A DNA stretch of 39,756 bases from NCBI GenBank assembly GCA_947305505.1, contig CAMZDX010000006.1, positions 1 to 39,756 on the forward strand, in the 5' to 3' direction. Position numbers and translations under genes: made by a program. The notes below the pieces were generated by a model, which was given only the letters and a program-made list of their open reading frames with translations, had not been told where the DNA came from and did no database searches. Positions 1 through 39,756 of this stretch are shown here, piece by piece. This DNA is from an uncultured bacterium (GTDB taxonomy: Bacteria; UBP6; UBA1177). Each line of letters begins with the position of its first letter. The first letter of the stretch is position 1.

Positions 1-916
1 TCATCTGAGCTGCAACTTCTTCCGCGAAATTTTCTACTTTCTTTTCAATGCCTTCACCGAGTTCAAAACGGTTGAAGCGGACAACTTTAAGGTCACAGCC
101 GACTTTCTTGCCTGTTTCTTTGATATAATCTTTGATCTTAAGGTCGCTGTTCATAACGAAAACCTGCTCGAGAAGAGTGTTTTCCGATACGAATTTCTGG
201 ATCTTTCCTTCAACGATCTTTTCTGCAACTGCCTGCGGTTTTCCCATCTCGAGAACCTGTGCAAGGAAAGCGTGCTTTTCTGAAGCAAGTTTATCCTGCG
301 GGAAAGAATCTACATCGATGCAGTCAGGACGCATCGAAGCGATCTGCATAGCGATTCCGTCAGCCATTTCGATAACTTCCGGTTTTGTCGTGCATTCAGC
401 GCAGCAAGCCTTGATCTCAAGCATAACGCCGATCTTTCCGCCCATGTGAACGTAAGAGTGGATGAAAGAGTTCTCGCCTGCTTCGTACTTGACGAATCTT
501 CTCGGTTTGATGTTCTCGCCGATGACTGCAACAGCTTCTTTCGTCATGGTCTCTACTTCTGCATTGTAGAAGTTCTCTTCCATAGACACGACCTGATTTT
601 CCTCTTTCGCGTTCTTTGCGAAGTAGTCGAGCATGGTCTTAGAAAGAGCTTTGAAACCGTCGCTTTTTGCAGCGAAGTCTGTTTCGCAGTTGAGTTCGAG
701 CATAAGACCTTTGTTTCCTTCGATGGAAATGAGAACAGCTCCTTCCGAAGCTACTCTGTCAGCCTTTTTAGCCGCTTTTGCGATGCCTTTATCCTTAAGG
801 ATCTGCATAGCAGCGTCAAGGTCGCCGTTAGCTTCCATGAGGGCTTTTTTGCAGTCCATCATTCCTACGCCGCTTTTTTCTCTGAGTTCTTTAACCAATC
901 CTGCAGTAATTTCCAT
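1..916 (-). CDS. tsf: Elongation factor Ts, 3' end cut by window
   Basis: Guanine-nucleotide exchange factor that releases GDP from EF-Tu during translation. I translated it by hand because it runs off the window and is absent from the ORF track. It starts MEITAGLVKELREKSG and carries the family signature GVGMMDCKKAL, followed by an N-terminal UBA-like region and the ETDF motif (CETDFAAKSDGF) that contacts EF-Tu. About 305 residues are visible, ending near EEVAAQM, so only a few C-terminal residues can be missing. The ATG at 914-916 follows GGAGGAA, which sits at the end of rpsB. The start is only 9 nt after the rpsB stop, so the two genes are co-transcribed, the usual rpsB-tsf order. Confidence 0.96.
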   Translation of the reverse strand, partial: MEITAGLVKELREKSGVGMMDCKKALMEANGDLDAAMQILKDKGIAKAAKKADRVASEGAVLISIEGNKGLMLELNCETDFAAKSDGFKALSKTMLDYFAKNAKEENQVVSMEENFYNAEVETMTKEAVAVIGENIKPRRFVKYEAGENSFIHSYVHMGGKIGVMLEIKACCAECTTKPEVIEMADGIAMQIASMRPDCIDVDSFPQDKLASEKHAFLAQVLEMGKPQAVAEKIVEGKIQKFVSENTLLEQVFVMNSDLKIKDYIKETGKKVGCDLKVVRFNRFELGEGIEKKVENFAEEVAAQM

Positions 917-925
917 AGTTTCCTC

Positions 926-1759
926 CTATTCTTTTTCTGCTGCTTCTTCAACTGCCTCAGCTTCTTCGGTTTCAGCAGTCTGGATTCTTTTAACGCGGAC
1001 TTTTCTGCCGGCAACGCTTCTCGTTTCGCCTCTTGCCGGTCTTTCTTTCTTGTCTTTCTGCTCGGTAGCGATCTTCTGTTTGTAAATATCGAGACCTTCC
1101 ATGTAAGCGTCAACGATGTCGGAAGTTACGAGAGAGATGCAGCGCATACCGTCGTCGTTTGCCGGAATGAGATAGTCGATTCCGTCAGGATTTCCGTTTG
1201 TATCGATGATTGCGATTATCGGAATACCGAGTTTCTGAGCTTCGTGAACTGCAAGATGTTCTTTCATCGGGTCAACGATAAAGATTGCACCCGGCATTTT
1301 TTCCATTTTCATAACGCCTGCAAGGTTCTTTTCGAGTTTGTCTTTTCTCTTTTCGATGTCTGCAAGCTCTTTTTTCTTGTACATTCTTCTCTTTTCTGTG
1401 TTGAGGATCTCTTCGAACTTCTGGAACTTCTTGACCGACTGGTTGATCGTTACGAAGTTGGTGAGCATTCCGCCGAGCCAGCGGTAGTTAACGTAAGGAA
1501 CATCCGCTCTTTCAGCTTCTTCCTTGATAACTTCCTGAGCCTGTCTTTTTGTTCCGACAAGGAAGATAACTTCGCCCGCCATACCAAGTTCTTTTACGAA
1601 CTTTTTAGCGTCTTCGATGAGTTCCATCGTCTTCTGAAGGTTGATGATGTGGATGTTGTTGCGCTCCGTGAAAATGTAGGGAGCCATTTTGGGATTCCAT
1701 TTCTGCTTCTGGTGTCCGAAATGAGCACCGGCTTTAAGCATTTCTCTTAATTCAGGCAT
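926..1759 (-). CDS. rpsB: 30S ribosomal protein S2
   Basis: Ribosomal protein S2 of the small subunit. The sequence contains the S2 signatures GAHFGHQKQKWNPKM and WLGGMLTN, plus the C-terminal DGIDYLIPANDD region. The ORF track begins at a TTG at 1771, but that codon overlaps the Shine-Dalgarno sequence. GGAGG at 1765-1769 lies 5 nt upstream of ATG 1757-1759, so I take MPELREMLKAG as the true start, giving 277 residues. A Glu-rich tail after about residue 250 is lineage-specific. It is first in an operon with tsf. A strong promoter and a structured leader lie upstream, suggesting translational feedback. Confidence 0.97.
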   Translation of the reverse strand: MPELREMLKAGAHFGHQKQKWNPKMAPYIFTERNNIHIINLQKTMELIEDAKKFVKELGMAGEVIFLVGTKRQAQEVIKEEAERADVPYVNYRWLGGMLTNFVTINQSVKKFQKFEEILNTEKRRMYKKKELADIEKRKDKLEKNLAGVMKMEKMPGAIFIVDPMKEHLAVHEAQKLGIPIIAIIDTNGNPDGIDYLIPANDDGMRCISLVTSDIVDAYMEGLDIYKQKIATEQKDKKERPARGETRSVAGRKVRVKRIQTAETEEAEAVEEAAEKE

Positions 1760-1862
1760 TTTTTCCTCCAAGAATTACCTGTTAATAATCTTCCCTCCGC
1801 ATCCCGCTCACTCTCAAACAAGAGACAGGCACGGGACTAACGCACGGAGGTGCTTCAAAAAA
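1760..1862 (-). promoter_or_regulatory. Structured 5' leader of rpsB
   Basis: About 100 nt lie between the predicted transcription start and the rpsB ATG. Read on the minus strand, three nested helices can form: CCTCCG with CGGAGG (1845-1850 with 1794-1799), TCCCG with CGGGA (1832-1836 with 1802-1806), and CTCT with AGAG around a 6-nt loop (1821-1824 with 1811-1814). The first CCTCC is also complementary to the rpsB Shine-Dalgarno GGAGG at 1765-1769, so alternative pairing is possible. Leaders of rpsB are known to be feedback-regulated in enterobacteria. Whether this one is homologous is not known from the sequence alone. Confidence 0.5.
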
Positions 1863-1869
1863 ACGCGCG

Positions 1870-1897
1870 ATTCTACACTTTAATATTTAAAAGTCAA
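1870..1897 (-). promoter_or_regulatory. Sigma-70-type promoter for rpsB-tsf
   Basis: On the minus strand TTGACT (1892-1897) is followed after 16 bp by TAGAAT (1870-1875). Directly after the -10 box comes CGCGCG and then a run of seven T. The GC-rich discriminator is typical of growth-rate or ppGpp-controlled translation promoters. Confidence 0.75.
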
Positions 1898-1948
1898 TAT
1901 AAATCGTCATTTGTAATTGAAATTTGTTTTTATTTTCAGAGTATGGAA

Positions 1949-2815
1949 CTACTTTTCCAGACGCTTTACGAGATACGGGAAAACAGCTTCGAAATCGACA
2001 CCGTACCAGTTGTGGTTTTCGTGGCTAATAGTCTCTTTGATAGCTTCGACAACGAAATCTGCTGCCAGCGAATAAGATTCTTCAAGAGTGAGACCTCTCA
2101 GGTAAGCGCCTGTGAAAACGCTTGCGAAGATATCGCCTGTTCCGTGAAAATTCTGGTTGACTTTATCGTGAAAATAACTCGAGAACGTATCTTTTTCAGC
2201 GTCGTATGCAACGATTCCGATCTTTCCCGCAACATTTTTGAAAGAAGGCTGATCTTCAGGAAATTCAACTCCTTTGAGAACGACTTTCTTTGCGCCCATA
2301 GCAGCAATATCTCTGAGAATTTTCTTGAGATACGCTTCGTCGTAAGTACCGCCTGCGCGATACGGAACGCCCAGCATGAAACTTGCTTCCGTCATATTCG
2401 GAACGACGATATCGGCCTTTCCGCAGAGTTTAGCCATTGCGAAAGCAAATTCCTGTGTAAATCCCGGATAAAGTTTGCCGTTATCCGCCATGCATGGATC
2501 GACTATTGCAAGAGTCTCCCTGCCGCCGAAATCGGCAATAAGCTTTTTCATAAGCTCAAGCTGCTCGAAAGATCCAAGATAGCCTGTGTATATCGCATCA
2601 AAGCGGAAATTTTCCTTTTTCCAGTGTTCCATGACCGGAGCAATCTCGCCCGTCAGATCATGGAAAGTAAAACCTTTGAAAACCGTATGAGTAGAAAGAA
2701 CTGCAGTCGGAATGACGCAGGTTTCAACACCCATAGCCGAAATTATCGGCAGCGCAACAGTAAGAGAACACTTGCCAAGACATGAAATATCCTGAACGGT
2801 TACAACTCGCTTCAT
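1949..2815 (-). CDS. Pyridoxal/pyridoxamine kinase (PfkB superfamily)
   Basis: Phosphorylates the 5' hydroxyl of B6 vitamers in the PLP salvage pathway, using ATP. The 288 residues match the length of PdxY/PdxK-type kinases. The N-terminus has the family pattern VQDISCLGKCSLTVALPI. The middle contains VPNMTEASFMLG, and the ATP/anion-hole motif GTGDIFASVF lies near residue 225, with Asp228 as the expected catalytic base. The ATG has a good AAGGAG 8 nt upstream. It lies 50 bp downstream of the large lipoprotein gene on the same strand and could be read from it. I cannot separate PdxK from PdxY, so no symbol is given. Confidence 0.88.
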   Translation of the reverse strand: MKRVVTVQDISCLGKCSLTVALPIISAMGVETCVIPTAVLSTHTVFKGFTFHDLTGEIAPVMEHWKKENFRFDAIYTGYLGSFEQLELMKKLIADFGGRETLAIVDPCMADNGKLYPGFTQEFAFAMAKLCGKADIVVPNMTEASFMLGVPYRAGGTYDEAYLKKILRDIAAMGAKKVVLKGVEFPEDQPSFKNVAGKIGIVAYDAEKDTFSSYFHDKVNQNFHGTGDIFASVFTGAYLRGLTLEESYSLAADFVVEAIKETISHENHNWYGVDFEAVFPYLVKRLEK

Positions 2816-2865
2816 AAGAACACTCCTTAATCAAAAATGGTTTATATGATAGAACTCAACAAGAA

Positions 2866-5334
2866 TTATTCTCCGAAATAAAGGCAGGTCAGAGCAATGT
2901 CTTGAAGCGTATCAAAGCCCTGATTGAGCGAAAGTTCGGGAACAGGATTTTTATATTCGCCTTTTAAGAAATACGCGCCGACGGAACTAGTTGCCGGACA
3001 GTAAATTTCAACAGGTTGACTGCCGCGTATTTTAAATTCTGCAGCATATTTCGAAGCGGAAACATTATTGCCGTTAAGTTTTACTGAAAGATCGGCTTTT
3101 ACAAAAGTCATATCGTCTTTAACCGTAATTGCCGATGTCATGCTGTACGACGAAAGAAGGCGGATTCTCGAAAAACTCTTCTCCGAATCGACCTTGTCGA
3201 CAAAAACAAGTTCCAGATAAACATTTACAGTCGAACCTGCGAGTACTTCGGCAAAATATTTACCGTCACCGTTTTTGGAAGGTTTGAAAATAAAATCACT
3301 TGCAGTTTTGTCGATATTTACAGCAATTCCTATTGATTCGAGAGTCTGATTGGATTTGATCCAGTCCTCGAAAGGAGTTCCGTTCACATTGAAATCAAGC
3401 GTTATCTTTCCGGTTTTTATTTCAAATTCGTGATTTTCTTTGTTTCCTGAAATCTGGAAATCGCGCTCGACATAGGTTTTAAACTCGTTTGAAATCAGCC
3501 CTTCACCGTCGTAAAGCACATTATAGGTTCCGTCAGGAGCATAAAAACTGTATTTGCCATCCGACAGTTCCGAAAGGTTGACAACGGCATATTCCATACC
3601 GCTTGAATCTTTGAGCTTTATCAAATCGTCTTCTTCCATAGAAAAAGTCGAACCGTTTAAAGTAACTGTTCCATCGACCTTGCTCGGTGAAATATCAAAA
3701 TCGAGTTTCTTTTCGGTAAGCCATGTCGTGGTTCCATCGGTTTCAGTAACGGAAAAAGAGAATGAGGAAACTTTCTTGCCTTCGCTGTTTTCATAAGTTG
3801 CCGCGACAGTAAACGGAAGCGAGGAAAAACCGCCTTTAATATCATTGAGATGGCTCTCAAAATTCATGGAGTAGCTTTTCGGCGTATAATTGACGACTCC
3901 GTTTGAATCGGTAACACTTATTCTTCTGACAAGCAGAGCATCATAAGTTACGTCTGTGACGTTTCCTTCCTCATCGACAGCAAGCTCTGTACCGAGATCT
4001 TTGATCACAAAAGAAGAATAATCAAATCCTGTAGCTTTGAGTTTGCCTATCGTGCAGTCAGCTTCTGTGCAGTTCGTAACCTTCGGGAAATTGTTGCCGC
4101 CCAAGAACGTGATCTTGCCGTAAACTCTGGCAAAATCGAGCGTGATATTGTGCGCGGAAGGAGTTTCGGTTTTGGAACTCCACGTTTCGAGCTTTATGTA
4201 TCTTACCGGATAGGAACCGGCTTCAGGAATATAAATCAAATTAAATTCAGATCCTGCAGTAACCGTTATAGTGTATGAAGCTGCGGAAAGATCGGTTGCA
4301 ACGATACCGCTGACCTCACCGAAAGGAGGATTTTCGGCAAGAATAAGCTGACCTTGAGTTACGGGGTAGCCGCCCTGAACTATAGAACCTGAAAAAGTAA
4401 TCGTTTCGACTTTGATATCATAATCTTTATCTTCTTCAATGAGCAAGCCTTTAGTCTGTTCGGAACCGGAATTGTCATCTTCCGAACCTGAAGAGAAACC
4501 GCTTCCCGAATCAATGACCGTTCCTTCAAACATTCCCTGGCCGGCAGCAAGCTGACCTTTGAAATAAACTGAATAGGTACCCTTGGGAAGAAGGACATCG
4601 TAAGCTGCGAACTCACTGTACGGAATGATTTTTTCAAAAGTTCCAGTTTTAAGAACAAGCTGCGTATCCGCCTGATAAGCCTCTTCGACAGTCAATACGG
4701 CATCTGAATTATTAACGACCTTTCCCTTTAAGTGGAAAAGCGGAAGATCGAAATCAAGTTTTCTGTCACCGCTTGACAGATCGATGTTTTCAAGTCCTTC
4801 GATAGCGACTTTGTTTGCCGAAGAAACAGGTCTGAAAGCAAAATTGTACCTGCCTTTAGGAACATTCAGCGTTTTGCCTGAAAGCTCGGAATTTACATCT
4901 CCGACTTTGAACTCTGAGAGAGTGTCTCTGTTTTCAGCCCAGATCTCACCGAAAAGAGCCGCATTGTCGGATTCACCGTTGACAGTGATGGTTCCTATAG
5001 TGAGTTTGTTAGTTTCTACGTTGATTTCATAGGAATCTCCGCTGCGGATTTCACGACAGCTGCCCGTATAATCAGATGTATCGCCGTCAGGCTCTTCAAC
5101 ATCGTCGGAAACATCCGTATCTGCATCATCGGAATCACCGTCAGTATCGACATCATCAGGCACAGGATCTGTATCCGGAACGATAGTATCTCCTGTATCA
5201 GAGGTGATCTGTACGCAGTCGGTTCCCGACCACTCGTAACCTGTCGGACAATCTTTCGGATCTTTGCTTCCGCCTCCGCATGAAACAACCAAAAAAACCG
5301 CCATAAGAAATACGATTCTAAACAATCTGTTCAT
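2866..5334 (-). CDS. Large predicted lipoprotein, Asp-rich linker and repeated beta-type modules
   Basis: Unrecognised 822-residue secreted protein. A type II signal peptide ends in VVSC with the lipidated Cys at residue 19, followed by a short Cys pair motif (CPTGYEWSGTDC). Next comes a long Asp/Pro/Thr/Ser linker at about residues 40-90. The rest looks all-beta. Recurring stretches such as LDFDLPLFHLKGKV, HNITLDFARVYGKI, LDFDISPSKVDGTV and FEIKTGKITLDFNV suggest several homologous beta modules of about 90-120 residues, each starting with a G-x-V/I strand. The ATG is preceded by GGAAGG. The location is probably the periplasm or the outer-membrane surface. No enzyme motif is visible. Confidence 0.85.
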   Translation of the reverse strand: MNRLFRIVFLMAVFLVVSCGGGSKDPKDCPTGYEWSGTDCVQITSDTGDTIVPDTDPVPDDVDTDGDSDDADTDVSDDVEEPDGDTSDYTGSCREIRSGDSYEINVETNKLTIGTITVNGESDNAALFGEIWAENRDTLSEFKVGDVNSELSGKTLNVPKGRYNFAFRPVSSANKVAIEGLENIDLSSGDRKLDFDLPLFHLKGKVVNNSDAVLTVEEAYQADTQLVLKTGTFEKIIPYSEFAAYDVLLPKGTYSVYFKGQLAAGQGMFEGTVIDSGSGFSSGSEDDNSGSEQTKGLLIEEDKDYDIKVETITFSGSIVQGGYPVTQGQLILAENPPFGEVSGIVATDLSAASYTITVTAGSEFNLIYIPEAGSYPVRYIKLETWSSKTETPSAHNITLDFARVYGKITFLGGNNFPKVTNCTEADCTIGKLKATGFDYSSFVIKDLGTELAVDEEGNVTDVTYDALLVRRISVTDSNGVVNYTPKSYSMNFESHLNDIKGGFSSLPFTVAATYENSEGKKVSSFSFSVTETDGTTTWLTEKKLDFDISPSKVDGTVTLNGSTFSMEEDDLIKLKDSSGMEYAVVNLSELSDGKYSFYAPDGTYNVLYDGEGLISNEFKTYVERDFQISGNKENHEFEIKTGKITLDFNVNGTPFEDWIKSNQTLESIGIAVNIDKTASDFIFKPSKNGDGKYFAEVLAGSTVNVYLELVFVDKVDSEKSFSRIRLLSSYSMTSAITVKDDMTFVKADLSVKLNGNNVSASKYAAEFKIRGSQPVEIYCPATSSVGAYFLKGEYKNPVPELSLNQGFDTLQDIALTCLYFGE

Positions 5335-5368
5335 TTTTACCTTCCATTATCAATTTAAAAACCCTAAA

Positions 5369-5396
5369 AATATATTCGTAGGACTTTTTTTGTCAA
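5369..5396 (-). promoter_or_regulatory. Sigma-70-type promoter for the 822-residue lipoprotein
   Basis: On the minus strand TTGACA (5391-5396) and TATATT (5369-5374) are separated by 16 bp, 35 nt upstream of the ATG. It is back to back with the ribF promoter region. Confidence 0.65.
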
Positions 5397-5436
5397 CAAA
5401 TTAACCTTTAATTCTTCTTTTTCGATTCCTTTCATA

Positions 5437-5442
5437 TATAAT
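5437..5442 (+). promoter_or_regulatory. -10 element for ribF
   Basis: A perfect TATAAT lies 32 nt upstream of the ribF ATG and is followed by CGCCCGTTTGTTTTTG. I see no convincing -35 box at the right distance, so only the -10 element is reported. The downstream GC block plus T-run resembles that at rpsB, lepA and the Omp85-like gene. Confidence 0.45.
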
Positions 5443-5473
5443 CGCCCGTTTGTTTTTGCTGTGCGAGGTCGTA

Positions 5474-6430
5474 ATGAAAGTTTTCAAGTCTTTGGAATCT
5501 GTTCCGAAAGATACAGATATTTCCCTTGCAATAGGGAACTTCGACGGGGTCCATCTCGGACACGCCGAAATAATAAGGCAGAGCCGTTCCGAAAGTTCGT
5601 ACCAGTCGGCAATACTAACATTCGACATACACCCTAGGAAATTTTTATATCCAGAATTTGCACCGAAATCGTTAACCCTGCCTTTTGAAAAATACGCCTT
5701 TTTCAAGACATTGGGAGTCGATTTCGTTATAGAACTTCCTTTTGCCGAATATTATTCGATGGATCCGCTGAAATTTCTCGACACGTTGAAGCAGAATCTC
5801 AATTTAAAGCAGATAACCATCGGCTTCAACTTCTTCTTCGGCAAAAATCAGAAAGGAAATGCTGAAATAGCCTTCTGGTGGGGACGTTCGGCAGGTGTAA
5901 AAATAAATGTAGTCCAGCCGTTCCTCAAAAACGGAACAAGAGTCAGTTCAAGCGCAATACGCGAACTCATCCTTTCAGGTCACTTGAAAAACGCCGCTTC
6001 GCTTCTGGTTTATCCTTTTCTGATCAGCGGCACGGTAAAGCGCGGCAAACAGATAGGCAGAACGCTGAACTTCCCCACTCTAAACCTCGAAACTCCCGAT
6101 AAAATAATGCCGCCGGACGGTGTTTACATAACGCAGACCGTCTTCGACGGGAAACAGTTCTCTTCTCTCACGAATATCGGAACAAACCCGACTATAGACG
6201 CCGAATCAAAGCAGAAGGTCATCGAAACATGGGTTGATTCCGAAGGTATCGGCGAGCTTTACGACAAAAAAATTTCGGTTTACTTCCTGAAAAAAATAAG
6301 AGACGAAATCAGATTTTCTTCAAAAGAAAAGTTGGTCGAAACGATTTCCAATGACAAAAAAATTTGTCGAGAATTCATGGAGACCAATAAAATCAAAGAG
6401 TTGCCGGATATTTTTCAAGATATTAACTGA
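5474..6430 (+). CDS. ribF: Bifunctional riboflavin kinase / FMN adenylyltransferase
   Basis: Makes FMN and then FAD from riboflavin using two ATP. The N-terminal adenylyltransferase half has the nucleotidyltransferase motif GNFDGVHLGHAEII and a later TFDIHPRKF. A conserved SSSAIRELI motif ends this half near residue 165. The C-terminal kinase half has GRTLNFPTLNL and DGVY followed by TNIGTNPT, the expected riboflavin kinase signatures. At 318 residues it is normal length. The ORF track starts at a TTG at 5450, but ATG 5474 has GAGG 5 nt upstream and fits the family start MKVFKSLE. The stop codon directly abuts the stop of the convergent lipoprotein gene, with no spacer. Confidence 0.95.
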   Translation: MKVFKSLESVPKDTDISLAIGNFDGVHLGHAEIIRQSRSESSYQSAILTFDIHPRKFLYPEFAPKSLTLPFEKYAFFKTLGVDFVIELPFAEYYSMDPLKFLDTLKQNLNLKQITIGFNFFFGKNQKGNAEIAFWWGRSAGVKINVVQPFLKNGTRVSSSAIRELILSGHLKNAASLLVYPFLISGTVKRGKQIGRTLNFPTLNLETPDKIMPPDGVYITQTVFDGKQFSSLTNIGTNPTIDAESKQKVIETWVDSEGIGELYDKKISVYFLKKIRDEIRFSSKEKLVETISNDKKICREFMETNKIKELPDIFQDIN

Positions 6431-7162
6431 TTATTCGCAAGCGGGATAAGGAATAACATTTCCTGCGAGAGCCGGGTCAAACAAATCACCGTTTGCCGAA
6501 AATGCTATGTTGGCTCCGTCATTTGAAGTTATGTCGTATTCACCTCTGTCGGAAACTGCACGGACGCATTTTACGTTGAATGCTCCGCCCTGAATATTGA
6601 CCGTGATGTCGCCGTAAAAAGCATAGGAATTTATATCTTTCATAGATCCGGAACCGATTTCTGCGCTTTGAGGCATGGAAATTCCGAACACCTGTTTTTC
6701 GGACGTTCCTGAAACATCTCCGAATCCGAAACTGTCAAGCCACAGAACGATAATGTTGCCGCTGTTTACCATTGCAAGAGGGAAAATATCGATATTCATT
6801 ACATTTATTTCCTGAAAAGCGACGGGCATCCCATTGTACATAAAATTGACCGCACCTTGTCCGCCGCGGCTCTGCAGGCTGATTGTCGTATTGATCTGAC
6901 CGGAAAAACTGAGAGTGAAGTTTCCTATAGGATCGACAACTGACTCAGTCGGCTCTTCTTCAGGCTGCTCCGGTTCGTCAGGTTCTTCCGTCACGTCATC
7001 GACTTGATTTTCGTCATTTTCCTCAACGGTATCTTCATCTTCCTGCGTTTCGACATCTTCGTTCTCATCATCAGGATAGGTTATTTCCGGGTCGGAATCG
7101 CCGCATCCGACAAACAAAAAAGCAATGAAAAGCACTAAAACCAGAATAAAAACTTTTTTCAT
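6431..7162 (-). CDS. Small predicted lipoprotein with Glu/Asp-rich linker
   Basis: Unrecognised 243-residue lipoprotein. The signal peptide MKKVFILVLVLFIAFLF ends in FVGC, with lipidation at Cys20. Residues about 22-85 are an acidic linker rich in Glu, Asp and Pro. The C-terminal 155 residues look like one beta-sandwich domain (begins near NFTLSFSGQINTT) with single Cys residues near the end. The ORF track extends to 7258, but the lipobox and a GGGAGG 6 nt upstream place the start at ATG 7162. The upstream extension only translates a tandem DNA repeat. It follows mreC in the slot where mreD often sits, but it has none of the membrane segments expected of MreD. Confidence 0.82.
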   Translation of the reverse strand: MKKVFILVLVLFIAFLFVGCGDSDPEITYPDDENEDVETQEDEDTVEENDENQVDDVTEEPDEPEQPEEEPTESVVDPIGNFTLSFSGQINTTISLQSRGGQGAVNFMYNGMPVAFQEINVMNIDIFPLAMVNSGNIIVLWLDSFGFGDVSGTSEKQVFGISMPQSAEIGSGSMKDINSYAFYGDITVNIQGGAFNVKCVRAVSDRGEYDITSNDGANIAFSANGDLFDPALAGNVIPYPACE

Positions 7163-7170
7163 GACAACCT

Positions 7171-7224
7171 CCCTAAATTCCTTAAATTCCCTAAACTCCC
7201 TAGATTCCCTATTCTCCCTAAAAC
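7171..7224 (-). repeat. Six tandem copies of a 9-bp unit at a ribosome-binding site
   Basis: On the plus strand six consecutive 9-mers read CCCTAAATT, CCTTAAATT, CCCTAAACT, CCCTAGATT, CCCTATTCT and CCCTAAAAC. On the sense (minus) strand each ends in TAGGG or TAAGG. The array runs from the last codon and stop of mreC to the Shine-Dalgarno sequence of the next gene, whose GGGAGG is formed by the last copy. The array therefore creates several SD-like AGGGA sites in series. Confidence 0.9.
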
Positions 7225-8045
7225 AGCGATTTGTTTTCCCCTGTGTTCGCGCCGACAACGATGAAAATGTGGTTAAGTTTTCCTTTTTTGAAAAGCGGGA
7301 TCGCTTCGCCTTTCATAAAAAGAATGTTGCTTTCATCTTCTTTAAGATTGCCGATTATCGCGATCGGAATATAGGGAATAGTATAGTTTTCGCTCAGGTT
7401 GGCGCTCAGCATCTTTTTTCCGTCGGCTTCAGGAGAATTGCAGAGTTTGTCGAGAAAAAGAACCGAAAGCGACTGCCCGTTTCCCCGCAGTATCGCCGTA
7501 CATTCCTCCCTGTTTTCAAGAACCGCCGGGATCGTAAACTCTTTTGAAGTTATGAGCTCGACCTCCGCCCTAGCACCGTGAAACGACGTGACAAGTCCGA
7601 CCAGCCCCATACTTGAAACGACCGTCGACTTTTCAGCCATGAGTTTTGCATACTGCTCTTCGTAACTGATCGATATTCTGTTCGGGTTGAGTTCCGAATA
7701 GTTAAGGATTTTCGCCGGAATGATCGTATATTTTCCGTAACTGTCCTTAAGTTTCAACAGCTTTGAAAGTTCTTCGTTCTCCTTTAATATAGCGTCGTTC
7801 ATAAGAAGGCGCACTTTGAGTTCAGAAACTTCCTGCTCCAGAATTTTGTTCTGTCTGCCCACATTTGTAAGATCTACGATTATATGAAAAGTTTCGCGGA
7901 CATTCTCAACCTGAGCGTGAAGAAGCATTTGGATATCATCGATAAAATAGAAACGCGAATTATACTCCAGAAAGAACTGCGGAACTATCAGAACGAGAAG
8001 AAAAGATGCAATAAAAATATAACGGACGATCTTTTTTCTATTCAA
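7218..8045 (-). CDS. mreC: Rod-shape determining protein MreC
   Basis: Bitopic scaffold protein linking MreB to the elongasome peptidoglycan synthases (PBP2/RodA). The 275 residues show the usual plan. There is one N-terminal membrane segment at about residues 8-26, then a coiled coil (LEQEVSELKVRLLMNDAILKENEELSKLL split over about 60-100). The C-terminal periplasmic beta domain contains the family-typical RISISYEEQYAKLM and GLVGLVTSFHGARAEVELIT. It starts only 2 nt after the mreB stop, so translation is coupled. No mreD, pbp2 or rodA follows in this window. Confidence 0.93.
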   Translation of the reverse strand: MNRKKIVRYIFIASFLLVLIVPQFFLEYNSRFYFIDDIQMLLHAQVENVRETFHIIVDLTNVGRQNKILEQEVSELKVRLLMNDAILKENEELSKLLKLKDSYGKYTIIPAKILNYSELNPNRISISYEEQYAKLMAEKSTVVSSMGLVGLVTSFHGARAEVELITSKEFTIPAVLENREECTAILRGNGQSLSVLFLDKLCNSPEADGKKMLSANLSENYTIPYIPIAIIGNLKEDESNILFMKGEAIPLFKKGKLNHIFIVVGANTGENKSLF

Positions 8046-8047
8046 TA

Positions 8048-9088
8048 TCAGTACAAGGATACGGTTTTCAAAAGTGAAATATTTTCAAGTATTTTGCCTG
8101 TTCCGACAACTACCGATTTCAGCGGATCTTCGGCAATTATTACAGGAAGGTTCGTCTCTTCGCGGATCAGAATATCCAGATTTTTGAGAAGCGCGCCGCC
8201 GCCGGCAAGAACGATACCTTTATCAACGATATCTGCTGCAAGTTCAGGCGGAGTGTTTTCAAGAACGACCTTGACTGCTGCAACGATCGCTTTGACCACT
8301 TCAGAAAGGCTTTCCCTGATCTCGTCGCTGTTGATTTCTATAGTTTTGGGAACTCCTGCAACAAGGTCGAGTCCTTTGACTTCCATAAATTCACGCGATT
8401 CGTCGGGATAGGCGTTTCCGATAGTCCACTTTATCTGCTCCGCCATCCTTTCGCCTATTGCAAGATTGTATTTTTTCTTGATGTAGTCGATTATGCTTTC
8501 ATCCATTTTGTCGCCGGCGGACTTTACCGATTTGGAATAAACGATTCCGGCAAGGGAAATAACTGCAACTTCCGTGGTTCCGCCGCCGATATCGACAATC
8601 ATGTTTCCGGTCGGTTCGGTAACGGGCATATTCGCTCCGACTGCTGCAGCCATAGGCTGTTCAACAAGAAAGACCTCTCTCGCACCGGCTCCCAAAGCAG
8701 CCTCGCGGACTGTTCTCTTTTCAACTTCTGTAATGCCGTAAGGAACACCTATCGCAATTCTGGGCTTTATAAAACTTCCGCGTTTGTATGCGTGTTTGAT
8801 GAAATAACGGAGCATCTGGCTCGCAACTTCGAAATCTGCAATAACACCGTCTTTCAAAGGCCTGATAACGCTGATGTTTACAGGTGCTTTGCCTATCATA
8901 TCCTTTGCATCGCGTCCGACTGCACGAACCGATTTTGCACCTCTTGAATCTTTTTCCTGAACGGCAACGACACTCGGTTCGTTGGCAACAATCCCCTCGC
9001 CTTTGACGTATATCAAAGTGTTTGCAGTTCCCAAATCTATCGCGATATCGCTTGTAAAAACCGATAAAACATTATCTAATTGCAACAT
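8048..9088 (-). CDS. mreB: Rod-shape determining protein MreB
   Basis: Bacterial actin homologue that polymerises under the inner membrane and guides elongation of the cell wall. All actin-fold phosphate motifs are present: [11 protein letters not shown] near the N-terminus, [12 protein letters not shown] in the middle and [13 protein letters not shown] near the end. The 346-residue length is typical. The ATG is preceded by AAGGAAGG. It is first gene of a short operon mreB-mreC-lipoprotein with its own promoter at 9129-9156. It indicates that the organism is rod-shaped or elongates by lateral wall growth. Confidence 0.97.
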
Positions 9089-9128
9089 TTTTCCTTCCTT
9101 TCAACTAACAAAAACCAAAAAACGCAAA

Positions 9129-9156
9129 AGTATAGTCTTGAAAATTTCAAAGTAAA
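9129..9156 (-). promoter_or_regulatory. Putative promoter for mreB
   Basis: On the minus strand TTTACT (9151-9156) and TATACT (9129-9134) are separated by 16 bp, about 40 nt upstream of the ATG. TTTGCG and a six-T run follow the -10 box. Confidence 0.5.
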
Positions 9157-9187
9157 GAAGTTTCAACTATTTACCCGTTTTCAATCA

Positions 9188-12100
9188 TCACTTAACTTTC
9201 AGATAGAGATTGTCATATCCCAGTACCGATTTGTACTGCGCAAGTTTTGTCAGATCGACATAACCCTGTTTTTCCAGAACGATGTTGTCTCCGGAATCAC
9301 CGAAATTTATCTTAAGCTGCACCTTCATATTGAAAGCAGTCGGCTCTAATGAGAAAATTTTCTTCAGATTTTCCTTGTTTTTCAGGAATTCCGCTTCATT
9401 ACATTCATAAACCAGCATAGGTTCGAAGCTGTCATCCTCCTTTTTGCAGTAAAGCATGAACTGGTCGACAGTCTTCACGTCTTCCCTGATGTCGTTTATC
9501 GAAAACACAACTTTCTCAAGAGTTTTCTCCTCGTCATCACCCGTCATGACCGCACGACCGCGCACTCTGAAGATAAGAGGAACTTTCGAGGCAAGTTTCG
9601 CGACATCCGGGTTTCCTAGCGGATTTCCGATCTTGTTTATCGAAAACTCGACTGAGTTGTCCTCGCTTTCCAGGATCCCTTTGAGATAGTAGTCCCTTCC
9701 GTCTCGGCTTTTCACTGGCTTGATATCGGTCGTGATTATTCCGGGCACCCAGTTGTCGTTTCTCTGCCCGAAGAAACGTTTTCCCGATTCTACATCCTCA
9801 ATGACGCCGCTTATAGAACTTAGATCCAGATTCTGGAAATCTTTTCTGAAAAAGCGTGCAGGGTGGTTCGAAAGATAGATGCCGAGCACCTCTCGCTCCA
9901 GAGCAAGCGAATCGAAAACGTCGAGAGCCGCCTTCGGGTCGGCGTTTTTAAGAAGATCTTCATCGGAAATCCCGGAAGCAGCATCAGATTCAGCGTTTCC
10001 GAAAGCGGCAAAGAGACTCATCTGGTCGGATTCCTTCTCTTCTGCGACTTTCGCCCCTTCTTTCAACGCTTCAGGCAGTATCGCGAGAAGAAGCCCGCGG
10101 TTGATGCCTGTAAAATCAAAAGCACCTGATTTTATTAAAAATTCCACCGCTCTTGAATTGACTTTTGACTGACTCATCCTGCTTGTGAAATCGATAAGCG
10201 ACTTGAATTCTCCGTTTTTCTCACGTTCCTTTATTATCTCGTCTACAGCAGCCTCGCCGACGTTTTTAACAGCTCCGAAACCGTATCTTATCGCGTTGTC
10301 CTCTATCGTAAAACTGTTAAGGCTTTTGTTAACATCCGGCAGATAGACGTCGATCCCGTGGTCCCTGGCATCGCTGATATACATGAAGACCTTGTTTGCG
10401 TCTCCGGCTTCGGAAGTGATGAGCGCGGTGAGAAATTCCGTCGGATAGTGCGTCTTCAGATAAGCGGTCTGATATGAAATGTAGCCGTAGCACGCCGCGT
10501 GGGACTTGTTGAAACCGTAGCTCGCAAACTTTTCCATGTGGTCGAAAACCAGTTGTGCAGTTTTTTCGGGGATCCCCTTGTTCTTCGCACCTTCTATGAA
10601 TTTGACCTTTGCCTCGGCCATTTTTTTGGCGATCTTCTTACCCATAGCCTTACGCAGACCGTCGGCCTGTCCCATCGAGAAACCGGCAAGTTTACGCGAT
10701 ATCTGCATGACCTGCTCCTGATAGACCATAAGTCCGTAAGTCTCGCTCAAAATCTCACTCATCCAAGGATGGTCGTATTCGATCGGCTCTTTTCCGTGTT
10801 TTCTGCGGATGTAGTTCGGAATGATGTCCATAGGTCCCGGTCGGTAAAGGGCAACAGCCGCGATAAGGTCTTCAATGCGGTCGGGTTTCATCTGGTGAAT
10901 CATCTTTTCAAAACCGCCGCTTTCCATCTGGAATATACCTTTCGTACTGTTCTCGCAGATGTACTTGTAAGTCGCGGCATCGTCGAGCGGAATTTTCGAT
11001 ATGTCGAAATCGGGAACTTTCTTTCTGACTAGCGACACAGCGTGGTTTATCATCGTGAGCGTTTTAAGTCCGAGGAAGTCGAATTTTACAAGTCCGACAA
11101 GTTCTACCATCGTCTTGTCATACTGCGTGACATGGTAGTTGTCCTTATCGACGAATATCGGCGAATACTCGTAGATCGGCTTCTGACCGATGACAAGTCC
11201 GCATGCGTGCTTTCCGGGTTGTCTGAGAAGCCCTTCGATCTTCACGGCGATATTGATGATCTTTGAAAAATCCTCGTTATCCCGTATAACCTGCCTTTCA
11301 TTTGCAAAAGTATCTATAGCGGCATTAAGTGCTTTCACTTTATCCGCATCTTCAGGTGCTATCTTCAATCCTTCGACAGCTTTTCTCAGCTTGTCGGGAT
11401 CGGCTGCGACATCACCCGGAACATGATAGTCGCTAACGAGCTTTGCCGTAATATCTTTAGTATTTTTGAGGTATTGCGGTGAATACATATCCGCGAACGA
11501 ATCTGGAACAAGTTTTGCCAGTTTGTCGGCTGTGGCAAGAGGAATGTCAAGAGCTCTGGCGACATCCTTTATTGCAGATTTCGCCTTTAGCTGACCGAAA
11601 GTAGCGATCTGAGCAACATTTTCGTAACCGTATTTGCCTTCAACATACTCAATTACCCGTTCACGGTTGTCCTGACAGAAATCGACGTCAAAATCTGGCA
11701 TCGAGATTCGCTCGGGATTGAGAAATCTCTCGAAAAGGAGCTCGTATCTGAGCGGATCGAGATCGGTGATCCTGGTGCAGTACGCAACAAGTGAACCTGC
11801 GCCGCTGCCTCTGCCTGGGCCTACCGGAATGCCGTTATTTTTAGCCCAGCGGATAAAGTCCGAAACTATGAGGAAATATCCGGGAAAATCCATCCTGATG
11901 ATGACACCGAGCTCGTATTCGAGCCTGTCGCGGTAAGCCTGCTTCTTATCTTCAGGAGTTCCGAGTTCAAGGAATCTCTCTTCAAGCCCTTTTTCCGCCA
12001 TATCGCGAAGAAACTCAGCCGGACTTTTGTCGCCTGTATCGAAAATCGGCAGATAGTTGTGCCCGAGATCAAGCTGGACATTGCACCTTTCGGCAATTTT

Positions 12101-12934
12101 AACGGTGTTTTCTATCGCTTCCGTTCCCGCTTCGCCGTAGACGCTGAAAAGATTACGCATCTCCTCTTCGCTTTTGAGATAGAACGCCGCCGTTTCGTGG
12201 TGCATTCTGTCTGTATCGGTCACTTTTTTCTTCTCGTTTATGCAGAAAAGAATATCCTGCGCCTCTGCATCTTCAGGGCTAAGGTAGTGGACATCGTTAG
12301 TTGCGACGAGTCCGACTCCGAGCTCGCGGGCAAGTTTTATAAGCTGAGGGTTGACCTCCTCCTGCTCCTTTATTCCGTTTACCTGAAGCTCGATAAAGAA
12401 ATTGTCTTTTCCGAAAAGTTCGATGTATTCAAGGGCGATCCGCTTCGCGTCATCGTATCTGCCTGAGACAAGAGCTCTGGGGATCTCGCCTCCAAGACAT
12501 GCACTCGTCGCGATGATTCCTTCAGAATGTTCCTTTATCAAAGCTCTGTCGATACGCGGCTTGTAGTAAAATCCGTCAACAAACGCAGTTGACGCCATGT
12601 AGCACAGATTTTTGTAACCGGTCTCGTTTTCGGCGAGAAGAAGAAGGTGAAAAGCGTCTTTGGCAACCTTTTCCCTTCTGTCATTGGCAGAAATATAAGC
12701 CTCCATGCCTATGAGAGGCTTTATCGCGGCGTTTCCGATCCTGTTATAGTCACCTTTTTCGTCTTTGCCGATCATCGTCGTGTAGAAATCGACAACGCCG
12801 TGCATATTTCCGTGGTCGGTGATCGCGACTGCCGTCATCCCGAGTTTGTTCAGTTTTTTCGCAAGTTCCCCCGGTTTGACAAGACCGTCAAGAAACGAAT
12901 AAATCGTGTGCAGATGCAAGTGGACAAACGCCAT
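9188..12934 (-). CDS. dnaE: DNA polymerase III alpha subunit
   Basis: Replicative polymerase, 1248 residues, the DnaE rather than PolC type. The N-terminal PHP domain starts with HLHLHTIYSFLDG and keeps DHGNMHG, so its metal site looks largely intact. The palm has GPGRGSGAGSL near residues 371-381 and PDFDVDF near 412-418, with the two catalytic Asp residues. AACYGYISYQTAYLKTHYP in the fingers region is typical. A sliding-clamp motif QMSLF lies at residues 971-975. It is about 90 residues longer than the E. coli enzyme. One charged insertion of about 50 residues lies between the NTKDI stretch and GKHACGLVIG. The ATG has GAGG 6-7 nt upstream. It lies 38 bp after the Wzz-like gene and is probably co-transcribed. 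Confidence 0.97.
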   Translation of the reverse strand: MAFVHLHLHTIYSFLDGLVKPGELAKKLNKLGMTAVAITDHGNMHGVVDFYTTMIGKDEKGDYNRIGNAAIKPLIGMEAYISANDRREKVAKDAFHLLLLAENETGYKNLCYMASTAFVDGFYYKPRIDRALIKEHSEGIIATSACLGGEIPRALVSGRYDDAKRIALEYIELFGKDNFFIELQVNGIKEQEEVNPQLIKLARELGVGLVATNDVHYLSPEDAEAQDILFCINEKKKVTDTDRMHHETAAFYLKSEEEMRNLFSVYGEAGTEAIENTVKIAERCNVQLDLGHNYLPIFDTGDKSPAEFLRDMAEKGLEERFLELGTPEDKKQAYRDRLEYELGVIIRMDFPGYFLIVSDFIRWAKNNGIPVGPGRGSGAGSLVAYCTRITDLDPLRYELLFERFLNPERISMPDFDVDFCQDNRERVIEYVEGKYGYENVAQIATFGQLKAKSAIKDVARALDIPLATADKLAKLVPDSFADMYSPQYLKNTKDITAKLVSDYHVPGDVAADPDKLRKAVEGLKIAPEDADKVKALNAAIDTFANERQVIRDNEDFSKIINIAVKIEGLLRQPGKHACGLVIGQKPIYEYSPIFVDKDNYHVTQYDKTMVELVGLVKFDFLGLKTLTMINHAVSLVRKKVPDFDISKIPLDDAATYKYICENSTKGIFQMESGGFEKMIHQMKPDRIEDLIAAVALYRPGPMDIIPNYIRRKHGKEPIEYDHPWMSEILSETYGLMVYQEQVMQISRKLAGFSMGQADGLRKAMGKKIAKKMAEAKVKFIEGAKNKGIPEKTAQLVFDHMEKFASYGFNKSHAACYGYISYQTAYLKTHYPTEFLTALITSEAGDANKVFMYISDARDHGIDVYLPDVNKSLNSFTIEDNAIRYGFGAVKNVGEAAVDEIIKEREKNGEFKSLIDFTSRMSQSKVNSRAVEFLIKSGAFDFTGINRGLLLAILPEALKEGAKVAEEKESDQMSLFAAFGNAESDAASGISDEDLLKNADPKAALDVFDSLALEREVLGIYLSNHPARFFRKDFQNLDLSSISGVIEDVESGKRFFGQRNDNWVPGIITTDIKPVKSRDGRDYYLKGILESEDNSVEFSINKIGNPLGNPDVAKLASKVPLIFRVRGRAVMTGDDEEKTLEKVVFSINDIREDVKTVDQFMLYCKKEDDSFEPMLVYECNEAEFLKNKENLKKIFSLEPTAFNMKVQLKINFGDSGDNIVLEKQGYVDLTKLAQYKSVLGYDNLYLKVK

Positions 12935-12972
12935 TTTATGCCTCGTCGGTTAAGAAATTAAAAAGAGAACAT

Positions 12973-14601
12973 CTATTTCAGGATTTCTTTTGCAGATTTG
13001 AAAAATTCCTTTGCAAACACTACAAAAAAACCCGATAAAAGCGTAGCAATCAAAGTTATAGCAGCAAACATTACAGACTTGGGGAACGAACGCAGAACAT
13101 AAGGATCCGGAGCATCTACGACTCTTACTGGCAGAACACCTATATTCGGAGAGATTGACGATTCATATAACTTGGCGGACAAAGTGACATAAACTCTTTC
13201 CGCAAGCTCCACATCACGTTTCAGACTTGCAAAAGTAATAAGATTTTCAGGAAGTTTCTCCTGACCGTCAGACATCATATTCAGAAGATCGGAGAGGAGT
13301 TTCTCGCCTTTATCATACTGGGTAATACTTGTCTGAATAACATTTTTCAAAGCATTTTCGCTCTCTTTTATCTCCTCATCGGCCGCAACTTTGAGCGGGT
13401 GTTCTTCAGTTACGCGCTGAGAGAGCTCGTTGCGTTTGAATATAAGGGCATTGTGATATTTCAGCGCCTCCTGTACCGAAGATTCTTCGATTGGAAGAGT
13501 TATCGGTTTTCCCGAATCTTTTTCAATGTTTTTCAAAGTATTTTCAAGAATTTTTCTCTTAAATTTAAACTCTTCGACCTGCACTTTCATCGTTTCCTGT
13601 TTTTTAAGCAGTTCCGGAAATTCGACTTCAGGCATTATTGTATGTTCCTGCTGCTGGAAGCTAATCATTTTCTGCACTTTTTCGTGGATTCCCAAAGAAA
13701 GATCATCAAGCATTCCGTTTATATACGCTTGTTTTGAATCAGAGTCGTTTTTTTCCCATTCTTTCTTTTTTTCAATGTATACCGCTAGAAGATCATTAAG
13801 TATCCGCACCGACATGAGAGGACTCTCGTGCGTAAACACAAGATTTATAAGTTCAGTATCGCCGCCTTTTTTCAGATTCAGCGCACCTCCTGCGGCTGCA
13901 TTGTCTACAAGCAGAGCCTTGGCAAAACGATCTCTGGCAAATATTATCGGTTCATAGGCGAATTTGTAAGTCACAGGAACAGTGAATTTCCCTATTTTTT
14001 CAACAGAAACCGTATCCTTGCCTAAAAGGCAATCCTCATTCCAGCGGCATTCGGCCTGCGTACCGCCGAATTCAATAACATAACCATCTTCTGATGCCGT
14101 TATCTCTCCGCTTCCGGCTTTCAAAGGTTCGGGGATCTTCTTAAAAATCACAAAAGCATCTTCCGCTTTTTCACCGAAAAGTTTACTCCAGTAATAAACG
14201 AACATAGAGTTATTTTTCTTCCTGACATTCATCCGAAGATTATCCTTTTGAATGACGGAATCCATAAGCGTTCTGCTTTTGAGAAGTTCGAAATCTATAC
14301 TTCTGCTGTTCGACATGACACCGCCAATGAACTGAGACATCATGTCAAAAGGAGAAATGGAAGTCGAACCCTGCGTGCTTCTTATTTCTATCGAAGAATT
14401 GACAGTGTAGACAGGAGTTATAACAAAAAGAAAAACGAAAACGATAACAGTGAAGGTGATAAGTGAAGAAATACAGTAAAGTTTTTTGTTGGTGCTTAAG
14501 ACCCTTATAAAATCTTCTATCGTGATACGTATAAGCTTATTTTCTTCCGGAATAACGACCGAATTTTCAGCTTCGGCATTATTTTTCGGTGTATTATCCA
14601 T
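12973..14601 (-). CDS. Wzz/GNVR-type polysaccharide chain-length determinant, no kinase domain
   Basis: Polysaccharide co-polymerase that sets chain length of O-antigen, capsule or exopolysaccharide at the inner membrane. The 542 residues have two membrane segments, about 41-66 and 507-531, enclosing a large periplasmic part with long coiled coils at about 290-430. The second helix is preceded by the Pro-rich DAPDPYVLRSFPKS, as in this family, and VTEEHPLKV is typical of the GNVR-like region. No Walker A kinase and no Tyr-rich tail are present, so any partner kinase would be encoded elsewhere. The ATG is preceded by GAGAGG. The location upstream of dnaE, away from glycosyltransferase genes, is unusual. 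Confidence 0.85.
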   Translation of the reverse strand: MDNTPKNNAEAENSVVIPEENKLIRITIEDFIRVLSTNKKLYCISSLITFTVIVFVFLFVITPVYTVNSSIEIRSTQGSTSISPFDMMSQFIGGVMSNSRSIDFELLKSRTLMDSVIQKDNLRMNVRKKNNSMFVYYWSKLFGEKAEDAFVIFKKIPEPLKAGSGEITASEDGYVIEFGGTQAECRWNEDCLLGKDTVSVEKIGKFTVPVTYKFAYEPIIFARDRFAKALLVDNAAAGGALNLKKGGDTELINLVFTHESPLMSVRILNDLLAVYIEKKKEWEKNDSDSKQAYINGMLDDLSLGIHEKVQKMISFQQQEHTIMPEVEFPELLKKQETMKVQVEEFKFKRKILENTLKNIEKDSGKPITLPIEESSVQEALKYHNALIFKRNELSQRVTEEHPLKVAADEEIKESENALKNVIQTSITQYDKGEKLLSDLLNMMSDGQEKLPENLITFASLKRDVELAERVYVTLSAKLYESSISPNIGVLPVRVVDAPDPYVLRSFPKSVMFAAITLIATLLSGFFVVFAKEFFKSAKEILK

Positions 14602-14636
14602 AAAAACCTCTCTATGAACAAAATCAAAAGCCGTGT

Positions 14637-14665
14637 ATTATACAAAAAAACCTTATAAATGCAAA
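14637..14665 (-). promoter_or_regulatory. Putative promoter for the Wzz-like gene
   Basis: On the minus strand TTTGCA (14660-14665) and a perfect TATAAT (14637-14642) are 17 bp apart, about 35 nt upstream of the ATG. CACGGCTTTTG follows the -10 box. Confidence 0.55.
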
Positions 14666-14712
14666 TAAGCACGGCAAAATCACTAAAAACAAATCAAATA
14701 ATCTGCAACTTC

Positions 14713-14741
14713 TTGTAAAATCTAAACTTTTCATGTATAAA
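14713..14741 (+). promoter_or_regulatory. Putative promoter for lepA and the following lipoprotein genes
   Basis: TTGTAA (14713-14718) and TATAAA (14736-14741) are 17 bp apart and 34 nt upstream of the lepA ATG. The -10 box is followed by CGCGCGGTTTTTG, close to the rpsB and Omp85-like promoters. Confidence 0.6.
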
Positions 14742-14775
14742 CGCGCGGTTTTTGTTAACTTTTATCAAGGTTAGT

Positions 14776-16581
14776 ATGAAAAACATCAATAATATCAGAA
14801 ATTTTTCGATCGTAGCCCACATCGATCACGGCAAATCGACCCTTTCCGACAGGCTTCTCGAAATGACTGGAGGCCTCAGCGAGCGCGAGATGACGGAACA
14901 GTTTTTGGACGACATGGAGCTTGAAAAAGAGCGCGGGATCACGATCAAGGCGCGCGCCGTCACCGTTTTCCACGAATACAAAGGCGAAAAATACGAGTTC
15001 AATTTCATCGATACTCCGGGACATGTCGATTTTTCCTACGAAGTAAGCCGCGCGTTAACGAGCTGTGAAGGAGCTCTCCTTGTGGTCGATGCGACTCAAG
15101 GCGTCGAGGCGCAGACCCTGGCAAACGTCTATATGGCTATCGACAACGACCTCGCGATCGTTCCTGTCATCAATAAGATCGACCTTCCGAGCGCCGATGT
15201 CGAAAAAACAAAAACCGAGATCGCAGATATCATCGGGATAGACACCGAAGATGCTTCCCTTGTTTCGGCAAAAACAGGTGTCGGAGTTAGAGAACTTTTA
15301 GACAAAATCGTGACTGAAATTCCCGCCCCAAAGACTGATTCTTCAATGAAAACAAGGGCTTTAGTCTTCGACAGCTGGTTTGACGCATATGTCGGAGTCA
15401 GAATGATGGTGAGAATGTTCGACGGAGAGATCAAAACGGGTGACATAATCCACCTGATGCATTCTGAAGCCAATTACGAAGTTATCGAGATCGCAAAATA
15501 CATGCCTTTTCTTAAAAAAGTAGATTCGCTTTCTGCCGGTGAAGTCGGCGTTGTAGCCGCCGGGATCAAAACGATCCACGATGTCAGGATCGGTGAGACG
15601 ATAACTTTAGCAAACGATCCGACCTCAACTCCCCTTCCCGGCTTCAAACCGATGAAACAGATGGTTTTCTGCGGAGTTTTCCCTGTTGAGACTTCAAAAT
15701 ACGAGGAAGTAAAACGCGCCGTTGAAAAGCTCGCCCTCAACGATTCGAGTTTTTCATACGAGCCTGAAAATTCAACAGCTTTGGGTTACGGTTTCCGCTG
15801 CGGATTTTTGGGAATGCTCCACCTTGAGATCGTAAAAGAAAGACTTGAGCGCGAATTCGGCCTTGAACTAATCACAACGGCTCCCAGCGTAGCATACAAA
15901 GTCGTCCTCACGAACGGAGAAGAAGTCATCGTCGAAAACCCGGACAAACTCCCGAAACCGCAGATAATCGCCCACATCGAGGAACCTATCGTCAAAGCGT
16001 CGGTCTTCACTCCGGCGGAATTTATCGGCGGGCTCGTAAAACTCTGCTTAGACAAGCGCGGAAAGCAGAAAAACATGATCTATCAGGCGGCTGACAGAGT
16101 CATTCTCGAATACGAAATGCCGCTCAGCGAGATAGTTTACGACTTTTACGACAAACTGAAATCGATCTCGCGCGGATTTGCTTCACTTGACTACGAATTC
16201 GACCGCTACGAGAAGTCGAACCTCGTCAAAATGGACATTCTTATCAACGGAGAGCCGGTCGATGCCCTTTCTGTCATCGTCCACAAAGACAATTCATACC
16301 AGATGGGACGCTCGTTAGTCATGAAGATGCGCCGCGTAATACCGAGACAGATGTACGATGTCGCGATCCAGGCAGCGATCGGTTCGACCGTAATTTCACG
16401 CGAAACGGTCAAGGCTTACAGAAAGGATGTCACCTCGAAATGCTACGGCGGAGACGTATCCCGAAAGAGAAAACTTCTCGAAAAGCAGAAAGAGGGAAAG
16501 AAGCGGATGAAACAGCTCGGAAATGTCGAAATCCCGCAGGAAGCCTTTTTAGCCGTTCTTGAAGCGGGTGAAGAAGAATAA
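14776..16581 (+). CDS. lepA: Elongation factor 4 (LepA)
   Basis: Translational GTPase that acts on stalled or mistranslocated ribosomes. The G motifs are complete: [10 protein letters not shown], the switch region [27 protein letters not shown] and SAKTG. The C-terminal domain typical of LepA follows (for example [13 protein letters not shown] and the Arg/Lys-rich [20 protein letters not shown]). The ORF track starts at a TTG at 14752. ATG 14776 gives the standard start [19 protein letters not shown] and a 601-residue protein of normal length. The SD is weak (AAGG). A lipoprotein gene starts 35 bp downstream on the same strand. Confidence 0.97.
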
Positions 16582-16616
16582 CGAACAAATTTAAAACAAA
16601 GGCTTGGAGGTAAATA

Positions 16617-18446
16617 ATGAAAAAACTTTCTATTTTATTTCTAGTATTGATTTTCTCTTTTGCATGTTCATCTGGAAATTCTGATGAAAAAGAAGGAAAT
16701 GGTTCAAACACTCCGGAAGGTTCCGATATTGACACAACAAATGATGCAGACAACAACAATGATCCGGAAACAGGTGATACCGATACGGTTGAAAGCGGAA
16801 CCTGCTCTCCGAATCCGTGCGATACCGAGGAAAACAAAGCCGCGCATAAATCCAGATGCATGCCTGAAAACGAAGGAACATCGTACAGCTGCGTATGCGA
16901 TTCTTCCTACTACTCTTACGGGGACCTCTGCTGCCCGGCTCATTCATCCGAAAAGGGCGGGAAATGCGTGTGTGACACTTACTATGTCGAACCTGAAGAA
17001 GAACCTGGAAAATGCGTGGTTGCGTGCACAGAAAATAAAATCGAAGGTTTCAACGGCTACTGCCCGAAAGGCCAGATCTGCCAGCAGGGAACCTGCATAA
17101 AAGACCATTGCGCAGGATATTCATGCCCTGAAAACAGTACGTGCACCACAAAAAACGACGAAGCTTTCTGCCAGTGCGAAAGCCCGCTTCAGATGAGCAA
17201 CGGCAAGTGCTGCCCGCAGAATTCGACGAATGTAAACGGAACCTGCAAATGCAATACCGGTTACGAATTATCAGACGACACTTGCGTGATGAGCGCAGAC
17301 AATCCGTGCAGGAAAAAACCGTGCAGTCAGGCTAACAATCCGGGTCAACCCAACAAAAACACGTGTGTTCCTGACAACAGCGAAGCCGGTTATCACTGCG
17401 AGTGCAATACAAGCTACGAGGAAGATTCCGACGGAAAATGCAAAGAAATCGTTTACGATGTCTGCCCTAACAACATGCAGTGTCTCGGCGGATACTGTCT
17501 TCCGCAGGATCTCAGCAACGAACAGTGCATAAAAGACAGCGACTGCCGTGAATTTGGCGGAAACGCTATCTGCTCGGCTCCGAATGCTGCCGGAGGCGTA
17601 TGTTCAGGCTGCAGCGACAACAGCGACTGTCCCGGAAACACGCAGTGCAACGACACTTACGGAACATGTGCTCTGATGTGCGACAGCGACAATGACTGTC
17701 CTTACGGAAAATGCTATTCAAACGGCTACTGCGGTCAGAAAAAATGTTCGACAAACGAAGACTGCTTCGGCGGAACCGTATGCAAATATTCAACAGGAGA
17801 CGGCGACGGAATGTGTCAGAGACTTGCCTGCCATGAAACAGCCTGCTCTTTTTCAAATCCTCACGGAACCTGTCCGAATCAGGGCGAAGCATGCATAAAC
17901 GGAGAGTGCATTTCAAGCTGTTCGCCGAATCCGTGCAAAGAAACGAACAGAACAAAATGCGAAATGAAACTCGGCGTTCCGACATGCGTCTGCGATGAAG
18001 GAACTGTCGAAAACAACGGAGAGTGCCAGCCTAAAGTCCAGACATGCCCGACAGGCTTTGTCTGCAAAGGCGGCTACTGCGCAAACACGAACGACCCGAC
18101 ATTTTTCTGTGCAGAAAATTCTGATTGCGGCGGCTCTCTTACCTGCACATCCGCCAACCTTCCGTCCGGTCAGTGCAACGGCTGTTCCTACACATCGGAT
18201 TGTCCGGGTGCCGCCACAGATGAAGCGGTCGAATGCGTTAAAGCCGGAACTTCGGGTTACTGCATGAGAAGATGTACCGTTAATGAAGAATGTAGCGAAG
18301 GCATGATCTGCAGAACAAGCGGTTTGGGCAGTTTCTGCGGCAGAAAGGATTGTTCAAAACCCTCCGACTGCCCGGCAAACTATACATGCAAACCCTCAGA
18401 ATCAGATTCCGAAAGCGGAACCTGCTCAAGAATCCCGTGTAAATAA
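16617..18446 (+). CDS. Cys-rich lipoprotein with EGF-like repeats
   Basis: Unrecognised 609-residue secreted protein. The signal peptide ends FSFAC, lipidated at Cys17, and is followed by an Asn/Asp/Thr-rich acidic linker to about residue 60. Everything after that is Cys-rich. Several EGF-like units have the pattern C-x-PxPC ... C-x-C (for example CSPNPCKETNRTKC then CVCDEG). Repeats resembling the Myxococcus Cys-rich type alternate with these, such as CLGGYCLP and CKGGYCAN, each followed by a CxxDSDC-like stretch. This demands disulfide formation, so it must be exported. A strong GGAGG lies 7 nt before the ATG. It may be an adhesin or a stalk-like surface protein; no catalytic motif is seen. 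Confidence 0.87.
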   Translation: MKKLSILFLVLIFSFACSSGNSDEKEGNGSNTPEGSDIDTTNDADNNNDPETGDTDTVESGTCSPNPCDTEENKAAHKSRCMPENEGTSYSCVCDSSYYSYGDLCCPAHSSEKGGKCVCDTYYVEPEEEPGKCVVACTENKIEGFNGYCPKGQICQQGTCIKDHCAGYSCPENSTCTTKNDEAFCQCESPLQMSNGKCCPQNSTNVNGTCKCNTGYELSDDTCVMSADNPCRKKPCSQANNPGQPNKNTCVPDNSEAGYHCECNTSYEEDSDGKCKEIVYDVCPNNMQCLGGYCLPQDLSNEQCIKDSDCREFGGNAICSAPNAAGGVCSGCSDNSDCPGNTQCNDTYGTCALMCDSDNDCPYGKCYSNGYCGQKKCSTNEDCFGGTVCKYSTGDGDGMCQRLACHETACSFSNPHGTCPNQGEACINGECISSCSPNPCKETNRTKCEMKLGVPTCVCDEGTVENNGECQPKVQTCPTGFVCKGGYCANTNDPTFFCAENSDCGGSLTCTSANLPSGQCNGCSYTSDCPGAATDEAVECVKAGTSGYCMRRCTVNEECSEGMICRTSGLGSFCGRKDCSKPSDCPANYTCKPSESDSESGTCSRIPCK

Positions 18447-18487
18447 GAAGAGAGAATAAAGATCTTTCAATCAGGTGAAGAAAAGTA

Positions 18488-20422
18488 ATGAAAATAAAAA
18501 GTTTCTCAAATCAATTGTTTCTTTTACTTTTTCTTCCGCTTTTTACCGGCTGCGAACATACAAAATACATCGATTCAGCCGAATATATATATGAAACCGA
18601 ACCGAACGAGGCCACCTATCAGGCTTTCGAAATTTCTGAAGGAAACATTTATGCCGCAGAAATTGCAAAACCTGCAGGAAATTCAGCAGACACCGATCTT
18701 TTCAAAATCTGGCTTCCGTCTGGAACACTTGTTACTTTTGAATTTGAAAGCAGAGAAAAAAATTTTGAGCCGTACATCGGTCACACCGACAATCTCGGGA
18801 ACTACTCTTTCGCTGTTTTCAGCCTTCCCGGAAAGCGTCAGGCTACTTTCGTAACGACTGCCGACGGCTGGCAGTATTTTGAAATCGGAGACAAAAGAAA
18901 CACCGGCGAAGAAAAGAAAGTCGGCGGCTTCAAATACTATTTTAGAGTGATTTCAAGCCACATATGTGACGTTGACAATTACGAAAAAATCAAATTAAAT
19001 TCAACAGTTGAAAGAGTTTTCTCACAATCCGGCAAACACATCGACATCCTTGAACCTGTTTTTGAAAAAAGCGCGGTTTACCAGATAAATGTCGACACGA
19101 AAAATATGAAAAGCGACAAATTTTCTTTTGTCATGAACTGCGGAAGCCGCGAAATCGTTGCGGGAAACGATGATGAAGACTACTACGGCAATAAAATCGA
19201 TCCTCTCATCTATTCACGGCTTGAAGGAAATCTGCGGCATCTTCTGGTTACTGCCAGAATGCTGCTTGATCTGGACGAAGCGGAGGATGAAATTTTCAAT
19301 GTCTCGTTCACGCAGCAGCCGGGATCAACGGAACTTGAACCTAACGACACCTTCAACTATGCCAACACTGTTGATTCGACCAAGATTTCAGGATATTTGG
19401 ACAAGGAAAAGAAAAATATTCTTGGCGAAGAAAGCGACGATGAAGACTGGTTCAGATTCAAAGTTGAAAAAGGTGACATTATTTCCGTAAAAATCACTCC
19501 TGAAAATCCTAATCCTTTTATCGCAGAAATCTGGGGTTCTTCCTACAACATAACGGGAAGCGGCCTTATCGAGTTGCGCGGAAGCATGCTCAGCGGCTTT
19601 GAAACGCACAACATCAACATGCTCGCCCCTTTCAACGGAGATATTTACTTAGACCTTTTGGGAAGCGACGTTCCCTACTCTCTTGAAATCAGCAGAGAGA
19701 GCGAGATCGAAACTTTAGATTCCTCTCTTGGAGGCATTGAAACGGAACTTCCCGACTGCGGCTGGAAATTTTACAAATGGAGTTTTGACGAAAACAGCAA
19801 TCTTGCCGAAATCACCCTTTCAATTCCTGAAAATCTTGCCGGACTTTACATTTTCGGCAGTGACTATCTGCCTTACGCAATGCCCGAACCTGCCGGAACG
19901 ACCCGCTTTTTCGTGAGAAAATATGAAAAAACCGGAAATCTGATTTTCGGGATTTTCATAGGGACCTGCGAACAGAACTCCGGTGAAAAACTCACTCTTT
20001 CCGTCACGGAAACAACGTCCGGACCAGAAAAATGGAGTCACGGAACAGACAAAACGCCTGTAAAAATACAGACTGACGGAGCTTATCAGGGATATTTCGA
20101 CACGAACAGCAGTTTTTATGAAAACTTTTTTGAATTTACTGCTGAAAAAGACGGCACTGCCTACATTATGACTTCCCCAGACCGCGGATCGACCGCTTTC
20201 GACATCGATACGGTTATGACTTTGATGCGCGGAGAAGAAACCATTGTATCTTCCGACGACATGATCCCCTCTCTCCACTTCAACAAATACAGTTTCATTG
20301 CTCAAAAAGTGAAAGCCGGAGAGACATACACCTTAAAAATCACGCCGTTCATGAGCGAAAGTTCCAATATTTCGGCAATGAATCTCAAAGGTTATTATAT
20401 TCTTGACTTATATTTGAAGTAA
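18488..20422 (+). CDS. Lipoprotein with PPC-like beta-sandwich domains
   Basis: The 644-residue protein starts with a signal peptide ending FTGC (lipidated Cys22). It contains at least two units like the bacterial pre-peptidase C-terminal (PPC) domain, recognisable by TEPNEATYQAF near residue 36 and LEPNDTFNYANTV near 283. Each is followed by a D-x-D-x-F/W-x-F strand (DTDLFKIWLP, DEDWFRFKVEKGD). Two further beta regions at about 415-510 and 520-640 look similar but weaker (YENFFEFTAEKDGTAY). No peptidase domain is attached, so the PPC-like units probably serve in binding or surface attachment. The ATG lies 41 bp after the EGF-like gene on the same strand. The SD is only GAAGA-like. Confidence 0.82.
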   Translation: MKIKSFSNQLFLLLFLPLFTGCEHTKYIDSAEYIYETEPNEATYQAFEISEGNIYAAEIAKPAGNSADTDLFKIWLPSGTLVTFEFESREKNFEPYIGHTDNLGNYSFAVFSLPGKRQATFVTTADGWQYFEIGDKRNTGEEKKVGGFKYYFRVISSHICDVDNYEKIKLNSTVERVFSQSGKHIDILEPVFEKSAVYQINVDTKNMKSDKFSFVMNCGSREIVAGNDDEDYYGNKIDPLIYSRLEGNLRHLLVTARMLLDLDEAEDEIFNVSFTQQPGSTELEPNDTFNYANTVDSTKISGYLDKEKKNILGEESDDEDWFRFKVEKGDIISVKITPENPNPFIAEIWGSSYNITGSGLIELRGSMLSGFETHNINMLAPFNGDIYLDLLGSDVPYSLEISRESEIETLDSSLGGIETELPDCGWKFYKWSFDENSNLAEITLSIPENLAGLYIFGSDYLPYAMPEPAGTTRFFVRKYEKTGNLIFGIFIGTCEQNSGEKLTLSVTETTSGPEKWSHGTDKTPVKIQTDGAYQGYFDTNSSFYENFFEFTAEKDGTAYIMTSPDRGSTAFDIDTVMTLMRGEETIVSSDDMIPSLHFNKYSFIAQKVKAGETYTLKITPFMSESSNISAMNLKGYYILDLYLK

Positions 20423-20468
20423 TAATATGTTCGCGCAACGTTGTTTTTTTACTTTTTCAGGAGGAATT

Positions 20469-21467
20469 ATGAAAAAATTGATGCTTTGCTTGCTTGCAGC
20501 ACTGATGTTCGTAAGCTGCGGCGAAAAATCGAAATCTCTTCAGGATCAGGTCGATTCTTTCATTCAGAGCTACCTTTATGCTGTCCGCGACGCTTCCGAC
20601 GGCAAACAGGGAACTTTGCAGGACATTTACGACAACTGGCTTTCAACCGAAATGAAAAAAGTCGTAACATTCGAAGATTTCAAAGACTTCGCGACAACGA
20701 CATACAAAGGCAAAATCGGTACCGAAATCAGAACTTCGCGTGCAAATATCGTTATCGACGCAGAAACCAAGGCTTTCATCGAAGCAACCGGTCAGACGGC
20801 TAACATGGGCCGTATGGCGGGCGTTATGAACGAAGACGCATCACTTATTTTCACCGTCAGAATCGTAAAGGAAGGCGAAGCTTTCAAAGTCGAGCTCCAG
20901 ACGCTTATGGCTGAAATCACCGAGCGCAACAACGAACAGGCAAGACTTGCAAACCTTCTTAAAAACTACAAAGGGCTCATCAAAATCGATGACATCACCG
21001 GCAAAAAGATTCCAGGACGTCCCGGTTTTGCAGAACTTACCGGAACTATCCTCAACGGCAGCAGCGACCTTGACATGATCAGAGTCGGCATCAGAGTCCG
21101 TTTCAAAGACAAAAACGGCGATGTAATCTATGCAGAGAACTTCCTTCCTGTCACCGATATGAGATACGAAGGTCTCAGAACTTCCCTTCTTCCGAACTCG
21201 GTAAAAGTTTTCAAATCGGTCGTAAAGGACATTCCCGAAGAGTGGGATCCCGATCAGCCGCTTTCCTTCAACTTCTACCTTATCGACGGCGTTCACATCA
21301 CTCCGCAGGAACTCGTTGCAGAAAACAAAGAGAGAGACAGACTTAAAAAGCTCATCGAAGACACCAAAAAGGCTGACGAAGAGGCAAGAAAACAGCTCAA
21401 AGAGATCTGGGAAAGAGAAAAAGCTCTCAAAGACAAGATCAAAGAACTCCAGAATCAGGGCGAATAG
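20469..21467 (+). CDS. Predicted lipoprotein with C-terminal coiled coil
   Basis: Unrecognised 332-residue lipoprotein. The signal peptide ends FVSC, lipidated at Cys17. Residues about 25-160 look like a mixed alpha/beta domain. A second beta domain at about 180-275 (GFAELTGTILNGSSDLDMIR region) resembles FxLyD-type accessory domains, though I cannot assign it. The last 50 residues form a highly charged helix rich in Lys, Glu and Arg, probably a coiled coil. The ORF track starts at 20427, but ATG 20469 has a perfect GGAGGAATT ahead of it and begins the signal peptide. It is the third lipoprotein in a row downstream of lepA. Confidence 0.82.
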   Translation: MKKLMLCLLAALMFVSCGEKSKSLQDQVDSFIQSYLYAVRDASDGKQGTLQDIYDNWLSTEMKKVVTFEDFKDFATTTYKGKIGTEIRTSRANIVIDAETKAFIEATGQTANMGRMAGVMNEDASLIFTVRIVKEGEAFKVELQTLMAEITERNNEQARLANLLKNYKGLIKIDDITGKKIPGRPGFAELTGTILNGSSDLDMIRVGIRVRFKDKNGDVIYAENFLPVTDMRYEGLRTSLLPNSVKVFKSVVKDIPEEWDPDQPLSFNFYLIDGVHITPQELVAENKERDRLKKLIEDTKKADEEARKQLKEIWEREKALKDKIKELQNQGE

Positions 21468-21490
21468 TTAAAGAAAACGGAGATTTTTTC

Positions 21491-21847
21491 GTGAAAATGA
21501 ATTTTTTTCTTGACTTTAAAAAAAATTTTGGCTATAAAGCCGCCGTTTTGATCGTCCTTTCACTTTTGAGTTTTGGGATTTTTGCAAAAGACTTGTTTTT
21601 AGCCTACCTTCCGGCTCAGGCAACTAAGACCGGAGACAACAAGTATCAGCTCATGAAAGACTTCGATACTTCGGTAAAACAGGTTCAGGCGCTTTTCGTG
21701 GGAGACAGTTCGGTTAAAGACGAACTGCTCACCAATGAAGAGAATTATCGGGTTCATGTTTTCTACAACCTGAAGCAGTCTGCACCGTGGCACAAAATCT
21801 ATGTCATCGGTTGGGATGACAAGGTCTTTGCAAGAATCTTCAAATAA
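21491..21847 (+). CDS. Small membrane-anchored or secreted protein of unknown function
   Basis: Unrecognised 118-residue protein. One hydrophobic segment at about residues 17-33 is either a signal peptide (ends near FAKD) or an N-terminal anchor. The remainder is soluble, with a possible alpha/beta fold. GGAG lies 8 nt before GTG 21491, so I favour the GTG over the in-frame ATG at 21497. The gene ends only 10 nt before tRNA-Gln and has no visible terminator, so the two tRNAs appear to be read from the same transcript. Confidence 0.7.
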   Translation: MKMNFFLDFKKNFGYKAAVLIVLSLLSFGIFAKDLFLAYLPAQATKTGDNKYQLMKDFDTSVKQVQALFVGDSSVKDELLTNEENYRVHVFYNLKQSAPWHKIYVIGWDDKVFARIFK

Positions 21848-21857
21848 AGCATGAGGT

Positions 21858-21931
21858 TCCCGGATCGTCCAATGGCAGGACTACGGATTCTGGCTCCGTC
21901 AATCAAGGTTCGAATCCTTGTTCGGGATCCA
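21858..21931 (+). tRNA. tRNA-Gln (anticodon CTG)
   Basis: Complete cloverleaf. Acceptor TCCCGGA pairs with TTCGGGA, the anticodon stem is ACGGA/TCCGT with loop TTCTGGC, and the T-arm is CAAGG/CCTTG. The CCA end is encoded. Position 34 is C, so it reads CAG and is a second isoacceptor rather than the essential TTG tRNA. Confidence 0.93.
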
Positions 21932-21945
21932 CTTATTCATGCAAT

Positions 21946-22020
21946 GACCCCTTCGTCTAGCGGTTAGGACGGCGGCCTCTCACGCCGCTAACAGCGGTTC
22001 GAATCCGCTAGGGGTCGCCA
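21946..22020 (+). tRNA. tRNA-Glu (anticodon CTC)
   Basis: Complete cloverleaf with acceptor GACCCCT/AGGGGTC, anticodon stem GCGGC/GCCGC, loop CTCTCAC, T-arm AGCGG/CCGCT and an encoded CCA. It reads GAG. It lies 14 nt after tRNA-Gln and is clearly in tandem with it. Confidence 0.93.
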
Positions 22021-22401
22021 GAGATTTCGAGAGGCTTCCCTTTTTATTTCCCCACATTTTTTCAATTCAAGTTTTAGATTAAGGCTTGAATTTTTTGTAT
22101 CAAACTATCCTGTTTACAAAAATCTTGCAATTTCGCAGACAACATTTAAAACAACGTGTTTCTTGCTTAAAAACTTACTTGTTTTTATTTTTGTAACGAG
22201 ATGACAGTCGGTAAACAAATAACAAACAAACAAAACGCTTTCAGTTTAATACCACCGGAAAACTTGGATTTTTCAAGAAAATTATTAATAAAATCAGTAT
22301 ATTACCAGGCTTTAGCGCCGCAAATCTGCCAGGACTCAGTAATCACGGTATTACTAAATCCCGAAGCGGCACAAAAAGAAAAGAGAAATAGGGAGGGAAT
22401 C
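22021..22401 (+). other. 381-bp AT-rich intergenic stretch before the giant lipoprotein
   Basis: No gene is supported here. The in-frame extension of the downstream ORF to ATG 22201 lacks an SD and a signal sequence. I see no clear terminator after tRNA-Glu and no promoter with both boxes. The only clear element is GGGAGGG just before ATG 22402. Confidence 0.5.
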
Positions 22402-25400
22402 ATGAGGAAGTTGTTTTCATTTTTTGCAGTGTTGACCGTTCTTCTTTTTATGCTTGCCTGCGGCGGCGGCGGCAAGGGTAAAGAAACAATTGAAACCGAC
22501 GAAGACACGACCGATGTCGAAATATCGGACAACGATTCCGACGGTGCCGAAATATCGGATTCTGATGATGATTCAGACGATATCGAAATATCGGATGAAG
22601 ATTCCGACAATCCCGAGGCGACCGAAAACCACCAGTTTTCCGGTGCATATCAGGTTGAAAGCAGCGTTTCGGGTGTTTCAGTTGCAATTGTCGAGTGCGG
22701 TAAAACTATAGAATTGGCTTCCGGCAAAACTGATGCAAGCGGAAAATTCTCGTTCAACGCCGACATTTCGGCAGATAAGACTTACTGCATCACGGCAAAC
22801 GGTTTTGCAAGCTGCTTCAAAGGCCTTAGCGACCACGTTGCAAATATTTCCGAAATCACGACTGCGGCTTATCTTGTTGACAAAACCTGTGAAAATATCC
22901 GCAAAAGCGAAACGAGAGTAAGAAATTACGCAAAACTCGGAACCGGAAAATGGCTCGGAGAGCTTGATTATTCCAGGCTTTCAGGCATAAAAACAGGACT
23001 TAAGCTTCTCTCTTCCTTCCTCAACACGACTGATCCAAAAACTCTTTCCGAAAAAATTGCCGATGACGTTCAGAAAACCGAAGGATATGACTTCGAAAAG
23101 TTTTTCAACGGCTTCAAAATTTCGTCCGACAAAAAAGAAGTTGTCATAAATACGGCAAATCCCGAGAGCAACGAAGTTTCCCTCAATATCGAGGGCGGAA
23201 GCGACGTTGTTGCCGAAGGTTTCAAAATCGTCTGGACTGCGCTGAATAAAACTGCTGAAGCTGCTACGCACAAAATCAAAAGCACGGAGCCCGGCGAATA
23301 CACTGTCAGGTCTAAACTCGTTGACGACGGCGGCGACCCGATAATGATTTCCGAAGATTCCTCCACTATCCTTTTCCTTCTTGAAAAAATCAGCGGAACA
23401 ATCGATGTCAGCGACATGAGCAAACATATTTCGCACTACATCGATAACGGAATTTACGCAGTCATTCCGAAAAATACCGTCATCACAAAGGACGGAAACA
23501 AAGTGAACACCCTCACCTACACGATCATGATGACAGGCGACGGCTCGCAGATTTCAAGAATAGACTTCGGGCCGGAGGGAACCACTTTCACGGGAGACGC
23601 ACTCTATTTCGTCTATGAACTGGGAACAGTTTTCGGCGGCGATCCCATCATGCTTTCCGCTACAAGGTCGAACAGTGACGATACAAGCGATGTCATGCAG
23701 TCTGCGGGCGGCGACCCGATCATGCTTGAAGCGGGCGGAGATCCGATAATGTTCTCGGCGGGAGGCGATCCCATCATGCAGATTGCACGTTCTGCGGGCG
23801 GCGATCCCATCATGCAGTCTGCCGGCGGAGACCCGATTATGAACGCAGCGGGCGGAGATCCCATCATGAATGCGGCCGGCGGAGATCCTATTATGACGAG
23901 TGCGGCCGGAGATCCCATCATGTCGACTGCTGCGGGCGATCCTATCATGCTCGGAACAAGTTCAAGCGTCATGGTTGCAAAGACTAATCACTTCTCCGGA
24001 TTCCAGCTCAATTCGACTTCACTTCCTGTTTCTGCGGCCGATCTGATTTCGAAATGGTGCGGAGACTACTATTATCAGAACTATTCTCCGGTCGAGTTCA
24101 TCAGACGCGGTATTGAAAAATTCAAACCTGCCGGCGACGATAAAACTGATCTTCTGAATTATTTCCAATGCCCCGCTTCCGGAGAGACACCTCTTTACGA
24201 GCTTGAAAGCGATCTTTACGAGCTTTTCAACAAGCCTCTCGGTTATCAGCGCAACATCAACCTTATTGAAAACCTCTACTATGTTTCGGAATTTTATAAC
24301 CGTATGCTTGCAAAGAAAGAAAACGGTGACGCTGTTGCGGCGGTCAAAAACGGTCTTGAATTAAGGTCTGCAATCGCGACCCTATTTACTTCTACCGATG
24401 CTTTCAACAGAAGCTCTACTCTGACAGGACTTTTTGATTCTTCGGATATTCCTCTGACTTACAGCGGCGTAACTCCCGCCGACTATTCAGCTGATGCGTT
24501 GTCTGCTCTAACCGGTCTTTCCGAATTGAACGACAAATATGCCGCGACGAAAAAAGAGGTCATGATTTTTGCAAACTACGTAATGACTTCTTCCAAAGGA
24601 CCTGATTTCAGCAGCGTTTCATCTGCTTTAACTCCAGACCAGTTCGTCTGTGCATGGTTCAACGGCACTGCCGCAGGCTGCAACAAAGTCTACACATTGA
24701 ATGAAAACGGCCGTGTCGCACTTAACGGTACTGCTGTTTCGCTTGCAGATGCGGAACAGATTTTCGCGAAATTCTTCATGCCGATGAACAGCAGACTTTC
24801 CGATGAAGAAAAACTAAATCTTTTCAGAACATACTACCTTGTTCTCAGATATGTCGGAACTATTTTCGGCAACAGTTCAAAAATTCAGGAACTCAACGAC
24901 AGGCTGCTTGAAACGGCTTACCTCGTTTTTGACGGCATCAACAAAAACAAAAATGCAGTCAGCATCGTCGACACTTTCGATGCTTCGGCTCACACGGTTT
25001 CTGTTCTTGCAGACGGAATCATGGAGACAAGGCCTTATCTCAACAAACTTTCGAACCTTACCGACAAAATTTCGCTCAATGCCGCGACTCCGGCAAATGT
25101 AGAGAAAGTTCTGATAAAAATCGAAGGCTATGCTCACGAAAAGGCTTCAGAAAACGGAGCTGTCTACTATAAACCGACCGGAAGTCTGAAAGAAAAATCT
25201 ATAATTCTCACTCCCGGTGCTCTTACAGCCGGGCTCAAACCGCTCAAAGAGCTCTTAGGTTCGGACAACGTTGACGAGCTCGGAGACATCACCGGAAAGA
25301 TGACTGTCGTCGTCAATTCGAAGATTTCCGGCAAACCCTATTCGACTCAGAAAACTTACGATTTCCTTATCTACAAAGAGAGTGCCGGTGTTGATTCCAA

Positions 25401-28400
25401 ACCCGTTCCTTCGAATATTTCGGTATTCCTTGCAGATTCCGACGGAAACCAGCTTCCTGTCGACAGCAATCCCGGAATCATTCTGAATCCCGGCAACAAA
25501 GTGCTTTATCCGAACGAAAGCGGCCTCATCTATATTCAGAATCTCGCTCCTGCCACCTACACTCTCAATGCTTTTGCAGACGGATACTACACGAAGACGA
25601 GCAGCGTCAATGTTCCCGAAAACTCGAATTTCGGCATTGAAATCAGGCTTGACAAGGAAATCAGCTCTTCTGCCGAAGCGACACTCAAAATCAAAGTCAG
25701 CATCGAAACTCAGAAACATCCGAACACCGTTTATATCCAGATTTACGACGAAGATATGGTTCTTACCGCCAACGAATCAACTGTTTTCGGTGAAAGCGGT
25801 TACGCAGACATAGATATCAGTATCGCTGCCGGAAGATACACGCTTCTTGCCGTCGGCGAAGAGATGTACAACTATATCGAGGATCTGACTGTTTACGAAG
25901 GAAAAAACAACTTAAAAGAGATCACTGTCGTTGCAAAGAACGCTTGCGGAAACGGAATTGTCGATTCTGCTGAAGAGTGCGAACCTTCAGTTTCGGGCTC
26001 AACTCTCGAAGTCAGATGCGGCGACATCTATCCTGCGGCAACAAATCCCGACAAAACCGCGACCTGCAATAAAACAACATGCACTTTCGACAAGTCACAG
26101 TGCGGAAAAGCGTCAGTCTGCGGCGACGGCGTTATCGATAACGGCGAAGGCTGCGACGGCGGCTCTAAAGCATGCTCTGAAATCTCAGGTTTCGGCTCCT
26201 CAAACGGCATGGCTCCGTGCGCTGCGAACTGCTCCGACTGGATCACGAAAGACAACTGTTCAAGAAAGACAGCTTCCTGCGGAACACTTCCCGAAAACGC
26301 CCTCTGGAACGACGGTCTCGGCAAATTCGCGCAAACTTACAACGGCTCGAAATGGATTCCCGAAACTCCTGAACCTGCGGCAAGATACGGTCTGACGCGC
26401 GACGAGTGTGTTTTCTCGTGCAAAAAAGGCTACAAGTGGAATGAAAATACTAGTGAATGTCTTCCCGATCCGCTTTCTCTCGCCAACATCTGCACGGGCG
26501 AGACAAAATGCTTCAACAACACTTCGGCAACAGCTGAATGTCCCGCTTACGGAACACCTTTATTCGGGCAGGATGCACAGTATGCAAAACTCGGCTACTG
26601 CACACCTCACAGCCTTGAAATCTCCGGAGATATCGTTGTTGACAGTTTCACCCACTACGAGTGGCAGAAATCGGCTTCAACAAGCGCAATGAACTGGGCA
26701 GATGCTGATGCTTACTGCGCGGGTTTGAATGACGAAAACACCGGTTCATCGGCAATCTGGAGAATCCCGGCACCGCAGGAACTTCTCACGATAATAGACA
26801 GCGGCAGAATCAATCCGGCACTTGACACGAATTTCTTCACAGCTCAATCAGCTTTCTGGTCGACCGGAGACGCGAAAAATTCCGGAAACGCTTGGAGCGT
26901 TACGGCAGACGGCGCACTTGACAGCGTTGAAGTATCAAAAACAAACTATGTCCTCTGCGTCCGCATAAACGAGCACGACACGGTTTCGGAGCGTTTTGAC
27001 GATACGGCTGACGAAACAGTCAAGGATACAGAAAGCGGACTTATGTGGCTTAAGAACTACACTTCCTCGAAAACGTGGCAGGAAGCCCTTTCCCACTGCG
27101 AAAACAGCATCGCGGGCGGTCATACCGACTGGAGACTTCCGAACAGAAACGAACTCGCATCGTTAGTCGATTACACTGTCAACAGCGGTGTGATGAGCAG
27201 TTTTCCCGGCATCGCGACGAAAGAGTTCTGGACTTCTACAAGTTCGCTCAGCGAGCCTGCAAAAGCATGGCCGGTCGATTTTGACAGTGGAAGAATCATT
27301 GCAGACAGTAAATCCGAAACACATTACGTCCTCTGCGTGAGAAACGATTCCGCATGCTTCGGGGACGACTGCGCCGATCCGTGCAGATTCGACCCGTGCA
27401 GGAACACAGTCAATTCGACAGGCGTCTGCACTGCGGAAGAAGACGGAAACGGCTATTCCTGCGTATGCTACTCAGGTTACGAGTGGAAAGCCGAACTTTC
27501 AAAATGCGTTCTCCATGATGAAATAACCAAAGGCTGCGACATCGACAAACTGCCTGAAAACGCCGTCTGGAACACAGTCGGAACAATCACGCAGTATCCG
27601 GACGGACACGGCAACTGGTATCCCTCAACAGTTCCGGAATACAATGAAACGCCGAGCACATCGGAATGCCGCTTCAAATGCAGAGATCACTATACTTGGG
27701 ATTACGATCTGCTGAAGTGTATGCTTGACAAGAAAATCGCGCAGTGTACCGGAACTCTTCCGGGACACGCAGTCTGGACAGTTTCGCAGATTGTTCAGGA
27801 ATGGAGCCCGAGCGACAGCGCCTGGATGCCGCGAACAACCGATTTAGATTACGGCGAAAATGAAAATGAAAACAAGTGTACATTCCATTGCAAAGAACAT
27901 TACAGTTACAAGAACAATTCATGTGAAGCCGACACGCAATATAAAAACTGCACCGGAAAACCCTCAAACGCTGAATGGAACCCGCCTTCAGGAGGAGCAA
28001 TCACCCAGACTTGGACAGATAATAATGGCTGGCAGCCTCCGCTGACGGCAACTTACAATACAGAGCCGAATTCGAATGAATGCCGTTTCAAATGCGCTGA
28101 CGATTCTTTTTGGAATAGCAGCTCTTCACAATGTATAAATCCGTGTTGGAAAGACCCATGCTCCAAGGTTTCAAATACAAATGGATTATGTCGGCCTTTT
28201 GCATGGGATATATATTATTGTGAATGTAACGATAATTATTTCTGGAACGGATCAGCATACAAGACACCATTCCCGCTCGGAAATATCTGCACAGGTCAGA
28301 AAAAGTGCTACAACAACGCCCAAGAAATCACCTGCCCGTCATCTTCTTCAGCAGGTTGGTACGGTCAAGATCCTCAATATACAAGCAAATGCAAAGCCCG

Positions 28401-29154
28401 AAGTTTTGTTACCAAGTCATATTCAAATCAATCGGTTGTCATAGATAACAATTCAGGACTTATGTGGCAACAAGAAATGTCTGACTATACAACATGGGGA
28501 TACGCTAAGAGCTATTGTGATAATTTGACTTACGCCGGATTTGACGACTGGCGTTTGCCTACATCACTTGAACTTTTTACAATTCATAATATAGGCTCAG
28601 ACTCTGTCGAAACAAATTTTCAAGCCTCCTCTAGATTGTGGAGTTCCGATAAGGATGTAACTAACGATACTAAGGCTTGGCGTTTTAATGGGAGCAGCCT
28701 CTCGAGCCTTGATTATAATAATAATGCAGGTGTTCTGTGTGTGAGAGGAACAACTATGCCATCTTCAACACTAACTTCCTCCACAAACAACGGAGATGTT
28801 ATCGTAACAGACAATAAAACTGGTTTAATCTGGCAGAAAACCATTTCATCGAACTCTTTTGCTTATGTAAATGCACTTGCCTACTGTCAAAATCTTGAAT
28901 ACGCAGGATATTCGGACTGGCGGCTTCCCAACAGAAATGAACTTGCATCGCTTGTGAATTATAAAAAATCCAATCCTGCTTCCAATTTTCCCAATATGCC
29001 GTCAGAAGAATTCTGGACTTCTTCAGCTGAATATGAAAGTATACCCTTTGGTTTTTATGTTGATTTCAGCAATGGCAAAATAGATACCCGTTCTTTGACA
29101 GGTACGAGTTCGAACCAATTACGTGTCCGCTGTGTCCGAGGCGGTTCAAATTAA
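22402..29154 (+). CDS. Giant modular lipoprotein with GGDPIM repeats and four DUF1566 domains
   Basis: A 2250-residue surface protein. Order: signal peptide ending MLAC (lipidated Cys20); Asp/Ser-rich linker with three EISD units (about 25-75); beta modules; eleven G/AGDPIM hexapeptides, ten of them at about 412-517 inside a domain that resumes TNHFSGF, as in ZU5-like folds; a helical region about 543-990; two carboxypeptidase-regulatory-like beta domains about 1000-1175; two Myxococcus-type CGNGIVD/CGDGVID Cys modules about 1181-1255. The C-terminal half alternates four CxxLPENAxW-type 60-residue Cys repeats with two pairs of DUF1566 domains (about 1365-1648 and 1962-2250), marked by WRLPNRNELASLV and EFWTS. 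Start chosen by GGGAGGG and the lipobox. Composition turns AT-rich after about 28090. Function unknown, probably adhesion. Confidence 0.85.
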   Translation: MRKLFSFFAVLTVLLFMLACGGGGKGKETIETDEDTTDVEISDNDSDGAEISDSDDDSDDIEISDEDSDNPEATENHQFSGAYQVESSVSGVSVAIVECGKTIELASGKTDASGKFSFNADISADKTYCITANGFASCFKGLSDHVANISEITTAAYLVDKTCENIRKSETRVRNYAKLGTGKWLGELDYSRLSGIKTGLKLLSSFLNTTDPKTLSEKIADDVQKTEGYDFEKFFNGFKISSDKKEVVINTANPESNEVSLNIEGGSDVVAEGFKIVWTALNKTAEAATHKIKSTEPGEYTVRSKLVDDGGDPIMISEDSSTILFLLEKISGTIDVSDMSKHISHYIDNGIYAVIPKNTVITKDGNKVNTLTYTIMMTGDGSQISRIDFGPEGTTFTGDALYFVYELGTVFGGDPIMLSATRSNSDDTSDVMQSAGGDPIMLEAGGDPIMFSAGGDPIMQIARSAGGDPIMQSAGGDPIMNAAGGDPIMNAAGGDPIMTSAAGDPIMSTAAGDPIMLGTSSSVMVAKTNHFSGFQLNSTSLPVSAADLISKWCGDYYYQNYSPVEFIRRGIEKFKPAGDDKTDLLNYFQCPASGETPLYELESDLYELFNKPLGYQRNINLIENLYYVSEFYNRMLAKKENGDAVAAVKNGLELRSAIATLFTSTDAFNRSSTLTGLFDSSDIPLTYSGVTPADYSADALSALTGLSELNDKYAATKKEVMIFANYVMTSSKGPDFSSVSSALTPDQFVCAWFNGTAAGCNKVYTLNENGRVALNGTAVSLADAEQIFAKFFMPMNSRLSDEEKLNLFRTYYLVLRYVGTIFGNSSKIQELNDRLLETAYLVFDGINKNKNAVSIVDTFDASAHTVSVLADGIMETRPYLNKLSNLTDKISLNAATPANVEKVLIKIEGYAHEKASENGAVYYKPTGSLKEKSIILTPGALTAGLKPLKELLGSDNVDELGDITGKMTVVVNSKISGKPYSTQKTYDFLIYKESAGVDSKPVPSNISVFLADSDGNQLPVDSNPGIILNPGNKVLYPNESGLIYIQNLAPATYTLNAFADGYYTKTSSVNVPENSNFGIEIRLDKEISSSAEATLKIKVSIETQKHPNTVYIQIYDEDMVLTANESTVFGESGYADIDISIAAGRYTLLAVGEEMYNYIEDLTVYEGKNNLKEITVVAKNACGNGIVDSAEECEPSVSGSTLEVRCGDIYPAATNPDKTATCNKTTCTFDKSQCGKASVCGDGVIDNGEGCDGGSKACSEISGFGSSNGMAPCAANCSDWITKDNCSRKTASCGTLPENALWNDGLGKFAQTYNGSKWIPETPEPAARYGLTRDECVFSCKKGYKWNENTSECLPDPLSLANICTGETKCFNNTSATAECPAYGTPLFGQDAQYAKLGYCTPHSLEISGDIVVDSFTHYEWQKSASTSAMNWADADAYCAGLNDENTGSSAIWRIPAPQELLTIIDSGRINPALDTNFFTAQSAFWSTGDAKNSGNAWSVTADGALDSVEVSKTNYVLCVRINEHDTVSERFDDTADETVKDTESGLMWLKNYTSSKTWQEALSHCENSIAGGHTDWRLPNRNELASLVDYTVNSGVMSSFPGIATKEFWTSTSSLSEPAKAWPVDFDSGRIIADSKSETHYVLCVRNDSACFGDDCADPCRFDPCRNTVNSTGVCTAEEDGNGYSCVCYSGYEWKAELSKCVLHDEITKGCDIDKLPENAVWNTVGTITQYPDGHGNWYPSTVPEYNETPSTSECRFKCRDHYTWDYDLLKCMLDKKIAQCTGTLPGHAVWTVSQIVQEWSPSDSAWMPRTTDLDYGENENENKCTFHCKEHYSYKNNSCEADTQYKNCTGKPSNAEWNPPSGGAITQTWTDNNGWQPPLTATYNTEPNSNECRFKCADDSFWNSSSSQCINPCWKDPCSKVSNTNGLCRPFAWDIYYCECNDNYFWNGSAYKTPFPLGNICTGQKKCYNNAQEITCPSSSSAGWYGQDPQYTSKCKARSFVTKSYSNQSVVIDNNSGLMWQQEMSDYTTWGYAKSYCDNLTYAGFDDWRLPTSLELFTIHNIGSDSVETNFQASSRLWSSDKDVTNDTKAWRFNGSSLSSLDYNNNAGVLCVRGTTMPSSTLTSSTNNGDVIVTDNKTGLIWQKTISSNSFAYVNALAYCQNLEYAGYSDWRLPNRNELASLVNYKKSNPASNFPNMPSEEFWTSSAEYESIPFGFYVDFSNGKIDTRSLTGTSSNQLRVRCVRGGSN
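22512..22610 (+). repeat. Three imperfect repeats coding the EISD acidic linker
   Basis: The 12-mer CGAAATATCGGA occurs exactly at 22518, 22548 and 22584, spaced 30 and 36 bp. Each copy codes EISD followed by Asp/Ser residues. The DNA identity suggests recent slippage-type expansion, unlike the GGDPIM repeats. Confidence 0.85.
23637..23950 (+). repeat. Ten consecutive GGDPIM/AGDPIM coding repeats
   Basis: Eight GGDPIM and two AGDPIM units are separated by 3 to about 17 residues, mostly Ala, Ser, Asn, Gln and Met. One more copy lies upstream at 23331. The codons differ between copies (for example GATCCCATCATG, GACCCGATTATG, GATCCTATTATG), so the peptide rather than the DNA has been conserved. 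Confidence 0.95.
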
Positions 29155-29161
29155 GCGGATG
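29126..29161 (+). repeat. 36-bp direct repeat, copy 1 (3' end of the giant gene)
   Basis: It covers the last codons (RCVRGGSN, stop) plus 7 nt. It matches 33 of 36 bases with copy 2 at 30186-30221. The two differences in the coding part are synonymous. Confidence 0.92.
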
Positions 29162-29357
29162 CGCACCGCGGGGGATGCCACTAATGTTCCGCATTGACGA
29201 CCTGAAAATCTGGTGGTGATGGGACTCACAAATTCCGCAGAATTTCCATAAAGCAGCCATTCTAAATAAAGATTAATTTATCACAATATTTAACTTCAAT
29301 TTCTTAAAATTTTTACTACAATATCTAGATTTTTGTTTTTAATTTAGGAGTTTTTAA
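29155..29357 (+). other. 203-bp gap between the giant gene and dinD
   Basis: The first 100 bp are GC-richer and contain small hairpins such as GCGG-ATGCGCA-CCGC and AATTC-CGCA-GAATT. The last 90 bp are very AT-rich and must hold the dinD promoter. TACAAT around 29316 is a possible -10, with no good -35. No LexA-like palindrome was seen. Confidence 0.45.
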
Positions 29358-30185
29358 ATGAAGAAAGAAGAAATTGAAAATCTTTTTAACAGCTACGAAG
29401 AGGCAGTATGCAAAATCGAGGAAACCGAGTGCTGGAGCGCAAGAGACCTGCAAAAACTGTTCGGATACAGCCTTTGGCAGAACTTCTGCAAAGTGATTGA
29501 AAAAGCCAAAGAAGCTTGTCGGAACGTGTGTCAGCAAGTCTCAGACCATTTTATTGACGTCAATAAGATGGTCGTACTTGGTTCAGGCGCGGAAAGAGAA
29601 GTAGATGACATCATGCTCACACGTTACGCCTGTTATCTTGTGGCACAGAACGGTGATCCGAGAAAACCGCAGATAGCTTTCGCGCAAACATATTTCGCGG
29701 TGCAGACCCGCCGTGCCGAACTGATAGAACAGCGGCTGTTGGAAGTCGAGCGTGTCAGAGCCCGTGCAAAATTGCAGGAAACCGAGAAAAAACTTTCTGG
29801 AATACTTTATGAACGCGGCGTGAACGAACAGACTTTTGCCATAATCCGTTCAAAAGGCGATCAGGCGCTTTTCCGGCTCAGCACGAACATGATGAAACAG
29901 CGCATGGGCATACCGCAGGCGCGTCCGCTCGCCGATTTTCTGCCTACAATCAGCATTAAAGCCAAGGATTTTGCCGCCGAAATGACAAGCGTCAATGTGC
30001 AGGCAAAGGATCTGCAAGGAGAAAACGCAATCACTGAAGAACATGTCGAAAACAATGCAGCCGTCCGCAAAATGCTTATTGACCGCGGCATCATCCCCGA
30101 AGAACTTCCTCCGTCAGAAGATGTGAAAAAAGTGGAACGCCGTCTGGCGAAAGAAGAAAAAAAGCTGCTGAAAAACAAGGAATAA
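29358..30185 (+). CDS. dinD: DNA-damage-inducible protein D (BRO-N family)
   Basis: 275 residues, colinear with E. coli DinD (274). It shows the BRO-N-type start [19 protein letters not shown], the conserved [16 protein letters not shown] and the [16 protein letters not shown] helix. The C-terminal part ends [16 protein letters not shown], as in DinD. E. coli DinD belongs to the SOS regulon and inhibits RecA filament activities. Neither role can be read from this sequence. The ATG has TAGGAG 7 nt upstream. The stop codon directly abuts copy 2 of the giant-gene 3' end, so the gene looks inserted between two DUF1566 gene ends. Such genes are often found in phage and mobile contexts. Confidence 0.9.
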
Positions 30186-30221
30186 TCCGCTGTGTCCGTG
30201 GTGGTTCAAATTAAGCGAATG
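30186..30221 (+). pseudogene. Relic of a DUF1566 gene 3' end, direct-repeat copy 2
   Basis: Directly after the dinD stop, the codons for RCVRGGSN and a stop reappear with only synonymous changes (CGA to CGT, GGC to GGT), plus GCGAATG against GCGGATG. No upstream coding part of a DUF1566 gene remains. The sequence that follows, to about 30320, shows weak spaced similarity to the flank of copy 1 (for example TTCCGACAGAAT against TTCCGCAGAAT). Confidence 0.8.
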
Positions 30222-30347
30222 GACCCATCAGAGTTGCGGCGACAGTATTCCGGAACCGCAGTGCCCGTAAGGTGTGGAGTGATCCGATTTAAGAGGTATT
30301 TTCCGACAGAATCCTATTAGTTTCAGGCGAGCTGCCAGAGTCAAATA

Positions 30348-33300
30348 CTACCCGTAAATGAATCCTCTTCTGCCGTCGATAGTGAGCGTGCAGAGGACGT
30401 TTTTCGTTTCTCCGCCGAAGGTGAATGTTTTGTTGACTTCGTCTAATGTGAGTGATTTGCAGTTGACGACACCGATCTTGCCGAGGCGAACTGCCGTGAC
30501 AGCCGCATGAGATGTAGCTCCTCCGCGGGAAGTCAAAAGTCCGTCCGCTTCGAAGATCATGTCGATATCGTCACTGACTGTGTCTGGACGCATAACGATG
30601 ATCTTTTCGCCGGGATAAAGTTTTTTGCACTTTTCGATATCTTCCATAGAGAAAACGACTCTTCCGGTGAGGACGTTGTTGCCAATGCCCGTTCCCTCGC
30701 CTATCAGCTGCAGATTGTCGGGAACGAGCTCTTCCTGCATAAGGTCGTTCTGGTGGTACGAGCGGATCTGAAGTATGTGAAGATCCTGTTTTTTCGAGGT
30801 TTCAAATGTGAACTCTATCTCCTGATGACCGAAACCGCGCTTGTTGATAAGCTCGACTGAAATATCATTAAGTGCCGAATATATTTCAGGAAAATCTTTT
30901 TCCATACTGATATCGGGAGCGTTTTTCATCTCAAGTCTCTGTTTTTCTGAAACAGGATACGGGTGAACAAGTCCGCCGACGATGTCCTCGCCCTGAGAAC
31001 ACATTACGAAATCACCGTAAAGGCAGACTTTCCGGCCTCTGCCGTTTGGTTCCCGCGTGAAAACGACGCCTGTTCCGGAGTCGTAGTTGATGTTTCCGAG
31101 CACCATTTTCTGAACGATGACAGCCGTTCCCCACTCGCTTGCGATGTGCAGTTTGTCGCGGTAAACCAAAGCGCGGCGCGAATTCCACGAATCGAAAACC
31201 GCGTGTATCGAAGTGAAAAGCTGCTTGTGGAGATTCTGCTCGAATTTTACTTTCTGACTGTCGAGGATCTTCATGTATTCCTTGGCAACTAGTTTCATGA
31301 CTTCAGGTTTGAAACCGATCTTTTTCTCGACTTTGTAAACCTTTTTGAAATCGGCAATGACAGCGTCGAAAAGGTCACGGTCGATGCCGAAATTCATGCC
31401 CCATGTCTGGATAAGCCGGCGATAGCAGTCCCACGAAGTCCAGCCGTAGTTTTCCTTTTTGGCGAGCTGTTCGACAAATTCGTCGTTCATTCCGACATTG
31501 AGGAAGGTGTTCATCGCGCCCGGCATCGACATTGCTGAACCGCTGCGCACCGAAAGCATGAGCGGATTGTTCGGGTTACCGTACTGAAGCCCCGTTTTTT
31601 CCTCCAGAATACCCAGTTCATCAGATATCGTGGTATAGATCTCCTTTTCGATTTCAGGGTGTTTCATCAAAGCCTCGCGACGTCTGAAAAGCTCGGTCGT
31701 TAGAATGAATCCGTGCGGAACAGGCATTCCGTAAGCCTTGATTTTTTTAAGGAAATATCCTTTCGCACCGAAGAAGACCTGGTTGTCGAGCTCGTCATCC
31801 TTCTTGTCGATTTCAGAAATTATCGATTTGCGCTTGTAGGTCATGATCATGTGGATGTCTTCCTGCGTCAGATTCTTCGGAATACCGTGCAGGATCGAAA
31901 GGACATAGTTTATCAGGCTGTCGATCTGCTGCATGAGGAATGACGAAGAAATGATGTCGCGGTAGAATTCCTCGCTCTTTTTGTGGATGATCTTCTCTCT
32001 GTCTTTTTCCGATGAAACGGTGAGATTGTGCTTTTCGATATACTGTTCGAGAACGATTTTCAGGTTCGGATCGTGGATCCCGAGGAAATAGTCGTAGACG
32101 ATCTTGCTCAGATCCTCGGCGAAGAATTCAAAAATGTTTGTGTACTGATGTAGCGAGAAACTTGAGGATACAAGGCTGTATTCGAGCATTTTAAGGTCGG
32201 AATTGAAGTTTTCGCTCGTTATACCGCCGAGTTCCAGACCTTCTCTGAAAAGTTCGAGGATCTCGCATGTTTCTCTGAGATTATCGGCTGAGACATACGG
32301 AAGTTTCGTCGTGGAGACAAGACGCTCGACCATCGTGGAAACAAGCTGCTCCATCCTGTAGATCATGCCCAGCGCTTCGAATTTCGGCTCGCGGTATTCG
32401 CCGTACATCGAAGGAATTCCTATCGCGATATGGCGTTTGTAATATATATTTTCGACGCCTTCAGTCTGCTCTTCCGAAAGAACGGTCTTTTTGAGAGCCG
32501 ACATGATTTTGAAAGCGATCCTGACTGCGCTTTTCCAATCCTCGGCAGCCATTGCAGCTTCGAACTCATCGATCGTAGCCTGATGTATATACGTGATTTT
32601 CTTAAGCTTTTTAGCAATATCACCGGGATTGAGATAATATTTTTCCTTGAGAAGCAGATAAATATTGAACAAATATCCGACTTTCTTCTGCTCGACTTCG
32701 TGCCCTGCACCGAAATCGGCGATGATTTTCTCGACTTCCGCAGGTTTCATCGTGAAAAGCGTTTCGTAGTCGCCTCCGACTCTGCTCGTTACAAAACGGG
32801 CAACTTCGTGCAGACCTTCGTACATTTCGCCTGTCGGCTCAAGGGTTTCGTAAATCTCGTTCGGAATTTTGTTCTGAAGATGTTCCTTTTTGCCGGTTAG
32901 CCAGAAAACAAAGACATCTTTTGCAAGCTGGATGTGGGTATTGTTGCTCTCAGCGTGGATCTGCTTTCTCAAGAAGTGCGTGAGCAGATCCTTTCTGTGG
33001 CATATCTCGTCGATCGCGGTCGAAATCTTTCTGAGTTCCCCTTCTGCACCGATCTCGTTGAAGTAAACCGGGAAGAGAACTGCGATCTGACGCGCAATGT
33101 GGTAAGCCGGTGCGATCTGGCTGTTCAAAAATTTCGTGACATCGCTCTGGAAAAGGTCGGTATCGGAAATAAAAACGCCGCCGATACGAAGGTTTACAAG
33201 AAGAGCAGAAAGAAGTTTCGTGCTTTTCGACGGGTTTACTTCGATTATTTCAAGCCAGGTCCTGATGTTTTTGACGTGGTTTTTATCGACTATCATCTGC

Positions 33301-34430
33301 CAGTCGGAGTTGACTCCCTTAAGCTCGGGATAAACAAATCCGAAGCGGATCACGGCATCGAAAAAGTGGTCGCATATCGCTGCGCCGCCGCGTTTTACTA
33401 TCTCTTTTCCCAAAGTTTTAACGCAGTCTAAGATAGCGCTCTGGAAAAGCTCGCGAACCGGCTTGAAGAAGTCGAACATTCTCGTTATAAAGCGTTTTGC
33501 CTCGCCCGCATCGTCAATTGAAACGATTTTCAAAGTTCTGTTGAGGTCGAAAAGAAGGTATTCTCGCAGACTTTCCATAGACGAGAAATCGAGAAGGTAG
33601 AAAATGTAGTAGATTTTGCAGATCGGAGTGGGAATAAAGTCGATCGTGTTGCGGAATCTGTCTGTAAAAAACGTGTAGTCCGGCAGTTTGAAGAAGTCTT
33701 CGCACTTTTCAGCCTTCTCTATCCCCTCTTCGCACTCGGTGAAAAGCTCCGGCGGAAACTGAGAAAGGATCGCGTTTTCGATTTCAAGCGCCTCGTCTCC
33801 GTGCTCGATCTTCCTGTTTTCAAGCCAGTCCGAGAATGACTGGATGTTTTTCCAGTAGTCTAAATTTATCGTCATAACGCGCTTGAGCATTTTGAAGATC
33901 CTCTCGCTGAAGCGCTCGTCTTTACAGATCTCGGCAACATATTTTTTAAGAGAACTCGATGCTTCCATAAGCCCAGGATTGCCGTCTGCAAGAACCGTTT
34001 CGGTTATATCCAGAAAAGAGTTGAAAACTTCGTCCGAAATTTTGCTGCTCTGCATGATCTTGTAAAGCAGTTCCAAAACATTGAAAATCGTCTGGCGGAG
34101 CCTGTTGCGCTGCGGAATATCGAGCTTCTGCGAAAAAATCTGCATGAAGTATTCACCGAGAAGTTTCAGCAGTTTGTCACTCTCTTCAAGATCGGCAAAA
34201 ACCCACATGTTTTCAAGAGTTATCCAGCGGTAAGCCTCGATCACTTCGGTAAAATTGGGAAACGGGTGGTTGAGTTCGAGAAAGAAAGTCCTCATCCTTT
34301 TTTCAAGAAGAGGATGTTTTTCAACCGCACCGAGAATGAATTTTTCCTGCTCCGAAAATTCGTAACCCGCAACAAAAGTTTCGGCTAAATTGACTTTCAA
34401 AGCCTCCGAAGTTTTTATAACGCCTGACAT
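30348..34430 (-). CDS. PPDK-like phosphotransferase with huge helical N-terminus, no PEP/pyruvate barrel
   Basis: 1360 residues. About 1-880 is an unrecognised, mostly helical region. From about 885 it follows pyruvate phosphate dikinase: ATP-grasp start FFGAKGYFLKKIKAYGMPVP, the Ser/Gly-rich LSVRSGSAMSMPGAMNT near 957, and EFTFETSKKQDLHILQIR as the ATP-site end. Then comes the swivelling phospho-His domain with TSRGGATSHAAVTAV, where His1308 should carry the phosphate. The protein stops about 50 residues later, so the C-terminal TIM barrel of PPDK is missing. It can probably move phosphate from ATP to His, but the final acceptor is unknown (compare rifampin phosphotransferase and glucan water dikinase). 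Good GGGAGG before ATG. It lies 23 bp after rimO, same operon. Confidence 0.85.
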   Translation of the reverse strand: MSGVIKTSEALKVNLAETFVAGYEFSEQEKFILGAVEKHPLLEKRMRTFFLELNHPFPNFTEVIEAYRWITLENMWVFADLEESDKLLKLLGEYFMQIFSQKLDIPQRNRLRQTIFNVLELLYKIMQSSKISDEVFNSFLDITETVLADGNPGLMEASSSLKKYVAEICKDERFSERIFKMLKRVMTINLDYWKNIQSFSDWLENRKIEHGDEALEIENAILSQFPPELFTECEEGIEKAEKCEDFFKLPDYTFFTDRFRNTIDFIPTPICKIYYIFYLLDFSSMESLREYLLFDLNRTLKIVSIDDAGEAKRFITRMFDFFKPVRELFQSAILDCVKTLGKEIVKRGGAAICDHFFDAVIRFGFVYPELKGVNSDWQMIVDKNHVKNIRTWLEIIEVNPSKSTKLLSALLVNLRIGGVFISDTDLFQSDVTKFLNSQIAPAYHIARQIAVLFPVYFNEIGAEGELRKISTAIDEICHRKDLLTHFLRKQIHAESNNTHIQLAKDVFVFWLTGKKEHLQNKIPNEIYETLEPTGEMYEGLHEVARFVTSRVGGDYETLFTMKPAEVEKIIADFGAGHEVEQKKVGYLFNIYLLLKEKYYLNPGDIAKKLKKITYIHQATIDEFEAAMAAEDWKSAVRIAFKIMSALKKTVLSEEQTEGVENIYYKRHIAIGIPSMYGEYREPKFEALGMIYRMEQLVSTMVERLVSTTKLPYVSADNLRETCEILELFREGLELGGITSENFNSDLKMLEYSLVSSSFSLHQYTNIFEFFAEDLSKIVYDYFLGIHDPNLKIVLEQYIEKHNLTVSSEKDREKIIHKKSEEFYRDIISSSFLMQQIDSLINYVLSILHGIPKNLTQEDIHMIMTYKRKSIISEIDKKDDELDNQVFFGAKGYFLKKIKAYGMPVPHGFILTTELFRRREALMKHPEIEKEIYTTISDELGILEEKTGLQYGNPNNPLMLSVRSGSAMSMPGAMNTFLNVGMNDEFVEQLAKKENYGWTSWDCYRRLIQTWGMNFGIDRDLFDAVIADFKKVYKVEKKIGFKPEVMKLVAKEYMKILDSQKVKFEQNLHKQLFTSIHAVFDSWNSRRALVYRDKLHIASEWGTAVIVQKMVLGNINYDSGTGVVFTREPNGRGRKVCLYGDFVMCSQGEDIVGGLVHPYPVSEKQRLEMKNAPDISMEKDFPEIYSALNDISVELINKRGFGHQEIEFTFETSKKQDLHILQIRSYHQNDLMQEELVPDNLQLIGEGTGIGNNVLTGRVVFSMEDIEKCKKLYPGEKIIVMRPDTVSDDIDMIFEADGLLTSRGGATSHAAVTAVRLGKIGVVNCKSLTLDEVNKTFTFGGETKNVLCTLTIDGRRGFIYG

Positions 34431-34453
34431 AAAGACCTCCCAATCTATAAAAA

Positions 34454-35770
34454 TTAACGTAAAATATCGGCAATAAAATCAGTTCCTTCGCGTGAAACTA
34501 TCCTGCATTTGAGGCAGCTTCCCTCTTTTTCGTCCTCAAGGTTCGTGATGATGGTTATCCCGTCGATCTCAGGCGCCTGATTCCAGCATCTGCCGACCGG
34601 AACCTTGAGTTCGGGATCGATCCCTTCGTAAAGCACTTCGACTTCTTTGCCTACAAAACGCTCAAGACGCTTTTCCATGCTTTCGTGGGCCGCTTTTTCG
34701 ATCTCAGCGAATCTCGCATCGGCCGTTTTTGCAGGAACAGCGCGCATTTTGAACGATGCTGAGAACTCTTCTTTCGAATATTTGAAGGCTCCGATATAGT
34801 CGAAAAACCCCTTTTCGATGAATGTTTTCAAAAGTTCGTGATTCTCTTTTTTCTCAGCCGGGAAAGAAGAGATCACCGTTGTCCTGAGAAGATAATCCTC
34901 TCCGAAAACATCTTTTATCATCTCTATCAAATTATAAATATCCTGCTCTGTGTAGCGCCTGTTCATCGCCTTTAAAACGGTGCTCGAAATATGCTGGATC
35001 GGCACTTCCAAGTAATTGTGCATTTTTTTGCAGTCTCTGATAGTTTCAAGAAGTTCGCGGTCGATCCCCGACGGATAGAGATACATCACGCGGAATCTGA
35101 AATTCCCTTTCAGCGCATTCAGCGAGCGTATGAGCTGTTTAAGCGACGAATTTGTCTTCGAGCCGTACTGCGTAGTGTCCTGCGCGATCACAACTATCTC
35201 TTTGACTCCTGTTTTTATCAGGTTTTCAGCCTCGGCAAGAATATCTTTCAGCGGACGTTCGCGGTATCTTCCGCGGATATAGGGAATCGAGCAATATGAG
35301 CAGAAGTTGTTGCATCCGTCGGCGATTTTGAGATAAGCCGTCCACGGCGAGAAAGTGAGAACGCGCTCCATAGAAGCGGTGTAGAGGAAATCCGACTGCC
35401 CTATTTTGCCGAGATAGCCCTTCTCCCAGTGAGCAGAAACTATTTTTTCGATATTCGGAAGGTCATTTACACCGAAAATAAAATCGGCTTCAGGCAGCAT
35501 CTCGCCCAAATTAGGATAAAGCTGCGGCATGCAGCCCATGACAGCGATCTTAGCACCCTTTTTAAGACTTGCGTGGAGATCAAAGAACGAGTTCACCGAC
35601 TCTTCCCTCGCGTCGTTGATGAAACTGCAGGTGTTGAGAATGACAAGGTCGGCTTTGTCTGAAGTTTCGGCAACGGCCCACCCTTTATTTACGAACTGAG
35701 CTATGACAATTTCGGAATCGACCCTGTTTTTCGGGCATCCCAAAGAACAGCAGAACAACTTTTTTTTCAT
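34454..35770 (-). CDS. rimO: Ribosomal protein S12 methylthiotransferase RimO
   Basis: Radical-SAM enzyme that methylthiolates the conserved Asp of ribosomal protein S12. The start SLGCPKNRVDSE is diagnostic for RimO rather than MiaB. The auxiliary cluster cysteines are at 12, 48 and 80 (LGCPK, NTCSF, MGCMPQ), and the radical-SAM cluster motif is CNNFCSYCSIP. A C-terminal TRAM-like beta domain begins near RFVGKEVEVLYEG. At 438 residues it is normal length. GGGAGGG lies 6 nt before the ATG. It is the first gene of a two-gene unit with the PPDK-like protein. I see no clean promoter, although the divergent Omp85-like gene starts 116 bp away. Confidence 0.95.
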   Translation of the reverse strand: MKKKLFCCSLGCPKNRVDSEIVIAQFVNKGWAVAETSDKADLVILNTCSFINDAREESVNSFFDLHASLKKGAKIAVMGCMPQLYPNLGEMLPEADFIFGVNDLPNIEKIVSAHWEKGYLGKIGQSDFLYTASMERVLTFSPWTAYLKIADGCNNFCSYCSIPYIRGRYRERPLKDILAEAENLIKTGVKEIVVIAQDTTQYGSKTNSSLKQLIRSLNALKGNFRFRVMYLYPSGIDRELLETIRDCKKMHNYLEVPIQHISSTVLKAMNRRYTEQDIYNLIEMIKDVFGEDYLLRTTVISSFPAEKKENHELLKTFIEKGFFDYIGAFKYSKEEFSASFKMRAVPAKTADARFAEIEKAAHESMEKRLERFVGKEVEVLYEGIDPELKVPVGRCWNQAPEIDGITIITNLEDEKEGSCLKCRIVSREGTDFIADILR

Positions 35771-35813
35771 AATATCCCTCCCAAAAGACCGGCCATGATT
35801 TTAAAAGAACGAC

Positions 35814-35841
35814 ATGACATTTGCAAAAAAATCCGTATACT
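35814..35841 (+). promoter_or_regulatory. Promoter for the Omp85-like gene
   Basis: ATGACA (35814-35819) and TATACT (35836-35841) are 16 bp apart and 45 nt before the ATG. The -10 box is followed by CGCCGCGCGTTTTTTG. Confidence 0.6.
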
Positions 35842-35886
35842 CGCCGCGCGTTTTTTGTTTTGCAGGCAACCGGATTCCGTTTTGAG

Positions 35887-37029
35887 ATGATTTGCAGGAT
35901 TTGCGTAATATTCACCATTCTATTCCTGCCGCTTTTTTTCTTTGCTGAAGAAGTGAAAGAAGAGGCAAAAAAAGAAGAATCTTTCGACGCGTCGGCAAAA
36001 GACGAGGAAAAAGACGAAAAAAAACTGGGAATTGTCGCATTTCCGATAGTTTTTTATTCGAGCGACACAAATTTCGGTTTCGGCGCATCGGCTGTTCTGC
36101 ACAAAGAACACTACAAGGACGAATACGTGAGCAAGTCGAATTCGCTCGCATTCGTCTTTTTTTACACGCTGAGAAACCAGCTACTGAATGCAAATGTCGG
36201 CAATTTATACTGGGATAAGGCAAACTGGCACTGGAAAAGCAAACTTGTATTCAAGAAGTATCCGACCGATTTTTACGGGATAGGAAACGACACGAAGCCT
36301 TCTGCCCACGAAGTTTTCGAGCCTTTTACATTCCAGTTCGAGAACTCGGTTAACCGCAGGATATGGCGCTCTTTTTATGCAGGGATCTCGCTTTCTCAGG
36401 GTTATCACATGCTCGTAAAATCGAAAGAAAACGGGCTTGCGCACTCTTATTTCGAAAAGCACCAGAAAGAAGGTTTTATTTCCGGAATCGGCCTGCGTTT
36501 AAGCTACGACAGCACCGACGATTCGTTTTTCCCGATGAGCGGAAGTTACGCCGAAGCCGTTTATCAGTATCACCCGTTCTGGCTCGGAAGTCAGTACAGT
36601 TTTTCAAGAGTTTTCATCGACGGACGCACTTTCGTAAAGATTCCGATCCCCGAATTCGAGTCTGTTCTGGGATTTCAGCTGATGTTTGAAGGAGTAAGCG
36701 GCAACGCACCGCTTTCGTTTCTGCCCACTATCGGCGACAAGGACATGATGCGAGGGTACGTCGGCGACCGTTTTCGCGACAACTACATGCTTGCGGCCCA
36801 GACAGAATGGCGTTTTCCGATATACTGGCGTTTCGGCGGAACTCTTTTTTTCGCCGCAGGAAAAGTGCAGCATAATTTCACCGACTTCATCTTTCAGGAC
36901 ATCAAATACGGCGGAGGATTCGGAATAAGAGTGCAGCTCGCAAAGAAAAAAAAGATAAATCTGCGTTTTGACATGGGTTTTACACCTGAAGGATATAAAT
37001 TCTACTTCAACCTGCTCGAAGCTTTTTAA
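35887..37029 (+). CDS. Omp85/BamA-type outer membrane barrel protein without POTRA domains
   Basis: 380 residues. The N-terminal signal peptide ends FFFA-EEV, followed by a short charged Lys/Glu segment (about 22-50). The rest is a beta-barrel. It begins with PIVFYSSDTNFGFGASAVL, the usual first strands of surface-antigen (D15) barrels. It contains the Omp85 loop motif MRGY (GDKDMMRGYVGDRF) and ends in Phe, as expected for recognition by the Bam machinery. There is no room for POTRA domains, so it is not BamA or TamA itself. The ORF track starts at a TTG inside the promoter. ATG 35887 begins the signal peptide, but its SD is poor. The substrate is unknown. Confidence 0.82.
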   Translation: MICRICVIFTILFLPLFFFAEEVKEEAKKEESFDASAKDEEKDEKKLGIVAFPIVFYSSDTNFGFGASAVLHKEHYKDEYVSKSNSLAFVFFYTLRNQLLNANVGNLYWDKANWHWKSKLVFKKYPTDFYGIGNDTKPSAHEVFEPFTFQFENSVNRRIWRSFYAGISLSQGYHMLVKSKENGLAHSYFEKHQKEGFISGIGLRLSYDSTDDSFFPMSGSYAEAVYQYHPFWLGSQYSFSRVFIDGRTFVKIPIPEFESVLGFQLMFEGVSGNAPLSFLPTIGDKDMMRGYVGDRFRDNYMLAAQTEWRFPIYWRFGGTLFFAAGKVQHNFTDFIFQDIKYGGGFGIRVQLAKKKKINLRFDMGFTPEGYKFYFNLLEAF

Positions 37030-37046
37030 AAAAATTCATATTTTTG

Positions 37047-37074
37047 TTGCATTTTAAATGATTCTGATTATATT
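37047..37074 (+). promoter_or_regulatory. Possible promoter for tRNA-Met
   Basis: TTGCAT (37047-37052) and TATATT (37069-37074) are 16 bp apart, ending 13 bp before the tRNA. The -35 match is modest. Confidence 0.4.
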
Positions 37075-37087
37075 AGTTGCGCTTTGC

Positions 37088-37163
37088 GGGCCTATAGCTC
37101 AGTTGGTAGAGCCCCCGGCTCATAACCGGATGGTCAGAGGTTCGAACCCTCTTGGGCCCACCA
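37088..37163 (+). tRNA. tRNA-Met or tRNA-Ile2 (anticodon CAT)
   Basis: Cloverleaf with acceptor GGGCCTA/TGGGCCC, D-stem GCTC/GAGC, loop CTCATAA, T-arm AGAGG/CCTCT and an encoded ACCA end. The anticodon stem has a C-A mismatch at the outermost pair (27-43). The paired first acceptor position excludes initiator Met. Elongator Met and lysidine-modified Ile cannot be told apart with confidence. Confidence 0.9.
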
Positions 37164-37222
37164 CTTTTTTGTGGAGGCTGGATTTGCTGTTTATTTACAA
37201 ATTTCACGACATAAATTTGAGA

Positions 37223-37254
37223 AAGCACTTGTTCAAAACAAGTGCTTTTTTTTT
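37223..37254 (+). terminator. Rho-independent terminator after tRNA-Met
   Basis: A perfect 11-bp stem (AAGCACTTGTT / AACAAGTGCTT) with a 3-nt loop runs into about nine T. It ends only 25 bp before the start of the next gene, so it may act as an attenuator for that gene. Confidence 0.92.
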
Positions 37255-37278
37255 GCTTTTTAACTAATGGAGGCTCCT

Positions 37279-38028
37279 TTGCTTGAAGAACTGAAAAAAC
37301 TTGTAAGTCTGCAGAACGTTGACTCTGAGATTTTCAAACTTGAAGAAGAGTTGGATATTCTGCCCGACAAAAACGACGCTCTTGAAGATCAGATCGTTGA
37401 AAAGGAAAACAAGATCAAAGAACTTAAAAACGCCATCGAGATCCAAGTAGACGAAAAAGAAAAGAGAGACGAGATTTACAAAAAAGGCGAAGAAAAGCTC
37501 AAAACGATCACGGGAAAACAGTCCGCAATCAGAAACAAAGAGGAATACAACGCCCTTTTGAGAGAAATCGACAACATCAAAAGATTCAACCGCGACCTCA
37601 GCGACGAAATCAACGAGATCAGCAGAGAGATCGAAGCAAAGACTGAAGAACTCAACGTTACCGAAGAACAGTTCTCCCGCGAGATCGAAGCCTGCAAACA
37701 GCAGATCGAAGCAAACTCAAAGAGAATGGACGAGCTCGATAAGACCATCGACAAGCTCTACGACGAAAGAGAAAAACTCTCGAAAAACATCAGACCTGCC
37801 ATATACAATAAATATCAGAGAATCATAGAAACTTCACCGAACGGCAAAGCTATCGCCATGGCTGAACACAGAGTCTGCCTCGGCTGCAACATGACGCTTC
37901 CGCCGGAACTTTACAACATGGTTCTCCGCGCAGTCAGAATCGAAGTCTGTCCGAACTGCCAGTGCATACTTATCCCCGGCGACAACCACTCGGACAACAA
38001 AAAGTCTTCAGAAAAAGAAGAAAACTAG
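37279..38028 (+). CDS. Coiled-coil zinc-ribbon protein (zf-RING_7 / HP0958-CdsZ family)
   Basis: About 249 residues. Residues 1-180 form a long antiparallel-type coiled coil rich in Glu, Lys and Ile. The C-terminal zinc ribbon has four Cys (CLGCNMTLPPELYN then CPNCQCILIPG). Family members include Helicobacter HP0958, which supports RpoN and binds flaA mRNA, and Chlamydia CT398/CdsZ. I choose TTG 37279 as start: GGAGG at 37269-37273 lies 5 nt upstream and the product begins LLEELKKLVSLQNVDSEI, like the family. The ATG at 37267 overlaps that SD and has none of its own. It ends 13 nt before RNase P RNA, a neighbourhood I recall from other deltaproteobacteria. Confidence 0.85.
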   Translation: MLEELKKLVSLQNVDSEIFKLEEELDILPDKNDALEDQIVEKENKIKELKNAIEIQVDEKEKRDEIYKKGEEKLKTITGKQSAIRNKEEYNALLREIDNIKRFNRDLSDEINEISREIEAKTEELNVTEEQFSREIEACKQQIEANSKRMDELDKTIDKLYDEREKLSKNIRPAIYNKYQRIIETSPNGKAIAMAEHRVCLGCNMTLPPELYNMVLRAVRIEVCPNCQCILIPGDNHSDNKKSSEKEEN

Positions 38029-38041
38029 TTCTTTTACTTGT

Positions 38042-38393
38042 GAAAAAGTAGCACTTCCAGTCGCTGATATTCAGAGGAAAGTCCGGACTCTTCAGGGCAG
38101 AGGGCTGGCTAACGGCCAGGAGCAGTGATGCTACGGAAAGTGCAGCAGAAAACAAACTACCCGGTTTATCCGGGAAAAGGTGAAAAGGCGGAGTAAGAGC
38201 CCACCGGGGTCACGGCGACGCGGCCCGCACGGCAAACCCCCCTCGGAGCAAGGTCTAATAGAAATGCCATCTGCCGCGGCAGATAAGGATCGCCCATCCG
38301 ACGCATTCGGGTTGACCGCTTGAGACTGCAGGCAACTGCAGTTCCAGATGAATGACTGGATAAAACAGAATCCGGCTTATGTGCTACTTTTTC
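38042..38393 (+). ncRNA. rnpB: RNase P RNA, bacterial type A
   Basis: Catalytic RNA that matures tRNA 5' ends. It is recognised by the conserved cores GAGGAAAGTCCGGACT near the 5' end and ACAGAATCCGGCTTAT near the 3' end. The closing helix P1 is formed by GAAAAAGTAGCAC and GTGCTACTTTTTC, which fixes both ends and gives about 352 nt. GGCAAACCCC replaces the usual GGTAAACCCC. The T-run in the 3' strand of P1 may help termination. No separate promoter is evident, so it may be processed from the zinc-ribbon transcript. Confidence 0.95.
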
Positions 38394-38446
38394 TCCACTT
38401 TTTCCCGAAAAGTTCATTTAACCGCAAATTTAAAAACGGAGGAATG

Positions 38447-39756
38447 ATGTCTTCAAGAGGTCAATGGAAAAGCAAACTCGGTTTTATTCTGGCAGCTGTC
38501 GGAAGTGCCGTAGGTCTCGGAAATATCTGGAAATTTCCCTATGTCGTCGGTAAAAACGGCGGCAGTGCATTTATTTCCATCTATCTTGCCTGCATCATTC
38601 TGGTCGGCATACCGATACTTATAGCCGAAATTTACATCGGCAAAAAAAGCCAGCTCAATCCCGTCGGCGCATTCCGCTTTTTCCAGAAAGGCAAACTCCC
38701 CTTTTCTGTTATCGGTTATGCCGGCGTTTTGTGCGGAATCATTATCCTTTCATACTATTCGGTAATAACCGGATGGATCTGCCACTATCTCATGCTCTCT
38801 TTCCGCGGATTTTCGGGAACTGAAACCGAAATCAAAGAAATTTTTTCAACCATGAACGCAACTCCATGGATCAATATTGCATGGCACACTTTCGTAATGG
38901 GTACCATAATGCTGATTCTTGTGAAAGGAGTGCGGAAAGGAATCGAAACCGTAAGCAAAATCCTCATGCCGATGCTCGGTCTTCTGCTGCTCGTTCTTGT
39001 ATGCTATTCGCTTACCCTCGACGGAATGAAAGAGGCGTGGCACTTTCTGACCTATCCCGATTTTTCGAAAGTCACCCCGGGATCGTTTCTCGAAGCACTC
39101 GGAACCTCGTTTTTCACACTTTCACTCGGAATGGGGGCGATGATAACCTACGGAAGCTACCTCAAAGGAGAGGTCAGCATTACAAAATCGGCTGTTCAGA
39201 TCGCTTCAATAGACACTCTCATCGCATTTTTGGCCGGAATTGTGATCTTTCCGATAGTTTTTTCAAACAATCTCGAACCGAGCGCAGGCCCCGGACTCAT
39301 CTTCCAAACACTTCCTGTCCTTTTCTCGAAAATGCCGGGCGGGCACATTGTCGCGATCATATTTTTCGCGCTCGTTCTTTTTGCTGCGATAACAAGCGCA
39401 ATCTCGCTTCTCGAAGTTGCCGCCTCATTTATAATAGATGAGTATAAGTGCTCAAGAATAAAAGCCATTTTAATAATGGGAACCGTAATATGGCTGCTCG
39501 GGATACTTTCCGCCGTATCGTCGCTCAATGTCGCAGGAACTCCTTTCCTCGACATGTTCGACAAAATCGCTTCATGCTACATGCTTCCGCTCGGCGGTCT
39601 CTGCACGGCACTCGTCTTCGGTTGGGCAATAACAACCGAAAGCAAATACAAAGAGATCGGCACATCCGCAGTCACGAAAGCACTCCTTTTCGCCGCAAAA
39701 TTCGTTTCCCCCCTGCTCCTGCTTATAGTTTTCCTTAGAGAAATCGGACTGTTCTA
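38447..39756 (+). CDS. Sodium-dependent transporter, NSS (SNF) family, cut at window end
   Basis: Sodium symporter for amino acids or related amines at the inner membrane. I translated it by hand; it is missing from the ORF track because it reaches the edge. TM1 has the family signature GSAVGLGNIWKFPYVVGKNG, whose unwound part binds Na+ and substrate. TM6 has TSFFTLSLGMGAMITYGSYL, and AAITSAISLLEV matches TM8. 436 codons are visible and the last two bases are TA. Tyt1-type members with 11 helices are about this long, so the next base may complete a stop codon. Two ATGs lie side by side (38444 and 38447). GGAGG spacing favours the second. The substrate cannot be told. Confidence 0.92.
   Translation, partial: MSSRGQWKSKLGFILAAVGSAVGLGNIWKFPYVVGKNGGSAFISIYLACIILVGIPILIAEIYIGKKSQLNPVGAFRFFQKGKLPFSVIGYAGVLCGIIILSYYSVITGWICHYLMLSFRGFSGTETEIKEIFSTMNATPWINIAWHTFVMGTIMLILVKGVRKGIETVSKILMPMLGLLLLVLVCYSLTLDGMKEAWHFLTYPDFSKVTPGSFLEALGTSFFTLSLGMGAMITYGSYLKGEVSITKSAVQIASIDTLIAFLAGIVIFPIVFSNNLEPSAGPGLIFQTLPVLFSKMPGGHIVAIIFFALVLFAAITSAISLLEVAASFIIDEYKCSRIKAILIMGTVIWLLGILSAVSSLNVAGTPFLDMFDKIASCYMLPLGGLCTALVFGWAITTESKYKEIGTSAVTKALLFAAKFVSPLLLLIVFLREIGLF

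Follow-up and report, generated by a model that had tools for sequence, protein, structure and literature searches.

Arrays of an XGDPIM hexapeptide in ZU5-type lipoproteins from an uncultured, UBP6-related order of bacteria

Introduction

The HFS motif is the site of autoproteolysis in PIDD and Nup98; ZU5-like domains of animals break the bond in front of its serine through an N-O acyl shift (PMC3210808). Large surface proteins of bacteria are already known to contain ZU5 domains, and an autopeptidase function in toxins and surface proteins has been suggested for the bacterial domains (PMC3482391). Two other described systems share features with the repeat reported here. One is the autocleavage of VWD domains at a GDPH site, which is inhibited when His is replaced by Asn (PMC10880436); the other is the RTX family of nonapeptide calcium repeats, with the consensus GGxGxDxUx.

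In this study, we analysed a hexapeptide repeat, XGDPIM, that was noticed in a 39,756-nucleotide stretch of DNA from an uncultured bacterium (the window, by which we mean the whole stretch). An earlier note on this DNA, made from the letters alone, had described eleven units in one protein and had placed them in no known family. Indeed, no described repeat family matching XGDPIM was found in Pfam, NCBIfam, the PDB, or open papers. Profile hits to PGDYG and YdhT were under the cut-off and probably compositional, and the GGDPIM of the lectin OsJAC1 is a single copy that was attributed to chance.

Results

The carrier gene encodes a predicted surface lipoprotein of 2250 residues, P0001. Read directly from the translation, its lipoprotein start coincides with the start of the gene and its lipobox ends in FMLAC, with the Cys at residue 20. 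The protein continues, in order, with an Asp/Ser-rich linker, an Ig-like domain, a ZU5-like domain containing the array, a large middle part, and four C-terminal Lcl_C (DUF1566) domains, the last identified with Pfam. The low-complexity linker after the lipobox spans residues 30-75 (SDNDSDGAEISDSDDDSDD). The Lcl_C part belongs to a very large family; a search with the whole protein gave 108 matches in the window's genome, mostly to that part. The carrier gene is adjoined by a gene for a BRO-N domain protein. The N-terminal part of the carrier is present a second time in the genome, at 68% identity and with at least three GGDPIM units, in a copy cut by a contig end (G000:C7:2-910).

An exact search of P0001 for [GA]GDPIM returned the same eleven units that had been noticed before, nine GGDPIM and two AGDPIM, at coordinates that had been right within a few bases (Table 1). 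The DNA pattern for the unit matched 11 times in the window and not once in 100 shuffles; none of the eleven units is expected by chance. The arrangement described earlier was also confirmed, as unit 1 lies alone in the Ig-like domain and units 2-11 lie in a loop of the ZU5-like domain before its HFS strand, flanked by YFVYELGTVF on one side and TNHFSGF on the other. In fold comparisons, the Ig-like domain preceding the ZU5-like domain weakly matched proteins with tandem Ig/FnIII domains, in agreement with its former assignment. In an alignment of orthologues, the site of unit 1 held 0-8 copies, and this position is a second insertion site.

Table 1 Positions of the carrier gene, the repeat units, and neighbouring features in the window.
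Feature	Positions	Strand	Basis
Carrier gene, predicted surface lipoprotein P0001, 2250 aa	22402..29154	+	translation
Asp/Ser-rich low-complexity linker	about 22489-22626		
Unit 1, GGDPIM, Ig-like domain	23329..23346	+	
ZU5-like domain (limits approximate)	23398..24021	+	profile-profile match to ZU5 paralogue profile
Ten-copy tract, units 2-11	23635-23949		
Unit 2, GGDPIM	23635..23652	+	
Unit 3, GGDPIM	23707..23724	+	
Unit 4, GGDPIM	23734..23751	+	
Unit 5, GGDPIM	23761..23778	+	
Unit 6, GGDPIM	23797..23814	+	
Unit 7, GGDPIM	23824..23841	+	
Unit 8, GGDPIM	23851..23868	+	
Unit 9, GGDPIM	23878..23895	+	
Unit 10, AGDPIM	23905..23922	+	
Unit 11, AGDPIM	23932..23949	+	
TNHFSGF, end of ZU5 domain with HFS motif	23983..24003	+	
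BRO-N domain gene	29358-30185		

The usual carrier in the order is a lipoprotein in which ZU5 is the first domain after the lipidated Cys. Paralogues from the same genome and order scored over the curated cut-off for ZU5 (PF00791). The window domain had no Pfam ZU5 match, and its model had no Foldseek match under 0.001; when it was aligned with the ZU5 paralogue profile using hhalign, a match of 99.5% was obtained over the columns outside the array, where the domain is homologous to this ZU5 family. Furthermore, the model of another carrier (L117) matched the ankyrin ZU5 fold with E = 7.8e-6 and also UNC5b; its match to the BAI3 GAIN domain was weak. These results bear out the ZU5-like nature of the carrier that was proposed from the window.

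The array separates the Trp strand from the final ZU5 strand. Of 117 array proteins with a motif of the HF(S/T) type, 116 had H[FY][ST] after the last unit (HFS in 56, HFT in 49, and HYS in 11; the remaining protein had NFS), and in 89 the last unit stood exactly four residues before the H. By analogy with the animal domains, HF(S/T) is probably a self-cleavage site in the array carriers, which would be surface-exposed proteins with self-cleaving ZU5 domains.

A motif search for copy number and range revealed that the repeat is order-wide and multi-genic, with X varying by genome. The window's genome (1.63 Mb, 59% complete) contained 63 GDPIM copies in about eight genes, and arrays were present in 24 of 25 genomes of an uncultured order related to the candidate phylum UBP6, which excludes the possibility, considered earlier, that the motif occurs nowhere else even in close relatives. 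The same genus includes the records bacterium UBP6 UBA1177 and UBA1209; the other members of the order are MAGs from rumen, digester, and sediment, some of them deposited as Spirochaetales or Sumerlaeota. Several of the deposited names (Sumerlaeota, Spirochaetales, and others; records L085, L117, L067, L074, L090, and L128) are, or may be, at odds with placement in the order.

No array was found in 361 genomes outside the order, of which 3 belong to a sister family within the phylum and 358 are other genomes. A separate scan of GTDB genomes gave, among the matches listed, at least a few single-gene cases in apparent outsiders, a minimum for the occurrence of the repeat beyond the order. These cases are one gene each in records labelled Bacillota (L142), Bacteroidales (L090), and Acidobacteriota (L128), together with two short secreted proteins from spirochaete-labelled genomes of 1.3-1.4 Mb (L074:7351-7746 and L126:3628-3957). 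Both proteins consist largely of GDPIM units and strand-like joining stretches, and both end exactly in GDPIM followed by the stop codon. A scan of viral contigs found no exact array; phage and plasmid matches were weak, below 60% identity, and a phage or plasmid origin was rejected.

The codons of the window array are not the same from copy to copy, from which selection on the peptide had been proposed. The wider comparison agrees with this proposal. Within arrays, 894 exact GDPIM copies were counted against 9 with one mismatch, a count that favours good arrays because its loci were chosen by exact pairs. The codons of neighbouring units agreed at about 0.45-0.65 per position, little more than the codons of units that lie in separate genes within one genome, and in a background-corrected comparison codon identity modestly exceeded what these genes show as background. 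The peptide is thus under extreme selection, with codons close to shuffled. Because exact units dominate and codons are near background, the peptide has been kept while the DNA drifted, and the arrays are old; the slight excess of codon identity leaves room for a little homogenisation by recombination.

These data also bear on explanations at the DNA level, in which the repeat would promote recombination, supply internal start codons, or stem from a recent tandem duplication. Each unit ends with ATG, and GGAG-N8-ATG occurs in some copies. An explanation of this kind is nevertheless extremely improbable, since the codons of neighbours differ and are near background and GGA is not enriched (28% vs 31%); internal translation starts and tandem duplication were ruled out by the codon data.

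Arrays also occur in carriers other than ZU5. They interrupt a right-handed beta-helix (L159 and L111), an alpha-2-macroglobulin-like protein in its N-terminal part (L050), the dockerin/PKD protein L168, the FGE-sulfatase-type protein L146, and a secreted protein (L086 and L052). In these carriers, the first residue is the same as elsewhere in the genome: Q in the FGE-sulfatase-type protein, S in the dockerin protein, and A in the beta-helix.

One member of the same genus, G013, is 97% complete and has no arrays; the pattern GG[DN]P[IV]M had zero matches in it. In its single ZU5 lipoprotein (L211), an ordinary strand-turn replaces the array, and GHLG replaces GHF(S/T). This lipoprotein is a natural case of loss of both the array and HF(S/T), although G013 is one case and most of its carrier genes are also gone.

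The first residue of the unit differs between genomes (A, G, S, Q, L, or M). For example, it was Q in 25 of 25 units of JAGLDR, S in 17 of 17 of JAGOEX and 42 of 44 of CAJOFY, and L or M in JAGAAT; DBXP was mixed (G, M, L, and A). When genes were permuted among genomes, with orthology controlled incompletely, the observed value for X was 0.696 against a mean of 0.481 and a maximum of 0.536 in 2000 permutations. Within the genus, the genome effect was strong for X, with z = 10.7, and slight or missing at the four spacer positions, with z = -0.7, 3.0, 0.5, and 0.4. Both TCN and AGY codons are used for Ser in CAJOFY and JAGOEX. In the tree of the long protein, the Ser copy of CAJOFY is nested in an Ala clade, and JAGAAT has Leu in both paralogue groups, the orthologues having Gly or Ala. 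There is also a paralogue effect, as the long-protein group within one genome often has G and the rest A. X sharing was highest within an array, at 0.81 vs 0.63 within a genome. These results indicate that X is set partly by the gene and partly by the genome.

The spacing between units was 9 residues in 503 cases and 6 in 149. In AlphaFold models, pLDDT was about 25-33 for the window array and about 70-91 for the array of L117, which has a six-residue period. These features can be read as purely intramolecular: each unit would add a turn and a strand to the ZU5 sandwich, as a beta-meander or spiral, with the core fixed by the fold and X by packing between the units of one array. The start of the final ZU5 strand by the last unit (DSSP) and its usual distance from the H, the two prevailing spacings, the well-modelled array of L117, the highest sharing of X within an array, and the strand-turn sequence now found in G013 are all consistent with this reading. 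However, it leaves unexplained the genome effect that acts on X and not on the spacers within the genus, as well as the near-invariance of five residues in unrelated folds, and the window array is modelled with low pLDDT. We consider a purely intramolecular role unlikely, although it ranks next after the reading favoured below.

Discussion

We tentatively favour, at slightly less than an even chance, a reading in which XGDPIM serves recognition or assembly and is read in trans, either by a partner or by other arrays; a protein-docking array, one of the alternatives in the earlier note, fits the data best. The hexapeptide would be a portable element on surface-exposed lipoproteins, and the tract would hang where the lipid-anchored stub meets the C-terminal part, in the ZU5 loop leading to the HF(S/T) strand. 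The whole hexapeptide would be read by a receptor, a modifying enzyme, a protease, or other arrays. We infer that this reader allows hardly any change in the five core residues and tends to dictate X across the arrays of a genome. Because X also follows the paralogue, the influence of the genome is partial, and one strict reader need not be assumed. No partner gene was found beside the array genes, whose neighbours include no recurrent family, carrier fragments excepted.

The multi-copy arrays, their portability, and the matching of X across the proteins of a genome would also be accounted for by homotypic assembly, in which the arrays of different lipoproteins stack as a zipper, build a surface coat, and must match within the cell. 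Such assembly is likewise unlikely in our judgement, marginally more so than a purely intramolecular role. Gly- and Ala-type arrays occur together in most rumen genomes, and long cross-beta ladders would be disfavoured by a Pro in each unit.

A cell-surface peptide code, with the hexapeptide placed in many unrelated proteins, one drifting trans partner, a genome-wide dialect, and loss of the system in G013, is possible but doubtful. If the reader did drift, dozens of peptide copies per genome would be dragged along with its specificity. A near letter-perfect peptide in hundreds of copies and different folds, with codons near saturation and X tuned by genome, points strongly to a surface recognition or assembly system that has gone unrecognised in an uncultured lineage common in ruminants. 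The arrays make bacterial ZU5 self-cleavage, and the role of the tract before the scissile strand, directly testable, and the motif could be used to fish for the partner.

Among known systems, VWD autocleavage at GDPH shares with the unit the sequence Gly-Asp-Pro. An Asp-Pro bond in a GDP context is present in every unit, and a self-cleaving or acid-labile ladder had been suggested on this ground. The suggestion does not stand well: the His needed for GDPH cleavage is absent from all array units, no GDPH was found in the array proteins, scans of the window protein and of further carriers matched no VWD domain, and the known site is single and not an array. Acid lability, for its part, leaves the conservation of Ile and Met unexplained. 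Such a ladder is therefore very improbable.

RTX calcium repeats are similar in that nine residues is also the commonest period here and in their Gly-Asp-rich turn. They differ in that the arrays lack GGxGxDxUx, often have a six-residue period, and gave no significant match to RTX; membership was rejected, as neither the nonapeptide consensus nor a constant nine-residue period was found. A metal-binding tract using the Asp and Met side chains, one of each per unit, would be in line with the very weak resemblance to RTX repeats (best PDB match, E = 0.028). It would not require the invariant Gly, Pro, and Ile or the genome-tuned X, and the RTX differences in consensus and period also count against it. 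We regard metal binding as improbable.

A further close system is the ZU5/GAIN/Nup98 autoproteolytic superfamily (PF00791), including PIDD, CARD8, and bacterial autopeptidases. The carriers share with its members the Pfam score of the paralogues, the fold matches to ankyrin and UNC5b, and the conserved HF(S/T) at the turn between the two C-terminal strands. The carrier is a known domain and the array an undescribed insertion in it: the loop before the scissile strand holds 2-18 XGDPIM units, an arrangement undescribed for any ZU5.
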